Positions 1 through 64,000 of a stretch of DNA of 64,000 nt are shown piece by piece. The notes under the pieces were generated by a model. It searched no databases. It worked only from the letters and a program-made list of their open reading frames with translations, and was not told the origin of the DNA. The number at the start of each line of letters is the position of its first letter. Position 1 is the stretch's first letter. Origin of the DNA: Lacticaseibacillus mingshuiensis (lineage in GTDB: Bacteria; Bacillota; Bacilli; Lactobacillales; Lactobacillaceae); NCBI RefSeq assembly GCF_016861785.1, contig NZ_BOLS01000012.1:1-64000 (forward strand). Direction: 5' to 3'. Made by a program: the position numbers and the translations under genes.

Positions 1-352
1 TATGGTCGAGCAGCTAGTTTGGCCTAGACGCTTGGGGCCGGTCTTAGCCCCGAGTGACTGGGTCAACTAGATGTCTCGAGCATGCGCACCGAAGCCCGAC
101 TGAAATAGGGTGCGAAGGTGCGCGTATATGGTCGAGCAGCTAGTTTGGCCTAGACGCTTGGGGCCGGTCTTAGCCCCGAGTGACTGGGTCAACTAGATGT
201 CTCGAGCATGCGCACCGAAGCCCAACTGGATAGGGTGCGAAGCCGAGCGTCTAGGTCTGAGCAGATAGTTCGGCCTGGGCGATTGATGGCGCCCTTGGCC
301 ATCGAACGACCAGGACGACTATCTGTCTCAGACCTGCTCGGCGAAGCCCAAC
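1..352. repeat. Three tandem structured palindromic repeats (family A)
   Basis: There are three units of about 120 bp. Unit 1 is 1-101 and cut by the window edge, unit 2 is 108-226 and unit 3 is 233-352. Each runs from GGGTGCG to GAAGCCC and folds on itself along its whole length, with a central GGGGC...GCCCC or ATGGC...GCCAT hairpin. Units 1 and 2 are nearly identical, while unit 3 has different stem bases that still pair. All keep the asymmetric internal loop GAG-CAG-(C/A)TAG opposite CTAG-ATGT-CTC (CTAT-CTGT-CTC in unit 3). No coding sequence is supported in 1-576. The same family recurs at 10732, 15482, 24346 and 29538. Confidence 0.85.
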
Positions 353-398
353 TGGATAGGCTGCGAAGGCTCGCAATGAGCGTTGCCCAGCGCCAGCC

Positions 399-440
399 AA
401 AAAGTGGTGCACACGGTCAAACTCGTCTGTGCCACTTTTT
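399..440 (+). terminator. Rho-independent terminator-like hairpin
   Basis: The arm AAAAAGTGGTGCAC (about 399-412) pairs with GTGCCACTTTTT (429-440), ending in a T run. It closes whatever is transcribed through the tandem repeats from the left. The strand is uncertain because both flanks are A/T tracts. Confidence 0.6.
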
Positions 441-515
441 GCGTCCTTCCGCAGCCGATTTTTAACGCTCGTATACGTTGGCAAAAAAAGGCAGAAATAT
501 GTAATCGGTTTCCGC

Positions 516-521
516 TATAAT
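516..521 (+). promoter_or_regulatory. Candidate -10 box for the FMN reductase pair
   Basis: A perfect TATAAT lies 55 bp upstream of the first reductase start. No good -35 hexamer is visible at 16-18 bp, so the promoter may be weak or activator-dependent. Confidence 0.4.
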
Positions 522-576
522 GAGCAGGTAGAAGCCGCCTCGAGCGGGTCGATCTTTTCACTGAAGGAGTATGATC

Positions 577-1185
577 ATGACACACTATATTGGAATCGCA
601 GGCACAAATGCGGCGCATTCGACCAATCGCCAGCTGATCGCCTACATGAAGCAGCATTTTGCGGACCAGGCAACGATCGATATCGCCGAGATCGGCGGCT
701 GGCCATTGTTCATGAAAAATCCGGGCAAAAAGTTGCCAGCCCAGGCGACCGCATTGGCCAAACAGATCGAAGAGGCGGATGGCGTGATCATCGCCACCCC
801 CGAATATGACCATGCGGTGCCGGCCGTTTTGAGCTCGGCCTTGGCCTGGTTGTCGTATGGCATCGATCCGCTGGCCGGCAAGCCGGTGATGATTGTCGGC
901 GCGTCATATGGCTCGCTGGGCACCTCGCGCGCGCAGGCCCAATTGCGCCAGATCCTCGATTCACCAGAAGTGCGTGCCAGTGTGATGCCGAGCTCCGAAT
1001 TCTTGGTCGGCCATTCGCTGGATGCCTTTGATGAAAATGGTGACCTGAAGGATCCGCAATTGGTCGCCCCGCTGGATGTGTTGTTCAAGGAGTTTGGCGT
1101 GTTTGGCAAGATCACCCAGGAGCTCGTCGGGTCCCTGGCGGCCATCAAGAAGCAAGCCAGCTCTGTGAATTGGGTCAAAGATTAG
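577..1185 (+). CDS. NADPH-dependent FMN reductase family protein
   Basis: This 202-residue flavodoxin-fold protein belongs to the NADPH-dependent FMN reductase (FMN_red) family. Such enzymes move electrons from NAD(P)H to FMN, quinones or other acceptors in the cytoplasm. Visible features are the N-terminal strand and phosphate loop (GIAGTNAAHSTNR) and the ATPEYDHAVPAVL segment with the GKPVMIVGAS strand typical of the family. The ATG at 577 is preferred to 571, because GAAGGAG (563-569) is only one base from 571 but seven from 577. The gene is 10 bp upstream of a longer paralogue and shares its operon; this copy lacks the C-terminal tail of that partner. The substrate is unknown. Confidence 0.85.
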   Translation: MTHYIGIAGTNAAHSTNRQLIAYMKQHFADQATIDIAEIGGWPLFMKNPGKKLPAQATALAKQIEEADGVIIATPEYDHAVPAVLSSALAWLSYGIDPLAGKPVMIVGASYGSLGTSRAQAQLRQILDSPEVRASVMPSSEFLVGHSLDAFDENGDLKDPQLVAPLDVLFKEFGVFGKITQELVGSLAAIKKQASSVNWVKD

Positions 1186-1195
1186 GAGGAACGTC

Positions 1196-2626
1196 ATGAA
1201 ATTAGTTGCGATTGCCGGCTCCATTGCCGAAGAGTCTTTTAACCGCCAGCTCCTTGTATTTGCGGCCAATCAATATGCGGCCCAGGCGGACATTGAAGTG
1301 TTGAACATCAACGACGTGCCTGTTTTCAACCAGGACGAGGACACCGGCGCAAATGCCGCGGTCCTGTACCTGGCACGCAAGATCGAGCAGGCAGACGGCG
1401 TGATCTTCGCCACCCCAGAACATAACCACACCTTGGCCCCAGCCATGAAAAATATTATCGAGTGGCTGTCCAACAAGCTCCACCCCCTGGCCAACAAGCC
1501 GGTCCTGATTCTCGGCGCGTCCTGGCATGATCAAGGCTCCTCGCGCGCCCAGTTGTCCCTGCGGCAAGTGTTGGAAGCCCCAGGCGTCGGCGCCTTGGTG
1601 ATGCCTGGCGACGAATTTTTGCTGGCCAACGCCAAGGATGCGTTTGATGAGTTAGGCAACCTCAAGGACCAGCGTACCGTCGCGTTTTTGGGCACGGTGA
1701 TCACGAAGTTCGTCAAGTGGGTCCATGTGCTGGCGGCGATGCAGGAGAAAAAAGCGGCCCAACCGTGGCTGCAAGAGGATCTCACCGGCCACCATCCGGT
1801 CGATACCTCGATCGATCTCCCGCGCAGCGACGATTGGGTCGAGCAAGGCGCGGCCAAAACCGGCGCGGTCAATGGCGACAAATATGTCGAGCTCGATCGC
1901 GGGCTTTTGACGGTCGATCAGTTGAACTGGTTCCTCAACTCCATGCCGATGGAATTGACCTACATGGATGACAACGACCAATTCATCTATTACAACCACG
2001 CACTGGATCACGACGACATGTTGGCTTCGCGGTATCCAAAACAGGTCGGTGACATGGCCTCCGAGGTGCACCCGCCACGCGCCGTTGCCCATGTCCAACA
2101 GGTGATCTGGGCGCTTCGCCAACATCAGACTGACCTGGTATCCATGCCAGTGCCAGGCAACAAGGTCAATGAAAAATACATCATGCATTTTTATCGCGCC
2201 ATGCGCGACGCCGACGATCGGTATCGCGGCGTGAACGAATGGGTGCTGGACATTTGGCCGATCATCGCGGACTACCTCAAGCGGACGGGCCAAAAACTCG
2301 TGCAGGATCCAAGCCACAAAGCGGATGCGACAACGGGCGCTTCTCAAGCCGGCGCCTCTGCCAAGCCAGATGCCTCAACGGGTGCTTCCGAATCAACCAG
2401 CACGCCAGCCGCAACGCCGACGCCGGATGCGTCAACTGGCGCATCCGAGTCCAGCGCGACGCCAACCCCAACGCCGGACGCCTCAACCGGGGCTTCTGAA
2501 TCCGGCACCGACACAGCGGCCGATGCGTCGACGAGTGCTTCGAAAGCCGATGCGTCGACTGGCGCAAGTGAGTCGGTACCGACACCTGTTTTTCCAGATG
2601 CCGTGACCGGCGCGACGGAGATCTGA
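1196..2626 (+). CDS. FMN reductase with PAS-like domain and repeated flavinylation-motif tail
   Basis: This 476-residue protein has three parts. Residues 1-185 are an FMN_red flavodoxin-like domain paralogous to the preceding gene. Residues about 235-365 resemble the PAS-like (PAS_10/DUF438-type) module found in some NAD(P)H-dependent oxidoreductases. Residues 372-476 are a low-complexity tail rich in D, A, S, T, G and P. The tail carries six intact D-A-x-T-G-A-[S/T] heptads and one degenerate copy (DASTSAS); the last is DAVTGAT just before the C-terminus. D-x-x-T-G-A-[S/T] is the established site where ApbE attaches FMN to Thr. No signal peptide is seen, so the protein should be cytosolic. 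The start follows AGGAGGA, which overlaps the previous stop. Multiple covalent FMNs are inferred, not shown. Confidence 0.8.
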   Translation: MKLVAIAGSIAEESFNRQLLVFAANQYAAQADIEVLNINDVPVFNQDEDTGANAAVLYLARKIEQADGVIFATPEHNHTLAPAMKNIIEWLSNKLHPLANKPVLILGASWHDQGSSRAQLSLRQVLEAPGVGALVMPGDEFLLANAKDAFDELGNLKDQRTVAFLGTVITKFVKWVHVLAAMQEKKAAQPWLQEDLTGHHPVDTSIDLPRSDDWVEQGAAKTGAVNGDKYVELDRGLLTVDQLNWFLNSMPMELTYMDDNDQFIYYNHALDHDDMLASRYPKQVGDMASEVHPPRAVAHVQQVIWALRQHQTDLVSMPVPGNKVNEKYIMHFYRAMRDADDRYRGVNEWVLDIWPIIADYLKRTGQKLVQDPSHKADATTGASQAGASAKPDASTGASESTSTPAATPTPDASTGASESSATPTPTPDASTGASESGTDTAADASTSASKADASTGASESVPTPVFPDAVTGATEI

Positions 2627-2637
2627 TTTGAATGTAA

Positions 2638-2672
2638 ATAAAAACCACGCCCGACTTTGGACGTGGTTTTTT
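2638..2672 (+). terminator. Terminator of the FMN reductase operon
   Basis: AAAACCACG pairs with CGTGGTTTT around an 11-base loop and is followed by T residues. It starts 12 bp after the stop codon and also precedes the convergent gene ending at 2701. Confidence 0.85.
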
Positions 2673-2700
2673 GATTCCAGAAAAGCGAGGTCGATACTGC

Positions 2701-3111
2701 CTAAAATTCGACAGTCGATTCCTGATTTTTCACGGTGACATCCGCCTCGCTGAAAGTCAGGGTAAAGAAGGTGCCATGTGCCGCGTATTTTGCCGTCTGT
2801 GGGAATGCGGCCATGTATTGCGCGAGTTGGGCCTCATCCGGTGTGAGGCCATTGATCTTGGCGGCGTGGACCCGCACGACATCGTTGGTCTCACCGATCG
2901 GCAGGGTGGTGAAGGCGGCGGCGTCATGTGCGGCAAATTCCGCGACCTTGTTGGCATTGCCCGCCGTCATGAACAGCAAGGTGTTCACCTCTTTCAAATA
3001 CGTGTACAAGACGATGCGGACATCTGGCGCGCTGCCATCCGTGGTCAAGCTGGCAACGGCGACCTGGCCGGATTCTGTCAAAATACGTTGTGCTTCTGTT
3101 TTTGCGTCCAT
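2701..3111 (-). CDS. Pyridoxamine 5'-phosphate oxidase-like flavin-binding protein
   Basis: This 136-residue protein resembles the PNPOx-like split-barrel flavoprotein family: an N-terminal helix (TEAQRILTESGQ), then VAVASLTTDGSAPDVRIVLY, where the protein usually contacts flavin phosphate. Members are general stress proteins or FMN/F420-dependent reductases; the substrate cannot be read here. The ATG at 3111 is chosen because GGAGG sits eight bases upstream, whereas the upstream in-frame ATGs lack a site. It is monocistronic and divergent from the GH127 gene, with cre-like palindromes in the shared spacer. Confidence 0.75.
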   Translation of the reverse strand: MDAKTEAQRILTESGQVAVASLTTDGSAPDVRIVLYTYLKEVNTLLFMTAGNANKVAEFAAHDAAAFTTLPIGETNDVVRVHAAKINGLTPDEAQLAQYMAAFPQTAKYAAHGTFFTLTFSEADVTVKNQESTVEF

Positions 3112-3156
3112 AAGAAGGACCTCCATTTCTGTGTTCCCCTTCATTGTAGCCAGGCC

Positions 3157-3263
3157 TGCAAGCGCTTTTCAAGCCGCATCGCGATTTTGTCATAAAAGTG
3201 CGGACAAAGCTTGCAAGCCGGCCGCGTCTTGCTACAATAAAGCAGAAATCGAAAGCGCTTTAT
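3157..3263 (+). promoter_or_regulatory. Promoter of the GH127 gene with cre-like sites
   Basis: TTGCAA (3211-3216), a 16-bp spacer and TACAAT (3233-3238) form a good sigma-A promoter. A palindrome around AAAGCGCTTT (3250-3263) lies just downstream of the expected start, and a second, TGCAAGCGCTTTTC (3157-3170), lies upstream. Both resemble CcpA cre sites, which suggests glucose repression of the GH127 gene. Confidence 0.65.
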
Positions 3264-3275
3264 TGGAGGATAAAA

Positions 3276-5096
3276 ATGACGACAACATTGCACGACGCGG
3301 CGCGGTTCACTCATCTGCCGCTGGGCGCGATTCACCCGGCCGGCTGGCTGCAGGACCAGCTGCGCATTCAGGCAAACGGCTTGACTGGCGGCCTTGAAGA
3401 TCACTGGGACGATGTGAAAAATAGTGCCTGGAAGGGTGGCAACGGCGAGGATTGGGAGCGCGGCCCGTATTATCTCGACGGCCTGGTGCCACTGGCGTAC
3501 CTGCTCAACGACGAAAAGCTGATCGCCAAGGCTCAACCATGGCTCGAGTGGATCTTAAACAGTCAACGCGAAGACGGTCAATTTGGCCCGACCACAAATG
3601 ACGACTGGTGGCCGCGGATGGTCGCGCTGAAAGTTCTGATTCAGTATCAGGAAGCCACCGGCGATGCACGCGTCGTGCCCCTGATGACCAAGTACGCGCA
3701 TTATCATTTGGCGCATGCCGAGGCGCAGCCGCTCACGGATTGGGGCGAGGCGCGCGGCTGGGATGAGATCATGAGCCTGCTTTGGCTTTATGGCAAGACG
3801 CAGGACGACCAGCTTCTCGACCTGATCGCGATCTTGCGTAACCAGACGGCCGATTGGGCAGATCTGTATAAGAATTTTCCGTTCCGCCGCTACACCCGCT
3901 TTTTCTCCCACCAAAATCATGTCGTGAACGTGGCGATGTCGCTGAAGAGTTATGCGCTGGCTTATGAACTGGATGGCGATGCGCAGGCCAAAGCCGATTT
4001 TGAAAATGCATGGGCGACGCTTCAGACTTATCACGGCCAGCTCCACGGCCTGTTTTCCGGCGACGAATGGCTGTCCGGTACCGATCCCACGCAGGGCACC
4101 GAATTGTGTTCGATCGTCGAGGCAATGTTCTCGTTTGAGACGTTGACCGCTGTTTTTGGCGACAGTAGTCTTGGCGACCGCCTCGAACGCCTGGCCTTCA
4201 ACGCGCTGCCGGCTACGATCAGTCGTGACTGGACCGCGCATCAATATGATCAACAGGTCAACCAAGTTCGCGCCGATGTTGCCCATCGCAATTGGACGCA
4301 AAATGATGACCACGCCAACACCTTTGGCCTGGAACCGCATTTTGGCTGCTGCCTGGCCAACATGCATCAGGGTTGGCCAAAATTCGTGGCCAGCACCTGG
4401 CTCAAAGACCGCGATGGCCTCGTGTGCATCTCGCCGGTGCCGGCCACAGTGCAAGATGGTGCGCGCAGGATCGACGTCACCAGCAACTATCCCTTCACGC
4501 TGGGCGCCGGTTTCGCCGTGACCACTGATGCCCCGTTTACCTTGAAATTGCGTGTGCCGACCTGGGCGACAGGCACGACCCTGACCGTCAATGACGAGGC
4601 ACAGCTGCTGACCCCGCAAGACGGCTATCTCGCGCTCACCGTCCAAGATGGCGATCAGCTGACCCTGGCATTTGCCGCAGAGGTCCGTTTTGCGCCGCGC
4701 GCCAACCGTGCCACCGGCGTGTTGTACGGCCCGCTGCTATTTGCCTTGCCGATCAAGGAACACTGGCAACGCCTTTTTGGCAACCAGCCGTATCCTGATT
4801 TTGGCCTGACCCCAGAATCCGAGTGGCGCTATGGCTTGTCCACCCATGCCAAGTTTGACGTCGTGGAAAATTCGGCGGCGGCACTCGTCAACGGCCAGGT
4901 CTTTGATAGCCTGCATTCGCCGATCAGCATTCGCACCACAGGCTGGCGCCTCAATAATTGGGACATGCGCGGCAACTCCGCGGACGAACCGCCGTACAAC
5001 GTGGACGCAGGCGAGGCGACCGCACTTGAACTGGTCCCATATGGCGGTGCCAAACTGCGCATTGTGGAATTTCCGACGATCGATCCGCGGCCATAA
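3276..5096 (+). CDS. GH127-family beta-L-arabinofuranosidase-like glycosidase (DUF1680)
   Basis: This 606-residue protein fits the (alpha/alpha)6-barrel DUF1680/GH127 family, which removes beta-L-arabinofuranose from plant glycans using a zinc-bound cysteine nucleophile. The family motif is present: E276-x-C278 (TELCSIVE) and the adjacent pair C358-C359 (HFGCCLANMHQGWPK), matching the Glu/Cys/Cys/Cys zinc set of HypBA1. No signal peptide is visible, so it probably acts on imported oligosaccharides. The ATG at 3276 follows TTGGAGGA. Neighbours are unrelated and no transporter is adjacent. GH146 or another related specificity is possible. Confidence 0.85.
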   Translation: MTTTLHDAARFTHLPLGAIHPAGWLQDQLRIQANGLTGGLEDHWDDVKNSAWKGGNGEDWERGPYYLDGLVPLAYLLNDEKLIAKAQPWLEWILNSQREDGQFGPTTNDDWWPRMVALKVLIQYQEATGDARVVPLMTKYAHYHLAHAEAQPLTDWGEARGWDEIMSLLWLYGKTQDDQLLDLIAILRNQTADWADLYKNFPFRRYTRFFSHQNHVVNVAMSLKSYALAYELDGDAQAKADFENAWATLQTYHGQLHGLFSGDEWLSGTDPTQGTELCSIVEAMFSFETLTAVFGDSSLGDRLERLAFNALPATISRDWTAHQYDQQVNQVRADVAHRNWTQNDDHANTFGLEPHFGCCLANMHQGWPKFVASTWLKDRDGLVCISPVPATVQDGARRIDVTSNYPFTLGAGFAVTTDAPFTLKLRVPTWATGTTLTVNDEAQLLTPQDGYLALTVQDGDQLTLAFAAEVRFAPRANRATGVLYGPLLFALPIKEHWQRLFGNQPYPDFGLTPESEWRYGLSTHAKFDVVENSAAALVNGQVFDSLHSPISIRTTGWRLNNWDMRGNSADEPPYNVDAGEATALELVPYGGAKLRIVEFPTIDPRP

Positions 5097-5250
5097 GCGC
5101 ATAGGCCGGCCCCGCACCAAACCGCTTCACCCGGCAAGGGACGCCGCCTGCTCTTTCGAAAGCTATTTCGCCGGCCCCTGCAAGCCGCTTCGCCGCACTT
5201 GACTCACCCAGCTGAATCAACTTGTTGGCCGCTTCGCTAGGTACCGGCGC

Positions 5251-5295
5251 GCCCTCCCCGTTATACTTTGCTTACAAGCAAACAACGGGGAGGGC
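5251..5295 (+). promoter_or_regulatory. 12-bp perfect inverted repeat covering the TSUP gene's ribosome site
   Basis: GCCCTCCCCGTT (5251-5262) pairs perfectly with AACGGGGAGGGC (5284-5295). The right arm contains the GGGGAGGG Shine-Dalgarno of the next gene, and the loop holds TATACT (5262-5267) plus a small TTGC...GCAA hairpin. In RNA it would hide the ribosome site; in DNA it could be an operator around a -10 box. The remaining spacer 5097-5250 shows nothing recognisable. Confidence 0.65.
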
Positions 5296-5300
5296 TTTTG

Positions 5301-6083
5301 ATGTGGATCGGGTTGCTTTACGCGGTGGTCATCGTCGTCTGCAATGCCCTTGGCGCGATCTCCGGCATGGGCGGTGGGGTGATCATCAAGCCAGTATTCG
5401 ACGTGATCGGCTATGACAGCGTCGCCTCAGTCTCATTTCTGTCGACCGCGGCGGTGTTCACCATGTTGATCGTCTCGACTATCAGCCAGGTCAGCCATGG
5501 CATCCGGCTTCAGCTGAAAATGGTTCTCTGGCTGGCAGTCGGGGCGCTGGCCGGCGGGCTACTGGGGGAGCGTGCCCTCACCGGCTTGTTGGCCACGCTT
5601 GGCGATGCCCCAGTGCTCGCCATTCAGATCACGCTCACCATTTTGACCATTCTATTTGCGCTTCTCAATTCCGTTTACCACTGGGGAACGCTGGCGCTAA
5701 GGGGCGCCGGGTGGGTCATCGCGTGTGGCATCCTCTTAGGGTTTTTGGCCAGCTTGCTTGGCATCGGCGGGGGGCCGATCAACGTGGCGTTATTGATGCT
5801 CCTGTTCAACATGCCGATCAAGGCCGCCACGGTGTATTCCATCGCCACCATTTTTTTCTCCCAATTGGCAAAATTGGCCTCGATCGCGGTGGCTGGCCGG
5901 CTGGGCGATTTCGACTTGGGCATGCTGTGGTTTATCATTCCAGCGGCGATCATTGGCGGCTTGCTTGGCGCCCATTTCAGCCATGTGCTGAGCCCAGCCA
6001 AGGTCACACGCGTGTTTCAGCTGATGCTGGTGGCGGTGATCGTGATCAACCTGTATAACGGTGTGATGCTGGTGGTGCGGTGA
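5301..6083 (+). CDS. TauE/SafE (TSUP) family membrane permease
   Basis: This 260-residue integral membrane protein has about eight hydrophobic segments. It carries the two family signature loops: SGMGGGVIIKP near residue 25 in the first half and LLGIGGGPINVALLM near 150 in the second. The family exports sulfite, sulfoacetate or related organic anions across the cytoplasmic membrane; the substrate here is unknown. The ATG at 5301 follows GGGGAGGG within a strong inverted repeat, so translation may be regulated. It is a single gene, followed by a structured repeat and a bidirectional terminator. Confidence 0.85.
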   Translation: MWIGLLYAVVIVVCNALGAISGMGGGVIIKPVFDVIGYDSVASVSFLSTAAVFTMLIVSTISQVSHGIRLQLKMVLWLAVGALAGGLLGERALTGLLATLGDAPVLAIQITLTILTILFALLNSVYHWGTLALRGAGWVIACGILLGFLASLLGIGGGPINVALLMLLFNMPIKAATVYSIATIFFSQLAKLASIAVAGRLGDFDLGMLWFIIPAAIIGGLLGAHFSHVLSPAKVTRVFQLMLVAVIVINLYNGVMLVVR

Positions 6084-6119
6084 CCGTCCTGTATGGTGCA
6101 CTAATGTGACAGCAGTGTC

Positions 6120-6231
6120 GTGGGCCAAATGTCAGGGCCCGAGCAGCTAAGGTTCCATTCACCTGGTCCAAAGTTCGGATCTGGCGATTGGAACACTTAC
6201 CTGTCGGACCCAAGAGCGACATTTGTCCCAC
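6120..6231. repeat. Structured palindromic repeat (variant B)
   Basis: This 112-bp imperfect palindrome starts GTGGGCCAAATGTC and ends GACATTTGTCCCAC, with an inner ACCTGGTCC hairpin arm. It keeps the internal loop CCGAG-CAG-CTAAGG opposite CTTA-CCTGT-CGG, as in the copy at 20576. The loop matches family A although the outer arms differ. It lies about 35 bp after the TSUP stop codon. Confidence 0.8.
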
Positions 6232-6235
6232 ATCC

Positions 6236-6276
6236 AAAAAAGAGGCGCAGACTGAAAAATCGGTCTGCGCCTCTTT
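6236..6276. terminator. Bidirectional terminator between convergent genes
   Basis: A run of A and GAGGCGCAGAC pairs with GTCTGCGCCTCTTT around a ten-base loop. It serves the TSUP gene on the plus strand and the nitroreductase on the minus strand, whose stop is 15 bp away. Confidence 0.9.
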
Positions 6277-6290
6277 GAATCCGATGAAGC

Positions 6291-6938
6291 TTACAAAACA
6301 GAGATCTGCGAGTTCACATCGTAGCGGTCGGTCTTCAAGATGTCGGCCCCAGCGGCTGGCTTGCCGATCGCGATGGCCATTACAGGCACGAAGCGTTTCG
6401 GGTCAAGGCCCACTGCGGGAATGATCTTCTTGAAGTCGTAGCCGGACCACGCATTGGCCTCATAGCCATGTGCCCGGGCTGCCAGCAGGAGCTGCATGCC
6501 CACCATGGACCCGTCGATCGTCGCGTCCAAGGTCAAAAATTCTGGCGAGGCATTTTCATACAGCGGCAGGAAGGAGTTGAAGATCTGGTCCAATTTTTCC
6601 TTCGAGATCTTGCCGGCTTCATAGACCTTGGTCCAGACGTCGCGGTAGACCTTGTGCGATTGCGTGTCGCCGGCGATATAAATGATCGCCGAGCTGGAGT
6701 CGACTTGCGGGTAGTTGAACTTCATCGCCGCCTGCTTGAGTTTCTCCTTGGCTTCCGGCGTGTCGATGATGACAAAATGCCAGGACTGCAAGTTGCACGC
6801 GGATGGCGCGGTGGTTGCTTCTTGGATCATCGCGGTCAATTCGGCGCGGTCGATGGTCACGCTCGGGTCAAATTCGCGGACCGAATGGCGGTTGAGCATC
6901 ACGTCTGCAAAATCATTGTTCTTAAATTCTTCTGTCAA
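6291..6938 (-). CDS. Nitroreductase family protein
   Basis: This 215-residue protein belongs to the FMN-dependent nitroreductase superfamily, which reduces nitroaromatics, quinones or other acceptors with NAD(P)H in the cytosol. The FMN phosphate-binding start (NRHSVREFDPS, near residue 17) and the APSACNLQSWHFVII segment (residues 43-57) are typical, as is the late AHGYEANAWSGYD motif. Translation starts at a TTG (6938) preceded by GGGAGG at good spacing; no nearby ATG is better. It is monocistronic. The substrate is unknown. Confidence 0.88.
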   Translation of the reverse strand: MTEEFKNNDFADVMLNRHSVREFDPSVTIDRAELTAMIQEATTAPSACNLQSWHFVIIDTPEAKEKLKQAAMKFNYPQVDSSSAIIYIAGDTQSHKVYRDVWTKVYEAGKISKEKLDQIFNSFLPLYENASPEFLTLDATIDGSMVGMQLLLAARAHGYEANAWSGYDFKKIIPAVGLDPKRFVPVMAIAIGKPAAGADILKTDRYDVNSQISVL

Positions 6939-7065
6939 AAGAATGCCTCCCTTTGCAAGCTATTGCCGATGGGGACGGCCCATATTCGCCGCCCGTTATG
7001 TTCAGTTTATCACCAATGAAACCGGTGTCAATTGGCCTGGCGACCCGATCCGTGCCCAGCCCCAG

Positions 7066-8130
7066 TCACAGAATCTCAAGTTGATCGCCGGTTAGCTCCT
7101 GCGCCAGCACGTCGCAACCCGGCGTTTCCAGATACAAAAAGGCGGTGGTGGCGAGGTCATCTTGTTGCGCCAAATAGCGGCCGCCACTGCGCCAGCCCAG
7201 CGACTGAAGTGTCACCCGCAGCCCCGTTGTGAAGCGAATCGCGTCGGCCAGATGCCAGCGATACAGGCCAAACCGCGGCTGACTTTGATACAGGCCATCT
7301 GGTTTGATCACCTGAGGCAACCCAAGAAATGGCGTCGAATAGCGCCCGTATTCGCCGGCGGGTTGTTCGAAGTTCCAGGCGCCGCCAAAATAGTCCTCAG
7401 TTCCGGTGCCACAGATCGTCGGAAATTCCCGGTCCTCATCGAGGTAGAACTTCATTTCGCCTTCTCCCCACCAGCCTGTGCTGTGGGATTCATACGCCAA
7501 GTACGTCCCGACATACTGCCCGCGCCCGCTGATCTGCGGCACCAGCTCGTGCACCGTTTTCGCAGGCAAGGGGTCACTGCGGCGCCAGGTCGCGTGAAAA
7601 TAAAGCGTGTCAGCCGGTACTTCCTCAAGTGTGTAGTCGACCTGGTAGTAAAGCGGAAATTCCCGGTCGCCCAAATTGATCAGCTGAATGCGCGCATTTT
7701 TGCGAAACGGCATTGCCCAGTAACAATTCATTCCGCCGGCCGGATTGACCGCGATCGGCATGGAATTGACGTTGCACCGCTGGCCCCAGCCTTCGCAAAA
7801 AAAGTCGCCAAGTGGCACGTTCACGGCCGGCACCGTGGCATCGTCCCAGAAAAACTGCAGCACTGTTTCGCGCCAGACCTCAGGCGGGCAGGTGAGCCAG
7901 ATGTGCCGAATCACACCCGGTCCGGTGATCGCTCCGACCAATTGCGTCGCGCCTGGTTCCACCATCACGGAAGGCGAGACCTTCCAGCCGACGCCGAGCT
8001 CGCGGGCGGCTGAAGCGCCTGTGCCAGTGGTGGCGCGCCCGCCGCCACCCGGTGTCCCCGTCGAATTTTCCGCGGAAATTGAGCGCGACCGTGCCTCGTG
8101 CCAGCGACTCGCATCTGTCAACAATGACAT
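7066..8130 (-). CDS. DUF2961 / GH172-type glycoside hydrolase
   Basis: This 354-residue protein matches DUF2961, now GH172, whose characterised members act on D-arabinofuranosides and difructose dianhydrides. Typical features are the jelly-roll core with WLTCPPEVWRETVLQFFWDD (residues about 77-97), the GDFFCEGWG loop and the FPTICGTGTEDYFGGAWNF motif (about 240-258). No signal peptide is seen, so an intracellular role is likely. The start at 8130 follows AGGAGG; an upstream extension of the frame has no ribosome site. It is divergent from the GH38-type gene and shares a 190-bp promoter region with it, suggesting joint control and a common glycan. Confidence 0.82.
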   Translation of the reverse strand: MSLLTDASRWHEARSRSISAENSTGTPGGGGRATTGTGASAARELGVGWKVSPSVMVEPGATQLVGAITGPGVIRHIWLTCPPEVWRETVLQFFWDDATVPAVNVPLGDFFCEGWGQRCNVNSMPIAVNPAGGMNCYWAMPFRKNARIQLINLGDREFPLYYQVDYTLEEVPADTLYFHATWRRSDPLPAKTVHELVPQISGRGQYVGTYLAYESHSTGWWGEGEMKFYLDEDREFPTICGTGTEDYFGGAWNFEQPAGEYGRYSTPFLGLPQVIKPDGLYQSQPRFGLYRWHLADAIRFTTGLRVTLQSLGWRSGGRYLAQQDDLATTAFLYLETPGCDVLAQELTGDQLEIL

Positions 8131-8268
8131 CTTGTTTCCTCCTATGAGACCGTTTTCATCAATATCATCCGACTTTGGCGCCGAAACACAAGTCTCAGTT
8201 TTGCGCCGCCGCGATACAACCACCGTCAAACCGCGCCGCGCCGGTGTTTTGAAAAAGACTACCCAACC

Positions 8269-8282
8269 TGCAAGCGCTGTCG
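8269..8282. promoter_or_regulatory. cre-like operator between the GH172 and GH38 genes
   Basis: TGCAAGCGCTGTCG matches the cre consensus TGNAANCGNWNNCA at all fixed positions except the last. It lies about 40 bp upstream of the GH38-type start, which fits carbon catabolite control of that gene and possibly of the divergent GH172 gene. The rest of the 190-bp spacer shows no clear promoter hexamers. Confidence 0.6.
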
Positions 8283-8320
8283 TAGACTCGAGCTGACAAG
8301 AGAAATTAGGAGGAAATCCA

Positions 8321-10741
8321 ATGAAGACGCTGTTTTTGATCAACCATTCGCACACGGATATCGGCTACACCGACCGCCAGGAAGATATCGCCTTGCAGCA
8401 CGTCGAGTTCATTCGCCAGGCGATGGCAATCATCGACCAGGAACTCAAGGCAAATGGCCACACCGATTTCGTTTGGACCTGTGAAAATTACTGGCAGGTG
8501 CAGAACTTTTTTAGCGAAGCGACCGACGCCGAAAAACGCCGCTTCGATGAGTATGTCGAGCGCGGCTACATCGACGTGTCGCTCAATGCCTTCAACATGA
8601 CCGAGTTGGTGGATAAAGACGTGTTGACGGATGTGCTCGGCGAAGGGCGCGCCTGGGCGAACACGCTGGAGCGCAAATTGGATTCCGGCATGGCCTGTGA
8701 CGTCAACGGTTTCGGCTGGGCCTATGCCGACGCCTTGCTGGACAATCAGATCGACAATTTCTTTACCTGCGTGCACGGCCATCACGGCACCCCGCCGCTG
8801 TTTGAGGACCAGGTGCCGTTTTGGTGGCAAACCGCGGACGGCCGCAAGCTTCTTGTCTGGAACGGGACGCATTACCAGTTTGGCGACGAGCTGTACATCA
8901 TTCCCGGCGGCCAAATGAGTTACCTGATCTCCGATGAACATAACGGCGACATCACTTCGCCTCAGATGCCGATCGCACACGAGCGCATTTTCAAGTACTT
9001 CGAGGCGCTGGCGGCGCGCGGTTATGCCTACGATTTTGCCCCGGCCATGATCTCCGGCTATGTCTCGGACAATGCCGGGCCCAATGAGGCGCTGCTGGCG
9101 TCAATCGCGGCCTGGAACGCGCAATATGGCGATGAGATCCGCATTCAGCTGATCGGCCTCAATCAATTTTTCGCGTATCTGCGCAGTCAGGACCTGAGCG
9201 CCTTGCCGACGTACAGCGGTGATTGGAACGATTGGTGGGCCGATGGGGTGGGTTCGACGCCGGCCGCCACAAAGATCTATCGCAACGCCCAGCGCCGGTA
9301 TCACGTGGGGCAATTGCTCGCGACCCCAGCTGAAAAACAGCTCCCGACGGCGGCCGCGATTCGCCATCAATTGATGTTGTATGCCGAACACACTTGGGGC
9401 TATTCGTCTTCCGTTTCCGAGCCGTGGAACACGATGGTCAACGAGCTCTCGTTTCGCAAGGCCGCGTTTGCCACGCAGGCCTCAGTCTTGGCCAACAATT
9501 ACCTCAACCAGCAGCTCCTTTACGACTACCACATGGCGACCCCGCGCGCCAATCGCCACAAGACGTACAAGGTGATCAATCCGCATGACCGTGCCGTCGA
9601 CGTGCCGGCCGTGCTGAATTTCGAGTATCCGGAGCTGCTGGAGGGCCACCGGATGAGCGACGCGCTTCTGCCATATCTGGAGGTGGTGGATCTGCAGACC
9701 GGCGCCACGGTCCCACGCCAGATCGCAGGCACCCCGCGCGCCTATGAGGTGACCATCACCGCGCATCTCGCGCCAAAAGAGACTCGCCGTTACGCGATCA
9801 GGCTCGGGAAAAACGCGGCAGTCGATTCCCGTTATCTAGGTTTTGCCCGCGGCACAGAAGGCGTCCGCGACATCGCGCATTCCGGCGTGGCCAGCGACCT
9901 CGTCATCGAGACCGATGATTATGAATGCCGGCTGGATGGCACGATCGGCATCGCCTCACTCACCGACAAGTCAACGGGCCGCTCGCTGTTACGCGAGGAC
10001 GCGCTGGTGCCTGCATTTTACGGGGTATACGAAGTGACCCCGGTGAAAACGGATCCATGTAACGAGCGCCGGCGGATGGGCCGCAACCGCAAAGGCAATG
10101 GCGTTCAGCGCAGTCTGTCGCAGCTGACCGACATTCGCACCATCGCGGATGGACCGATCTATCAGACGGTCGTACTCGATTTTTCACTGACCGGCACCCA
10201 GCTTTATTCGGTGCAACTCAAATTCTACAAGCACCTGCCGCTGATTCAGACCTCGGTGCGCGTCCACAAAGACAGCACCTGGGCGCCGGAAAATCTGTAC
10301 GTCTCTTTGCCGTTTGCGGCGACCAGCGATCTGTATGCAGAAAAGATCGACCAACTCTTCCGCCCGGCGATCGACCAGCTGCCAGGCACCAACGCCGATT
10401 TCTGGGCGCTGGACTCGGGCTTCTTCTATCGCGATGAGGCGGGGAAAACGCTCGGCGTTTGCCCGCAGGATACGCCGCTGATCACCTTGGGCAGCTTACG
10501 CCCACACCAGATCGCGTTGGCTGGCCCAGAAACCGCGGCGAAAAATCACGAGCAGGTCTTCGCGTGGCTCATGAACAATTTCTGGGAGACCAATTTCAAC
10601 GTCGACCTCGCCGGCTTCTACGAATTCGAGTTCGACCTCTTCACCACAACCACAACTGACCTCGACGATGCGCAGGCCGCACTGCGCACACAAGCACAAG
10701 GCGTGATCAGTATCGCAACGAATGAAAAGGAGGGTGCGTAG
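8321..10741 (+). CDS. GH38-like glycoside hydrolase (alpha-mannosidase type)
   Basis: This 806-residue cytosolic protein has the GH38 N-terminal catalytic fold. It opens with NHSHTDIGYTDR (residues 8-19), where His and Asp bind the catalytic metal. It also has ACDVNGFGWAYADALL, in which D127 aligns with the GH38 nucleophile (DxFG), and a C-terminal beta-sandwich region. GH38 enzymes cleave alpha-mannosides, though some relatives of this DUF5054-like subgroup are uncharacterised. The start follows AGGAGG. The last codons and the TAG stop lie in the first bases of a structured repeat (GGGTGCGTAG), so the C-terminus may have been reshaped by that element. Nearby ROK kinase and mannose-6-phosphate isomerase genes support a mannose pathway. 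Confidence 0.78.
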   Translation: MKTLFLINHSHTDIGYTDRQEDIALQHVEFIRQAMAIIDQELKANGHTDFVWTCENYWQVQNFFSEATDAEKRRFDEYVERGYIDVSLNAFNMTELVDKDVLTDVLGEGRAWANTLERKLDSGMACDVNGFGWAYADALLDNQIDNFFTCVHGHHGTPPLFEDQVPFWWQTADGRKLLVWNGTHYQFGDELYIIPGGQMSYLISDEHNGDITSPQMPIAHERIFKYFEALAARGYAYDFAPAMISGYVSDNAGPNEALLASIAAWNAQYGDEIRIQLIGLNQFFAYLRSQDLSALPTYSGDWNDWWADGVGSTPAATKIYRNAQRRYHVGQLLATPAEKQLPTAAAIRHQLMLYAEHTWGYSSSVSEPWNTMVNELSFRKAAFATQASVLANNYLNQQLLYDYHMATPRANRHKTYKVINPHDRAVDVPAVLNFEYPELLEGHRMSDALLPYLEVVDLQTGATVPRQIAGTPRAYEVTITAHLAPKETRRYAIRLGKNAAVDSRYLGFARGTEGVRDIAHSGVASDLVIETDDYECRLDGTIGIASLTDKSTGRSLLREDALVPAFYGVYEVTPVKTDPCNERRRMGRNRKGNGVQRSLSQLTDIRTIADGPIYQTVVLDFSLTGTQLYSVQLKFYKHLPLIQTSVRVHKDSTWAPENLYVSLPFAATSDLYAEKIDQLFRPAIDQLPGTNADFWALDSGFFYRDEAGKTLGVCPQDTPLITLGSLRPHQIALAGPETAAKNHEQVFAWLMNNFWETNFNVDLAGFYEFEFDLFTTTTTDLDDAQAALRTQAQGVISIATNEKEGA

Positions 10742-10899
10742 CCGAGCGTTTAGGGGAGGAAAGCTAGTTCGGCCTGGGCGGTTGATGGCGCACTAGGCCA
10801 TCAGGCGACTGGGACGACTAGATGTCCCGCCCCTGCTCGGCGAAGCCCAACTGAGGGTGCGTAGCGCGGCGTTCAGGTCTGAGCAGCTAGTCGAGCCGC
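10732..10899. repeat. Family A structured repeat plus a truncated half-unit
   Basis: A full unit (10732-10852) runs from GGGTGCG to GAAGCCC with a central GATGGCG...GCCATC hairpin and the conserved CTAG-ATGT-C loop. It is followed by the first half of a second unit (10855-about 10899), which stops after GAGCAGCTAG. The full unit begins inside the final codons of the GH38-type gene. Confidence 0.8.
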
Positions 10900-10912
10900 C
10901 CCAGTCGTACGC

Positions 10913-10947
10913 AAAAAGGCGCAGACCAACCTCTCTGCGCCTTTCTT
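10913..10947. terminator. Bidirectional terminator
   Basis: AAAAAGGCGCAGA pairs with TCTGCGCCTTTCTT. It lies between the GH38-type gene and the convergent GntR regulator, just after the truncated repeat. Confidence 0.85.
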
Positions 10948-11002
10948 GTGGCCAGCGAATCCATCCGACCCGCTAGACACAGCTCAACCCGCCAGAATCC
11001 GC

Positions 11003-11752
11003 TCAAAACGGTTCCGCCTCATGCCCATCGCTGGCGAAGTCCAAAATAAACCGATAGCGGTCCGCCGCATAGTAACAATCGCTGTATTCGCGATAATCCC
11101 CGCTGGCGCTGGCCACCACGCGCTGACGCCGAAGCAGCGGCCGGGCGTTTTTGAACCCGAAAATCGCGCGCAGTCCGGCATCCGCGTCCAGCGCCGTGAC
11201 TTCTTCGCGCTGGACATGGGGGATGATCGCCTCCGCACGCAAAAAGGCATAAAATGAATGGCCACCGTTGAGACTTTGGCGTAAACGCCCAACAGAAAGC
11301 GCTTGTGCGGTAAAATAAGTCTGAAACAAGGCGACCATACCGTCCGCGTCAAACACATGGCGCGTCAGGCACAACAACGCCGTTCCAACTGGCACTTGAA
11401 GCCGCTGCGCCAGGCGTGCATCTGCATACGCCGGATTGAGCGTGAAGCGGGTCTGTTTTTCCGCGGCGAAGCGTTCCTGAATGAATCCGGTCGGCGGGGC
11501 GATCACCGTGGCGGCCGGCGCGAGCCGGGCCGCACTGGCGACCGTCGCGCTTGATCCGCGACGTTTCTGCACGGACTCGGCGGCGATCAAGACGCCGATC
11601 GCCTTGCGCACGGTAATGCGACTGACCGCATAATGCGCCGCCAAGACTTCCTCGGCGGGGAGCGCATTGCCAGGCGCCCATTCGCCGGCCTGAATGCGGC
11701 GCGTGAGATCGATCGCGACTTGTTGGTATAGGGGAGCTTGCGAGTTTGCCAT
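11003..11752 (-). CDS. GntR family transcriptional regulator (HutC/UTRA type)
   Basis: This 249-residue regulator has an N-terminal winged helix (residues 5-72; LYQQVAIDLTRRIQAGEW, then VSRITVRKAI as recognition helix). It is followed by a UTRA effector domain (about 90-245), the HutC subfamily layout. Such regulators usually bind a phosphorylated sugar and control adjacent catabolic genes. The ATG at 11752 follows GGAGG. It is divergent from the ROK-ManA-ApbE operon with only 50 bp between starts, and convergent with the GH38-type gene. It is therefore the probable local repressor, with mannose 6-phosphate or a related ester as the guessed effector. Confidence 0.88.
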   Translation of the reverse strand: MANSQAPLYQQVAIDLTRRIQAGEWAPGNALPAEEVLAAHYAVSRITVRKAIGVLIAAESVQKRRGSSATVASAARLAPAATVIAPPTGFIQERFAAEKQTRFTLNPAYADARLAQRLQVPVGTALLCLTRHVFDADGMVALFQTYFTAQALSVGRLRQSLNGGHSFYAFLRAEAIIPHVQREEVTALDADAGLRAIFGFKNARPLLRRQRVVASASGDYREYSDCYYAADRYRFILDFASDGHEAEPF

Positions 11753-11802
11753 AGAAGGCCTCCATGCCCCCGATTCTATCACGTATTAAGGAGAGAAAAC
11801 TA

Positions 11803-12702
11803 TTGAAGCAATATATCTTATTTGACGTTGGCGGCACCGGCATCAAGGGCAACACCTTCAGCGAAGACGGGCATTTCGGCTGGACGCAGCCAAAACACTA
11901 TGCGGCCAAATCGGATCTGCCAACAGACGCGTTGCTCGCGCATTTTGCCGACTTGATCTGCGATGTCGTCGACGCCAGTGGCATCGCGCCTGCCGATATC
12001 GCGGGGCTCGCCTCGTCTTTTCCCGGCCCCTTCGACTATGCGGCGGGGAAGAGTTTGATGCACGGCCGGCGCAAATACGACAGCTTGTATGGCGTCGATC
12101 TCAAAGCGGCATTTGGCCAAGTGCTCGCCGATCATTACGGCGTGCACGTGCCCGTGTTGTTTGAAAATGACGCCACCGCATTTGGCCGCGGCGAATACGC
12201 GATGCGGCCGGACCCAGCCAGCAAGCGCGGGATGTACATCACCCTGGGCACCGGCACCGGGTCGTGTTTCATCATCGACGGCCAGGTGGTCACCGACGCC
12301 CAATACGGCTTGAACGATGAGGGGATGCTGTACCCGGTGCCGTTCAAAGATGGCGTGATCGATGATTGGCTGTGCAACCAGGGCTTGATGCGATTTGCCA
12401 AGGCCGCCGGAAGTGATGCGAGCGACGGCGCCGCGCTGGCTGGCCGCGCCGAAGCCGGCGACCCCGTGGCCCAACAGGCGTTCCGCGATTTTGGCGCCGC
12501 GATTCAAGACGCGCTTTTGCCATTTGTGTCGCGCTTTGCCCCAGATGACCTCGCGATCGGCGGCGGTGTCTCCGCTGGCTTTGCCCTGTTTGCACCGGGC
12601 ATGCCCGAGCTCCAGGCGCAAGTGCCGGTCCGCAAGAGTGCCCAGACCAGCCTGAGCACCATGCGCGGCCTGGTCGCCATTTTGGAAGACGCACATGACT
12701 GA
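11803..12702 (+). CDS. ROK family sugar kinase
   Basis: This 299-residue protein is a ROK-family kinase. It has the N-terminal phosphate motif FDVGGTGIKG (residues 6-15), a substrate loop ENDATAFGRGE (about 124-134), the adenosine motif TLGTGTGSCFI and a late AIGGGVSAG loop. ROK kinases phosphorylate glucose, mannose, fructose, N-acetylmannosamine or allose in the cytosol. The usual zinc-binding CxCGxxGC is absent, and the sugar cannot be fixed from sequence. The start is a TTG (11803) nine bases after AAGGAG; an upstream in-frame ATG at 11764 lacks a ribosome site. It overlaps the next gene (ATGACTGA), which suggests mannose or fructose as substrate. Confidence 0.85.
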   Translation: MKQYILFDVGGTGIKGNTFSEDGHFGWTQPKHYAAKSDLPTDALLAHFADLICDVVDASGIAPADIAGLASSFPGPFDYAAGKSLMHGRRKYDSLYGVDLKAAFGQVLADHYGVHVPVLFENDATAFGRGEYAMRPDPASKRGMYITLGTGTGSCFIIDGQVVTDAQYGLNDEGMLYPVPFKDGVIDDWLCNQGLMRFAKAAGSDASDGAALAGRAEAGDPVAQQAFRDFGAAIQDALLPFVSRFAPDDLAIGGGVSAGFALFAPGMPELQAQVPVRKSAQTSLSTMRGLVAILEDAHD

Positions 12703-14464
12703 AAAACAGGCAGTGGCCGGCCTTCATCCAGGCGTGCCCTATGACCGCGACCCGCAGATCGAGGCCACCGGTCAAGTCGCAACAGGCACCGCCGCCATCG
12801 TGGCCGCCCTTCAACACGACCGCCTCAGTCGCCACGCCAAGCGCATCGTGATCGACTGTTTCCCCGGCGTGGACCAACAGGCGATCCGGCAACTCGCCGA
12901 AGCGACCTGGCCAAACGCCGACCTCGTGAGCGCCGACGACTTCGCCATTGCCCCAGCCGAATTGACCGCGCAACTCGCCCAGCAGCTCACCGATGACCGT
13001 GTCTTTGGCCGCCTCTCGCATCAAGTCTTCGCCGACTTTTTCCCGGCGACGACCCGTCAAGAAGTGAAAACATGTCTCGACGCAAGCGCGCGTCAGATTG
13101 TGGTGATTGGATGCGCCGCGAGCCTCTTTGTCGACCAGCCGGACCTGCTCCTCTACGCCGACATCACCCGCTGGCAGCTCCAACTGCGCCTGCGCGCCGG
13201 CCAACCGAATTGGCACGCGACCAACGGCGACGAAGACATGTTGCGCAAATATAAGCGCGGTTATTTCTTCGAATGGCGCCTTGGCGACCGCCAGCGCAAC
13301 GCCGACATGCCGCACCTAAACTGGTACCTCGACACCACCGCGCGCGACGCCCCGCGCCTCGCCTCGGCCGTGACCCTGAACGCCTGCCTGGACAGCGCCG
13401 CGCACCGCCCATTTCGCCTTGTGCCCTATTTTGACCAAAGCGTCTGGGGCGGCCAGTGGATGAAACAGCAATTTGCCCTTGATCCAAGCGTCCCCAATTA
13501 CGGCTGGGCGTTTGACGGCGTGCCCGAGGAAAATAGTCTGAAGTTCGCCCTCACCGGCGGCTTTCTTCGCGTGCCGGCCATCGCCCTGGTGCACCAACGA
13601 CCGATGCAACTGTTAGGGGCGCTGGTCCAAGCGCGTTTTGGCAACGAGTTCCCGATTCGCTTCGATTATCTGGACACCATGGGCGGCGGCAACCTCAGCC
13701 TCCAGGTCCACCCGCGCATCGATTACATCCAAGACAAGTTTGGCATGACGTACACCCAAAGCGAGAGCTACTACATTCTCGAAGCAGGGGAAGGCGCCAG
13801 CGTCTATCTCGGCGTGAAAAATGGTTGCGAAAAGGAGCCACTTTTTGCGGCGCTCCATGCCGCCCAGGAAACCGAGCAGCCTTTTGATGACGCAAAATTC
13901 ATCAACCGCGTGCCGGCCCACCGCGGGGATCATTTTTCCATTCCGGCGGGGACGATCCACAGCGGCGGGGCCAATACCGTGATTCTCGAGATCTCCCAGA
14001 CGCCGTATATTTTCACCTTCAAGCTCTGGGACTGGGGCCGCATCGGCTTGGACGGCCGGCCGCGGCCCGTTCATCTGGCGCATGGCGAGGCCAATGCGAA
14101 CATGGCCTTTGATGCCGATTTTGCCCGCCGCGAGCTGATCGATCCGATCGAACCTGTCGAAAGCGGGGATGGGCACATAGAGGAACACACCGGCCTGCAA
14201 GCCCTTGAGTTCATCGAGACGCGGCGCCATCACGTGGCCGCCAAGCCGATCACGATCGACGCCCACCACGGGGTGAACATGCTGAATCTCGTTTTGGGCA
14301 CCGCCATTCGCATCGAGTCCCTGACGAATGAGTTTCCCGCCCAAACCTACCATTTCGGCGAGACCTTCATCGTTCCGGCCACGATCGGCGCGTACCGCGT
14401 GATCAATCTGACGCCAACGGAACCGGTCCTCTTGATGCAGGCCTTTGTGAGGGAACAACGATGA
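12695..14464 (+). CDS. Class I mannose-6-phosphate isomerase with large N-terminal domain
   Basis: At 589 residues this is nearly twice the usual 310-400. The C-terminal 350 residues are a class I cupin isomerase that interconverts mannose 6-phosphate and fructose 6-phosphate. They include RLVPYFDQSVWGGQWM (about 246-261), the metal-binding SLQVHP (about 338-343) and PAGTIHSGG (about 421-429). Residues 1-235 match nothing I recognise; they contain beta-alpha segments (IVIDCFPGV, IVVIGCAASLF) that recall a nucleotide-kinase fold, but no P-loop. The gene overlaps the ROK gene by 8 bp and ApbE by 4 bp, so all three are translationally coupled. The role of the extra domain is open. Confidence 0.82.
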   Translation: MTEKQAVAGLHPGVPYDRDPQIEATGQVATGTAAIVAALQHDRLSRHAKRIVIDCFPGVDQQAIRQLAEATWPNADLVSADDFAIAPAELTAQLAQQLTDDRVFGRLSHQVFADFFPATTRQEVKTCLDASARQIVVIGCAASLFVDQPDLLLYADITRWQLQLRLRAGQPNWHATNGDEDMLRKYKRGYFFEWRLGDRQRNADMPHLNWYLDTTARDAPRLASAVTLNACLDSAAHRPFRLVPYFDQSVWGGQWMKQQFALDPSVPNYGWAFDGVPEENSLKFALTGGFLRVPAIALVHQRPMQLLGALVQARFGNEFPIRFDYLDTMGGGNLSLQVHPRIDYIQDKFGMTYTQSESYYILEAGEGASVYLGVKNGCEKEPLFAALHAAQETEQPFDDAKFINRVPAHRGDHFSIPAGTIHSGGANTVILEISQTPYIFTFKLWDWGRIGLDGRPRPVHLAHGEANANMAFDADFARRELIDPIEPVESGDGHIEEHTGLQALEFIETRRHHVAAKPITIDAHHGVNMLNLVLGTAIRIESLTNEFPAQTYHFGETFIVPATIGAYRVINLTPTEPVLLMQAFVREQR

Positions 14465-15378
14465 CAAAACGCACACGGACATTACACGCCTTGGGCACCC
14501 GCATCAACCTGACCGTTTTCGGCGAGCAAGACGATGCGGCGCTTGAGGCAGCCGCCGTCTTGATTCAAAAAGAAGAGGACCGGCTCACCGTTAATCGACC
14601 GCAATCTGAAGTGATGGCGGTCAATCATGCGGCGGGGGAAAAGGCTGTCGCCGTTTCCAGCGCGACCTATGACCTGATCGATCAAGCCGTGGCCGCCAGT
14701 CGGGAAAATTTTGGCTTCAACGCCTTGATCGGGCCGCTGGTCAAACGCTGGCAGATCGGCTTTGCAGGCGCGCATGTGCCGGCGCCCGATGAGATCGCTG
14801 AAGGCCTGGCACTGAGCCACCCGGATGGCGTCCAGCTGGATGGGGCCGCGCAGACCGTGCGCCTGAACACCGCCGGCATGGAGCTGGATCTGGGCGGCAT
14901 CGCCAAGGGCTTCATCGCCGATCAGATCAAGGTGCTCTGGCAGGCATATGGCGTAAGCGCAGGCATCATCGACCTGGGCGGGAATCTTTTGACAGTCGGA
15001 CGGTCGCCACGCCGCGAAGATGGCCAGTGGGTGATCGGCGTGCAGGATCCCGGCCGCGCGCGCAGTGTCGACCTGGGCACAACGATTTTGCCGGCCTGCT
15101 CCGCCGTGACATCGGGCATTTATGAGCGCTTCTTGGTCAAAAATGGCGTGAAGTATCACCACCTGCTGGATCCGCGCACCGGCTGGCCGCTTCAGACCGA
15201 CTTAGCCGGCGTCACGGTCTTCACGGCGACCTCCATTCAAGGGGAGCTGGAAGCCAAGCGCCTGTTTTTCGCCGGCCACGCCCCGGCGGACTGGCTCGCC
15301 GACCCGACGCATCTCGGGGCGGTCTTCGCCTATCAAGATGGCCGCAGTGAGGCGCTGGGATTGACGCTGGCCCGGTAG
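14461..15378 (+). CDS. apbE: FAD:protein FMN transferase, leaderless (cytosolic)
   Basis: This 305-residue ApbE-family enzyme transfers FMN from FAD to Thr in D-x-x-T-G-A-[S/T] targets. Family motifs are clear: LGTRINLTVFG at the start, FGFNALIGPLVKRW, ELDLGGIAKGFIAD (about 141-154), IIDLGGNLLTVG (about 167-178) and HHLLDPRTGWPLQTD (about 230-244). It starts MTKRTRTLHALG with no signal peptide or lipobox, unlike exported ApbE, so it should modify cytosolic proteins. The start overlaps the preceding stop (ATGA). The only strong target sequences seen in the window are in the tail of the FMN reductase at 1196-2626. Why it sits in a mannose operon is unclear. Confidence 0.9.
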   Translation: MTKRTRTLHALGTRINLTVFGEQDDAALEAAAVLIQKEEDRLTVNRPQSEVMAVNHAAGEKAVAVSSATYDLIDQAVAASRENFGFNALIGPLVKRWQIGFAGAHVPAPDEIAEGLALSHPDGVQLDGAAQTVRLNTAGMELDLGGIAKGFIADQIKVLWQAYGVSAGIIDLGGNLLTVGRSPRREDGQWVIGVQDPGRARSVDLGTTILPACSAVTSGIYERFLVKNGVKYHHLLDPRTGWPLQTDLAGVTVFTATSIQGELEAKRLFFAGHAPADWLADPTHLGAVFAYQDGRSEALGLTLAR

Positions 15379-15395
15379 ATTTTGCAGACGAGACA

Positions 15396-15445
15396 AAAAA
15401 ACAGCGACCCGCAGCACGAAATCATGCATGCGGATCGCTGTTTTG
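15396..15445 (+). terminator. Terminator of the ROK-ManA-ApbE operon
   Basis: AAAAACAGCGACCCGCA pairs with TGCGGATCGCTGTTTT, with one mismatch, 18 bp after the apbE stop. Confidence 0.85.
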
Positions 15446-15481
15446 TATTCGGTTTGGGTGCATCCTTGTACCCTGTAGTCA

Positions 15482-15593
15482 GGCTCCGGTGCGCATGGTC
15501 GAGACATCTAGGGACGCCCAGCACTCGGGGCAAAAAGCGCCCCAAGCACTAGACTAGCCTAGCTGCTCGACCATCCCGCGCCCCTCCGCACCC
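15482..15593. repeat. Family A structured repeat (minus orientation)
   Basis: Read on the minus strand it starts GGGTGCGGAGG, has the GAG-CAG-CTAG internal loop and a central GGGGC...GCCCC hairpin, and ends near GGTGCGCATGG. Its first base overlaps the TAG stop of the GNAT gene. Confidence 0.8.
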
Positions 15594-16027
15594 TAACGAT
15601 GCCACGACATCTCCAGCACCGGCTCCCCCTGATCGACCGTCCGCCCGCTCACGTGAAAGTCGTGATGTAGGTAAAAATCACCCGCGCGCGAATTGGCCAC
15701 ATAGACCTCAAGTGATAAACGCGCATGGGCCGCTTGGCAGGCCGCCATCAACAGCCCGCCGATGCCGCGATCGCGCCACGTTGCGTCCACAAATAGGCCA
15801 GCCAAAAAGTCGCCTTGAAGCCCGGCAAAGCCGACGATCGCTGCGCCGTTTTTTGCGACGATCAATTCCGCCTCGCCCAGTGCCTCGCGCACCGCAGGAA
15901 CATTGGCTTGCCAGTAATGCGGGTCAATAAAGCCATGAGCGTCGAGGTTGCTGGTGAGCCAGATCGACATCAATTGATCCAGTTCGGAGGCAGTCGGGTT
16001 TTCCAGTGTTGTGATCTCAATGGTCAA
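15593..16027 (-). CDS. GNAT family N-acetyltransferase
   Basis: This 144-residue GNAT enzyme moves an acetyl group from acetyl-CoA to an unidentified acceptor. The pyrophosphate-binding motif A is LFVDATWRDRGIGGLLM (about 78-94), preceded by a typical beta-hairpin (ELIVAKNGAAIVGFAGLQG). The start is a TTG at 16027 after AGGAGCG. It lies 18 bp downstream of the GH3 gene and is probably co-transcribed with it. The TAG stop is shared with the edge of a structured repeat. Confidence 0.82.
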   Translation of the reverse strand: MTIEITTLENPTASELDQLMSIWLTSNLDAHGFIDPHYWQANVPAVREALGEAELIVAKNGAAIVGFAGLQGDFLAGLFVDATWRDRGIGGLLMAACQAAHARLSLEVYVANSRAGDFYLHHDFHVSGRTVDQGEPVLEMSWHR

Positions 16028-16045
16028 TGTGGTGGCGCTCCTTTG

Positions 16046-18484
16046 TCAGTCGAGTTTAAGCATCAATTCTAGCACATGGCGCGCCGCCGTTTCCAGCTGT
16101 TCGCGCGTCAAGTCCCCGGACGCCAGCGCCTCGATCAAATTGCCTGCCTCGCCATCCGGCATCTTCAAGTCGTTGCCGGCCGCGATCTCTTTGGCGTGAA
16201 ACGCCCGGTTCCACCAATCCGTCATGACCAGCCCGTCAAAGCCCCATTCGCCGCGCAGCACATCGTTTAACATCTCCCCGTTTTGCGCATTGAAGTTCTC
16301 GTTGAGCATATTGTAGCTGGTCATCACCGCCCACGGTTGGGCCAGGTGAACGGCGATCTCAAACGGCCGCAGATAGATCTCGCGCAGCGCCCGTTCGGAC
16401 ACACGCGAGTCGCTTTCGCCGCGATTTTCTTCCTTATTATTGCAGGCAAAATGCTTGATCGTCGCGCCGATATGCTGGTTCTGAATCCCAGTGATCTCAG
16501 CCGCCCCACACAGCCCATTTAAAAGCGGATCCTCGGAAAAATACTCAAAGTTGCGACCGCAGCGCGGATCTCGATGGATATTCAGCGCCGGCGCCAGCCA
16601 GACCTCCAAATTATTTTCCTTCATCTCGCTGGCCATCGCGGCGCCAAATTCTTGGAGCAACGCCGGTTCAAACGTTGAAGCGAGCAGCGTCTCGCACGGC
16701 CAGGCAGTGGCGGACTGGCCGATATTGCGCTCGACCCGAATACCGCCAGGGCCATCCGCCGTCATCACTTCCGGAATCCCATGTTGCGGGAGCCCGCCAA
16801 AGCCGCCAGTATTGGAGACACTTTGCTGAACATGAATGCCCGACACCAACGTCGCCAGTTCCCCATTGGTCATTTCGCCGACCAGATCTGCCAGCGACCC
16901 GCGACCCTCCGCAACATCCAGCAGATTGAGGCCGGCCACGCTTGGATCATTCCAGTCTTCCGGCCGGTCCACCGGCTGAGGCGTCAGACGCCGCACCTGG
17001 GTCAGCGGCAGCGTCGCATCCAGCGGCACACGGGCACTGCCATCATTGACGGCTGTCTTTTGCACGTCATCCGTCGGCAAGGCTTCGTAACTGCCATCCG
17101 CCAAGAGCCGCTTCGCCAGCTGATGCGGCGTCACAAGACTGGCCGCTTGGCGCACGATGCGATCGGCGGGCTCACGGTGATGCCAATCCAGCGTTTCAAC
17201 GTCCGCAACTGAGGTGCCCAGGCTCAGCGCGTAGTCGCCGCGCTCCAGCACAAACGCGGATTTCGCGATCTTGCCGAGATCATCGAAGCTCGCGTGATCG
17301 TCCAAGTTGAAGCGGAGAAAAACAGTTTGCGCCTCGCCCGGCTGAAGTAGCCGGGTCTTTTGAAACGCGACGAGTTCCTTGGCCGGTTTGCCAAGCTGCC
17401 CCTGAGGCGCGGACAGATACAATTGCAGTGTCTCTTTGCCGGCGCGGTCGCCTGTGTTCAGCACCGTTGCCGTCACCTGGAAACCGTCGGACGCTTCGAC
17501 TTGCCCGTCAGTGCCACCCGCCTTTGAAACGGTCGTGACGGTCGTGACAGCTTGCGGCGCAACACTGACGCCGCTGATCGCAAAATGGGTGTAGGATAAC
17601 CCAAAGCCGAAGGGATAATTGACCTGTTTTCGCGCAGCGGCAAAGGTCTCGAAATAGCGATAGCCGACGAAGATATCCTCGGTGTAATCGACATAATCGA
17701 GGGAGTCGGTGAAATGCGCGGCGCCCGGGTAGGCATCGTCGCGGCCGGCAAAGGTGTCAGGGAGCTTGCCGCTCGGGGTCGTGTCGCCGACGAGCAGGTC
17801 CGCCGCGGCCGGGCCGCCTTCTTCGCCGCCTTGCCACGCCAAGAGGACAGCCTGAATTCGCGGATCATCCTTGAACCAGTTGGTATCGACGACGCCGCCG
17901 ACATTCAAGACCACGATCACATGGGCAAAATTCACGGTCGCAGCGGCCACCATGGCGTCCTCTTCCGGTGCCAGATAATAGTCGCCATCGCCGGGCTTGA
18001 GCTGGCGGTCATTGCCTTCGCCGGAAAAACGGCCGATGGTGATGATCGCAGTGTCGGTGAAGCGCGCCGCGGCCTCGATCAGCGCGGGGTCCAGCGCCGG
18101 CTGCGTGGTGCGGCCGACTTCAATGTTCGCCGCGCGCTGCGTCTGCACACTTTCTCGGTAAAAATCGCTGAGTGGGGCAAACACGCTGAGTTGCCCGGCT
18201 GCCTCTTTTTCCGCAAGCCCGTCATTCAGGCCGTGTGCATAGGGAGCGACCACATCCGCGCTGCCACCGCCGCCTTTGACATAGTCGAATTGGTTGGTGC
18301 CAAACACTGCAAGCTTGACCCCATCCGTCAGTGGCAAGGCGTTGTCGTCATTCTTCAACAGCACCATCCCCTCGCGCGCCAGGCGCCGCGCCAGGTCCGC
18401 ATGGGTCGTGGAGCTCGTGATTCGGGTACCGTTTGGGCCAAGTGTCGTGTTGGGATGATACTTGAGCCGCGTCCATTTTTTCAT
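16046..18484 (-). CDS. GH3 beta-glycosidase, circularly permuted domain order
   Basis: This 812-residue GH3 protein has its domains in permuted order. The GH3 C-terminal alpha/beta sandwich comes first (about residues 25-300; GMVLLKNDDNALPL, GGEEGGPAAADLLVGDTTPSGKLPD split over the end). A fibronectin-like domain follows (about 330-430), and the TIM-barrel nucleophile domain is last (about 530-810). In the barrel KHFACNNKEENR binds substrate and GLVMTDWW carries the nucleophile Asp. This permuted architecture is known from other Firmicutes. No signal peptide is seen, so imported beta-glucosides or xylosides are likely substrates. The ATG at 18484 follows AAGGA. Confidence 0.9.
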   Translation of the reverse strand: MKKWTRLKYHPNTTLGPNGTRITSSTTHADLARRLAREGMVLLKNDDNALPLTDGVKLAVFGTNQFDYVKGGGGSADVVAPYAHGLNDGLAEKEAAGQLSVFAPLSDFYRESVQTQRAANIEVGRTTQPALDPALIEAAARFTDTAIITIGRFSGEGNDRQLKPGDGDYYLAPEEDAMVAAATVNFAHVIVVLNVGGVVDTNWFKDDPRIQAVLLAWQGGEEGGPAAADLLVGDTTPSGKLPDTFAGRDDAYPGAAHFTDSLDYVDYTEDIFVGYRYFETFAAARKQVNYPFGFGLSYTHFAISGVSVAPQAVTTVTTVSKAGGTDGQVEASDGFQVTATVLNTGDRAGKETLQLYLSAPQGQLGKPAKELVAFQKTRLLQPGEAQTVFLRFNLDDHASFDDLGKIAKSAFVLERGDYALSLGTSVADVETLDWHHREPADRIVRQAASLVTPHQLAKRLLADGSYEALPTDDVQKTAVNDGSARVPLDATLPLTQVRRLTPQPVDRPEDWNDPSVAGLNLLDVAEGRGSLADLVGEMTNGELATLVSGIHVQQSVSNTGGFGGLPQHGIPEVMTADGPGGIRVERNIGQSATAWPCETLLASTFEPALLQEFGAAMASEMKENNLEVWLAPALNIHRDPRCGRNFEYFSEDPLLNGLCGAAEITGIQNQHIGATIKHFACNNKEENRGESDSRVSERALREIYLRPFEIAVHLAQPWAVMTSYNMLNENFNAQNGEMLNDVLRGEWGFDGLVMTDWWNRAFHAKEIAAGNDLKMPDGEAGNLIEALASGDLTREQLETAARHVLELMLKLD

Positions 18485-18520
18485 AGTATGTGTCCTTCCA
18501 TCGCCAAATTTTCGCGTTCG

Positions 18521-18534
18521 CGTGAACGCTTTCA
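18521..18534 (-). promoter_or_regulatory. cre site upstream of the GH3 gene
   Basis: On the minus strand TGAAAGCGTTCACG matches the cre consensus with one mismatch at the last base. It lies 37 bp upstream of the GH3 start, consistent with CcpA control. Confidence 0.65.
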
Positions 18535-18671
18535 TATGTATTTTGGGCTAATGGGCGGAAAAGGCAAGGGGAAGGGGCAAAGTTTTCGGCTGGTGCTGGG
18601 CAGAAAAATGAGCCAAAAAAATAGGCCATCGCTGACCTATCTGAATCTCGGCTGACCGATCCAGCACTAGC

Positions 18672-18810
18672 GACGAAAAAAGACGATCACTAAACCTTTC
18701 CGGAGGATGTGACTAGCCCTGTAGACTAAGATCGTAACTTCGACCGCTGTTTCGGTTCTGCGTTCCAGATGAGGGAACCCCGTTGTCGCATGGACCTCCT
18801 CGAATCTCAG
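18672..18810 (+). pseudogene. Remnant of a second type I toxin/antisense-RNA locus
   Basis: This stretch parallels the 3' part of the toxin locus at 19228-19360. Both have AAAAAGAC-GTCACTAA-type toxin endings, a GGGATGTGA or GGAGGATGTGA box, CGCTGTTTCGGTTCTG against CGCTTTTAACGGTTCTG, and a final hairpin with GTTGTCGCA or TTTGCCGCA. Upstream of 18672 the frame ending in K-K-D-D-H-stop has no hydrophobic toxin sequence, so only the tail and the antisense region survive. The rest of 18536-19131 is AT-rich and shows no gene. Confidence 0.5.
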
Positions 18811-19131
18811 ATTACCATGGATATCGAGGGATGAAAAGCACTTTTGGGGAATACCAAAAAGTCGTTGGGAATACATAGAATCATTTTTAAAAATAACGTT
18901 AATGAAAACGGACAAGGCGCAGAATGTATTTCTCTAGAAGTCTGCATATTCTTTTAAAACAATAATTGTATTGAATTTATTTGAGCCGGTCCTACGATTT
19001 TTCTTCCCAAAAGATAACGAGCCGTGCTATCCTGATTAGACAGAACAGTGAACGGCGGTCGGCAGTTTCGATCGGAAGGAGATGGTGCCTATGGGCCCAA
19101 CGAACGACTCTGACCGAAAGGGGGTGTCTGA

Positions 19132-19245
19132 GTGAGTGTCGCAGATTGCCTTGAACTGCTCCTTCAACTTGGTAGCTTCATTATCATGTTGATCGAGTTG
19201 GTTCATGGCCGAAGCAACACGAGCAATAAAAAAGACCGTCACTAA
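19132..19245 (+). CDS. Small holin-like type I toxin peptide
   Basis: This 37-residue peptide starts with M-S-V-A-D, has one hydrophobic segment (about residues 7-25) and ends in a charged tail (N-K-K-D-R-H). That is the layout of the putative holin-like toxins of Gram-positive type I toxin-antitoxin loci, which insert in the membrane. The start is GTG at 19132, after GAAAGGGGG. A -10-like TATCCT lies at 19028-19033. The 3' end carries the direct-repeat and antisense-RNA region typical of these loci (19228-19360), and a decayed second copy lies upstream. The length is too small for certainty, but the sequence fits closely. Confidence 0.7.
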   Translation: MSVADCLELLLQLGSFIIMLIELVHGRSNTSNKKDRH

Positions 19246-19372
19246 CCTGTTGGGGGATGTGATGGTCTCGTAATATTGTGATCACCGAAACTCCGGCCGC
19301 TTTTAACGGTTCTGTAGCTTCAGGTTAGGGTCCGTGTTTGCCGCACGGGCTCTTTTCGTATTCAGTATATCA
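19246..19372 (-). ncRNA. Probable antisense antitoxin RNA region and toxin mRNA terminator
   Basis: Downstream of the toxin stop, a direct repeat of the GTCACTAA/GATGGTCTC type is followed by a GGTCCGTG...CACGGGCT hairpin and TTTT (about 19329-19356). A TATACT -10-like box on the minus strand (19364-19369) could start an RNA running back over the toxin 3' end. This matches the convergent arrangement of par-like loci. The RNA itself is inferred. Confidence 0.4.
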
Positions 19373-19428
19373 TGGCCCAGCCAACTTTGGGAAGGGTTTT
19401 GAGCAGGGATATCTCTGCTTTTGGTTTG

Positions 19429-20478
19429 TCACTCAAACCCAACGCTCTGCCCGGTCTCGGTGGCCTGGAAGATCGCGTCGATCAGCCGCAAGAGGCGCAG
19501 GACTTCCTCATTTTTCACGATGCGCGCGGCGCCGGCCGTGATCACGTCATGGACATTGTCGTAGAAGCTCTCCGCAAGCGGCGTCCCGGCTGGCAGAGCG
19601 GCATGGCGCACCGCGTTTTCAGCCGGCGGGGCCATTGTTTTCGTCAGGCCGACGCCGGCTCTGATCGGGGCGGGCGCGGTGGTGTCAACGCCTGTCGCGA
19701 TGACCTGCTCGCCGGCCAGGTCCCAGTCGATGATCTCGGCCGTGCCCTTGGTGCCCTTGACGTACCAGCGGGGCAGGGAGATGAAGTTCGTGGTGCCGAC
19801 TTCGACCACGCAGCGGATGCCACTGGCAAAATCGAGCCGCACCGTGAAGCCATCGTCGCAATCATTCCCCAAAATGGTGCTGGTCTCCGCAGTCACGCGG
19901 CTGATCGGGCCATCCAGCAAAAATAGCAGCTGGTCCAGCAAATGCACGCCCCAATCGCGAATCATGCCGCCACCGTATTTGGCGTAATGCCGCCAATCGC
20001 CGGGAATTCCGTTGGCCCCATGCACGCGACTTTCGATGCGGAACACATCCCCGATCGAGTGGCTTTCAACGATCTCCGTGATCACGCGAAAATCGGGATC
20101 CCACCGCCGATTTTGATGCGTGAAAAATTCGCGGTGGGCGTCTTTTGCGACGGCGAGCACTTCCTCCAGTTCCGCCGGGCTCATCATCGCCGGCTTCTCC
20201 GAGATCACATGCTTGCCGGCGTTCAGCGCCTGAATCGCCAGCGGCTTGTGGCGGTCATTCGGCGTGGCGACCAGCACCAAGTCGATCTCTGGGTCGGCCA
20301 GCAGCGCGCCGTAACTCGGATACGACACGAAGCCGTCATCGGCGATCGCTTGCTGGCGCGCCGGGTCAATGTCGAACGCGCCTTTCAGGTGAATGTGGGC
20401 GGCGTCAGGAATCAGCGCGTGCGCATGATACGAGCCCATGCCGCCATACCCGACGATCGCCATCGTCAATTCTTTCAT
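19429..20478 (-). CDS. Gfo/Idh/MocA family oxidoreductase
   Basis: This 349-residue NAD(P)-dependent dehydrogenase has an N-terminal Rossmann fold (MAIVGYGGMGSYHAHAL, about 6-22), the family EKP motif (SEKPAMM, about 93-99) and a C-terminal alpha/beta substrate domain with GGGMIRDWGVHLLD (about 168-181). The family oxidises sugars, inositols and their glycosides, often at carbon 3. The start follows GGAGG. It lies downstream of the isomerase-ThuA-oxidoreductase operon in the same orientation, separated by a structured repeat, and probably belongs to the same pathway. Confidence 0.88.
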   Translation of the reverse strand: MKELTMAIVGYGGMGSYHAHALIPDAAHIHLKGAFDIDPARQQAIADDGFVSYPSYGALLADPEIDLVLVATPNDRHKPLAIQALNAGKHVISEKPAMMSPAELEEVLAVAKDAHREFFTHQNRRWDPDFRVITEIVESHSIGDVFRIESRVHGANGIPGDWRHYAKYGGGMIRDWGVHLLDQLLFLLDGPISRVTAETSTILGNDCDDGFTVRLDFASGIRCVVEVGTTNFISLPRWYVKGTKGTAEIIDWDLAGEQVIATGVDTTAPAPIRAGVGLTKTMAPPAENAVRHAALPAGTPLAESFYDNVHDVITAGAARIVKNEEVLRLLRLIDAIFQATETGQSVGFE

Positions 20479-20575
20479 GAAAAATGCCTCCAGTTGTCAA
20501 TTTAATAGTAGGAAAAATTCGCGGACCCGGACTTATGCTTCGCGGTCAAAACGCAAGCCAAAGCACTGTGTTGTC

Positions 20576-20689
20576 GTGGGCCAAATGTCCGGGTCCGAGC
20601 AGCTAAGGTCCTCAAGCGCCTGGTCCAAAGGGCGGACCTGGTGCTTGAGAACACTTACCTGTCGGACCCAAACCCGCCATTTGTCCCAC
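20576..20689. repeat. Structured palindromic repeat (variant B)
   Basis: This 114-bp imperfect palindrome has outer arms GTGGGCCAAATGTCC and the reverse-complementary TTTGTCCCAC, and inner arms with CTCAAGCGCCTGGTCC against GGACCTGGTGCTTGAG. It retains CCGAG-CAG-CTAAGG opposite CTTA-CCTGT-CGG. It is clearly homologous to the copy at 6120, with paired base changes in the stems. It ends six bases from the stop of the isomerase gene at 20695. Confidence 0.85.
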
Positions 20690-20694
20690 TTCCC

Positions 20695-21675
20695 CTAGAT
20701 CGTATCCCCCGTCCACCAGGTGGCGCCGGGGGTCTCCTTGATCAGGACGCTCTTCAGATTTTTCACCGCCTGATGCAGGCCTTCATCCACCGACATCAAC
20801 GGGTCCTCGTGCTCGATCGACACCACATAGTCATACCCATACAGACGCAGGGCGGACATCATGTCGGACCACGTCTTCATATCATGCCCATAGCCGACCG
20901 TTCGGAACGTCCAGGCGCGGGACTTCATCGCCTCGTATGGCTGCATGTCCGTCAGCCCGTGCAGGTTGATGTTGTCCTGATCCAGGTACGTGTCCTTTGC
21001 GTGAAAATGCACCAGCGCGCCGGCCTCACCGAGAATCTTCACCGCCGCAACAGGATCGATGCCCTGCCACCACATATGACTCGGATCCAGATTGCAGCCG
21101 ATATTCTCGCCAGCCGCATCGCGCAACTTCAACATCGTGTACGGCGTGTGGCACAAAAAGCCGCCGTGTAGCTCGATGCCGATCTTGACACCAGCCGCCC
21201 CGGCCTCGTCATTGATTCGTCGCCAATAAGGCACCAACCGTTTTTCCCACTGGAACTGATAACTATCGCTGTATTCAGTGGGCCACGCGATCGTCGGCCA
21301 ATTAATAGAAGTATCCGTTTCATTCCCGCCGGACACCCCGGAAAATTCGTTGACCACTGGCACGTGCATCAGCTCCGCCAACCGAATCGCGTTGTGCAGC
21401 GTCCGGTCCGCCTCAGCCGCAACCGCCGGCACCGGCGAAATTGGATTATTGTGGCAGGACAGCGCCGAGATCGTCAGCCCATGCGCCGCCACCTTCTCCA
21501 GATACTCGCGCCGCTTGTCCGAGCTCGCGAGCAATTCTTCCGGATTCAAATGTGCCGTGCCGGGATTGCCGCCTGCGCCGATCTCGATCGCCTCAAGCCC
21601 CAGACTTTGCGCCTTGTCCAGCATCTCGTCAAACGACAACGCGTTGAATACAGGCGTAAATACACCGAGTTTCAT
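20695..21675 (-). CDS. Sugar phosphate isomerase/epimerase family protein (xylose isomerase-like TIM barrel)
   Basis: This 326-residue AP_endonuc_2/xylose isomerase-like TIM barrel shows metal-binding residues in IGIELHGGF (about 163-171), NLDPSHMWWQG (about 192-202) and VHFHAKDTYLD (about 222-232). Relatives isomerise or epimerise sugars, or cleave 3-keto-glycosides. The ATG at 21675 overlaps the previous stop (ATGA), so it is translationally coupled to the gene at 21672. It is the last gene of a four-gene operon. Confidence 0.85.
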   Translation of the reverse strand: MKLGVFTPVFNALSFDEMLDKAQSLGLEAIEIGAGGNPGTAHLNPEELLASSDKRREYLEKVAAHGLTISALSCHNNPISPVPAVAAEADRTLHNAIRLAELMHVPVVNEFSGVSGGNETDTSINWPTIAWPTEYSDSYQFQWEKRLVPYWRRINDEAGAAGVKIGIELHGGFLCHTPYTMLKLRDAAGENIGCNLDPSHMWWQGIDPVAAVKILGEAGALVHFHAKDTYLDQDNINLHGLTDMQPYEAMKSRAWTFRTVGYGHDMKTWSDMMSALRLYGYDYVVSIEHEDPLMSVDEGLHQAVKNLKSVLIKETPGATWWTGDTI

Positions 21676-22436
21676 TCTTCCAACCTCCCAATCAATTTCT
21701 TGAGATAAGACGCATTTTGCGCCGCGGCGGCCATGGGCGACATTTGGCTGAAGGTCTCCTGTTCGACCACCAGCCACTCGATTCCATGCGCCTGCGCGAA
21801 TTTGGCGTAATCTTCTAATGGCAAGTCGCCTGTGCCAAGCACCACGCTTTCCCGCGCATCCCCGACACCGGCCATGTCCTTGATGTGCAACATCGCCACC
21901 CGGTCCGCATGCGCCTCAAGCCACGCCAGCACATTTTTCCCCGCATACGCGAGCCAGTAAGTGTCGACCTCCAGCTGCACATGCGGCGCCCGGCGCGTGA
22001 GCTCGTCCAGCAAGTCGACGCCCGCAAACGCCGTGAACTCGTGCCCATGGTTGTGATAGATCAGGGAAAAATCATGCGCGGCCAGCCGCAGCGCCAGCGC
22101 CTCGAGCCGAGCCATCGCATCCGCCCATTCATCAAGCGAGGCAAAATTCATCCAAGGCACGATCACATTGTGGTTCCCGAGTTTCGTCTCATAAGCCATT
22201 ACCGACTCAAGATCCTCAAAGTTCTCCAGCCCGATGTGACTGCCTGCGACGACCATGCCATCGCACGCGACGTGATGGGCGAGGGTGCTCGCCGGCTGGT
22301 CAAAATAGCCCGCAAACTCGACCCCGTCATACCCCATGTCGCCGACTTGTTTGAGCGTGCCCAGCGAATCGGCCGCCATCGCCTCGCCCACGCTATAAAG
22401 CTGAAGGCCCGCCCGCAGCGGTTTACTGGTTGGCAT
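21672..22436 (-). CDS. Sugar phosphate isomerase/epimerase family protein
   Basis: This 254-residue TIM-barrel protein is of the same superfamily as its downstream neighbour but shorter. It has [11 protein letters not shown] at the start, [12 protein letters not shown] (about 34-45), [11 protein letters not shown] (about 124-134), [13 protein letters not shown] (about 151-163) and MLHIKDMAG (about 180-188), which carry the metal ligands. It overlaps the ThuA gene by 14 bp and the next isomerase by 4 bp. Paired isomerase-like proteins beside Gfo/Idh enzymes suggest oxidised-glycoside cleavage followed by epimerisation. Confidence 0.85.
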
Positions 22437-23151
22437 CTGACAGATCCTCCAAGGCCTCGAAGTGGTCAAACAGCCGCTCGCGGGGATGATCCGGCGCACA
22501 CCAGCGCACCGCGTTTTGAATCACGCGCTGCACATCCGGATTGTAATAACTCCGATACGTCTCATGCCCCGGCTGGAAATAGAAGATCTTGCCGTTGCCG
22601 CGATGATACGTCATCCCGCTGCGAAAGACCTCGCCGCCCGGGAACCAGCTGATGAAGATCAAGTCGTCCGGCGTCGGCACATCGAATTGCTCGCCGTACA
22701 TTTCCTCTTGCTCAAGCTCGATATGATCGCCGATGCCCGCCGCGATCGGATGCGACGGCTTCACATTCCAGATCCGCGCGTGATGCCCGTCCTCGCGCCA
22801 CTTCAGGTTGCAGGACGTGCCCATCAATTTCTTGAAGATCTTGGAAAAATGGCCAGAGTGCAGGACGATTAGCCCCATCCCGTCCATGACCCGTTGCCAG
22901 ACCCGGTCCACCGTGGCGTCTTCAACGTCGCCATGCGCCATGTGTCCCCACCAAAGCAGGACATCCGTCTCGTCCAAAACACTTTGCGGCAGGCCGTTAT
23001 CCGGCTCATCCAACGTCGCGGTGCGCACGCGCACATCCGGCGCCGCCAAAAAACTCGCCAGCTGGCCGTGAATGCCCTCCGGATAAACGGCGCGCACCGC
23101 GGGCTCACTTTTTTCATGCCGAAACTCGTTCCATACAGTCACACGAATCAT
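22423..23151 (-). CDS. ThuA-like domain protein (trehalose utilisation family)
   Basis: This 242-residue protein has a class I glutamine amidotransferase-like fold of the ThuA family, with [10 protein letters not shown] at the N-terminus, [12 protein letters not shown] (about 65-76) and [11 protein letters not shown] (about 94-104). ThuA is linked to conversion of 3-keto-disaccharides in rhizobia, and the exact chemistry is unsettled. The start follows AGGAGGA, which overlaps the stop region of the upstream dehydrogenase gene. Its place between a Gfo/Idh dehydrogenase and two isomerases supports a role with 3-keto-sugars. Confidence 0.88.
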
Positions 23152-23162
23152 GATCTATCCTC

Positions 23163-24233
23163 CTAGAAGAAAACTGGCTTGCGGGTACTGGACGACTGAT
23201 AGATTCCCTCGAGAATCTGCGTGACCACCAGCGCCTGCGCCGGCTGCACGATCGGCTGCTTGCGGCTCTTCACTGCATCGATCCACTGCCGCGCCTCCGT
23301 CAGCGCCGGATCATCGCCTGCACCATCGAAAAAGTCCACCCCGCCGATCGTCAGATCCACGTCTTTTTGCCACAACATCTGATGGTCCTCGCCGTTGATC
23401 GTCAGGCCGTGGTTCATATCCGCGCCGCCCTTGGAGCCGGCCAGCGTCGTTTTGGCCTCGCGCACATCCAGCGTGTTGAGCGCCCAGCTGGATTCAAGAA
23501 AAATGCTGGCGCCATTTTTCATCACGACATAACCAAACGCGCTATCTTCCACCGTGAACTTCGCCGGATCCCAGGGTCCCCAGGCGTTGGCGGCATGCGG
23601 GTTGTCGCCGAGCTCGCGGTAGGTCTTGCCGACGACATAATCCGGCTCATAATTAGCCATCATCCACAGCGTCAGATCCAGCGCATGTGTGCCGATATCG
23701 ATCAGCGGCCCGCCGCCTTGTGCCTCCTGGTTCAAAAAGACGCCCCACGTCGGCACCGCGCGCCGGCGAATGGCATGGGCCTTTGCAAAATAGATATCGC
23801 CCAGCGCGCCTTCCTCGCAGATCTCATGCAGATAAAGGGAATCCTTGCGAAAACGGTTCTGATAGCCAATCGTCAAAAGCTGGCCCGTGCGCTCCGCCGC
23901 CTCCAGCATCGCCTGCGCCTGCGCGTAAGTCTTCGCCATCGGTTTTTCGCACATCACATCCTTGCCCGCCTCAAGCGCCGCGATCGTGAGTGGGGCATGT
24001 TGGGCATTTTCCGTCAACACATGCACCACATCGAGATCCTGCTTGAGCAGTTCCTTATAATCCGTCCCCCAGGTCGCGCCCGGTGCGCCATACTCGTGGC
24101 ACGCTTTCTCCGCGCGCTCCGGGATGAGGTCACAAAATGCGACAAGTGACACATCGGAAAGCTTGCTGAGAGCCGGCAAATGCTTCCCGTTGGCGATTCC
24201 GCCGCAACCAATGATGCCGATCTTGATAGTCAT
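23163..24233 (-). CDS. Gfo/Idh/MocA family oxidoreductase
   Basis: This 356-residue dehydrogenase has the Rossmann motif IGIIGCGGIANGKHLPAL (about 4-21), the EKPMAKTYAQA motif (about 95-105) and the substrate-domain GGGPLIDIGTHALDLTLW (about 172-189). It is the first gene of a minus-strand operon (dehydrogenase, ThuA, isomerase, isomerase). The start follows AAGGAGG. A cre-like palindrome overlaps its promoter, and a divergent AraC regulator lies 310 bp away and probably controls it. It is not a close repeat of the second dehydrogenase at 19429. Confidence 0.88.
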   Translation of the reverse strand: MTIKIGIIGCGGIANGKHLPALSKLSDVSLVAFCDLIPERAEKACHEYGAPGATWGTDYKELLKQDLDVVHVLTENAQHAPLTIAALEAGKDVMCEKPMAKTYAQAQAMLEAAERTGQLLTIGYQNRFRKDSLYLHEICEEGALGDIYFAKAHAIRRRAVPTWGVFLNQEAQGGGPLIDIGTHALDLTLWMMANYEPDYVVGKTYRELGDNPHAANAWGPWDPAKFTVEDSAFGYVVMKNGASIFLESSWALNTLDVREAKTTLAGSKGGADMNHGLTINGEDHQMLWQKDVDLTIGGVDFFDGAGDDPALTEARQWIDAVKSRKQPIVQPAQALVVTQILEGIYQSSSTRKPVFF

Positions 24234-24280
24234 AAAGATCCTCCTTGCCGAAAAACCGGCTTTCTATTTGAGTCGGCTTT

Positions 24281-24309
24281 AGTATAATGATGACATGAAG
24301 CGCTTTCTT
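24281..24309 (-). promoter_or_regulatory. Promoter with cre-like palindrome for the dehydrogenase-ThuA operon
   Basis: On the minus strand TATACT (24281-24286) lies about 48 bp upstream of the start codon. The palindrome GAAAGCGCTTCA (24296-24307) covers the -35 zone, which has no good hexamer. That placement fits CcpA repression plus activation by the divergent AraC protein. Confidence 0.55.
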
Positions 24310-24345
24310 CCCAGGAACAAGACAAAATTGTGCCGAATAATGACA

Positions 24346-24463
24346 GGGTGCGGAGGCCCGCGGCGTTCAGGTCTGAGCAGCTAACAGGGTCTGGTGCTTG
24401 GGGCCGCTCTAAGCCCCGAGTGCCGGACCCAGTTAGCTGCCTCAGACCTGCCGCGCGGAGCCC
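24346..24463. repeat. Family A structured repeat
   Basis: This 118-bp unit runs from GGGTGCGGAGG to GGAGCCC, with CAGGTCTGAG-CAG-CTAAC opposite GTTAG-CTGC-CTCAGACCTG and a central GGGGC...GCCCC hairpin. It sits between the divergent dehydrogenase operon and the AraC gene. Confidence 0.85.
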
Positions 24464-24542
24464 TACTATTCTGAAATGGCGTCGCACCCACATAAACGTT
24501 CAGTCCCCACTGCTTTCAAACCCAATCCCGGAGGCTCCCCCA

Positions 24543-25415
24543 ATGTCCACCTTCATCGAGATTCCCGTCTGGTCCGAACCGCTTCCGTTTCGCTACTTTG
24601 AAAACGATGGCGGCGGCCCTGTTTTTCCCCATCGCCACAAAGAGATCGAGATCATCCAGGCCGTGCAGAACCAGACGCGCATCGGCGTGGGGGACCGCAT
24701 GTACACGCTTGAGGCAGGGGACATCTTCTTTTTTGCCGGGGGCCAGCCGCATTATTTTCTGCCGAGCCCGAATTCCTTGCGCAACGTCTTTCAGTTCGAT
24801 ATTGCGATCTTTGATGTGCAGTTGATGCAGACATCGCTGTCTGGCATCAACGAGACCATGCTGCACCGGCCGCCGTGCTCCCAGGACTGGCCCAAGCCCG
24901 TCGCCGCCGAAGTCACCCGAATCCTCGCCGCGCTGCGCCAGGCCGCAGGGGATGGGGGACTGCGCGCCACCATCATCGGCAACCTCTACCTGCTCCTGGA
25001 CTGCTTCGTCCACCGCCTGCCCGAACTCAAAGATGTGCCCGCCCACAGCGCCGACCCCAACATCCTCCGCGCCCAGACCGTCACCCGCCAGCTCAACTTG
25101 ATCTACGACTACATCAATGACCATTACTTTGAGCCCATCAGCCTGCCTGCCATCGCTGGGCTCGTCGGCTTTAACCCCCAGTACTTCGCGCGGTTCTTTA
25201 AACGCAACACCGGCTCGACATTCGGCCGCTTTCTCCTCAATTACCGTGTGATGAAAGCCTGCTTTGAACTCACCGAAAGCGATGACCCCATGCCCGACAT
25301 CGCCGAGCGGTGCGGCTTTGGCAGCGTCAAGACCTTCCACCACGAATTTAAACGGGAAATGCAGACCTCGCCGCTTGAATACCGCAAGCGCATGCGCAAA
25401 GAAGGCACAGGCTGA
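24543..25415 (+). CDS. AraC family transcriptional regulator
   Basis: This 290-residue regulator has an N-terminal cupin (about 10-130; PHRHKEIEIIQAV, GDIFFFAGGQPHYF) that usually binds a sugar, and a C-terminal double helix-turn-helix (about 190-288; ISLPAIAGLVGFNPQYFARFFK, then DIAERCGFGSVKTFHHEFKR). The ATG at 24543 follows CGGAGG; an upstream frame extension runs through the structured repeat and is not credible. It is divergent from the dehydrogenase-ThuA-isomerase operon and is its likely activator. Two imperfect copies of an AATGACCGT...GCCCAGCCCGCC sequence follow the stop, near 25455-25535. Confidence 0.88.
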   Translation: MSTFIEIPVWSEPLPFRYFENDGGGPVFPHRHKEIEIIQAVQNQTRIGVGDRMYTLEAGDIFFFAGGQPHYFLPSPNSLRNVFQFDIAIFDVQLMQTSLSGINETMLHRPPCSQDWPKPVAAEVTRILAALRQAAGDGGLRATIIGNLYLLLDCFVHRLPELKDVPAHSADPNILRAQTVTRQLNLIYDYINDHYFEPISLPAIAGLVGFNPQYFARFFKRNTGSTFGRFLLNYRVMKACFELTESDDPMPDIAERCGFGSVKTFHHEFKREMQTSPLEYRKRMRKEGTG

Positions 25416-25587
25416 GCCGTGCAAATCGCAGAATAAGCCTGACCCGCCGACCGAATGACCGTGCTCGACGATAAAGCCCAGCCCGCCCCCAAATGACCGT
25501 ACCTGACCACGAGGCCCAGCCCGCCTTGGGAAAAATAGGCACGCGCCAGCCGCCCACAGCGCCGCCCAATTTTTCAACACAAAGCAC

Positions 25588-25616
25588 TTGCAACTTGGGA
25601 ACAAATGTTCGACAAT
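25588..25616 (+). promoter_or_regulatory. Promoter with embedded LexA (SOS) box
   Basis: TTGCAA (25588-25593), a 17-bp spacer and GACAAT (25611-25616) form the promoter. The spacer contains GAACAAATGTTC (25599-25610), which matches the Firmicutes LexA/DinR box core GAAC-RNRY-GTTY exactly. LexA bound there would block RNA polymerase until DNA damage. Confidence 0.7.
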
Positions 25617-25647
25617 AGAAACGACAAACGAAACGGAGGGCAAAGCG

Positions 25648-25959
25648 ATGGATGTGGACGAATTAACAGCATACTTGGATGAGAACTCGAAGGTGGTCAG
25701 CAACTTTCGCGCCAAGATGATGGCGTATGAGGTGGAGAAGAATAAGCGCCGGCAGCCGGCCAAGCGCTGGAACCAGACGCAACTCGACCGCGCCGTCGAT
25801 AAGTCGCAGGCCACGTTTATGAAAAGCGTGTTCGACCAGCTGAGCGGCTCGATCAGCGCCGACAAATCCGCCAAAGAGTGGGCGACCTTCATCGATGACA
25901 ACGAGATCGCCGACAGCCTCGAGGAATCCGTGGACATGATCGACATGGACGAGGCGTAA
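25648..25959 (+). CDS. Orphan protein with SOS-type promoter
   Basis: I do not recognise a family for this 103-residue protein. It is hydrophilic and predicted mostly helical, with a basic middle (KNKRRQPAKRWNQTQLDRAV, about 36-55) and a strongly acidic C-terminus (EESVDMIDMDEA). It has no membrane segment or signal peptide. The ATG at 25648 follows ACGGAGGG; a longer frame from 25588 starts within the promoter. The LexA box in the promoter suggests a DNA-damage response role. It is a single gene closed by a strong terminator. Confidence 0.7.
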   Translation: MDVDELTAYLDENSKVVSNFRAKMMAYEVEKNKRRQPAKRWNQTQLDRAVDKSQATFMKSVFDQLSGSISADKSAKEWATFIDDNEIADSLEESVDMIDMDEA

Positions 25960-25988
25960 CCTGACCCGCTCCGCAACTGCGGGCACAC

Positions 25989-26044
25989 AAATAGCGTCAA
26001 CCAACTTCCTTCTCAATAGAAGGAAAGTGGTTGACGCTATTTTG
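25989..26044 (+). terminator. Strong terminator after the orphan gene
   Basis: AAATAGCGTCAACCA-type arms pair over about 20 bp (25989-26007 with about 26024-26043) around TCCTTC...GAAGGA, and the hairpin ends in TATTTT. Confidence 0.9.
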
Positions 26045-26135
26045 GTCGGCCCGGGCACGCGCCGCAGAAACGCCATCCCGCGGGCCACTCTGTCCAAGCC
26101 CAAACCAATCCCAGCCCACCGCGGCCGCCGCGCGG

Positions 26136-26402
26136 CCAAAACAGTTCCTGATTCCCTGGTATGTCCTGGGTTTTGCCGCTTTTTGCCTGCTGGGAAGCGT
26201 CATCCAATTGCCAAAATTCGTCGCGGCCGATGCCCATTGGCTCTCAGGCTGGCTCGAAACCACGGCCCTTGCAGCGATCGGCCTGCGTCTGGACCTGCGC
26301 GCCTTTCTCAAAGAGGGGAAGCGCATCGCCTTGTTTGGCGGCGGGACCCTGGTGATGCAGGTGGCGCTTGGCGCGTTGTTGGTGCGGCTACTGGTGCGGT
26401 AA
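26136..26402 (+). pseudogene. C-terminal remnant of a YeiH/UPF0324 family transporter
   Basis: About 88 codons encode the last membrane segments of the YeiH/UPF0324 putative sulfate exporter family: PWYVLGFAAFCLLGS, then LETTALAAIGLRLDLRAFLK and a final hydrophobic helix ending LLVRLLVR. Full-length members have roughly 320-350 residues, so the first three quarters are missing. The sequence upstream is a terminator and unrelated low-complexity reading frame. No ribosome site precedes it. It is best read as a decayed gene. Confidence 0.6.
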
Positions 26403-26504
26403 AGTCCGCACGCCAATCTACAGAACGCGACGCCCCACTTTAACGCCCGATGCGCCTCGTCCAGGCATCTGACCACGTTTCAGTTCACCACCTATCTTTT
26501 TCCA

Positions 26505-26554
26505 GTATCAGATGTGTTACACGAAGCACGCTCGAAATCCCGAGAGGCTATTAT
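26505..26554 (+). promoter_or_regulatory. GTATCAGATG-box promoter upstream of the BspA-like gene
   Basis: The box GTATCAGATGTGTTAC starts at 26505 and the -10 hexamer TATTAT at 26549, 44 bp later. No -35 consensus is present, which suggests activator dependence. The same arrangement occurs at 33946 and 34574. The rest of 26403-26664 holds no gene. Confidence 0.65.
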
Positions 26555-26664
26555 CAACATAAAAGGAAATGACGGGAATCGTTGGGTTTTCGCGAATTTC
26601 GTAAGAGCCGCGGGCACACGCGCTTTGGCCGGTCGGTCAGGCGCGTGATGAAAGGGTGAGTGCA

Positions 26665-29246
26665 GTGACGCAAGGGCAATACCGCTGTGATCAAAAACGT
26701 AATTACAAGAAAAAACGCTTCGACGAGCAAACGCATAAGTGGGTCACCGTGGTCGCATTATTGGCTATCGGGACAACGGCTGGCGTGGTCGCGCAAACAC
26801 CAATAAGCGGCACGAACGTTCAGACTGTCCGTGCCGCCGATGCGGACTCGGATGGCCATTATTCACTGACATACACAGATCCCTCAACCGACACCTCATC
26901 TTTGGTTCAGGATGTCGCAGTTTCAGGTCAGCCAGGGACCGTGATCTCCGATGCCGCCAATGATACCTATTCCGCGGCTAACATCAACACCGCCGCGGGG
27001 GCCTTGGGCTCGGGAGACCTGGCTTCGTATGTCCTTGCCGACGACCCATTTGGCGAAAATCCGTTGCCGGCGATGACCATCACTGCGGATACCAGTGACA
27101 ATCAGGTGCTTCAGCTGCAGAAAGTTGTTGCAAAAGGTATCTGGGGCACCTGCCATTGGTACATCGATACCGATAACGTCCTGCACATTGGGCCAGGGAC
27201 TGGGACGGATACCAGTGCGGCTGTTTCACCATGGACGCCATACATGGCGACAGTCACTAAAATCTCAATCGATGGGAAAGTCACTTTTCCTGCTATCGCC
27301 GATTATCTTTTTGGGTCGCTTTATAGTAACCCAAATTGGGCCCAACTGACCACGATAACAGGATTAGCCAATGTTGATACGTCACAGACGACTAGTTTTG
27401 TTGGCACCTTTAAGTTCGATCTTAAGCTTACGTCCATTGATGATCTGAGCGAGTGGAATACCAGTCATGTAACAACGTTCGCAAACATGTTCGCGGATAC
27501 CGGTTCGATTCTTACCCCATTTGAGATGGATCTGTCAGACTGGCAGACGGGCAGTGCAACAAGTCTAAATTCCATGTTCGATCACTGCTACGCCTCGGAT
27601 CTAGGAAGTCTTGATAATTGGGATACCAGCCATGTCACGGACATGACTAATTTGTTTTCCTATGCCCAGTCACTCACCAACATCGGTAAGTTGACCAACT
27701 GGCAAGTAGGCAATGTCACCACGATGTCTGGTATGTTCAACATTGCTAATAAATTGACAGATATTGGTGATCTCTCCGGCTGGGATGTCAGTAAGGTCAC
27801 GAACATGAATACGGCGTTCGGCTCAATGACCAGAATAGGTTCGCTTGGCGATCTCGGAAGTTGGAACACAAGTAGTGTCACAAACATGACGGCCATGTTT
27901 GGTGGAACCAGTGTGGCCAGCCTTGGGGATATCTCTCACTGGGATGTCTCTCATGTCACTGTTATGAGTGCCATGTTTTCAGGTATGCCCAACCTGACTG
28001 TGCTGGATCTGAGCGGCTGGGATACGAGGAGCGTGAGCGCGCCAACAAGTCCGACTGGCTCGTCATTTAATTTCTTCACGCCAGATACAAGCCCACTGAC
28101 TTCGTCGATTGCTTCCGGCCTGCAACAAGTCACCTTTGGCCCTAATTTTACTCTTGTGCCATATTTGCCCAATCCCACCACAGACGGGTCCGACAATACA
28201 GTCTTAGAAAAAAATACTGGTTATCCGTTGATAATGGTACGGTGGATCATCCGGAGGGGCTCACCAATTTATCAAATTCAAAATGGTTTAAGTCAATGTA
28301 TACCAGTGCCGTCTATACCGGTATTCCCGGCACTTATGTCTTGGCCGCCCCTCAGGATACCGCGACGGTGACCTTTGTGGACGATGATGACAGCCAGAAA
28401 GTAGTCAGCACCCAGGACATTGTTGGGGACCGAGGGACGGATGTGGCCTATACCTTGGATGTCCCAGAGAACTACGAACTGGCGACTGGCGAAAGTGCGA
28501 CCGGGACCGTGGCGGTGACGCCCGATGATACGGATGATTTCACCGTCCATCTGACTCACAAACATAGGACTGATCAGCAATCTAAAACCTTCACCCGCAA
28601 GATCACCGTCACCAAGCCTGACAATACGGTAACGACGATCAACCAAAGCGTCACGTATAACCGCACCGTCTCTTACGATATGGTGACTGGGGCACTCGAC
28701 GCAAGCGCAACTGGTTCATGGCAGCTAGAGGATGGCGACCCGTCGATCACTGGGGATGATGGCCAGCCGGTCGGCATCTGGGAGGCCTACACGCCAGATG
28801 CCATTGAGGGCTATCAGGTCGTGGGCTCCGATGGCTCGAGCGCGGCGAAGCAAGTCACCGTCGATCCGGACACGACCCAGGACACCGAGATCGACTACAC
28901 CTATCAAGGTGCGACAGCCACCGCGACCATCACCTATGTGGATGAAAATGGCGATCCGGTCGGCGATCCGGTCACGGTCTCAGGCAACATCGGCGCCAAC
29001 GTGACCTACACACCGCAATTGCCAGGTGGCTACGACTACGCGAATCCAGGCGACGCGGATCCAAAGACCATCACGATTTCCACAGGCTCGGATGACAACG
29101 TGATCATCAAAGTGGAAAAATGGCACTCCGAATTCCCACAAGCAGGGAGCGCCAGTGGGCTGGTCCTGCAGGTAGCTGGGGCGGTCGCGCTATTGGCCGG
29201 AGCAGTGGGCCTCTTGCTCTTCAGCCGCCGGAAACGCGAACACTAA
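26665..29246 (+). pseudogene. BspA-like (DUF285) surface adhesin, frameshifted at an A7 tract
   Basis: Two frames (26665-28371 and 28242-29246) together encode one protein of about 860 residues, parallel to the adhesin at 29928. It has a signal peptide after a basic N-terminus, a shared domain (VVAKGIWGTC-WYIDT-NVLHIGPGTG), many W-D-T-S-x-V-T-x-M-x-x-M-F repeats, MucBP-like domains and a C-terminal anchor (FPQAGS, hydrophobic stretch, RRKRE). The frame breaks at seven A residues (28208-28214). Adding one A or slipping back by one would continue into W-L-S-V-D-N-G-T-V-D, which matches the paralogue. The start is GTG at 26665 after AAAGGG. The break may be a mutation, a phase-variable tract or a sequence error. 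Confidence 0.8.
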
Positions 29247-29263
29247 ATTGAATAGTTGATTGA

Positions 29264-29297
29264 AGCCGCTGACTCGAAAATGGGTCGGCGGTTTTTG
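29264..29297 (+). terminator. Terminator after the first BspA-like gene
   Basis: GCCGCTGAC pairs with GTCGGCGGT (one wobble) and is followed by TTTTTGC, 18 bp after the stop codon. From here to about 29500 no gene or motif is seen. Confidence 0.7.
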
Positions 29298-29504
29298 CGT
29301 CTCGTGGGCCAAGTCATTCGCGCCTTTCACATGAGAAACCCCGTCATGACGCATGATTGCGCCGATTTTTCGCTCAAAATTGAAACAGTTTTGATACAGC
29401 TAAGTGTGTGGCCGGTGATCGCGGGCATACTGGAGATCGGGTATCGAATCTGTGGCGCGAGTCTGCTTCGTGGCCACGTATGGATCAGGCCTGCGCCAGT
29501 AAGG

Positions 29505-29904
29505 AGATTCCACCATCCCGCGTGCCTCCGCACCCTGAAGTTGGGCTGCGCGGGGCAGGGGTGAGGCATCTAACTGGTCCCGTCACTCGGGGCTAAGGGC
29601 GGCCCCAAGCGCCAGGCCCAAGTTAGCTGCTTACCCCTAAACGCCCCGCTTCGCACCCTGAAGTTGGGCTTCGGTCCGCATGGTGGAAACATCTAGGTGT
29701 CTCAAGCACTCGAGGGCTAAGACCACCCTCAAGCGCTTGAGCCAACCTAGCTGTTCCACCATCCCGCGTGCCTTCGCACCCTGAAGTTGGGCTTCGGCCC
29801 GCATGCTCGAGGCATATAGGTACGCCCAGCGCTCGGTGGCCAAGTGCGCCACCAAGCACTAGGCTACCCTATCTGCTCGAGCATCCCGCGTGCCTTCGCA
29901 CCCT
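29505..29904. repeat. Three tandem family A structured repeats plus a partial copy
   Basis: Units at 29538-29659, 29661-29782 and 29784-29904 repeat with a 123-bp period, all in the minus orientation (AAGTTGGGC...CGCACCCT). A partial end lies at about 29505-29534. The stems differ between units but stay paired: TGCTCGAG/CTCGAGCA, GGTGGAA/TTCCACC and CAGGGGTGAG/TTACCCCT. The loop with CAG opposite ATG is retained, or nearly so. The block ends about 20 bp upstream of the second BspA-like start. Confidence 0.9.
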
Positions 29905-29927
29905 GATCAACATGGAGGAGTAATGTT

Positions 29928-32585
29928 ATGTGGCAGACTTTAACGAATTCTTTTCGAAAAACACGTGGGCGTCCTCAGCGGTGTCCTCAGATCGTGCTAT
30001 TATCCGCGGCCGCACTGACCCTTGGCGTCACCTATGTGGGAATGGCGCCGACAGCATTTTCCCCGCAAGTGGTGCATGCGGCTGATCCGGCTGACCGGGT
30101 GACGTTGCGTGTGCGGTTCCAGTATCAGTCCGATCCATACGATGACCCGCGCATCATCGCGACCAAGAGTTATTCCGGGCCAATTGGGGCCAGTGTGACG
30201 AGCTGGCTACCGGATGGGTACACGACGGAAAATGGGGATTACAGTGTCGCGTACACCCTGACGGCGGGGGCAAATACGGTGGATGTACTGATGCTCGCCG
30301 AAAGCGTCAATGTCACGACGAAGGTAATCGACTCGCGCGGTAAGGTAACCTTCAATTACGTGACCACGGCGGGGACGGTCGTTGGGACCGATACGATCAG
30401 TGGCAAGCCCGGCGCGACAGTTTCCTCGGCGGTACCGATTCGCTATATGTTAGCGAGCGGTTCTGGCACCGTTGCGACTGCGGTGGCGCCGGCGGATGGC
30501 AGCGACACCACCGTCACCATTCCCGTGATGCTCGATCCGAATTATACGACCCAGGCGGAAATGAGCGCGACGATCAATTTTGTCGATCAGCTCACTGGCT
30601 CGAGCCAGACCGTGATCATCACAGGCAAAGCCGGGTCCTCCGTGACAGTGCACTATCCCAATGAGCTCGGGGATGCCGATTATCTCCCGGCCACATTTGT
30701 CTACACATTCACCAACGCAGCGAACGGCCAGGGGACAACCGTGCCGGCCTGGCCGATGCAAGTCGCGCTGTACACGTTTTACACCGTCAATAATCGTGGG
30801 GCTCAAACGCCTGTCTATAAGATCAAATATATGGGCAAGCCCGGGGCCTTGATCGCGCCGACCGACATGTTCTACGATCAGGAGAACATCAACACGGCGG
30901 GTGGCGTCAAAGGCAGTGGGCCGCTTGCTGGGTACATTCGCACGGACGACCCATTCAGCCTGACCAATTTGCCGAGCACGACGATCACCACGGATTCGAC
31001 CGATAACGTCAACGTGCAGGTGACCAACGTGGTGGCAAAGGGCATCTGGGGCACCTGCCGCTGGTACATCGATACCAGCAACGTGCTCCACATCGGGCCA
31101 GGCACCGGCGCTAATTCCATAGGCGAATCGCCGTGGCGCATCTACAGTAATGCCATCACCCAGATCTCGATCGATGGCCACGTGATCTTGCCAGCCAATT
31201 GCCGGTTCCTGTTTGGCACAGATGCGGCTGGGAAAAATGCGGGGAATTATCAGCGCCTCACGCAGGTCAAAGGACTTGCCAATGTGGATGCCTCGCAGGT
31301 GCAGGATCTGACCGCCATGTTCCAGCTTGATTCAAAATTGAAGACGGTCACGGGCCTCGATGATTGGGACGTCCAAAACGTCAACTGGTTCAGTTCCATG
31401 TTCGCCAGAACCACAGCCCTGAGCAACCTCGGCGATCTCTCGCAATGGGACACCGCCGCAGCAAAGGCGATGGACGGCATGTTCAGCGCTTGCGCCGTCC
31501 AGAATCCCGGTGATCTGAGCGGCTGGCAGACTGGCAACGTGATCGACATGTCGTTCATGTTTTACAACACGATGAAACTGAATTCGGTGGGGGACCTCGG
31601 CAACTGGGACACCAGCCAAGTGACCACCATGTCGCACATGTTCGCCTTCACCGCGCTCAAGACGCCTGGCCACCTGGATGACTGGAATACCGGAAACGTC
31701 ACGGCGATGGACTATCTGTTTGCCCAAACCTCGACCCTGAACGATATTGGGAATCTGTCAGGCTGGGATACCAGCAAGGCGACCGATATGTCCTTCATGT
31801 TTGACGAAACGGCAGCGTTGACTGACATCGGTGACCTCGACAACTGGGACACGCACAACGTCACGACCATGTTGGCAATGTTCCAAGTGACCCAATTGCG
31901 CAATATCGGCAGCCTCGCGAAGTGGAACACGACCAATTTGACCACCACGCAAAATATGTTCACCCAGGCCGTTAATCTTGAAGTCCTGGATTTCTCCAAC
32001 TGGGACACCAGCAAGGTCACGAATTTTACCAGCATGTTCGAGGACATGGATGCGCTGCGCCAGATCACCTTTGGCCCGCATTTCAATATCACGCCGGACA
32101 TTCCAAACGCCACGACCACCCGTTCCTGGGTCTCCGTGGATGGCGGCACCCTCGATGCGCCCCAAGGATTGACCGACCTGACCACCATCCAAGGCAACAC
32201 CGTCACCTCGACGTACACCGGGCGCAACGCCGCGACCTATGTCCTCTATTCCCGGCAGGCCAGTGCGATCATCACGTATCAAGATGAAAATAATGACCAA
32301 GTCGGAGACAGCGTGACGCTCACCGGCAACATCGGTGACACCCTGACCTACACGCCGCAACTGCCACTGGGCTATGACTTTGCGGATCCAAATGACGCCA
32401 AGCAAAAAGCCATCACGATCACCAACACCGATACAGACAATGTCCTGATCAAGCTGGAAAAATGGGTCTCGCAATTCCCGGCGGCCGGCAGTTCAAGCGG
32501 CCTGATTCTGTCGATCGTCGGCGGGTTCACCCTGTTGGCTGGGCTGATTGGCCTGATCTTCAGCGTGCGGCGGAAACGGGATTGA
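29928..32585 (+). CDS. BspA-like (DUF285) cell-surface adhesin with C-terminal anchor
   Basis: This 885-residue surface protein has a signal peptide (about 1-51, ending VVHA-A), beta-rich N-terminal repeats (about 55-280) and a conserved VVAKGIWGTCRWYIDT segment (about 369-384). About ten DUF285 repeats with W-D-T-S-x-V-T-x-M-F cores follow (about 450-710). Next come an ITYQDENNDQVGD MucBP-like domain and a sorting-type tail: FPAAGS (about 848), a hydrophobic stretch and RRKRD. BspA-type proteins mediate adhesion. FPxAG replaces the usual LPxTG. The ATG at 29928 follows GGAGGAG. It is paralogous to the broken adhesin just upstream. Confidence 0.88.
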   Translation: MWQTLTNSFRKTRGRPQRCPQIVLLSAAALTLGVTYVGMAPTAFSPQVVHAADPADRVTLRVRFQYQSDPYDDPRIIATKSYSGPIGASVTSWLPDGYTTENGDYSVAYTLTAGANTVDVLMLAESVNVTTKVIDSRGKVTFNYVTTAGTVVGTDTISGKPGATVSSAVPIRYMLASGSGTVATAVAPADGSDTTVTIPVMLDPNYTTQAEMSATINFVDQLTGSSQTVIITGKAGSSVTVHYPNELGDADYLPATFVYTFTNAANGQGTTVPAWPMQVALYTFYTVNNRGAQTPVYKIKYMGKPGALIAPTDMFYDQENINTAGGVKGSGPLAGYIRTDDPFSLTNLPSTTITTDSTDNVNVQVTNVVAKGIWGTCRWYIDTSNVLHIGPGTGANSIGESPWRIYSNAITQISIDGHVILPANCRFLFGTDAAGKNAGNYQRLTQVKGLANVDASQVQDLTAMFQLDSKLKTVTGLDDWDVQNVNWFSSMFARTTALSNLGDLSQWDTAAAKAMDGMFSACAVQNPGDLSGWQTGNVIDMSFMFYNTMKLNSVGDLGNWDTSQVTTMSHMFAFTALKTPGHLDDWNTGNVTAMDYLFAQTSTLNDIGNLSGWDTSKATDMSFMFDETAALTDIGDLDNWDTHNVTTMLAMFQVTQLRNIGSLAKWNTTNLTTTQNMFTQAVNLEVLDFSNWDTSKVTNFTSMFEDMDALRQITFGPHFNITPDIPNATTTRSWVSVDGGTLDAPQGLTDLTTIQGNTVTSTYTGRNAATYVLYSRQASAIITYQDENNDQVGDSVTLTGNIGDTLTYTPQLPLGYDFADPNDAKQKAITITNTDTDNVLIKLEKWVSQFPAAGSSSGLILSIVGGFTLLAGLIGLIFSVRRKRD

Positions 32586-32615
32586 TCGGAATTACTTCTC
32601 TCAGCGATTATTGTG

Positions 32616-32643
32616 CAGGTCCTCTTTCGGGAGGAGCTGTTTT
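32616..32643 (+). terminator. Terminator of the second BspA-like gene
   Basis: CAGGTCCTC pairs with GAGGAGCTG-type sequence around TTTCG and ends TTTT, 30 bp after the stop. The match is imperfect. Confidence 0.6.
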
Positions 32644-32726
32644 GATTCGAGCAGACATTTCGCCGACAATTGGTGAATAAGTCAAATCACAATGTAGCAC
32701 CCTCATATAAAATGTGCTGAGTAGAC

Positions 32727-32780
32727 AAAACAGGTCTAAAGCTCCGTGTGCGATCAGCACTCGAAGTTTTAGACCTGTTT
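32727..32780. terminator. Bidirectional terminator between adhesin and Rgg genes
   Basis: AAAACAGGTCTAAA pairs perfectly with TTTAGACCTGTTT around a 26-base loop. It ends transcription from both convergent genes. Confidence 0.85.
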
Positions 32781-32807
32781 ATGGTTATGTCAGTGGATTA
32801 GGCAACA

Positions 32808-33728
32808 CTAGCCGTTTGTTTCGACATCTTTGAGGCTAGGTGCGTCATCCGCCAGCCAAACATGCAGCGACAAAGCGGTATTGGCAAGTTGCGGATAATA
32901 GGAAGGAAAATCCAGCTTCCGCACCGTCGCCAGCATCGACTCCACCTCGCTCAGGCACGCGTTGTCTTTTTTGTCGTAGTAATTTGCGTAGTCATTGTAC
33001 AAACGGCGATAGAAATGAGGCGCCATGTAGCGCTCCTGGATGTGGGTCTCGTTGAACATGCCCAATAGCTTCTTGAACACGCCGTAATCGCGGTGATTGA
33101 TCGCGACCTGGAAAGCCTGCACGAAGATCTCGCCGATCGTGGCCATGTTGGCATCCATCTGACTGACCTTGTTGATGCGCTGAAGATATAGCGGTAGGAG
33201 AATCAAGAGTTCGTCCACGGACAAAATTGGCAAGAGGTTGTACAACATCATCTGCTCGTAGGAATACCACGTCTCTGTTTTATCCAGATAATTGAGCAGG
33301 TCGCGCAGCTCCGGCATCGCATCGATCACCTGTCCATGATGTGCGTAGAAGTCCGCGTACACCTTCATCGTCAGATACATGTCGTGATCGGCGACATAGC
33401 CTTCCTCTTGCCAGCTCTTGTACACAATGCGGCTGGCCTCGCGAAAATTCTCAGGGTTCTTAGTCGCATGTCCTTCAGCGACGAGCTGGGTCATGCGGTC
33501 CGTTTCGGCCACCGCCGCAGCCGTGTCACGACCAGACAAATTGGCGAACTCAAACATCATTAAATTGATCCGTTTGAGCATCTCCATCAGGTTCTCGGCA
33601 GAGGTATCGATCTTACCACTTTCAAAACGCGAATAGTTCACGCGCGACATGATGTCGTTGTACATGTATTTCGCGCTGAGACCTTTGTTCGTGCGAATGT
33701 CTCTGATCGTCGGTCCAATATAACCCAT
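32808..33728 (-). CDS. Rgg/MutR family transcriptional regulator
   Basis: This 306-residue protein has an N-terminal XRE helix-turn-helix (about 5-65; IRDIRTNKGLSAKYMYNDIMSRVNYSRFESGK divided over the helix) and a long all-helical C-terminal region (about 75-300) like the TPR-type repeats of Rgg/MutR regulators. These regulators bind short exported peptides and control nearby genes. The start follows GAGGAGGGA. No pheromone gene was recognised beside it. It sits among surface genes, and three promoters on both sides share a GTATCAGATG box that it may bind. Confidence 0.8.
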   Translation of the reverse strand: MGYIGPTIRDIRTNKGLSAKYMYNDIMSRVNYSRFESGKIDTSAENLMEMLKRINLMMFEFANLSGRDTAAAVAETDRMTQLVAEGHATKNPENFREASRIVYKSWQEEGYVADHDMYLTMKVYADFYAHHGQVIDAMPELRDLLNYLDKTETWYSYEQMMLYNLLPILSVDELLILLPLYLQRINKVSQMDANMATIGEIFVQAFQVAINHRDYGVFKKLLGMFNETHIQERYMAPHFYRRLYNDYANYYDKKDNACLSEVESMLATVRKLDFPSYYPQLANTALSLHVWLADDAPSLKDVETNG

Positions 33729-33945
33729 AATGGGTCCCTCCTCACCACCAGACGCGCTACTCTCCCCACAGAAAAACGTGCCCTGTTGTTATTAGTGTGC
33801 CTCTTTTTTGTAGCTGATGCAAACAAACACTGAGCACACCTTACCAAACCGGATTGTATCAATATAATCGCTCAGTTTTGGCTAGTGTAGCAGATATGCG
33901 ACGTTGATGACAATAGAAAAACAACCCGCAAATTAAAAGAATTAT

Positions 33946-33995
33946 GTATCAGATGCGTACGCTTTTGGTTATCGCCGGCCGAATCCCTCTATGAT
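33946..33995 (+). promoter_or_regulatory. GTATCAGATG-box promoter upstream of the AP2-like gene
   Basis: The box GTATCAGATGCGTACG starts at 33946 and TATGAT at 33990, again 44 bp apart, with no consensus -35. The remainder of 33729-34021 contains the minus-strand Rgg promoter zone (TGATACAAT at about 33854-33862) and no gene. Confidence 0.65.
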
Positions 33996-34021
33996 GACGT
34001 TATCGAAAGGGGGAATCTAGG

Positions 34022-34531
34022 ATGACCAGACGAATCGACTTAACGGGTAAGCGTTTCGGGCGGCTGGTCGTGGTGAGTTGGGTCGGCCACGCCGGAAATG
34101 GGAATGCGATGTGGCATTGTCAATGTGATTGCGGGAACACGCTTGACGTGGACAGTTATCGCTTGCGCAGGGGCACCACGCAAAGTTGTGGGTGTTTGCG
34201 CCGCGAACGTTCGCGGGAAGTGATGTTGACGACACCGGTGCTGCGGGAACACGCCGGGTGCGCCGCACAGCTGGGCGTTGCGAATGGGACCAACGTTTCG
34301 GCGTCGCTGAATATTCGCGTGACAAACCGCAGTGGGGTGGTCGGCGTCAGTTTTGATCAGGCCAGTCAGACTTGGAACGCGCGCTTGATGGTGCGCGGGC
34401 GCATTGTTTTGAACCAGCGTTTCCACCGCTCAATGAGGCGGTGGCCGCACGCCGGGAAGCGGAAGCACGCTATTTTCCAGATCGCACGCGGACCGCTTTA
34501 CCACCTGCCGTCAATCAGAACACTGAAATGA
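34022..34531 (+). CDS. AP2-like DNA-binding protein with zinc ribbon, 3' frameshift
   Basis: The N-terminus (DLTGKRFGRLVVVSW, then W-H-C-x-C-D-C-G and SCGCL) is the zinc-ribbon module found with phage and homing-type AP2/HNH proteins. Residues about 98-140 (TNRSGVVGVSFDQASQTWNARL) begin an AP2-like domain. After about residue 134 the frame loses similarity. In another frame the sequence continues P-L-N-E-A-V-A-A-R-R-E-A-E-A, the expected AP2 helix, to a stop at 34537. A one-base deletion or similar shift near 34420-34430 is likely. The start follows AAAGGGGGAA. It may be a solo mobile-element relic or a co-opted regulator. Confidence 0.65.
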   Translation: MTRRIDLTGKRFGRLVVVSWVGHAGNGNAMWHCQCDCGNTLDVDSYRLRRGTTQSCGCLRRERSREVMLTTPVLREHAGCAAQLGVANGTNVSASLNIRVTNRSGVVGVSFDQASQTWNARLMVRGRIVLNQRFHRSMRRWPHAGKRKHAIFQIARGPLYHLPSIRTLK

Positions 34532-34573
34532 CCCATTAGAACCCGGGGCCGCACGGGATTTTAAAAATTCTCT

Positions 34574-34623
34574 GTATCAGATGTGTATCACATTGTTTCC
34601 GGGCTTAGCAAATTCCATAAGAT
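34574..34623 (+). promoter_or_regulatory. GTATCAGATG-box promoter of the pilin-sortase operon
   Basis: The box GTATCAGATGTGTATCAC starts at 34574 and the -10-like TAAGAT at 34618, 44 bp apart as at the other two sites. It precedes the pilin gene at 34748. Nothing else is seen in 34532-34747. Confidence 0.65.
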
Positions 34624-34747
34624 GTCACTGTGATCAAGTTCAAGACGTATTGACCAGCTTTCACGAGCTTGGTTTCAGTCGCAAGGAAGGTGATGAAGTC
34701 GGACACAACAAGCCAATTACATCGCAGCAAACATAAGGTGGTGAGAG

Positions 34748-35431
34748 ATGTTGACTAACCGGTTGCGCGTTTTCGCGTTAACAGTCGTGACATTTCTTCT
34801 GGCCATCAGTTGGTCGCAAGGGTCCACGGCGCAGGCGGCAACAAATGCGCCGAGCATCACCATTCAAAAACAGGTATCCGCAAAAAGCGAAGCCGGCACC
34901 GCCCAGACAACGGTGCCACTGGCCGGCACGCGATACCACCTTGTGAAGGTGCAGGCCCTTTCTTCCAAACAAAAGATCGATCCAGCAGATGCATCGTCCT
35001 ATCAAGTGGTTGGCGGGACGGATGCATTGGATCAGATCTTAGTCACCGACCAGCAAGGCACCTCGACTATCAGCGGGCCTGAGCTGACCACCGGCGATTA
35101 CCTGCTCGCGGAGTTAAAGGGCCCAGGCGTCCCGCAGCCCGCAGCGCCGATCGTTTTTTCTCTTCCTTATAAAATGGCTGGCCAGCTCATCAGTGACTTT
35201 GTTTATACCCCCAAGTCCGGGCTGGTCGCTCCGTCTGAAGGTGGCACCAAGAAGCAGACGCTTGGCGGCACCATCGTCGGTAAGGTCAAAGACAAAAAGA
35301 TCATGCAGACCAGTGGTATCATACCCGCTGTGGGGTACAGCCTCTTGGTTCTTGCGGCCGGTGTGATGGCCGGATCATTTGTCCTTTTGCAATTGTTCAA
35401 AAAGCGCCGTGCCCATTCGGCCGGCAACTGA
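34748..35431 (+). CDS. Minor pilin-like cell-wall protein
   Basis: This 227-residue exported protein has a signal peptide (about 1-31, ending AQA-A), a Cna-B/prealbumin-like domain (about 36-155; SITIQKQV, PLAGTRYHLVKV, TGDYLLAELKGPGVP) and a C-terminal membrane helix with KKRR. The sorting motif is unusual: IIPAVG lies where LPxTG is expected. The TGDYLLAELKGPG segment resembles an E-box. It starts after GGTGGTGAG and heads the pilus operon, so a basal or minor pilin role is likely. Confidence 0.75.
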   Translation: MLTNRLRVFALTVVTFLLAISWSQGSTAQAATNAPSITIQKQVSAKSEAGTAQTTVPLAGTRYHLVKVQALSSKQKIDPADASSYQVVGGTDALDQILVTDQQGTSTISGPELTTGDYLLAELKGPGVPQPAAPIVFSLPYKMAGQLISDFVYTPKSGLVAPSEGGTKKQTLGGTIVGKVKDKKIMQTSGIIPAVGYSLLVLAAGVMAGSFVLLQLFKKRRAHSAGN

Positions 35432-35499
35432 GCTGTGGAGCGCAGGTCTGACCTGCGTATCTTGACCGCGTGCTAGACGCGATCTTCGGAGGAATGATA

Positions 35500-37131
35500 A
35501 TGAAAAAATCTGTACGTTTACTTTATACAATTGGCGTATGCGGCCTGGCCTTGGGTGCGCTCACCACAACCGCAGTGACCTTGGTCAATAACGGCCAAAG
35601 CACGATCGCGGCAGGCAGTTCATTAGTTTCAGATGACACGTCTACTCGTAGTATCACCATTCATAAGTATTCCGGCACAACGCCTACGACTGCTGCGACT
35701 GGGACAACTGCGGATGCCGATTCGATTGATACGACTGTTCACAAGCCGCTGTCTGGGATCAAGTTCACCGTTCAAAAAGTGACTCCAGTGAATGGTGCAA
35801 AGAACATGAGCGCCGCTGATGCGACGACTTACACGACAGACGGCGACGCAACGACCACCGCTGCCACTGATGATGATGGGACAACTGTTGCAGATCTTGG
35901 CACTGGCACAAGCGCTGATGGTTACTATCTGGTAACTGAAGTGGCTTCTGCAGCCGTTGCGACTCCAACCGATCCATTCATCGTCCACGTCCCACTGACC
36001 ATCGCCGGCGTATCTGGCGGGGATGCAACGTTGGCCTACGATGTTAACGTGTATCCAAAGAACGATACGGAAAATATCACTCTGAACCCGAACAAGACCT
36101 TCCCAGATTCATCCAAGGCTGAATCTGTCAAAGTTGGTAGTGATGTTTCTTGGAATTTGCAGGTCGATACGCCAAAGGATATCTATACCGCCGGCAGCGA
36201 AGAGGATGACTCGGATGCTATCTACGCGAAGGACCTGACCATTTCCGATCCTATCAATAGCAAAACTCTTGCTTTCAAGTCGGTTGATAGTGTGAAGGCA
36301 ATCGCTGAAGACGGGACTGCGACAGATCTTGTGGAGACTGACGACGACTATACGGTTTCCCACTCCTCTGATGTGACTGGTTATGATGTTGTGATGATTT
36401 CCCTGACTAAGAGTGGGATGAAGAAGGCCGCTGGCTCCAAGAATATTGTTGTCCAGTTGACAACCACGATTCAGGATGTGACCTCTGACGCTTCCATCGT
36501 CAACACGTTCGACTCGTTCTACACCCCGTCGACTGGCGGTACGCCGACGCATGAATCCACAACGCCTGGCGATCCAACCAATCCTTCTGACCCAGGGAAC
36601 CCAACAGACCCAAAGGACCCGAACAAGCCTGACACCCCAGACCCAGATGACCCTGGTGATAACCCAGAGGTTGTTTATGGGAACGTTGATATCCTGAAGA
36701 CGGACGATACCTCTGACGCAACACCGCTGGCTAACGCGACCTTCAAGCTTGCAGCGAGCGAGCAGGATGCCAAGGATGGTAAATGGATCACAGATAACGA
36801 TGGCAATGTTATCTCCGGTACCACTAAGGCTGATGGTACACTTGAATTTACTGGCTTGCTTGTTGATCCGACGACCAAGACCCAGAAGTACTACCTCGTT
36901 GAAACTGACGCACCAGCCGGCTACAACGTTGACGGGACTGTTCATGAAGTCACCGCGCAAGCCGATACCACCCTCGATGCGACTATCAAGGATAGCGACA
37001 ACCTGCTTCCAAACTTGCCTATGACCGGTTCCGATGCACGTCTGTTGATCCTTGTCACCGCGTCTGTGCTGATCGTTGGCTCTGGCTCGATGATCTACAT
37101 CAAGCGTCGCAAGGACGAAAAGAACGCCTAA
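35500..37131 (+). CDS. LPxTG major pilin subunit (SpaA type)
   Basis: This 543-residue exported pilin has a signal peptide (about 1-35), the pilin motif VNVYPKN with its polymerisation Lys (about 182-188), a central domain, a P-D-N-T linker (about 355-390), and a Cna-B domain with E-box YYLVETDAPAGYN (about 467-479). It ends with the sorting signal LPMTG (about 506-510), a hydrophobic helix and KRRKDEK. Sortase C links subunits through the motif Lys, and the fibre is then attached to the wall. The ATG at 35500 follows CGGAGGA. Its codon use is less GC-rich at third positions than its neighbours, as in highly expressed genes. Confidence 0.92.
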   Translation: MKKSVRLLYTIGVCGLALGALTTTAVTLVNNGQSTIAAGSSLVSDDTSTRSITIHKYSGTTPTTAATGTTADADSIDTTVHKPLSGIKFTVQKVTPVNGAKNMSAADATTYTTDGDATTTAATDDDGTTVADLGTGTSADGYYLVTEVASAAVATPTDPFIVHVPLTIAGVSGGDATLAYDVNVYPKNDTENITLNPNKTFPDSSKAESVKVGSDVSWNLQVDTPKDIYTAGSEEDDSDAIYAKDLTISDPINSKTLAFKSVDSVKAIAEDGTATDLVETDDDYTVSHSSDVTGYDVVMISLTKSGMKKAAGSKNIVVQLTTTIQDVTSDASIVNTFDSFYTPSTGGTPTHESTTPGDPTNPSDPGNPTDPKDPNKPDTPDPDDPGDNPEVVYGNVDILKTDDTSDATPLANATFKLAASEQDAKDGKWITDNDGNVISGTTKADGTLEFTGLLVDPTTKTQKYYLVETDAPAGYNVDGTVHEVTAQADTTLDATIKDSDNLLPNLPMTGSDARLLILVTASVLIVGSGSMIYIKRRKDEKNA

Positions 37132-37148
37132 ACACACGTATTTTGAAT

Positions 37149-37184
37149 AAGAGCTTCGAGCCGGGCTCGGGGCTCTTGTTCTTT
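37149..37184 (+). terminator. Attenuator-type terminator between pilin and sortase genes
   Basis: AAGAGC...GGGCTCTTG arms with an inner CGAGCC/GGGCTCG stem are followed by TTCTTT. It lies 18 bp after the pilin stop and would reduce sortase transcription relative to the major pilin. Confidence 0.65.
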
Positions 37185-37234
37185 CCCGGAATAATATGTA
37201 CCGGGTAAAATGTGGTATCCAGGAGGTGAGGACG

Positions 37235-38203
37235 ATGCGCCATTGGTCAGATCGAACATTCTACCTGTTTTTCGGCTTCCTGTTTGCGCTGGGGCTGATC
37301 TTGCTATTGCTGCCGTTTGGTTTTGACGTCTATCATGACTACCAAAGCAAACAAGCGACCGTGGTCTATGAAAAAAACGCCAAGTCGCCGACCTCCAAGC
37401 AGACAAAAGACATCGAGGCGTACAATGCCATGATCGCCGCTTTTCAACAAGGCCAGCCGCCGAAGCGAAAAGTAAAGATCACCGACATTCAGCCGGACCT
37501 GCATGACCCCATTGGCTTCGTGCGGATTCCCGCCATTCACATTGCCGGCCAGACGATGTACTTCGGCGACTCAGATTGGGTGCTCGACCGTGCGATCGGC
37601 ACGATGCCCGGCACCTCTCTGCCAAGCGGCACCAACACGCTCACCGTCATCACCGGGCACTCGGGCCTCGCAAACCGCATCGTCTTTGACAACATTCGCT
37701 ACCTGAAAAATGGCGACATCTTCTACGTCACCAGCTTCGGGCAGGAAAAAGCCTACCAAGTCTACCAGCAAAAGGTGGTCGATCCCAATGCAAAATCAGC
37801 CATCAAGGCGACCTATGTGCAGCCGCACAAGGACATTGCCGTTTTGTTGACGTGCACGCCCTTGTTTATCAATACGCATCGGTTGATGGTCTACGGCAAG
37901 CGCGTCTCGCTGAAGACAGCGGCGAGCCATACCGTCACCACCCGCGATGGCTGGGGCATCGAGCGCCTCTGGATCTTGATCGTGATCTTACTATTATTGC
38001 TGATACTGATCTGGTTCCTGATCAAACAGCACCAGCGGCGAAAGGAGAAGGAAAAGGCCAATGCCGAAAAAGCAGCGCAAGAACAAGCAGCCCGCGAAGC
38101 AGGCGAGCGAGACGCCGGCCAACCAGCCGAACTCGGAACGCACCAACCAGGCGAACCCGGAGAACCACGACCAGGCGAACCCGGCGACACCGACGGACAC
38201 TGA
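37235..38203 (+). CDS. Class C sortase (first of two)
   Basis: This 322-residue class C sortase has an N-terminal membrane helix (about 8-28), a catalytic His in VITGHSGLANR (about 143-153), catalytic Cys in LLTCTPLFINTHRL (about 207-220) with the conserved Arg, and a C-terminal helix (about 245-265). Class C enzymes polymerise pilins. The highly charged tail (about 268-322) overlaps the next sortase gene by 143 bp. The start at 37235 follows a perfect AGGAGGTGA. Confidence 0.92.
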   Translation: MRHWSDRTFYLFFGFLFALGLILLLLPFGFDVYHDYQSKQATVVYEKNAKSPTSKQTKDIEAYNAMIAAFQQGQPPKRKVKITDIQPDLHDPIGFVRIPAIHIAGQTMYFGDSDWVLDRAIGTMPGTSLPSGTNTLTVITGHSGLANRIVFDNIRYLKNGDIFYVTSFGQEKAYQVYQQKVVDPNAKSAIKATYVQPHKDIAVLLTCTPLFINTHRLMVYGKRVSLKTAASHTVTTRDGWGIERLWILIVILLLLLILIWFLIKQHQRRKEKEKANAEKAAQEQAAREAGERDAGQPAELGTHQPGEPGEPRPGEPGDTDGH

Positions 38204-39242
38204 AACGCCAACGAACGCCGCCGCCCCGTCAACACCGGCGAACCCAACTGAGACGCAGCCAACCGCCCAGCCGCCGCGCAAGGTCAAGCATCACCGCGTC
38301 TACTATGCCTTTTTCACCCTGACGCTTCTGCTTGGGGTGTTCCTGCTGCTGCTGCCGCTGTTGTTCAACTGGCGAGAAACGCTCCAGCGCCAGCCGAAGA
38401 TGCGCGAATACGAGGAAGCGTACATTCCGCCGACCGACAAAACGCTGGACCTGATCAACCGCTACAACGCCATGATCGACGCCAAGCAGCACAATAAGTC
38501 CCACGAGAACATCGACATCACGCAGATCCAGCCGGACCTGAAGTCGCCGATCGGGTATATCAACATTCCCAGCATCCACATCAAGAACATGCTGATCTAT
38601 TTTGGCGACTCCGACTGGGTGCTCAACCGCGCGCTGGGCACCATGCCGTGGACGAGCTTGCCCACCGGCGGGAAAAACACGCTGGCCGCGATCACCGGGC
38701 ATTCCGGCCTCGCCAATAAGATCTTCTTTGACAACATTCGCTACCTGAAAAAAGGCGACGTGTTCTATGTCAACGCATTCGGCCGTAATCGCGCCTATCA
38801 GGTAACCGGCCACAAAGTCGTCGCGCCATCGGGTAAGGCCGCCGTCCAGTCGTTTTACGTCCAGCCTGGCAAAGACCTGGTCGCCCTCATGACCTGCACC
38901 CCACTGTTCATCAACTCCCACCGCTTGATCGTCTATGGCAAACGCATTCCGATCAAGTCGGCGAAAAAAGTGGTCACGACCACCCGTGACCGCTGGAGCC
39001 TTGAACACATTTGGTACCTGACCCTGTTCATCCTGATCTTGCTCCTGCTGATCTGGTGGCTCATTCGCCGCTACCGCAAACGAGGCATAGAAAAGCAAAA
39101 GAAGCGCATCGCCGAAGAACAGGAAAAAGCTGAAGAAGAGGCAAAGACAGCGGCCGACGCAAAGGCGGAAGCAGACGCAACTGCCCAAGCATCTGTCGAC
39201 CCCGCCAACCCCGACGATAAGTCACAGCACCACACTGAATGA
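38061..39242 (+). CDS. Class C sortase (second), with long N-terminal extension
   Basis: This 393-residue class C sortase has a 75-residue K/Q/N/P/T-rich cytoplasmic extension ahead of the first membrane helix (about 77-97). It has the catalytic AITGHSGLANK (about 209-219), LMTCTPLFINSHRL (about 273-286) and a second helix near 315-335. No ATG, GTG or TTG occurs in frame between 38061 and the first helix, so the gene must start in the overlap with the first sortase. AAGGAG lies 13 bases upstream. Two class C sortases suggest separate polymerising and minor-pilin attachment roles. Confidence 0.9.
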   Translation: MPKKQRKNKQPAKQASETPANQPNSERTNQANPENHDQANPATPTDTETPTNAAAPSTPANPTETQPTAQPPRKVKHHRVYYAFFTLTLLLGVFLLLLPLLFNWRETLQRQPKMREYEEAYIPPTDKTLDLINRYNAMIDAKQHNKSHENIDITQIQPDLKSPIGYINIPSIHIKNMLIYFGDSDWVLNRALGTMPWTSLPTGGKNTLAAITGHSGLANKIFFDNIRYLKKGDVFYVNAFGRNRAYQVTGHKVVAPSGKAAVQSFYVQPGKDLVALMTCTPLFINSHRLIVYGKRIPIKSAKKVVTTTRDRWSLEHIWYLTLFILILLLLIWWLIRRYRKRGIEKQKKRIAEEQEKAEEEAKTAADAKAEADATAQASVDPANPDDKSQHHTE

Positions 39243-39266
39243 TCCTGCGAAAGGAGCGTGCCCGCG

Positions 39267-40112
39267 ATGAAGCGACTGCTCAAATGGTTCGCGCTGCCGG
39301 CCATCGTGATCTTCGGCAGCCTACTGCTCCTGATCCGCGGCTACCACGTGTTTTTGACCCAACCGGCCAGCACCATGCCGGTCGCCTTCCAGACCACAGC
39401 CGCCGCCAACCTTGCGCGAAGCGGGCAAAACTCATCGGATGAGGCCATCCAAGAGGCGGACCTCAAGCTCCTTTTGGCCGCGCGGCAACAGAGCACCGGC
39501 TTGACCCAGCGTTACGGGGTGGGGCGGCTTGCGATTCCAAGCTGCCAGATCAGCCTGCCAATTTTTGGCGAAGCCACGGACCTGACCCTCAGCGCAGGCG
39601 TCGCGCTCTATTACCCCAAGCGTGGGCTCAGCGGTGGCAACATCGTCATGGCCGCGCACAACTTCTGGGGTGCAGGCGATCTGCTTCTCAACAAGATCGA
39701 CCGCGCCAAAGTCGGCGACCTCATTCTCGTCTCCGACCTCAAGCAAGTCTGGCAGTATCGCATTGCCGTCAACCAGGTCGTCAAGGACACCCAAGTCGAC
39801 GTCCTCGACAACACGCGCGACGACCGCCTGACCCTGATTCGCTGCGAAGGTGGGGCAGGGACCCAATACCGCCGAGTTGTGATCGCTAAGCTGCAAAAAA
39901 CGCGAGGTGCCAAGTCCACCGAGTCGGCCCTCGGCATTCAGACCACGACCCCAACCACCAGCGGCTTCACCCAATTTGAAAATCAGCTCGGTTGGCTCGT
40001 CGCCCAGTCGCTGAGTCGGCGCTGGCTCGTTTGGCAATTATGGCTCCTCGTGCTGGTCTGGCTCCTCATGTGGGGCATCGCCAGCTGGGGCTACCTGCGC
40101 CAACGCGACTGA
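39267..40112 (+). CDS. Third sortase (class A-like)
   Basis: This 281-residue membrane sortase has an N-terminal helix (about 8-27), catalytic His in VMAAHNFWGAG (about 127-137), Cys in LTLIRCEGG (about 189-197) and Arg in YRRVVIAKL. An extra C-terminal helix (about 250-275) is present. It lacks the class C TCTP motif and is closer to housekeeping or class A-type enzymes. The ATG at 39267 is ten bases after AAGGAG; the GTG at 39258 is too close. It may anchor the finished pilus or proteins with the variant motifs seen here. Confidence 0.85.
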   Translation: MKRLLKWFALPAIVIFGSLLLLIRGYHVFLTQPASTMPVAFQTTAAANLARSGQNSSDEAIQEADLKLLLAARQQSTGLTQRYGVGRLAIPSCQISLPIFGEATDLTLSAGVALYYPKRGLSGGNIVMAAHNFWGAGDLLLNKIDRAKVGDLILVSDLKQVWQYRIAVNQVVKDTQVDVLDNTRDDRLTLIRCEGGAGTQYRRVVIAKLQKTRGAKSTESALGIQTTTPTTSGFTQFENQLGWLVAQSLSRRWLVWQLWLLVLVWLLMWGIASWGYLRQRD

Positions 40113-40116
40113 GGAC

Positions 40117-40169
40117 TGTCAACTGAAACGAACCAGCCCTCGGCAAACTCTGTCAACTGAAACGAACCA
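40117..40169 (+). repeat. Short direct repeat
   Basis: The 19-base sequence TGTCAACTGAAACGAACCA occurs at 40117-40135 and 40151-40169 (34-bp period), right after the last sortase gene. Its function is unknown. Confidence 0.8.
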
Positions 40170-40204
40170 AGACGCGGCCGGCACCCCCAGTCGGCCACCA
40201 GAAT

Positions 40205-40246
40205 AGCGGATCCGCGTCCTGCTCATGCAGCGCGCGGGTCCGCTTT
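40205..40246 (+). terminator. Terminator of the pilus operon
   Basis: AGCGGATCCGCG pairs with CGCGGGTCCGCT, with one mismatch, and is followed by TTTT. Confidence 0.8.
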
Positions 40247-40363
40247 TGTGTTCATTTGTTTAACCGATTTAAATTGTCGGCAATCTAGCCACGAGGCATC
40301 CGGTATGGTACAATCTATCTCGTGATGTAGAACACAAGCAGCGTTTGAGAGGAGACTTTTTTG

Positions 40364-41701
40364 ATGAAGATCATCGTTATTGGTGCCACCCATGCTGGCA
40401 CATTTGCCACGCAACAGATCCTGACCGAACATCCAGATTATGACGTGCATGTCTATGAACGCAACACGAATCTGTCTTTCCTGTCCTGCGGGATCGCCTT
40501 GTGGGTGGGCGGTCACGTCTCGTCGCCCGAGAAAATGTTCTACTCCTCGCCCGAAGCCCTGAGCGCGCTCGGCGCCCATATGCACATGCAACATGACGTG
40601 CTCAGCGTCGACACCAAAGCCAAGCAAGTCGTCGTCAAAGACCTTGTGAGCGGCAGCACGACCACCGAAACATACGATAAGCTTGTCGTGACCACCGGCT
40701 CTGCGCCACTCACCCCGCCGATCCCCGGCATCGACGATCCGCGCGTGCACCTCGCCAAGAACTGGAGTCACGCCAAGACGCTCAAGGACCTCACCCCTGA
40801 GATCAAGTCCGTCATCGTCATTGGCGCAGGCTACATCGGCGCCGAGCTCGCCGAACAATACGCCCTGAACGGCAAGCAAGTCACCCTGATCGATGCCCTG
40901 CCACGCGTTTTGGCGAAAAATTTTGACAGCGACATCACCGATCGCGTGGAAAAACTCTACACCGATCACGGCGTCAAGCTGGCCCTCAGCGAAAAAGTCG
41001 TTGGTTTTGAAGGCGGCGACCAGCTGACCGTCACCACCGACAAAGGCAGCTACACCGCCGACATCGCTGTTCTCAGCATCGGTTTCCGCCCGCACACCGA
41101 CCTCGTTCGCGACCAACTCGAGACCCTGCCAAACGGCGCGCTCATTACCGACGAATACATGCGCACCAGCGACCCGGATGTCTTTGCCGCCGGGGATTCC
41201 GCGACCGTGCACTACAACCCGACTGGCAAGGCTGACTACATTCCGCTGGCCACCAACGCCGTGCGCCAGGGCATTCTCGTGGGCCATAACATCGACAAGC
41301 CAACCGTTGCCTACATGGGCACGCAAAGCACCAGCGCCGTTGAGCTGTTCGGCATGACCATCGCGGCATCCGGCCTCACCACAGAAGGCGCGAAGGCCCG
41401 CGGCGTCGAAGCGGCCAGCGTGACGATCGAGCAGGATTATCGCCCGGACTTCATGTTGACGACGGCGAAAATTCTTGTGAGTCTGACGTGGGATCCAGAG
41501 ACGCACCGCGTCCTGGGTGGGTCCGTCTTCTCGAGTCATGATGTGTCGCAGTCGGCCAACGCGCTGTCGATCGCGATCCAGGCCAACATGACGATCGAGC
41601 AGCTCAGCATGGTCGACATGTTCTTCCAGCCCAACTTCGACCAGCCGCTCAACTGGCTGAACGCCGTCGCGATGGAAGCTGTGGCCAAGGCTAACAAGTA
41701 A
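40364..41701 (+). CDS. nox: NADH oxidase, water-forming type (FAD-dependent)
   Basis: This 445-residue enzyme is of the NADH oxidase/peroxidase flavoprotein family. It has an N-terminal FAD motif (IIVIGATHAGTFA), the single redox-active C42 (LSFLSCGIAL), the NADH Rossmann motif VIVIGAGYIGAELAEQY (about 153-169) and a second FAD contact in DPDVFAAGDSATV (about 270-282). It reduces oxygen with NADH, probably to water, to regenerate NAD and remove oxygen. The ATG at 40364 follows GAGAGGAGA; the TTG at 40361 is less likely. A GGTACAAT -10 lies near 40308. It is monocistronic. Confidence 0.88.
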   Translation: MKIIVIGATHAGTFATQQILTEHPDYDVHVYERNTNLSFLSCGIALWVGGHVSSPEKMFYSSPEALSALGAHMHMQHDVLSVDTKAKQVVVKDLVSGSTTTETYDKLVVTTGSAPLTPPIPGIDDPRVHLAKNWSHAKTLKDLTPEIKSVIVIGAGYIGAELAEQYALNGKQVTLIDALPRVLAKNFDSDITDRVEKLYTDHGVKLALSEKVVGFEGGDQLTVTTDKGSYTADIAVLSIGFRPHTDLVRDQLETLPNGALITDEYMRTSDPDVFAAGDSATVHYNPTGKADYIPLATNAVRQGILVGHNIDKPTVAYMGTQSTSAVELFGMTIAASGLTTEGAKARGVEAASVTIEQDYRPDFMLTTAKILVSLTWDPETHRVLGGSVFSSHDVSQSANALSIAIQANMTIEQLSMVDMFFQPNFDQPLNWLNAVAMEAVAKANK

Positions 41702-41713
41702 AATCAATCCTGT

Positions 41714-41899
41714 ATATATGAGGGGGTCGCACTGTGTGCTCCCGGGTGGGCTCCGGCCGAAAATCGGCTGGAACGCTCCCAAGTGACTTTGAGCCCGCAA
41801 AAAGCGCGGTCTCAAAGCTCACTTTCGGTGTAAGCGGCAGAGCCGCTAACACCGACGAGGGGGCTGAGCCGTTTTCGGCCGGAGCCCACCCTCATATCC
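41714..41899. repeat. Large branched inverted-repeat element
   Basis: Outer arms ATATGAGGG (41716) and CCCTCATAT (41889) enclose longer arms GGGTGGGCTCCGGCCGAAAA and its near-perfect complement. Between them sit a GCAC-TGT-GTGC hairpin in the left arm and two stable hairpins (41788-41816 and 41826-41854) within an AAGTGA/TCACTT stem. The whole folds as a multi-branched structure of about 185 nt. It could be a structured RNA or a miniature mobile element. It follows nox, and no gene lies in 41702-42236. Confidence 0.75.
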
Positions 41900-42023
41900 A
41901 GCATTGATGATACTTGGTGGGGCTGGCCACGGCTTGCCAGTGCAACGGGTTTTTCTGTTACGCGTTTAGTCGAATGGCTGAGATCCATGTCCAACCGTGA
42001 TTGCCAAATAGATTTTTAGATCA

Positions 42024-42055
42024 AGAGGTCACTCATCGCGAGTGGCCTTTTTTTG
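42024..42055 (+). terminator. Rho-independent terminator
   Basis: AGAGGTCACTC pairs with GAGTGGCCT around ATCGC and is followed by seven T residues. Confidence 0.85.
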
Positions 42056-42209
42056 TTGGCCGCTCGTTTGCATGCTCATTCGTTCGCTCAGATACCCAAG
42101 TCGTGACTGTCCGCGCCCCCAACCGTCCTAAAAATCACTATGCAACCGCTCGTTGACAAAATGCAACGCCCAGGTGGTAGGCAGTTTGGCTTCTTTCTGG
42201 CACAATTAA

Positions 42210-42223
42210 GACAACAAGTTGTC
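42210..42223. promoter_or_regulatory. Palindromic operator of the XRE gene
   Basis: GACAACAAGTTGTC contains the inverted repeat GACAAC/GTTGTC around two bases. It lies four bp after a -10-like CACAAT (42201-42206) and just before the ribosome site, a typical place for autorepression. Confidence 0.6.
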
Positions 42224-42236
42224 AGGAGGAGATAGG

Positions 42237-42752
42237 ATGTTCGCAGATAATTTGATCATCTTGCGCAAGCGCGCCGGGTTGACGCAAGAGGCGTTGGGGG
42301 AGGCGCTGGGGGTCAGTCGCCAGGCCGTGTCGAAGTATGAGAATGGGTCCGCGGAGCCTGAGTTTGCCAAGCTCGCGCAGCTGACGAAACTGCTGAATGT
42401 GGATTATAATGCCCTGCTCGGCGACCCGACTGCGGGGACCACAGACGGCCAGTCCGCGGCGCACCCGATCGCCCCGGGGCACCTGATGATTCGCTCCTTG
42501 GTCAATGGCAAGCTCGTCCGCGTTTTTGGCTTTAGCCTGGCGACCAATCTGTCGTTTCGGAAAAACGCGGGGAAGGTGACGCTGATCGGGGAGACCGACC
42601 AGCACGATTTCTTTAATACGGGGCAAGTCGAGCTTGGCCGGTATGCCACCCGCGCGCAAGCCGAGCGTGAGGTGACCATGATCGAGGCTGCGATGGCGGC
42701 GGGCGAGGGGACGTATCGCCTGCAGTTTGCGCTTGCGCCGAAGGAAAAATAG
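42237..42752 (+). CDS. XRE family transcriptional regulator with unknown C-terminal domain
   Basis: This 171-residue protein has an XRE helix-turn-helix (about 5-58; LIILRKRAGLTQEALGEALGVSRQAVSKYENG split over helices). Residues about 80-168 form a beta-rich domain (LMIRSLVNGKLVRVFGFSL, KVTLIGETDQHDFFN) that I cannot name. The start at 42237 follows AGGAGGA. A palindrome overlaps the start of transcription, suggesting autoregulation. It is monocistronic with its own terminator. Confidence 0.8.
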   Translation: MFADNLIILRKRAGLTQEALGEALGVSRQAVSKYENGSAEPEFAKLAQLTKLLNVDYNALLGDPTAGTTDGQSAAHPIAPGHLMIRSLVNGKLVRVFGFSLATNLSFRKNAGKVTLIGETDQHDFFNTGQVELGRYATRAQAEREVTMIEAAMAAGEGTYRLQFALAPKEK

Positions 42753-42812
42753 GTCGCCTTGCCCGCAACGCTTGCGGGACCAGGCCATCGCACACTATTT
42801 TCCACGCCACAC

Positions 42813-42871
42813 AAAGACCCGCTCCGGCGAGGCAAGCGCGAATTGCTTGCCCGGCTGAAGCGGGTCTTTTC
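42813..42871 (+). terminator. Terminator of the XRE gene
   Basis: AAAGACCCGCT pairs with AGCGGGTCTTTT, enclosing an inner GGCAAGC/GCTTGCC hairpin. The rest of 42753-43014 holds only a further CGGCAGG/CCTGCCG hairpin near 42935-42962 that could serve the WxL operon end. Confidence 0.85.
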
Positions 42872-43014
42872 ACTGAGGCTGTGGGATCGATCGCTTCTGG
42901 AGGGCTGGCGATCGACGTTGTCAGTGCTGGCAGACGGCAGGTCGCATCAGTACGCCTGCCGACTCGCCAAATGAAATGGTTTCAGTCAACAAATGAATTC
43001 CGACGAGAAGCGGC

Positions 43015-43911
43015 TTAGTTCAAGCCCGTCGCAAGGGTCCAGGTCAAGGTCGTTTCGTAGATCCCGTTTTCAACAACGGAGGTCTTCGGCAAAACGAGCT
43101 TGATGTTGGTCTTGTTCCAACCAAAGACGTTGGCACCTTCGCCTTCGCCCGCCGCGGCACTTGCCACCTGGTGGTTCGTGTCACTGCCGGTGAGGTTCAT
43201 GGAGATCGTGTTGGTCAAGTCGGAAACAGCGGTCAAGGCGCCACTTGGGGTGAAGCCGTCGTCCTGCGTTTCGTTGGTCAACGCGTAAACATCGCCGGTC
43301 TGGCCATATGCCGTGTTGAGCAGGGTGAGGGTCGCATCGTCGATGGTCTTGCCAGTAGATTCGCCAGCGTCATTGACCAGAGACAGCGGGCCGTCCGCCT
43401 TCACGTTCAGCGTCCATGTGCCGGCTGCGCTGTCCGTCTTGCCAGTCGTATCCTTGGCGTTTTCGTCGGCCGTGCGCGTGGTCTGCTTGTCAACGACCGT
43501 GGTCCATACCTTGCCCTGGACGTTTGCAAGCGCCGCGTCATCGGTGTTGAGAATCGCGGTCAAGTTGGTGCTCCCACTCTTGTAGTTCGGGTAACGGTTG
43601 TTGTCATCCTTCGCCACGTTTTTCCCATCAGCGGTGAAAATTGGGTACTCCGAGAAAAATTGCTCGTGGTTCCCGAAGTCGAGAATCTTCGGCACCATCT
43701 GCAGGCGCAGGTAGCCGGTGTTGCCGGTCGGGGAGGTCTGACCAAATGAGATGCCCGCTGTGGTTTGGGCGTCTTGTGGCAGTGCCTGGCCGCCGTTGAT
43801 CTCGGCGTTGCCTTCAACCGTTGCGGCATTAGCGGTGAGTGGGGCGATCGCACCGATGGAAAGCAGTGCGGCGCCGGCGATCATCAAACCAGTATATTTC
43901 TTGAATTTCAT
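43015..43911 (-). CDS. WxL domain cell-surface protein
   Basis: This 298-residue exported protein has a signal peptide (about 1-29, ending ANA-A) and a C-terminal WxL domain with two W-x-L motifs: GTWTLNVKADGPL (about 163-175) and TLTWTLATGLN at the extreme C-terminus. WxL domains bind peptidoglycan non-covalently and assemble with DUF916 proteins. The start follows TTAGGAGGA. It is the last gene of a minus-strand operon of five. Confidence 0.92.
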   Translation of the reverse strand: MKFKKYTGLMIAGAALLSIGAIAPLTANAATVEGNAEINGGQALPQDAQTTAGISFGQTSPTGNTGYLRLQMVPKILDFGNHEQFFSEYPIFTADGKNVAKDDNNRYPNYKSGSTNLTAILNTDDAALANVQGKVWTTVVDKQTTRTADENAKDTTGKTDSAAGTWTLNVKADGPLSLVNDAGESTGKTIDDATLTLLNTAYGQTGDVYALTNETQDDGFTPSGALTAVSDLTNTISMNLTGSDTNHQVASAAAGEGEGANVFGWNKTNIKLVLPKTSVVENGIYETTLTWTLATGLN

Positions 43912-43992
43912 CGTGAAATTCCTCCTAATAAAATATTTTCTACATCGCGGCCCAGACCGCGGTATAAAACCCTGTTAAATTACCCCAGACGA

Positions 43993-44148
43993 TCAGAATA
44001 AGTTGATCGTCTTCCATGTATTGAAATCGTTGTACGTCTTGACGGTAAACACGAGACTGACAACAAATGCGACCAGCAGGAGAGCCGATAAAATGATCAG
44101 CGCCCATTTGACCTTTGGATAAGAAAACCTAGCGATCAGTCGGCTCAA
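43993..44148 (-). CDS. Small single-pass membrane protein of the WxL operon
   Basis: A 51-codon frame starts at TTG 44148, eight bases after AGGAGG; an in-frame ATG at 44154 is directly against that site. The product has a basic N-terminus (R-L-I-A-R-F-S-Y-P-K-V-K), one hydrophobic helix (about 15-35; WALIILSALLLVAFVVSLVF) and a polar end. It overlaps the end of the DUF916 gene by 20 bp and precedes the small WxL gene. I recognise no family. Coding is supported by the ribosome site, operon position and membrane-protein composition. Confidence 0.6.
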   Translation of the reverse strand: MSRLIARFSYPKVKWALIILSALLLVAFVVSLVFTVKTYNDFNTWKTINLF

Positions 44149-45271
44149 TGGCATCACCTCCTTTCATGCGACTGTGCCGCCGCCACCCGCGCCAGACCAA
44201 GAGTCCCAGCACCAAGATGACCAACCCAATGCCACCGCTTTTCACATACCGCCAGCGATCCTTCGCCCGGTTGAACGCCTGCTTGGAACTTGCCTGCACC
44301 GCACCGCTTTGCGCCACATGCAAGTACTGCACACGCGTGGTGGACTTGCCCGCCAGCGTGAAGGTCGTCGTCATCCGGTACGCGCCGGCCACCAGCTTTT
44401 GCCCCTGAAACAGATGCGTCAGGGAAAATTCGGTCTGCGGGGCGATGCGACTCAGCGGCTGGCGAAAAGATTGGGATAAAAAGCTACTTTCCGCATTCGT
44501 CAACGTGATGGTCGCCGTCGCATCCTTCAAAAGCGCCCGCGCAGCATTCGTAATCGTCGCCTCAAACACCACACCCTTGGTCGTCGCGCGCAGGGTCGGC
44601 TGGGTCACCGCCAGCGAAGCCAGGCCGCTGACCTGCTTGCCGCGCCGCAGCGCCACCGCAATCGTGTAGGCCAACTCTTTGCGCACATCGCGCTGCCCCG
44701 TGGCCGGCACCAGCGCCGAAAACCGTAACGCGCCCAGGTAGTAGCCGGCAGGGGCGGTCTTTGACGCCGCCACCGTGATCGCCACGTTTTTCTGCTGGCC
44801 CGCCGCTAACCGCACCGACTTTGGCGCCTTGATGAACGACCCGGCACTTGGCATCACCAGCTGACTGGCCGGCGACTCCTCGGCCTCATACACCACCTGG
44901 CCGTTCGTCTTCGTCGTCGCATTGAGCACCGCGATCGCCACCGTGATGGGCTTCTCACTGGCGTTGTACGTCGTCACCGTTATCTCGCGCGCCTCGGTGG
45001 TCGGCAGCGTCAGGTCAAAATAGCCCGCTGCCTTGCCAACATGATTGTCGCTGGGCAACACCGGCGCCACCATCAGGCCTTGGTCGCTGGCCGCAGACGC
45101 AGCCGCCACCGGTCGTGCGCCGGTCAGCGTACCGCCCAGCGCCCAAGCGCCCAGCAGGACCGCTGAGACGAGGGCCACATGCAGCGCGAGGCCGCGCAAC
45201 CCGCGCCGCAATGAGGCCCAGCGCCACCCAAGCCTGTTTTTCAGCCCCGCGGCCGCAGTTTGATTGCCCAT
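44129..45271 (-). CDS. DUF916/DUF3324 WxL-interacting membrane protein
   Basis: This 380-residue protein has an N-terminal hydrophobic leader (about 30-60), two immunoglobulin-like domains typical of WxL-interacting proteins (DUF916 about 65-190, DUF3324 about 200-330) and a C-terminal membrane helix (about 347-364) with a basic tail. The family binds WxL proteins at the cell surface and may also touch peptidoglycan. The start overlaps the end of the upstream DUF916 gene by 31 bp, so expression is coupled. Confidence 0.88.
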   Translation of the reverse strand: MGNQTAAAGLKNRLGWRWASLRRGLRGLALHVALVSAVLLGAWALGGTLTGARPVAAASAASDQGLMVAPVLPSDNHVGKAAGYFDLTLPTTEAREITVTTYNASEKPITVAIAVLNATTKTNGQVVYEAEESPASQLVMPSAGSFIKAPKSVRLAAGQQKNVAITVAASKTAPAGYYLGALRFSALVPATGQRDVRKELAYTIAVALRRGKQVSGLASLAVTQPTLRATTKGVVFEATITNAARALLKDATATITLTNAESSFLSQSFRQPLSRIAPQTEFSLTHLFQGQKLVAGAYRMTTTFTLAGKSTTRVQYLHVAQSGAVQASSKQAFNRAKDRWRYVKSGGIGLVILVLGLLVWRGWRRHSRMKGGDAIEPTDR

Positions 45272-46275
45272 CCTAATGCCCCCAGACTCAGCAAAAGCGC
45301 CACGCCCGTTCCGATGCTCGCATACAGCCAGTGGTTGACCGGCTTGCGAATCGCCTGTTTATTCACCGTTTCCGCCGCCGCGCTGGTGACCTTCATCTGC
45401 TTCTTGAACGTCCAGCTCACCGGGAACCGATTTTGCGTATTGACGCCCTTGACCGTCACCTTGATCTGATATGTGCCCGGCTTCATGGTGTCGTAGCTCC
45501 ACGAAACCGGGAACACGACTTTCGAGTTTGGCGCGATCATCAAGTTCGTCGCCTGATAACTGCGCACCGCACCATCCGGACCACTGATCGCCGCATCGAC
45601 ACTGACCTTGGACATCGCCATCGCCGCCGTGTTGCGCAGCGTGATGCCAAGCGCCGGATGCTTTTGATAGAGAATCGCTTCCGTCATGTCGTATTTCAAG
45701 TCGGGAAAAATCGCATCATCATGCCCGCGCAACACCACCCCAACCGAATACGCGTAGTTGGAACCCACCGCATTGGAGCTGGTCGCGCCCTTATCGACAT
45801 GCTCGATGAAGTGCCAATCCCCATAGATCAGGCCCTTATAATCGCTGGTGGGCATCTTGATCGTGGCGCTGATGACCTTCATCTGCTTGGGCGCGAGCTT
45901 GATCGTGTCATCACCCGCCGCCAATTTTGCCAACGTTGTGAAAGGATGCTTCAGCGAGCGGTCCAAGTCCTTCGTGTTCGGCGTGAAATCGATTCCGCCG
46001 CCGATCTGCGTGTACGCATTCCGCAGGTCACTTTTCACCGTGATATTCTTATCGGAAAAATTCTGCACGCGCATCTGAATCGTGTGCGTCGTGGCTTTTT
46101 CATACACCAGATCAAAATAGTTGAGGTTCATATTCGTCTGGGCATCCGGCAAGACCGGCTGCACCTCAAAATCCGTTGTTTCCGTTTGGCTCGCGGCCTG
46201 GGTCGCTTGGCCCGGCGCCAAGGCAACCAGCCCCAGCACCAGGGCAAGCGCCCACCCCCATAATTGTTTACGCAA
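45241..46275 (-). CDS. DUF916/DUF3324 WxL-interacting membrane protein
   Basis: This 344-residue protein has a signal peptide (about 1-28, ending TQA-A), a DUF916 domain (about 35-165; FEVQPVLPDAQTNMNLNYFDL), a DUF3324 domain (about 185-300) and a C-terminal membrane helix (about 315-338). It is a paralogue of the next gene, and the pair sits between two WxL proteins, as is usual in WxL clusters. The start is TTG at 46275 after GGAGGA, which follows the stop of the large WxL gene by 13 bp. Confidence 0.88.
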   Translation of the reverse strand: MRKQLWGWALALVLGLVALAPGQATQAASQTETTDFEVQPVLPDAQTNMNLNYFDLVYEKATTHTIQMRVQNFSDKNITVKSDLRNAYTQIGGGIDFTPNTKDLDRSLKHPFTTLAKLAAGDDTIKLAPKQMKVISATIKMPTSDYKGLIYGDWHFIEHVDKGATSSNAVGSNYAYSVGVVLRGHDDAIFPDLKYDMTEAILYQKHPALGITLRNTAAMAMSKVSVDAAISGPDGAVRSYQATNLMIAPNSKVVFPVSWSYDTMKPGTYQIKVTVKGVNTQNRFPVSWTFKKQMKVTSAAAETVNKQAIRKPVNHWLYASIGTGVALLLSLGALGWAIKLRPRG

Positions 46276-46287
46276 CCGTTTGTCCTC

Positions 46288-48771
46288 CTATGGCACAAGT
46301 GACAGATTCCACGTGAGCGTCGTCTCATACCGCGTGTGATAGCGCGTGGTGCTGGCCGGCACATGCAAGCCAACACTCGTCGCGCCGCTTGCCTCATCGC
46401 CGAAATTCAGCCGCCACGTCCCAAAGCCGCTGGTGTCGTATTTCGTGCCAGCCGCCTCAGCCGTCGTCGCGTCCGGATCCAGAAAATGCCCCGTCCGCGT
46501 CAGCGTCGCCAAAATTGTCGGCGTGGTCGCCGCGGGATCAAGCGCCAGATCCGCCGGCGCCTCATACGTCGCATCATCTGCCGTGGCCCATGTCGGCGAC
46601 GTCGCATCATTGGTCCGCTTCAGCGTCGGATTGAGCAAATGCAGCGTCGCGTCCGTTAACTCATGGGCAGTGTGCAGATCCGCATCCTGCGAGTCCGGGT
46701 TGGCAGTTGACGTGAACTGCCCATCCTGCTTGACACTCAGCTGCCAGTTGGCCACCCCGTAGTAATCCTCGATCGTCACCCCAAACGGCAACGCCTGATG
46801 CGTTTTTGCCTGGTTCTCGCCGATATAATACGTGCGGTCGACCTGCTGATCCGTGAACTCCCCGAAATCAAGCGTCTGATCCACACTTAGCTTCAACATC
46901 GGCCGTTCATACCGGTACGTGATCACCAGCGGGTCCGTATCAAACTGCGGATCCAGCACACTGGCCTGGTCAAAACTCGCCGTGGTGAGATCTTCGCTAG
47001 TGGCCTGATCGACCACCGTCCAGCCAGCGATCGACTTCGGCCGGATCGCCGAGCCATCCACCGTGGACACCACCTGCCCAACCGGCCCCGTGACCGTGAC
47101 AGAAGGGGCGATCTCAGTCGGGTCCGCCATATCCGAGCTGCGGTCGACATACCGGAACGTCACCGTCCCATTCACCGGCGGCAAGTTGATCGTCGTCTGA
47201 TTCGACTGCATCGTCGTCCCGCCGCTGACCACACTGGCCTGATTGAGAATCGTCTCCGCCGTCCCGGCCCGTGCGATCTTCACCTGAAAACGCACACTGA
47301 ACCCATCACCATCCGCGATCGCATACGGAAAATTGATCGTGCCATTCTGCTTAAAACTCGTGTCATCCGCCGCCTGGAACGCCCCATTCGTATCCGCATC
47401 CGCGATCTGAAGCGACCCGTTTTGGTACACCGTCGACGCATCCAGCAAGTCCTTCAACACCCCGCTGCTCAGCCCCGCCAAGTTCGTGAAGTCCAGCTGA
47501 TACGTCACCAGATCACCATCATGACCATCTGTCGCCGTGGAAAAAGTGGTCTCGCCCGTCGAGTCATTGCGCAACGATTTTTTCAACACATACTCCGCAG
47601 GTGGCTGACGCAACTGATACTGATACGTCACCGTGTACGGCGTGGTCGCGGAAAATTGGCCGTGGTCCTGGCCATCGGGCGTGTTGGCCGTGTAATGCTC
47701 CGTGTACTGATACCAATCGTTTTGATACTTGATCCACGCCGGCCGCCGCGTCGCCGCATCCCATGAGTTATTCGGATCCCCGGGAATGATCACCGGCGTT
47801 GCGATCGCCTTGCCCGTCGTGTCGACAAAATTCACCGTCACCGGCTGGGCATTTTGCGGCGTCTTGATCAACGCCACCGCCTGGAACGTCGGATTGGCCC
47901 CACTTGCACCCGTGTAGCCGTAATACACCTGATCCGATTTGAAATACGTCAGGACATTATCGATATGGAACGTGCTACCCTGCGTCGGGTCGTCATCCAG
48001 CGAATACGTCAGATCCCCGCCGAGAATGCGCGTCCCGTTTTGGTAAGTGACCTGCGGCGTCCACGTGACAACAAAGTGCCGAAACTTACCATTAGACAGC
48101 GGATTTTTCAGCTGAATGTACTGCAAGTGGCCAACCGTCCGAGAATTCGTCGACTTCAACGGATCATCCCCGGGCCGCACCACGCCTAAATGGCCGACGC
48201 CGAATGTGTTCGGATAATTGATATCGAACTGGTCATCCGCGACCCCAGAGCCGTTCCACCAGCTATCCATTTCGATGGACAGCGCGTTGTGAATGTAAGT
48301 CTTGACGATGGCGGTCGTGCTCGTGCCGTCCGTCGACCACGGATACGCGCCGAGCCCACCACCAGGGGAGCCATACGCGCCATTGCCCGCCGGATCATTT
48401 TGCAACGTGAACGTCATCCCATCGGCATCGTGCTGCGGGTCCGAGCCAAAATAATGCCAGGTGTCATAAGTGAAGGCACTATTTAGATCGATCTTGTTTT
48501 TCGACCACATCCCGCCAATCTGCCAGCTCTTGGTCTTGGTTTTCCCAGTCACCACCAGCGCCTGCGGATAGGAAGTACTGAACGCCGACATATTCGGAAA
48601 ATTCGACGGATTGGCCGTACTCTTATTGAAATAGTCAGACGCCCGCAGCGTCGAAGCAGGCGGGGCCACAGGAAACCCATCCGCCGCAGCCTGCGCCGGC
48701 CGCCCCGGCAGCAGCACTGTCGAGATGATCAACATGATCACCATGAATAATGTCTCAGCCCGTCGTTTCAA
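46288..48771 (-). CDS. Large WxL surface protein with L-type lectin and MucBP-like domains
   Basis: This roughly 827-residue exported protein has a signal peptide (about 1-28), an L-type lectin-like domain (about 30-265; GGMWSKNKIDLNSAFTYDTW, DADGMTFTLQND), MucBP-like domains (about 280-370 and 530-610), a DUF11-like domain (about 380-525) and a C-terminal WxL domain (NWQLSVKQDG, TLTWNLSLVP at the end). A carbohydrate-binding adhesin is likely. The TTG at 48771, preceded by GGGGGG, gives a normal signal peptide; the ATG at 48795 lacks a ribosome site but is possible. It heads the five-gene WxL operon. Confidence 0.88.
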   Translation of the reverse strand: MKRRAETLFMVIMLIISTVLLPGRPAQAAADGFPVAPPASTLRASDYFNKSTANPSNFPNMSAFSTSYPQALVVTGKTKTKSWQIGGMWSKNKIDLNSAFTYDTWHYFGSDPQHDADGMTFTLQNDPAGNGAYGSPGGGLGAYPWSTDGTSTTAIVKTYIHNALSIEMDSWWNGSGVADDQFDINYPNTFGVGHLGVVRPGDDPLKSTNSRTVGHLQYIQLKNPLSNGKFRHFVVTWTPQVTYQNGTRILGGDLTYSLDDDPTQGSTFHIDNVLTYFKSDQVYYGYTGASGANPTFQAVALIKTPQNAQPVTVNFVDTTGKAIATPVIIPGDPNNSWDAATRRPAWIKYQNDWYQYTEHYTANTPDGQDHGQFSATTPYTVTYQYQLRQPPAEYVLKKSLRNDSTGETTFSTATDGHDGDLVTYQLDFTNLAGLSSGVLKDLLDASTVYQNGSLQIADADTNGAFQAADDTSFKQNGTINFPYAIADGDGFSVRFQVKIARAGTAETILNQASVVSGGTTMQSNQTTINLPPVNGTVTFRYVDRSSDMADPTEIAPSVTVTGPVGQVVSTVDGSAIRPKSIAGWTVVDQATSEDLTTASFDQASVLDPQFDTDPLVITYRYERPMLKLSVDQTLDFGEFTDQQVDRTYYIGENQAKTHQALPFGVTIEDYYGVANWQLSVKQDGQFTSTANPDSQDADLHTAHELTDATLHLLNPTLKRTNDATSPTWATADDATYEAPADLALDPAATTPTILATLTRTGHFLDPDATTAEAAGTKYDTSGFGTWRLNFGDEASGATSVGLHVPASTTRYHTRYETTLTWNLSLVP

Positions 48772-49219
48772 AGCGATACCCCCCAGTCCAACCATTCGCC
48801 GTTATGTATCTGCCTTGAGTGTAACAAACGGTTATTTCTATTCACCGCAAGTTTCGTAAATTGTTATTGTATTAAATGGTATATTGCAAATGTGTGTTAT
48901 AAAAGTTAGCTGGATCATTGGCGAATCTGAAACCATAACGTCTGTTTTCAGGACACATGGCAGGCTGAAAGTCAACGGACACAAGTGTCCTGTTTGGGGA
49001 TGGGACGGGATTATTTGAGAAAAGGTGGGCAGAAGTTCTGCAAAACCTGAAACGTGCCTTTTGAAAGTTATTTTAATGATGAGAGCCACGTTCTTTAACA
49101 ATTGGGGCCGTGTTTTTTCACCGGCTGGTCGGCGCGTTTCTTCCTATATAGAATGCTTGGGACGTAGCACCTAAAATTGGTGAGGTGTCAGCCCGGAAAA
49201 TGCTGAGACGCACGACCGC
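48772..49219. other. AT-rich intergenic region upstream of the WxL operon
   Basis: This 450-bp stretch is much lower in GC than its surroundings and must contain the WxL operon promoter; on the minus strand ATACAAT lies near 48870. No GTATCAGATG box, gene or RNA is recognised here. The AT richness is typical of regulated surface-gene promoters. Confidence 0.5.
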
Positions 49220-49258
49220 AAAAAAGCCGGGCAAACATGTGATCGTGTTCGTCCGGCT
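49220..49258 (-). terminator. Terminator of the epimerase gene
   Basis: On the minus strand AGCCGGAC pairs with GCCCGGCT (one mismatch) followed by TTTTTT, about 75 bp after the stop of the gene at 49333. Confidence 0.8.
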
Positions 49259-49332
49259 CATGCCTAGTATTCAATTATTCCACGCGCCAGCTGTCCGTAT
49301 AGCCGCCCGGTTTTCCCTGGCAACTGCGCCTG

Positions 49333-50313
49333 TTACCCCCGCACAGCCTTCTCCAAGCTCTCGCGAATGGCTGCCTTGACATCATGCGCCCGGATACCCA
49401 GCACCGGCATCGTGTCCTGCGGGTCCAGATACAGCTCGCGCGCCTGGATCTGGCCCGTCGTTGCGATGTGAATGCCGTGCTCCTTGCCCTGAGCGGCCAC
49501 CGCGGCGTCCATCGCCTCATATTGCGCCTGGACCTGCTCGTACGTCACCACCGGAATCTGCGTTTTGCCCACTTGCCCCAGCGCCTCAACAATCATCTCG
49601 TAGAAGTCCTTGTACGTCATGTTCAGCGCGTCGATCGCGTAAGTCCCGCGGTGTACCCCGTTTTCCAGCGCGCCGACTGCGGCCTCCGCGACCTGCTCGA
49701 CCGTGACCATCGCCGTTCCGCCTGGCAGGGCAGGGAAAACAGGCTGGTCCCGGATCTGATCGACGAACATCTTCCAAAGCGGCATCCGGCCTGGCATCGT
49801 CCCAAAAATGTAAGGCAACCGCAGCGACGACACCGTCATCTTGCTCTCGCCCTCCGCAAACGCGACCTGTTCCTGAAGCAGCCGCGTGTTCGGATAAGGA
49901 TCATTTTTCAGCCCAGGCATCGAGTCCGCCCAGCGCTCGGAAAATTCTGCAAAGTAGGAGCCAAACACCACGAATTTTTTCACGCCAGCACGCGCCGCAA
50001 GTCGGGCGATGCGCTGCGTCGGCAATACATTCGCCTCATAAAAGAAGCTCAGCGCCGGCGCATCTGGCACCACACGCTCATCCGCGCCAGCCGCGTAAAC
50101 AAATCCCTCGCAATCCGCAAGTAGCGCCTCGATCGCCGAATCCGACAGCTCATTGATATTGCCAAGCGACAGTTCCACCTCACTTGGCAACAAATTGTCC
50201 GCCGGCACCGGTGGCAAGGCCATCGTCTTCACCTGATACCCGCGCGCCAACAATTCCTTCGTCGTGTAATACCCCAAGAACCCAGTCCCGCCGAGCACAA
50301 ACACTTTAGACAT
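49333..50313 (-). CDS. NAD-dependent epimerase/dehydratase family protein (extended SDR)
   Basis: This 326-residue protein has the dinucleotide motif FVLGGTGFLGYYTTKEL (about 5-21), FVYAAGADER (about 71-80) and a substrate-domain VSSLRLPYIFGTMPGR. It resembles extended or atypical SDRs. The classic YxxxK is not clear (DPYPNTR is at the expected place), so catalytic activity or an altered site needs care. The start at 50313 follows AAGGGAG. It is divergent from the AraC gene at 50424, which probably regulates it. Confidence 0.78.
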   Translation of the reverse strand: MSKVFVLGGTGFLGYYTTKELLARGYQVKTMALPPVPADNLLPSEVELSLGNINELSDSAIEALLADCEGFVYAAGADERVVPDAPALSFFYEANVLPTQRIARLAARAGVKKFVVFGSYFAEFSERWADSMPGLKNDPYPNTRLLQEQVAFAEGESKMTVSSLRLPYIFGTMPGRMPLWKMFVDQIRDQPVFPALPGGTAMVTVEQVAEAAVGALENGVHRGTYAIDALNMTYKDFYEMIVEALGQVGKTQIPVVTYEQVQAQYEAMDAAVAAQGKEHGIHIATTGQIQARELYLDPQDTMPVLGIRAHDVKAAIRESLEKAVRG

Positions 50314-50423
50314 AAGAAGAACTCCCTTCGATGAGTGACCTGTTATTGACTTCACAATAAGTGTACGATGCTCGTGACTAGAAAAATCGGCAGAAAACCG
50401 TCAATTGTTCGGGAGGCTAAACC

Positions 50424-51701
50424 ATGACTGAAAACTATCCTTACGTGAGCGCCGACTACTTTACCGATGACTATCGCCCCCAGGAAATGCGCCTCTGGGC
50501 CGAAACGATCACCCGCCAAGACAGCTCCCATTATGCCAACGAACCCGAGTTTTACTACGTTTTAGCCGGCCACGGCACACTTATCGTCAACACCCAGCCT
50601 ATCTCCCTAGCAGCCGGCGACCTCATCCAACTCCTGCCCTATCACGTGCATCATTTCGGCAGGGAAAATCGGGCGCTGCAAGTGATCCATGTCCGCGCTT
50701 CGCTTGGCCTATTGCTTCTGACGGCCACACAGCAAGGGCGCTACCGAGCCGCTTTGAAAAACTTTGAGCAACAGCCGCCCCTTGTCCACCTCAACCCCGC
50801 CCAGCAGGCAGCCCTCACGCCGCTTTGCCAATTGGCCCTGAACGCCGGCAACGACGCCCAAAGCGCGAACCTCAACGTCGCCTTGATCAGCCTGCTCGAA
50901 CATTTCCTCCAGATCGGCAAGCGCGCCATCCTCCCGGCCCCGCCGACCCCATACCAGGCGCTGGCCTATCTGCAGCTGCATCACCAAGCCCCGCTTACCG
51001 CCGCCACAGTGGGCACCGCGCTGGGTTGTTCCGGTGAGGCAGTGGAGGGGATGTTACAACAAGTGACCGGCCACGATTTTGCCACCTGCCTCGACCAAGT
51101 CCGCATCCGCAACGCCACCGGTCTCATGCAGTTCCCCGAACTGACCCTGCGCAAGATCGGCATGATCTGTGGCTACCGCTCACCCAGCACCTTCTACGCC
51201 CGCTTCACCGCCATTCACGGCATGACCCCAGGCGCGTATCGGGCGGGGGAGAAGCCGGGAAACGACGCGCAGCGAGAAGATAAGCAGAGACAAGATAAGC
51301 AGAGACAAGATAAGCAGAGACAAGATAAGCGTGCGGGCGGTGAACAGGCAACTGAAATGCTCAGCGTGAACGACGGCTGGACGATCGGTGCCTACCTCGT
51401 GGAACACTGCTGCGACCCACTCACATTGCCAGCCCTCGCTGCGCATTTTCACCAATCCGACGAGCGCGTGGCCCAGCTGCTTCAAGCAACCTTCAACGCT
51501 TCGTTTCCTCAGCTAAAGCACCATCTTCGTGTTCAACTGGCCGCCTCGCTCCTGACAGCCATGCCCACGCTCAGCATCGCCCAAGTGGCCCAGAAGGTCG
51601 GGTATGGGGATGTGACCACCTTTATCCGGCAATTCAAACGCGCGCTGGGCGTGACACCGGGGGCTTGGCGAAAAGAAGAACGACAAGCACCACGGGCATA
51701 G
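50424..51701 (+). CDS. AraC regulator with two DNA-binding domains joined by a repeat linker
   Basis: This 425-residue protein contains an AraC cupin (about 20-95; GHGTLIVNTQPISLAAGDLIQL) and a first AraC helix-turn-helix (about 180-272). Next comes a charged linker built from D-K-Q-R-Q repeats (about 284-305), then a second AraC helix-turn-helix (about 320-420; LPALAAHFHQSDERVAQLL, IAQVAQKVGYGDVTTFIRQFKRALG). Most AraC proteins have one such domain and about 280 residues. The start follows GGGAGG. It is divergent from the epimerase gene. Confidence 0.85.
   Translation: MTENYPYVSADYFTDDYRPQEMRLWAETITRQDSSHYANEPEFYYVLAGHGTLIVNTQPISLAAGDLIQLLPYHVHHFGRENRALQVIHVRASLGLLLLTATQQGRYRAALKNFEQQPPLVHLNPAQQAALTPLCQLALNAGNDAQSANLNVALISLLEHFLQIGKRAILPAPPTPYQALAYLQLHHQAPLTAATVGTALGCSGEAVEGMLQQVTGHDFATCLDQVRIRNATGLMQFPELTLRKIGMICGYRSPSTFYARFTAIHGMTPGAYRAGEKPGNDAQREDKQRQDKQRQDKQRQDKRAGGEQATEMLSVNDGWTIGAYLVEHCCDPLTLPALAAHFHQSDERVAQLLQATFNASFPQLKHHLRVQLAASLLTAMPTLSIAQVAQKVGYGDVTTFIRQFKRALGVTPGAWRKEERQAPRA
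51282..51328 (+). repeat. 15-bp tandem repeat inside the AraC gene
   Basis: GATAAGCAGAGACAA is repeated about three times in frame, encoding D-K-Q-R-Q. Copy number could change by slippage without breaking the frame and would alter linker length between the two DNA-binding domains. Confidence 0.85.
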
Positions 51702-51847
51702 AAAGTAGGCGGAATATTATTTCCCTCTATATTAGAGGCGGTGGCACACGTTTCGCGTGATACCCGATCAGCGTTTGCTAAGCGTGCCTGACTGGCATCG
51801 ACGTAGCTGACAATTGGTCTACACATTAGAGTTCGATGAAATTTCAA

Positions 51848-51884
51848 GAAAGCGCTTGACCGAAAACGTTTTCGGAATTATGGT
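51848..51884 (+). promoter_or_regulatory. Promoter with LacI-type operator and cre of the phosphorylase locus
   Basis: TTGACC (51856-51861), a 17-bp spacer and TATGGT (51879-51884) form the promoter. The palindrome CGAAAACGTTTTCG (51861-51874) fills the spacer and AGAAAGCGCTTGAC overlaps the -35. The first fits a local LacI-family repressor and the second CcpA. A CCTCTATATTAGAGG palindrome lies upstream at 51724-51738. Confidence 0.75.
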
Positions 51885-51926
51885 TGTTTATGAAATCACT
51901 TACAAGTGCGAAATGGAGGCGGGAAG

Positions 51927-52352
51927 ATGCATACACGCTATACGATTGTTCGAGCGCTTGCTGGACTGATTGACTTCATTGTTGCTTATGTGCCAGCTGT
52001 GATCATCTTTGCTTTTGGACTTCATACGTCGACTCGCAATGCCGATCTGCTCGGCCAAGCAATCTTCGTCTTGTACAATATCGTGGCTTTGACTGGTTTT
52101 CACGGGCAGACTGTCGGCAAATATTTCGGCCATTTGAAGGTCGATACGGCTAAGCTCGCCAGTCAAAACGTGATGTTTGTCGGCATTCGCGAAGTGACGA
52201 AAGTACTATTCTTCACCCCAGTGATCGGGATCCCGTTGCTGATCGTCAACTTGGTTGTCTGCCTGCTTAAAGGTCGAACAATCGAGGATTACGTCGGACA
52301 AACGGTTGTTACAGTCGTCGAGCCAAGGGAGGTCGCCAATGAAACAAAATAA
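51927..52352 (+). CDS. RDD family membrane protein
   Basis: This 141-residue membrane protein has three or four hydrophobic segments and the RDD signature R-A-L-A-G-L-I-D-F near residue 8. Its GKYFGHLKV segment is also typical of the family. RDD proteins are poorly defined; some are sodium/proton antiporters. The ATG at 51927 follows GGAGGCGGG. It is the first gene after the LacI-type operator and overlaps the next gene by 14 bp, so it belongs to the sugar locus, but its job there is unknown. Confidence 0.75.
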   Translation: MHTRYTIVRALAGLIDFIVAYVPAVIIFAFGLHTSTRNADLLGQAIFVLYNIVALTGFHGQTVGKYFGHLKVDTAKLASQNVMFVGIREVTKVLFFTPVIGIPLLIVNLVVCLLKGRTIEDYVGQTVVTVVEPREVANETK

Positions 52353-52623
52353 GGCGATCACCTCTAGCCCGTTGTCGAATATCCCAACCGGTCCACTGCT
52401 TGCGATCGTATTCATTACGGTTGTCTTTGCGGCTTGGCTGGCCTGGCATTTTCGAGAGAATTACGACCCTAAGTCTTTGATCAAGTGGTATTGCTGGTAT
52501 GCGGTTCCGCTGTTGATCTTGGCACTGATCTTGCACGTTCAGGTTGTACTTGTGCTCGCGACCTGGCTGGCAGGGGCAGGAATCTTGGCATTTCGGTCGA
52601 ATCATTACTTCTATGGGCGCTAA
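52339..52623 (+). CDS. Small membrane protein of unknown function
   Basis: This 94-residue protein has three hydrophobic stretches (about 18-38, 52-66 and 66-84) and no recognised family. The ATG at 52339 follows AAGGGAGG inside the RDD gene. Coupling to the RDD gene suggests that the two work together in the membrane. Confidence 0.65.
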   Translation: MKQNKAITSSPLSNIPTGPLLAIVFITVVFAAWLAWHFRENYDPKSLIKWYCWYAVPLLILALILHVQVVLVLATWLAGAGILAFRSNHYFYGR

Positions 52624-52636
52624 ATTTTTTGCCAGT

Positions 52637-52666
52637 TTCGAAAACGTTTTTGTTAGCGATTACAAT
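52637..52666 (+). promoter_or_regulatory. Second LacI-type operator and promoter, upstream of GH65
   Basis: TTCGAAAACGTTTTTG (52637-52652) is a near copy of the palindrome at 51861. It overlaps the -35 zone of TACAAT (52661-52666), which lies 22 bp upstream of the phosphorylase start. Confidence 0.65.
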
Positions 52667-52687
52667 TTAATTGGATGGAGTTAAGCA

Positions 52688-55021
52688 ATGGAGACAACAA
52701 TTAGGTACCCCAAGGACGATCCTTGGCGCATTTCAGAAGCAACGTTTGATCCGCGGTTTTTAGGCAAGTACGAGACGATCTTCGCATTAGGTAATGGGTA
52801 CTTGGGTGCCCGTGCCGCCACTGAAGAACGGTATGTCGGGGAAAAACGTGACACATTCATCGCCGGGACATTTGACCGGTTCGATCGAGATGAGGTTACG
52901 GAACTGCCCAACATCCCAGATGTCTTCGCCGTTACGGTCATCCTCGATGGCCAACAGCTCGATCTGAACCAGGGTGAGGTCAGCGAGTATGACCGAACAT
53001 TGAATGTCAAAACTGGTGAGCTGACCCGGAGCTTCTTATGGACATATGCGGGGAAGCAATATCGGTTCCAATCCTCTCGTTTCGTTTCATTCAAACAGCG
53101 TCATGTTCTCGCGGAGCGCATTTCGATCACACCAGTCGCGGCTAACGCAAACATTCGGTTGACCGCCGGCATCGATGGTCAGATGACTAATAATGGGACT
53201 CAGCATTTCAATGATGACGTTAAACGCCTTTACCCAGGCCAAGTCCTTCAGCTGAGCGCAAAGACAGATCAGTCCGAGATCTATTTTGTCCTGACATCCG
53301 AGCATCGGTTCTCGACCGAGGGTGTGACGATGGGCAAAACAAAAACAGAGATGTTGCGGCGGCAGCTGATGTCGACCTACACCGCCGACATCGAAGCCGG
53401 CCATCCCTTTGTCTTCACTAATATCACCAATGTATACACGTCACGGGACATCGATGTTATCTACAAAGATCGCAGCAGTCTTCAAGCGCAAGGACTTGAA
53501 ACCGCAGAGGCACTGAAGCCTTTCAGCTATGAAACTTTACAGAAAGAAAGTGCTCAAGCCTGGGCAGACAAGATCTGGGATGCGATGCCGATCACGATCG
53601 ACGCCGACGAGAGCCGTGATGCGTTGGCCATCAATTTTGCCCGTTATCATCTGGCAGTGATGACGCCAGCGCATGATCCGCGAATGAACATTGGGGCAAA
53701 GGGTCTTTCAGGGGAAGGCTACAAGGGCCACACCTTCTGGGATACCGAGATTTTCATGCTTCCGTATTATATCTTCACCTACCCAGAAGTGGCCAAGAAG
53801 CTTGAAACATATCGGTTCCTGAGCCTTGGCGGGGCACGGCGAAAGGCTTCAGATAATGGCTATCATGGGGCGCAATATCCATGGGAGTCTGCTTGGATCG
53901 ATGATGGCGAGTCCACGCCAGTCTGGGGGGCGACTGATATCGTCACCGGCAAAGCGACTAAGATCTGGTCGGGCTTTATTGAACAGCACATCACGGCAGA
54001 TGTGGCGTATGGCATCAACGAGTACATTCAGGCGACAGGCGATCAGGAATTTGCTGAGACGATGGGCCACGAAGTTATTCTCGATACCGCACGTTTCTGG
54101 GCAAGCCGGCTGGACTGGAATGAAGACAAGCGCCAGTATGAGATCTTGGACGTGATCGGTCCGGATGAGTACAAGGAGCACGCCAACAATAACGCCTTCA
54201 CCAACCACATGGCCAAGTGGAACATGCAACTGGGTCTGGACCTGATCAAAAAGTTGCGTGACACCGCTCCGGCGGAATACACGCGGTTGGATGACCGGTT
54301 GAACCTCGACCAGTTGGAACAGGAAGTCAGCGAAAAAATTGACAAGTTATACTTGCCTGAGCCGAACGCAAATGATGTCATCCCTCAAGACGATGACTAT
54401 CTGAGTAAAAAGCTGATCGACCTGGCACCATACACGGTGAATGGCAAAGTTGGCAGTCTATTTGACCATTTCAACCTGGATCAGGTCGACCAGATGCAGG
54501 TCACCAAACAAGCGGATGTCATCTTGCTTCTGTTCTTGTTTGAAAAGCATTTCTCCAAAGACGTCAAGCTGAAAAACTGGGAATACTACGAGCCAAAAAC
54601 GACTCACGATTCCTCGCTTTCGCTATTGACCCACACAATCTTTGCCGCTGACCTCGGCGATAAGAAGATGGCTTATGACTTCTATCAACGGGCACGCGAC
54701 ATCGATATGGGACCGAACATGAGCAGTAGTGATGAAGGGATTCACGCTGCCTCGATCGGTGGTATTTGGTCCATGACTGTCTTTGGATTTGGCGGTGTTC
54801 GTTATCTCGATGGCAATCTGCGCATCGTGCCGAACCTGCCAGATGCTTGGCATGAATTATCGTTTCAAATTTGGTGGCATCAGCAGAAACTCGCGATCAC
54901 CGAGACGCATGATGCGCTAAAGATCAAGAATTTGACAGGAACGGCTGATATCCAGCTGGATTCTGTCGGGGGATCCTACACTGTTTCAGGGCATGACGAG
55001 TTAGTTATCAAATTGGCATAA
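52688..55021 (+). CDS. GH65 disaccharide phosphorylase
   Basis: This 777-residue GH65 enzyme has an N-terminal beta-sandwich (about 1-270) and an (alpha/alpha)6 barrel (about 320-690) with GHTFWDTEIFMLPYY (about 345-359) and the general acid E494 in VIGPDEYKEH, then a small beta domain. GH65 enzymes cleave maltose, kojibiose, nigerose or trehalose with phosphate to give beta-glucose 1-phosphate. The length and motif agree with phosphorylases, but the linkage cannot be assigned. The beta-phosphoglucomutase in the same locus fits the product. Co-location with an ABC importer and a LacI regulator indicates use of an imported disaccharide. Confidence 0.88.
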   Translation: METTIRYPKDDPWRISEATFDPRFLGKYETIFALGNGYLGARAATEERYVGEKRDTFIAGTFDRFDRDEVTELPNIPDVFAVTVILDGQQLDLNQGEVSEYDRTLNVKTGELTRSFLWTYAGKQYRFQSSRFVSFKQRHVLAERISITPVAANANIRLTAGIDGQMTNNGTQHFNDDVKRLYPGQVLQLSAKTDQSEIYFVLTSEHRFSTEGVTMGKTKTEMLRRQLMSTYTADIEAGHPFVFTNITNVYTSRDIDVIYKDRSSLQAQGLETAEALKPFSYETLQKESAQAWADKIWDAMPITIDADESRDALAINFARYHLAVMTPAHDPRMNIGAKGLSGEGYKGHTFWDTEIFMLPYYIFTYPEVAKKLETYRFLSLGGARRKASDNGYHGAQYPWESAWIDDGESTPVWGATDIVTGKATKIWSGFIEQHITADVAYGINEYIQATGDQEFAETMGHEVILDTARFWASRLDWNEDKRQYEILDVIGPDEYKEHANNNAFTNHMAKWNMQLGLDLIKKLRDTAPAEYTRLDDRLNLDQLEQEVSEKIDKLYLPEPNANDVIPQDDDYLSKKLIDLAPYTVNGKVGSLFDHFNLDQVDQMQVTKQADVILLLFLFEKHFSKDVKLKNWEYYEPKTTHDSSLSLLTHTIFAADLGDKKMAYDFYQRARDIDMGPNMSSSDEGIHAASIGGIWSMTVFGFGGVRYLDGNLRIVPNLPDAWHELSFQIWWHQQKLAITETHDALKIKNLTGTADIQLDSVGGSYTVSGHDELVIKLA

Positions 55022-55038
55022 GCCAGGGGGGAAACACC

Positions 55039-56313
55039 ATGAAGAAATTTGGAAAACGGCTCTTATCGATCGGCGCGACCGTCGCCGCAGTATTGACACT
55101 TGCAGCATGCGGCAACAAGTCAAACTCCAGCAGTAGTGACTCGACCAACTTCAAGGGACAAAACTTGAAGATTGGTGTCTGGATCGGCAACGATAACGAA
55201 AAGAAAGGTATGAACGACTTGATCAGCGGCTTCGAAAAGAAGACCGGCGCTAAAGTGACCGAAAAAGTTTATACCGACTTTAATACTCAGATTCAGGCTG
55301 ACTTAGCGGGTCATCGTGCACCCGATGTTTGGTACATGGACTCCTCCATGTATCCATTCTTCCAGAAGCAAGGTGTCTTGCAAGAGTTGAATAAGAAGGA
55401 TGTCGGCGAAAGCAACTTCTATCCTGCCCTGACAAAGGCTTACACCACCGATGGCAAGCTGTATGGTGTGCCGAAGGATACCTCGACGCTGGCACTGTAC
55501 GTCAACAATGACATGTTTAAGAAGGTCGGCGTTTCGATCGACAGCATTCCAAAGTCTTATGAAGACCTCCTCAAGTGGTTGCCTGGGTTCCAAGCAAAGC
55601 TTGATAAGGCATACGGCAAGAACAAAGTGAAGGCTTGGAGCTACAACCAGGATCTGGCACGTAACCTCTACATCCTTGAACGTAATGGCGGCAAGCCGAT
55701 CAAGAGCAACGGCAACGCCAACTTGTCCAGTGATGCGGTCCTTAAGAACCTGCAGCTCTACAAAGACCTTGTTGCGACGGGTGCAGCTGTCACGCCTAAG
55801 GGCATTGGCCAGGGCGATAACGGGACTGCCTTTGGTGCTGGCAAAGTTGCCATGATGGAAGAAGGCAACTGGACCTACGAAGTACAAAAGCAGCAATACA
55901 AGACCAACTTCACTGTTTTGCCAATGCTTAGCTATGAAGGCAAGCAAGGCGGGATGATCTTCACCGTTGGTTGGGGCGAATACGCAAACTCCAAGGTTAA
56001 GCCACTGGCGACTGCTTGGATCAAGTATGTGACCTCCAAGAATGTCATGAAGAAGTACATCACCACCACTGGGACCTTGCCAAGTCGCCCAGATGTCGCA
56101 AAAGCAGCGGATCTGACCTCTGACGCTTCTCTGAAGGTTCATCTCGATGCCAACGCTTATTCAACTGTTTGGCAGGACGGTACCACACTTGTCACCGTTA
56201 ATACCTCCTACCAGAACTTTGTTGCCAATGGCCTGGCAGGCAAGACGACCTTGAAGTCGGCCATGAAGAGCGCTGACGACCAGGCAAATGCCGCGATCGC
56301 CAAAGCAAAATAG
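55039..56313 (+). CDS. ABC transporter sugar-binding lipoprotein
   Basis: This 424-residue extracellular solute-binding protein of family 1 has a lipoprotein signal (lipobox L-A-A-C, Cys at about 24) followed by a flexible N-S-D linker. The mature part has the usual two-lobed features, such as APDVWYMDSSMYPFF and GVPKDTSTLALYVNNDMF. It captures a sugar or oligosaccharide for the two permeases encoded next. The start follows AGGGGGG, 17 bp after the phosphorylase gene. It is a clear member of the MalE/MsmE group. Confidence 0.92.
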   Translation: MKKFGKRLLSIGATVAAVLTLAACGNKSNSSSSDSTNFKGQNLKIGVWIGNDNEKKGMNDLISGFEKKTGAKVTEKVYTDFNTQIQADLAGHRAPDVWYMDSSMYPFFQKQGVLQELNKKDVGESNFYPALTKAYTTDGKLYGVPKDTSTLALYVNNDMFKKVGVSIDSIPKSYEDLLKWLPGFQAKLDKAYGKNKVKAWSYNQDLARNLYILERNGGKPIKSNGNANLSSDAVLKNLQLYKDLVATGAAVTPKGIGQGDNGTAFGAGKVAMMEEGNWTYEVQKQQYKTNFTVLPMLSYEGKQGGMIFTVGWGEYANSKVKPLATAWIKYVTSKNVMKKYITTTGTLPSRPDVAKAADLTSDASLKVHLDANAYSTVWQDGTTLVTVNTSYQNFVANGLAGKTTLKSAMKSADDQANAAIAKAK

Positions 56314-56341
56314 GCCTTAACAAACGCACTGGGGAGGTGCA

Positions 56342-57286
56342 ATGAGTATGGAAGCACCAGTAAATACGCCAAAGAAGAAACGGTTCCACTTGAACCGCAG
56401 TCAATCTGAAGCCGTCCAGGCCTATGCGTTCCTGCTCCCAGCCGCGATCATCGTTTTGGTCTTCTTTGTTGCCGCGATCGTCTTCGCGCTATACATGTCG
56501 TTCAACAAAGTCAACATGTACAGTGAGACATACGAGTTCCGGGGACTGCAGAACTACACCAATATTTTTTCTGACGGTATCGCGCTGACGGCGCTGAAGA
56601 ACACAGCCTTATTCTCGCTGGTCGTTGTGCCGACGCAGACTTTTTTCGCCTTGCTGATCGCATACGCCCTCAGCAACAAGAACATTCGCTTCAAGAAGAT
56701 GTTTCGCTTGATCTATTTCCTGCCAACGCTGACTTCTAGTGCGGCATTGACCCTGATCTTCATGTTTATCTTCAACATCAACGGGCCAATCAACGGATTC
56801 TTTACAGGAATTGGATTGTATAAAGATCCAATCAACTTCCTGCAGGAGCCACAATACGCGTTGAAAGTCATCATGGTCATGAATATCTGGTCGACAGTAC
56901 CAAACTTTATGACTGTCTATCTGGCCTCGTTGGTGGATCTGCCTGATTCACTGTATGAAGCGGCGGAAATGGATGGCGCCTCGTCCTGGCAGAAATTAGT
57001 TCACATCACAGTGCCATATCTGCGACCAATCACCACTTATGTTCTGTTGATGGGGATCATTGGGACCTTCCAGATGTTTGACCAAGCGTACATTTTCTCG
57101 AACGGGTCAGGTGGCCCAGACAACTCGACTTTGACGGTCGCGCTGATGGTCTACCAATACGCTTTCGGTCAAATGAACACCATGGGTTATGCCTGTGCGC
57201 TGGCGATCTTCTTGGCTGTTGTGATCTACATTGTTTCCAGATTGGCTGAAAAGCTGAATGGCGGCAACGGCTTGAAGGATATGTAA
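56342..57286 (+). CDS. ABC sugar transporter permease (MalF/MsmF type)
   Basis: This 314-residue inner-membrane permease has six hydrophobic segments and the EAA loop (LYEAAEMDGASSWQKLVHITVPYLRP, split near residue 205-230), which contacts the ATPase. It pairs with the next permease. The ATG at 56342 follows GGGAGG; an ATG six bases later is also possible. Confidence 0.9.
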   Translation: MSMEAPVNTPKKKRFHLNRSQSEAVQAYAFLLPAAIIVLVFFVAAIVFALYMSFNKVNMYSETYEFRGLQNYTNIFSDGIALTALKNTALFSLVVVPTQTFFALLIAYALSNKNIRFKKMFRLIYFLPTLTSSAALTLIFMFIFNINGPINGFFTGIGLYKDPINFLQEPQYALKVIMVMNIWSTVPNFMTVYLASLVDLPDSLYEAAEMDGASSWQKLVHITVPYLRPITTYVLLMGIIGTFQMFDQAYIFSNGSGGPDNSTLTVALMVYQYAFGQMNTMGYACALAIFLAVVIYIVSRLAEKLNGGNGLKDM

Positions 57287-57299
57287 GGGGGCTTGAACA

Positions 57300-58127
57300 G
57301 TGAAAAAAGGTCATATCGGTCGGACGATCCTTTATATCGTCATGACGATCTACGCGCTGATCACCCTTTATCCGTTCTTGTGGGCGCTGTCAGCATCGTT
57401 TGAACCGTTGAAAGTGATCGTCAGTGGCAACATGAGTTTGATACCAAAGGCGTTCACGCTCGACAATTATAAGTACATGTTTAGTTCTTCCGCGCTTTTC
57501 CCGCGTTGGTTCCTGAACTCGGTCATTGTCTCGGTACTGGGGACCGTGATCAACATCTTCTTGAATACCATGGCAGGTTATGCGCTGGCACGTTTGCAAT
57601 TTCCTGGCCGTGAACGCATCTACTACGCGTTTCTCTCGCTGATGATGATTCCGGCGCAGGTCCTGCTTATTCCTAACTATTTGATCTTGATGAACTTGGG
57701 GATGCTCGACACCTATCAGTCCTTGATCTTGCCGTCTGCGATCAACATCGGCAACATCTTCATGATGCGCCAATTCTTCCTGTCCTTCCCTAAAGACGTG
57801 GAAGAGGCGGCCAGCATCGACGGTTTGAGTCGTGTGCAAGTGTTCTTCCGCATTGTGTTCCCACTGGCTCGTCCGTCGATCGCGACACAAGCGATCTTCA
57901 CCTTCATGGGCTTTTGGAACAACTTCATGCAGCCGATGCTGTATATCACAACACCGAGCAAGTACACCTTGACCCTAGGGCTGCAGTCGTTCACCAACCA
58001 ACAGGCCGGCGTCCGCTGGGATCACACCATGGCAGCAAGTATCATCTCAATATTGCCGATCGTAATTCTGTATATTATCTTTAACAAGTTCTTCCTTCAG
58101 GGGATTAGAATGGACAATGAGAAGTGA
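57300..58127 (+). CDS. ABC sugar transporter permease (MalG/MsmG type)
   Basis: This 275-residue permease has six membrane segments and the EAA loop (VEEAASIDGLSRVQVFFRIV, about 165-184). The start is GTG at 57300 after GGGGG. No ATP-binding subunit is encoded in the locus, so a shared MsmK/MalK-type ATPase elsewhere probably powers the importer. Confidence 0.9.
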   Translation: MKKGHIGRTILYIVMTIYALITLYPFLWALSASFEPLKVIVSGNMSLIPKAFTLDNYKYMFSSSALFPRWFLNSVIVSVLGTVINIFLNTMAGYALARLQFPGRERIYYAFLSLMMIPAQVLLIPNYLILMNLGMLDTYQSLILPSAINIGNIFMMRQFFLSFPKDVEEAASIDGLSRVQVFFRIVFPLARPSIATQAIFTFMGFWNNFMQPMLYITTPSKYTLTLGLQSFTNQQAGVRWDHTMAASIISILPIVILYIIFNKFFLQGIRMDNEK

Positions 58128-58137
58128 TACGACCAGA

Positions 58138-58167
58138 GACCGGAACAGATTCTCGTTCCGGTTTTCT
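58138..58167 (+). terminator. Weak terminator after the permease genes
   Basis: GACCGGAAC pairs with GTTCCGGTT around GATTCTC-type loop bases and is followed by TTCTTT. It lies between the importer genes and the LacI gene. Confidence 0.65.
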
Positions 58168-58189
58168 TTGTAGATGGGGGTAATGACAA

Positions 58190-59215
58190 ATGGCAGTGAA
58201 GATCTATGATGTCGCAAAGGCGGCCGGGGTGACGTCAAGCACCGTCTCCCGTGTATTTAACGGGTACCCAGATATTAGCGAACACACCCGGAAAAAAGTG
58301 TATGAGGTCGCTGCCAAGCTGGGGTATACCCCCAACATCGCCGCACGCACTTTATCTTCGAAATCGTTGAAAACGGTTGCGCTGATCTTGAACGATCTGG
58401 TTGCCTCACGCTTTGATGGCGTCTCGATGCAAACGATTCTGGGTGTTTACAACTATTGCGAGACGCACGCCATGCAATTTGTTCTTTACCCAACAACGAC
58501 AAAGCTGCAGCACGAAAAAACGTTTGATCAGTTCTGCATGGAACGCAACGTCGCAGGCGCTGTGGTGCAGGGGCTGCACATCGATGACCCTTACATTCAA
58601 CAGATCTCCGAAAGTCAGACGCCGGTCGTGATGATCGACCTTGAGATTCCTGGTGCCAACACGGTCTCGATCTCTGTGGATAATGTGGCGGCCGAAAAAG
58701 AGGCGACCCAGGCGATTCTCAGACACGGGAAATCTCACCCCGTCATGATGAATGGGATTCCATCCGCTCAAGTTAGCAATCTCCGCGAAAAAGGGTTTCG
58801 CGAAGCGATTCACGATGCTGGATTGAGTCTATCTGATGATGCGATCATGTACGCCGATTTTGATATCGACAAGGCTGAGGCCGCCATGCGCAACGCGCTG
58901 GCAAGCGGTCGGGAGATCGATGCCGTGATCTGCGCCAGCGATGCAATGGCAATGGGCGTCATGACTGCCCTAAAAGCGGCCCATCGCCGCGTCCCAGAAG
59001 ACTGTGAAGTGGTTGGCTTTGATAACATCGCCATCACCGAGTATTCACAGCCGACCATCAGTACCATCGATCAGCATATGGAAAAAATCGGTGGCATGGC
59101 CGCTCAGCTGGTCGACAAACTGTTGAATGGTAAAGTGGCACCAAATATGCGGCACATCTTTTCGCCGCATAAATTTATTCAGCGCGAAAGCACTGGCGTT
59201 TATCCTGACAAGTAA
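58190..59215 (+). CDS. LacI family transcriptional regulator
   Basis: This 341-residue repressor has the LacI headpiece (about 3-50; IYDVAKAAGVTSSTVSRVFNG begins the helix-turn-helix, then the hinge NIAARTLSSK) and a periplasmic-binding-like effector domain (about 60-335). Its likely operators are the CGAAAACGTTTTCG palindromes at 51861 and 52639. It sits between the importer and the second GH65 gene and probably responds to the imported sugar or its phosphate. Confidence 0.92.
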   Translation: MAVKIYDVAKAAGVTSSTVSRVFNGYPDISEHTRKKVYEVAAKLGYTPNIAARTLSSKSLKTVALILNDLVASRFDGVSMQTILGVYNYCETHAMQFVLYPTTTKLQHEKTFDQFCMERNVAGAVVQGLHIDDPYIQQISESQTPVVMIDLEIPGANTVSISVDNVAAEKEATQAILRHGKSHPVMMNGIPSAQVSNLREKGFREAIHDAGLSLSDDAIMYADFDIDKAEAAMRNALASGREIDAVICASDAMAMGVMTALKAAHRRVPEDCEVVGFDNIAITEYSQPTISTIDQHMEKIGGMAAQLVDKLLNGKVAPNMRHIFSPHKFIQRESTGVYPDK

Positions 59216-59233
59216 TCACGAGGAAGTGACAGT

Positions 59234-61375
59234 ATGAGTCCTGCCTATCAGATCGCGCTCGAGGATCTCGCAAATCGCGAACCCGACACGGTCGCAACGA
59301 TTTTTTCCCAAGGGAATGGCACCTTTGGGGTCCGCGCTACAGATCCACTTCTGGCGGTGGATGGTACAGTGGTCAACGGGTTCTTTGAGACCTCGCCAAT
59401 CATTTATGGCGAGGCGGCCCACGGCTACGCAAAGGAACACCAGACCATTGTCCCTTTACCATCACTGCGGCATCTGACGATCATCGATCAAGCCGGTCAC
59501 CCTGCGGCCACGCACGCGTTAAAAGACGTTCGGTTGGACATGCAGACGGGCGCACTGACGATGACAACAGAGATCGTCTTTCCAGATGATGACCGCCCAC
59601 TTGAATTAACGACGACCTCATTGATCGGGCAAGCTGACCAAGATCTTACCGCCTATTTGCTGGGCTACACCTTGACGACAACCGCTTATGAAGGAGTGAT
59701 CACCTTCACCAAGGGACCGCTGGTTTTCCAGGAAAAAGAATCCGATATTGAACGAGATCCCCGTGTAGTGGTCCGGCCGTTGCAACTTAAGCACGCAATA
59801 ATTGACAGTAGCGCGACGGCCGTGGTGCAGCGGATTCAAACGACCGAGAGTCAGTTGACCCGCTTCATCAAAACCAGCAATGTTGCGGGGCTGACTCAGA
59901 CAGTCAAAGTGGCACCCGCTCAACCGGCGCACTTTGAGGCATATGTCCAAGTTGCCCAACAAGATAGTTTTGCACTTGACCTGGACGCTGCCGTTGCGCA
60001 ACGGACGAAGGCCTTCTGGCACCAATTCTGGGCATCCGCGGCGATCGACATCACCGGCGACGACAAAATGGCGCAAGGCCTTCATTTCAACGTCTTCCAA
60101 TTGGCCCAGTCGGCTAACCGGACAGGCGAGTATAGTATTGCGGCAAAAGGCGTCTCAGGACCGGGCTATGAAGGCCATTTCTTCTGGGATACTGAAATGT
60201 ACATGCTGCCGTTCTTCACCTATACCCATCCGGAAATTGCGCGCAAGCTACTGGAATTCCGCTATCGTCAATTGCCGCTCGCACGCAAACGGGCACGCGA
60301 CATGGGCGTTGCTCAAGGTGGCCTATTTCCATGGCGATCGATCAACGGCGCCGAAGCCAGCGCCTTTTTCCCGGCCGGCACGGCGCAGTATCACATTGAT
60401 GCCGATATTGCCTATGCAGTGGCCCAGTACTTTGAGGTGACGCAAGACAAAGATTTCATGGAGAAGTTTGGCCTGCCGATTCTATGGGAGACCGCTCAAT
60501 TCTGGCGCTATTTTGGCGCCTGGAGTGAGCGCGATGGTCGTCGCGTCTTCATGTTTCATGATGTGACCGGCCCCGATGAGTACACGGCTCTGGTCGATAA
60601 CAATACTTACACCAACCGAATGGCGAAGGCCAACATTGAGGATTTTCTCAGTGCCTATGCGCAATTGGCCGCCAGCAGTTCATTGGATATTGAGGAAGCG
60701 GACCTTCAAGCGTTAAAGGATATTGCAGCAGGCATCTATCTTCCCGAACCTGGGGACAACGGAGTCACGGCTCAAGACGACACGTTCTTGAGCAAGCCGA
60801 TTTGGCCGTTTGCGACCACCCCGGCAGATCATTATCCACTACTGCTACACTATCACCCGCTGACGATCTACCGCTATCAGGTCAGCAAACAACCAGATGA
60901 GCTAATGCTTGATATGCTGTTTCCTGATGACAAGGCTGTCTCACAGAAAAAGATCGACTACGCCTATTACGAGCGGCTGGCGACCCACGATTCGTCGCTA
61001 TCACGTAGCGCCTATGCAGTGCTGGCAGCCAACCTTGGCGATACAGAAAAGGCGTATCACTACTTCATGGATTCAGCATTGCTGGACCTGACGGATCTTC
61101 AGGGTAACACCAAAGACGGCCTCCACATGGCAAATTTAGGTGGTAGCTGGATGAGCGCTGCTTATGGATTCGCCGGGCTCAAGGTGGTTGAGGGTCAATT
61201 AAGCATTAGCAATCGACTGCCCGCCCAGTGGCAAACACTTGCACTGAACCTGCTCTTCCGCGGCCGCCAGCTTCACATCGTGCTGACCCATGACAACACT
61301 GTGGTGACGCTTTTGGCTGGTGAGCCATTGACGCTGGCCGTTGATGACCAAGAACAAGAAATTTCTCGAAAATAA
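59234..61375 (+). CDS. Second GH65 family glycoside phosphorylase/hydrolase
   Basis: This 713-residue GH65 protein is clearly different from the 777-residue enzyme upstream. It retains GHFFWDTEMYMLPFF (about 312-326) and the general acid E449 in VTGPDEYTAL. The gene is 18 bp after lacI and the start follows GAGGAAGTG. A second GH65 enzyme with distinct spacing suggests another linkage or chain length from the same imported substrate. The specificity is unknown; a phosphorylase is favoured by the neighbouring phosphoglucomutase. Confidence 0.85.
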   Translation: MSPAYQIALEDLANREPDTVATIFSQGNGTFGVRATDPLLAVDGTVVNGFFETSPIIYGEAAHGYAKEHQTIVPLPSLRHLTIIDQAGHPAATHALKDVRLDMQTGALTMTTEIVFPDDDRPLELTTTSLIGQADQDLTAYLLGYTLTTTAYEGVITFTKGPLVFQEKESDIERDPRVVVRPLQLKHAIIDSSATAVVQRIQTTESQLTRFIKTSNVAGLTQTVKVAPAQPAHFEAYVQVAQQDSFALDLDAAVAQRTKAFWHQFWASAAIDITGDDKMAQGLHFNVFQLAQSANRTGEYSIAAKGVSGPGYEGHFFWDTEMYMLPFFTYTHPEIARKLLEFRYRQLPLARKRARDMGVAQGGLFPWRSINGAEASAFFPAGTAQYHIDADIAYAVAQYFEVTQDKDFMEKFGLPILWETAQFWRYFGAWSERDGRRVFMFHDVTGPDEYTALVDNNTYTNRMAKANIEDFLSAYAQLAASSSLDIEEADLQALKDIAAGIYLPEPGDNGVTAQDDTFLSKPIWPFATTPADHYPLLLHYHPLTIYRYQVSKQPDELMLDMLFPDDKAVSQKKIDYAYYERLATHDSSLSRSAYAVLAANLGDTEKAYHYFMDSALLDLTDLQGNTKDGLHMANLGGSWMSAAYGFAGLKVVEGQLSISNRLPAQWQTLALNLLFRGRQLHIVLTHDNTVVTLLAGEPLTLAVDDQEQEISRK

Positions 61376-61392
61376 ATCAACGAGGTAATAAA

Positions 61393-62067
61393 ATGACAAT
61401 TACTGGTTTTGTATTTGACCTAGATGGTGTGATCACCGACACCGCAAAGTTTCACTATCAGGCGTGGAAAGAAATCGCGCAGGAAAAACTCGACATCACG
61501 ATCACCCCGGCCGTGAACGAATTGCTCAAAGGCCGTAGCCGTATGGATTCCCTTGAAGAAATCATCAAATTCGGGCATCAAGAGGGGCAGCATACCCTGG
61601 CTGAAAAAGAGGCTATCGCCACTGAAAAAAACGATCGCTATAAACAGTTGATTCAAACAATGACCCCAGCCGACATTCTGCCGGGGATGGGCGAATTTCT
61701 GCAAGAATTAGCGGATCACCATTACCCGATGTCGGTCGCATCGGCCTCCTTTAACGCCCCATTTATCATCAAGCGTTTGAAGCTTGAAGACCTCCTTGGC
61801 AAAATTGTGGATCCTGCGTCGGTCAAGCATGGTAAGCCCGCCCCTGATATCTTTGAGGCAGCGGCCGACCAGATCGATAGTCCTTATGCGACCACGGTCG
61901 GATTTGAGGATGCGACCGCCGGCATCTCGGGTATTAATGATGCAGGAATGTTCTCCGTGGGCATTGGTGATCCGACCATTCTCGACGAAGCTGACCTTGT
62001 GTTCGCCTCCACCGCGGATGTCTCGCTCAGTGCGATCGAGCAGGCTTTTGCCTCGAAGAATGCCTAA
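61393..62067 (+). CDS. pgmB: Beta-phosphoglucomutase
   Basis: This 224-residue HAD-superfamily enzyme converts beta-glucose 1-phosphate to glucose 6-phosphate. The catalytic motif FDLDGVITDTA carries D9 and D11. The cap domain with LKGRSRMDSLEEII (about 45-58), SVASASFNAPFI (about 115-126) and the metal site GFEDATAGISG (about 172-182) are typical. It follows the second GH65 gene by 17 bp and uses the product of both GH65 phosphorylases. Confidence 0.93.
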   Translation: MTITGFVFDLDGVITDTAKFHYQAWKEIAQEKLDITITPAVNELLKGRSRMDSLEEIIKFGHQEGQHTLAEKEAIATEKNDRYKQLIQTMTPADILPGMGEFLQELADHHYPMSVASASFNAPFIIKRLKLEDLLGKIVDPASVKHGKPAPDIFEAAADQIDSPYATTVGFEDATAGISGINDAGMFSVGIGDPTILDEADLVFASTADVSLSAIEQAFASKNA

Positions 62068-62104
62068 CATGAAGACTGCTTGAGAAGGAGATGAACTGAA
62101 ACTA

Positions 62105-63556
62105 ATGGGACTTTCAAATCAAGTCATGCTGATCACGTATGCAGATAGTCTTGGCTCGAACCTTCAGGCATTGAATCGCATGCTGGTAAGTGATCTGACG
62201 GACGCAATCGGTGGCCTTCATATTCTGCCGTTCTTCCCTTCGTCAGGCGACCGCGGATTTTCCCCTGAGCGCTATGACGTGATCGATTCACGGTTTGGTG
62301 ATTGGACAGATATCGCGGCGCTGGCGAGTCAGTATTTTTTAATGACGGATCTGATGATCAATCATCTGTCTCGGAAGTCACCGGAGTTCAAGGACTTTAT
62401 CGCTAAAGGGGATGCATCGCCTTCAAGCACGCTATTCCTCGATTGGGACAAGTTCTGGCCGGCGGGGCACCCCACTCAAGAAGAAGTCGATCAGATCTAT
62501 AAGCGCAAGGACAAGGCACCTGTTCAGGAAGTTCAAATGGCGGATGGTTCGGTGCGCCACGTCTGGAATACCTTCAGCGATGAACAGATCGATCTCGATG
62601 TCACAACACCGGAGACATGGCAGTATCTGACCAAGGCAATGAAACGATTTGCCGCGAATGGCGTGGCACTGATCAGGCTGGATGCATTTGCCTATGCCGT
62701 GAAAAAACGTGGCACCAATGACTTTTTCGTCGAGCCCGAGATCTGGGACCTGCTCGATCGCATCTCAGAAGCCGCTGGTGAAGATGGCGTAGAAGTCTTG
62801 CCCGAGATTCATGAGCATTATACGTTGGTCGACAAGGTCAACCAGCGCGGCTATTGGACCTATGATTTTGCGTTGCCGATGCTGGTGCTCTACACGCTTT
62901 TTGCGCAGGACGCGCGGCCACTGTTGAAGTGGTTGCGGCGAAGTCCGATGCACCAGTTCACCACGCTGGATACGCATGACGGTATCGGTGTTGTCGATGT
63001 GAAAGACATCCTATCTGATGACCAGATCGATTTCACGACACAGCAGCTTTATCAGCGCGGCTCCAACGTGAAGAAAGTCTATTCAAGCGCTGCCTATCAT
63101 AATCTTGACGTGTACCAGATCAACTCGACCTATTTCTCCGCGCTGGGAGAAAACGAGGCAGCTTATCTGATCGCGCGGGCCATTCAAATGTTCGCCCCAG
63201 GCATTCCGCAGGTCTATTACGTCGGTCTCTTGGCTGGCGCAAATGACCTGGACCTTCTCGAAAAAACAAAGGAAGGTCGAAACATCAACCGGCATTATTA
63301 CACTGAGGACGAAGTTGCCGAAGAGGTGCAACGCCCAGTAGTGTCGACGCTTCTTAACTTGATGCGCTTCCGTAATCGAAGCCGGGCGTTCGATCTGGAT
63401 GGTCAGTTCGAGGCCAAAGCGGTGGACCCGGCACATTTTGTGCTGACGCGCACGAGTCAGGATGGTCAAACCAATGCAACGCTTTGCGTGGACTTGGTCA
63501 ATGACCAGATGGCGGTCTCGGAAAACGGGGTCGTGATCGACCTGACGAAGCGGTAG
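62105..63556 (+). CDS. gtfA: Sucrose phosphorylase (GH13_18)
   Basis: This 483-residue GH13 subfamily 18 enzyme is the usual length for sucrose phosphorylase. The nucleophile D193 (LIRLDAFAYA) and acid/base E234 (LPEIHEH) align with D192 and E232 of the Bifidobacterium enzyme. TLDTHDGIG, NLDVYQINSTYFSALG and GRNINRHYYTEDE are the expected substrate loops. It converts sucrose and phosphate to alpha-glucose 1-phosphate and fructose. The product is the alpha anomer, so the neighbouring beta-mutase would not use it. Related acceptor specificities cannot be excluded. The start follows AAGGAG at a rather long distance. Confidence 0.82.
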   Translation: MGLSNQVMLITYADSLGSNLQALNRMLVSDLTDAIGGLHILPFFPSSGDRGFSPERYDVIDSRFGDWTDIAALASQYFLMTDLMINHLSRKSPEFKDFIAKGDASPSSTLFLDWDKFWPAGHPTQEEVDQIYKRKDKAPVQEVQMADGSVRHVWNTFSDEQIDLDVTTPETWQYLTKAMKRFAANGVALIRLDAFAYAVKKRGTNDFFVEPEIWDLLDRISEAAGEDGVEVLPEIHEHYTLVDKVNQRGYWTYDFALPMLVLYTLFAQDARPLLKWLRRSPMHQFTTLDTHDGIGVVDVKDILSDDQIDFTTQQLYQRGSNVKKVYSSAAYHNLDVYQINSTYFSALGENEAAYLIARAIQMFAPGIPQVYYVGLLAGANDLDLLEKTKEGRNINRHYYTEDEVAEEVQRPVVSTLLNLMRFRNRSRAFDLDGQFEAKAVDPAHFVLTRTSQDGQTNATLCVDLVNDQMAVSENGVVIDLTKR

Positions 63557-63599
63557 CAGTTATCAACATTTGGAAACGTGAATCATTGAGATCAATGGG

Positions 63600-63640
63600 A
63601 AAGGCCAAGTCGCGTGTGTTAGTGACTTGGCCTTTTGCTT
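63600..63640 (+). terminator. Terminator of the phosphorylase locus
   Basis: AAAGGCCAAGTC pairs with GACTTGGCCTTTT around GCGTGTGTTAGT and is followed by T-rich sequence, 44 bp after the stop. Confidence 0.88.
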
Positions 63641-63757
63641 TGCCTTGCTGAAGGGGGCGAACAGAGCCAGTTGTTTCATCCAAACCGTCCTGTGCCGGAG
63701 CCGCGGCAATACAGCCTGAATAGAAGCCATTGCGGAGGACTACTCAAAAATTTCCCC

Positions 63758-63803
63758 TTGCCTTTAAAATGGAAGCGCTATACAATACAATCGAAACGTT
63801 TCA
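63758..63803 (+). promoter_or_regulatory. Promoter with cre and palindromic operator of the GH3 gene
   Basis: TTGCCT (63758-63763), a 17-bp spacer and TACAAT (63781-63786) form the promoter. GGAAGCGCTATA overlaps the spacer, and CGAAACGTTTCA (63792-63803) lies at the transcription start. Both are LacI/CcpA-type palindromes, so tight sugar control is likely. Confidence 0.75.
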
Positions 63804-63821
63804 CCAAGGAGGAGAAACTAG

Positions 63822-64000
63822 ATGGAAAATACACAGGTACAGGCACTTCTTGAAGAAATGACCATCGAGGAGAAGATCGGGCAACTTGGTCAACTGAGCG
63901 CCGACTTCTTTCCAAACGGGCAGGCGACGATCACCGGCCCGATGCAAGCACAACATATGGATCTGGACACACTTTACCGGTCCGGCTCTGTGCTGGGAAT
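63822..64000 (+). CDS. GH3 beta-glucosidase-type enzyme, N-terminal part
   Basis: The window ends 60 codons into this gene. The start at 63822 follows AAGGAGGAG. The first residues L-L-E-E-M-T-I-E-E-K-I-G-Q-L are the classic GH3 N-terminal domain opening, so this copy has the normal domain order, unlike the permuted GH3 at 16046. The substrate cannot be judged from the part visible. Confidence 0.8.
   Translation, partial: MENTQVQALLEEMTIEEKIGQLGQLSADFFPNGQATITGPMQAQHMDLDTLYRSGSVLG

Follow-up and report, generated by a model that had tools for sequence, protein, structure and literature searches.

A PAS-fused FMN_red protein of Lacticaseibacillus mingshuiensis with a tail of repeated putative ApbE flavinylation motifs

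Introduction

What is the role of a putative cytosolic flavin reductase whose carboxyl terminus repeats a motif of the kind that the flavin transferase ApbE loads with covalent FMN? The question is raised by a gene pair of Lacticaseibacillus mingshuiensis found in the window, i.e. the whole stretch of 64,000 nucleotides analysed here, which corresponds to contig C12 (NZ_BOLS01000012.1) of a 2.76 Mb genome. The first-pass annotation of this DNA proposed that the reductase tail is flavinylated in the cytosol by a leaderless ApbE encoded in the same window, and that a reductase with such a chain of FMNs, like a flavin wire, would be unusual.

Organization of the gene pair

The first gene of the pair (571–1185, + strand) codes for a tail-less, FRedA/FRedB-like FMN_red protein of 204 residues (PF03358, E=5.5e-32). 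The second gene (1196–2626, + strand) starts 10 bp past the stop codon of the first and codes for a protein of 476 residues composed of an FMN_red domain, a PAS domain and a tail. Its FMN_red domain (residues 1–147, 1196–1636; PF03358, E=3.8e-35), which makes the two proteins adjacent paralogues, has a ChrR/FerB-like fold (Foldseek matches 3svl and 3u7r). The PAS_10 domain (residues 243–353, 1922–2254; PF13596, E=2.4e-24) matches 2qkp (32–34% identity in Foldseek, phmmer E=2.9e-19); in the Foldseek search the predicted folds resemble ChrR/FerB and the C-terminal domain of SMU_1151c. Pfam finds no domain in the tail, and PF04205 (FMN_bind) is absent both from the protein (Pfam) and from its genome locus. 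A signal peptide is not apparent, the FMN_red domain starting at residue 1 in the Pfam placement. The AlphaFold2 model (68 sequences) is mostly confident for the FMN_red and PAS domains, with a pTM of 0.50 that leaves their relative placement unsure; the pLDDT of the tail is mostly below 50, and the tail is predicted to be disordered.

A near palindromic, terminator-like hairpin of 13 pairs is found 3' of the pair (2640–2671). It is listed on the - strand by a hairpin search that gave 6 such sites in the scanned region for 3.4 expected. Because of the 10-bp gap and of this hairpin directly downstream, the two genes look like a two-gene operon, with the apbE gene of the window in a separate unit. 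Two further candidate flavoproteins are encoded close by on the - strand, a PNPOx-like protein (2701–3144) and a nitroreductase (6291–6938). The contig end (1–368) carries three imperfect direct repeats with a spacing of 126 bp, whose copies 1 and 2 are 99% alike over 102 nt.

The heptads of the tail

The tail carries six canonical D-x-x-T-G-A-[S/T] heptads, all found by motif search on the + strand: DATTGAS from residue 377 (2324–2344), DASTGAS from residues 392 (2369–2389), 411 (2426–2446), 428 (2477–2497) and 452 (2549–2569), and DAVTGAT from residue 468 (2597–2617). The latter is the sole copy ending in Thr, the final residue being Ser in the five others. A degenerate, SAS-type copy, DASTSAS (residues 443–449, 2522–2542), is seen in the sequence between the fourth and the fifth heptads. 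In 200,000 shuffles of the 103-residue tail one canonical heptad occurred in 3,949 and two in 29, while three or more occurred in none, which rules out chance in a low-complexity tail as their origin. The six intact copies and the degenerate one announced by the first-pass annotation are thus present far above chance, and the heptad positions agree with the tail boundaries 2324–2626. Its assignment of the motif to the ApbE type holds with the correction that modification falls on the final S/T and that position 4 can be S or T (PMC12052999). In the same report ApbE prefers Thr as acceptor residue, which counts against the copies ending in Ser, and terminal tags of 7 residues are enough for flavinylation (PMC12052999). 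Judged by its motifs, the tail looks like an ApbE target that would be flavinylated.

Conservation of the tail in related proteins

A profile scan of genome contigs with an alignment of 24 sequences gave 407 relatives, among them a 99% identical one from Lacticaseibacillus yichunensis. The best 80 of the 407, a set that leans to close kin, were analysed. All 80 fused proteins carry 2–7 heptads that fit D-x-x-x-[G/S/A/N]-A-[S/T] (2 in 11 proteins, 3 in 36, 4 in 25, 5 in 5, 6 in 2 and 7 in 1). Canonical heptads vary from 0 to 6 per protein in these 80, with zero in 14; the six copies of the L. yichunensis orthologue are the maximum of a set from which the window contig is absent. The heptad pattern demanded D, A at position 6 and S/T at position 7 and confined position 5 to G, S, A or N, and within this limit position 5 is G in 204 of the 274 heptads, S in 65, A in 4 and N in 1. 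At position 4, 226 of the 274 have S or T. The partner FMN_red gene is directly upstream in 79 of the best 80 of the 407 relatives, the exception beginning at a contig end.

Codon changes were counted in 26 close pairs, hand-chosen, overlapping and not independent, the motif codons being pooled over all copies and not followed copy by copy. The motif positions (D and 4–7) show 217 synonymous, 3 nonsynonymous and 32 indel changes, against 523 synonymous, 300 nonsynonymous and 127 indel changes plus 28 insertions at the other tail positions. Between the window and L. yichunensis the synonymous/nonsynonymous counts are 13/0 at motif positions and 14/4 in the rest of the tail. On these sequence comparisons, the motif codons are under purifying selection and the linkers drift.

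Scardovia wiggsiae (Bifidobacteriaceae; locus L131), which lies outside Bacillota, has the cassette with a SAS-type tail and apbE, perhaps acquired by horizontal transfer. Genome G113 (L240) has a partial ORF of at least 119 residues, which directly precedes apbE in the same orientation and whose carboxyl terminus DATTGASMF makes it a possible further C-terminally flavinylated protein. In sister species (L024, L025, L011 and L013) long open frames of 808–837 residues begin with FMN_red followed by a flavoprotein reductase-like part, which we take to be HcrB-like; in genome G011, apbE is ~2 kb from a long FMN_red-led frame.

Genomic linkage to apbE

The first-pass annotation named as a check a search for repeated FMN_red tails and their co-occurrence with apbE. 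Repeated tails are found in all of the best 80 of the 407 relatives, and apbE lies within ~5 kb in 34 of them (33 upstream on the same strand, 1 otherwise), which is a lower bound, as some of the stretches, including some of the 46 without apbE, end at contig ends. Among 121 Lactobacillaceae genomes a full-length ApbE is encoded by 41 of the 41 with a PAS_10 motif tail and by 18 of the 80 without (Fisher 1.9e-18, ignoring phylogeny). Note that the 41 tail genomes were hand-picked, that the comparison covers PAS_10 proteins only, and that one of the 41, G091, has a completeness of 65% and codes for one ApbE, counted irrespective of a leader.

Cassettes of the order apbE, FMN_red, FMN_red-PAS-tail are carried by plasmids of L. 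paracasei, Loigolactobacillus coryniformis, E. faecium and Lactococcus lactis (four records), with transposase genes nearby in the first three. The plasmid tails of L. paracasei and Loigolactobacillus have one GAS and one SAS heptad each, that of E. faecium three SAS and that of L. lactis two GAS. An L. fermentum plasmid carries the gene pair with no apbE within the stretch viewed, flavocytochrome c and fumarase being encoded nearby. The L. lactis plasmid (L239) has a Crp/Fnr-family regulator gene upstream of the cassette, which may place it under oxygen or redox control.

The ApbE proteins of L. mingshuiensis

The window ApbE (14461–15378, + strand) is a leaderless protein of 305 residues that matches PF02424 from residue 11 (E=6.5e-64, 216.4 bits, profile positions 1–264 of 266). 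It is one of three ApbEs in the genome, the others being that of contig C3, with a lipobox-like leader, and the leaderless one of contig C8; leaders were judged by eye. The first-pass annotation held that a leaderless ApbE and a leaderless reductase should meet in the cytosol. Neither of the two shows a sign of export, but the genome codes for two further ApbEs, one of which is leaderless too. The C3 ApbE adjoins a lipoprotein-like ORF with two FMN_bind domains, the sole FMN_bind matches in the genome; the FMN_bind search thus gave no substrate of this type for the leaderless ApbEs genome-wide.

The pairing of the tail with the ApbE encoded at 14461, also proposed by the first-pass annotation, is supported by the gene context of its relatives. 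The window ApbE groups with an ApbE of genome G013 (contig C29) and with that of the L. paracasei plasmid (support 100/97), being 62% identical to the latter, which heads the plasmid cassette. The same-group apbE of G013 is flanked on both sides by genes of standalone PAS proteins, one with 5 motifs and the other with 3. In G007, G011 and G017 an ApbE of the window type is encoded beside PAS genes, whose products in G007 and G017 carry 6 motifs apiece. The window genome lacks a PAS-tail gene standing alone: a second PAS_10 match falls in a frame of 526 residues without tail motifs. The window apbE itself lies 12 kb from the reductase gene, outside its operon. On this sequence evidence, the window ApbE is the probable flavin transferase for the tail.

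The window ApbE keeps the VTSG and YHH..DP.TG motifs. Its alignment to TpFtp replaces D282 by Q, D284 by E and T288 by K. We take T288 to be a Mg2+ ligand in TpFtp, and D282 and D284 presumably bind metal likewise. The Lys at the T288 position is conserved in the genus and in the apbE genes adjoining tail genes; the corresponding ApbE stretch of three Lactiplantibacillus-like genomes retains Thr. Decay of the window ApbE was considered and rejected: its unusual QGELEAKRLFF stretch is common to orthologues encoded beside tail genes and represents a conserved, putatively active variant.

The C8 ApbE (L232, C8:63755–64588) is of a second leaderless type with VTTG, a DVLSS stretch and, here, AGN in place of GGN. 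This type is also present in same-genus genomes with no FMN_red-PAS match (G016 and G019). It could be the real partner of the tail.

The shifted motif

Glycine at position 5 is not kept throughout the family. Among the best 80 of the 407 tails, G-type heptads alone occur in 43, both kinds in 25, and non-G heptads alone, mostly SAS, in 12. The finding named in the first-pass annotation as contrary to flavinylation, homologues that lack the T-G-A core, is therefore seen in part of the set. Of the 12 SAS-only loci, 8 have an apbE close by. In a tree of the 34 ApbEs encoded near tail genes, a deep split separates two sets (support 100/100, with a long-branch warning). One set of 12 holds all 8 SAS-only systems with apbE, its other rows being 2 mixed and 2 GAS, whereas the 22 remaining ApbEs include no SAS-only system (Fisher 2.7e-5, ignoring phylogeny). 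In a tree of 54 ApbEs, drawn from a partly overlapping set, 7 of 7 SAS-tail systems (6 genomes and 1 plasmid) have a member in the corresponding clade of 15. One of these genomes, G136, codes for a further ApbE outside the clade, and the clade is not exclusive, as it includes systems with GAS tails in L. lactis, G079, Vagococcus and Atopostipes.

Two Limosilactobacillus SAS pairs have 23 synonymous, 0 nonsynonymous and 5 indel positions in the motifs, and 66 synonymous, 46 nonsynonymous and 23 indel positions plus 5 insertions elsewhere in the tail. These motif codons and the apbE genes near 8 of the 12 loci speak against plain site loss in SAS tails, a reading that was dropped. Since the nearby apbEs of SAS-only loci belong to one ApbE clade and the Limosilactobacillus SAS heptads are conserved, the sequences suggest that SAS heptads are perhaps a motif shift and not a refutation of flavinylation. 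Compared with a new code, tolerance of SAS by ApbE would be the simpler explanation, because a Gly-to-Ala mutant retains ~50% flavinylation (PMC12052999).

Homology to the FRedA/FRedB-LjPAS system

In L. johnsonii, FRedA and FRedB form a heterodimeric NADH oxidase that generates H2O2 from NADH (Valladares et al. 2015, PMC4500961). The complex has a KD for FMN of 1.96 uM, is under-loaded when purified and, though its subunits lack a tail, is active in vitro when free FMN is supplied (PMC4500961); a tail is thus dispensable for NADH oxidation as such. LjPAS is a PAS_10 protein that slows FRedA/B assembly in vitro and whose gene is repressed >3-fold without oxygen; other lactobacilli have PAS and an FMN reductase joined in one protein (PMC4500961). 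The protein was assayed after expression in E. coli (PMC4500961), in a form that probably lacked covalent flavins. By sequence, the operon 571–2626 matches this system: in both, two FMN_red paralogues lie side by side and a PAS_10 protein is present. The operon differs in that the PAS domain is fused to FMN_red and in its longer tail.

The LjPAS tail was read from genome G065 through primer matches and not from the sequence of strain N6.2. The primers LjPAS-F, FRedA-F, FRedB-F, FRedB-R and both LjPAS qPCR primers of PMC4500961 match G065 with 0 mismatches, LjPAS-R with 1 and FRedA-R with 3. The carboxyl terminus of the G065 homologue carries DATTGAT, DTATGAS and DTSSGAS-EY, and the printed LjPAS reverse primer (PMC4500961) encodes SGASEY-stop. 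The fred pair of G065, two more genes and apbE lie on one strand, LjPAS being located elsewhere. This LjPAS homologue (L083), identified by the primers, shares 42% identity with the window protein over the aligned part. The terms "covalent", "flavinylat" and "ApbE" are all absent from the main text of PMC4500961, and no link between FRedA/FRedB-LjPAS and flavinylation was found in open-licence PMC papers.

Function of the tail

The reading that accounts best for the locus, and that is judged reasonably probable, is that the region 571–2626 codes for a cytosolic FRed-type reductase with an ApbE-loaded tail of tethered, swinging FMNs. The products of the gene pair would associate in the cytosol as a heterodimer, an NAD(P)H:FMN reductase like FRedA/FRedB, with PAS fused to one subunit. 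The leaderless ApbE would load the disordered carboxyl terminus with up to six FMNs, which would swing into the reductase's own flavin pockets, accept electrons from NAD(P)H and pass them on. Because FRedA/B has a micromolar KD for FMN and is purified under-loaded, tethered flavins may keep the pockets supplied, several sites providing a high local flavin supply beside the pocket. The acceptor would most likely be O2, giving superoxide/H2O2, or else another cytosolic redox partner. O2 is suggested by analogy, since FRedA/B makes H2O2 and the multi-flavinylated protein SaFMN3 is re-oxidised by O2 (PMC10339131).

A role as captive cofactor or in flavin retention alone, in which a single tail FMN occupies the pocket while the additional copies are redundant and serve to raise occupancy, is somewhat unlikely. 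It would fit the variable copy number, the heterodimer KD of ~2 uM for FMN (PMC4500961) and the models of Huang et al. (2024), where tail sites are near the flavin pocket (PMC11334425). However, only 3 nonsynonymous changes for 217 synonymous in the pooled motif codons would not be expected if most copies were neutral, and 2–7 heptads are kept though there is one pocket per FMN_red domain. The slowing of FRedA/B assembly by LjPAS and the repression of its gene without oxygen (PMC4500961), together with the existence of standalone PAS-tail proteins, encoded beside apbE in several genomes, would agree with a sensor centred on the PAS domain, where tail flavins report the redox or O2 state and PAS gates heterodimer formation. 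This is unlikely: the LjPAS data come from protein expressed in E. coli, ApbE being unmentioned in the main text, so that they do not describe the modified form (PMC4500961), and the present data point to no PAS ligand.

The flavin wire of the first-pass annotation, conducting electrons along the tail FMNs away from the reductase as in a multihaem cytochrome, is a weaker mechanism and very unlikely. There are several sites in series, and such a wire has been put forward for multi-flavinylated proteins outside the cytosol (PMC8238504), but the tail is predicted to be disordered and neighbouring canonical modified residues are 15–24 residues apart. The random-coil estimate of ~27–36 A for this spacing (~9 residues fewer if the degenerate copy is used) exceeds single-step tunnelling unless the flavins collide; moreover, species differ in their number of heptads (2 to 7) and the cytosol has no barrier to cross. 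Least probable is a tail left unflavinylated in this species, its motifs being relics beside an ApbE inactivated by metal-ligand substitution: K at the T288 position, Q at D282 and one degenerate heptad in seven would fit, but motif positions show 13 synonymous and 0 nonsynonymous changes against the sister species, and the K-variant apbE adjoins motif tails in other species and on plasmids.

The swinging-FMN reading can be extended, tentatively and with less than even confidence, to the proposal that flavin-derived H2O2 of Lactobacillales comes largely from a cytosolic multi-site covalent-flavin NADH oxidase, composed of a FRed heterodimer, a PAS-borne tail and a leaderless ApbE, and that one branch moved to a D-x-x-x-S-A-S code read by a co-inherited ApbE clade. 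The locus joins two literatures that are separate in the open-licence papers searched, on the flavinylation of FMN_red proteins by ApbE and on H2O2 production by FRedA/FRedB-LjPAS in probiotic lactobacilli, and LjPAS would be a flavin carrier beyond its role as modulator. The relatives, a natural series of disordered tails with 2–7 heptads, and the apparent natural motif change that tracks an ApbE clade could both serve mechanism studies and flavin-tagging.

Comparison with known systems

The class that the first-pass annotation called unusual is not new, as FMN_red proteins of Lactococcus flavinylated by ApbE at 1–2 tail sites were published in 2024 (Huang et al., PMC11334425). They share with the window protein the FMN_red domain, an unstructured C-terminal extension with the motif, linkage to apbE (here seen in relatives) and an origin in Firmicutes. 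The window protein differs in its six motifs plus one degenerate copy for their one to two, in the PAS domain placed between FMN_red and tail, and in an apbE that is not adjacent. The word PAS is absent from the main text of PMC11334425, although the L. lactis plasmid homologue WP_011915228.1 has PAS and two motifs.

Several covalent FMN sites per chain, here predicted, are also found in multi-flavinylated proteins (Meheust et al. 2021, PMC8238504; Tong et al. 2023, PMC10339131). Those are described as extracytosolic or secreted and use FMN_bind domains, whereas the window protein has bare heptads in a disordered tail and no apparent signal peptide. The cytoplasmic ApbE of Klebsiella pneumoniae and its soluble fumarate reductase (PMC12052999) resemble the present system in having an ApbE without signal and a soluble substrate. 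The target enzyme is different. The fumarate reductase of K. pneumoniae carries a single site and an FMN_bind domain.

The flavinylation of FMN_red tails (PMC11334425) and PAS-FMN_red fusions (PMC4500961) are thus already in print. As far as the searches go, the following features are new: tails with several sites, up to six canonical heptads; their occurrence on proteins that are PAS-fused or have PAS alone; a motif tail in the homologue of LjPAS, with an apbE in the vicinity of fredAB; and the association of SAS heptads with an ApbE clade.
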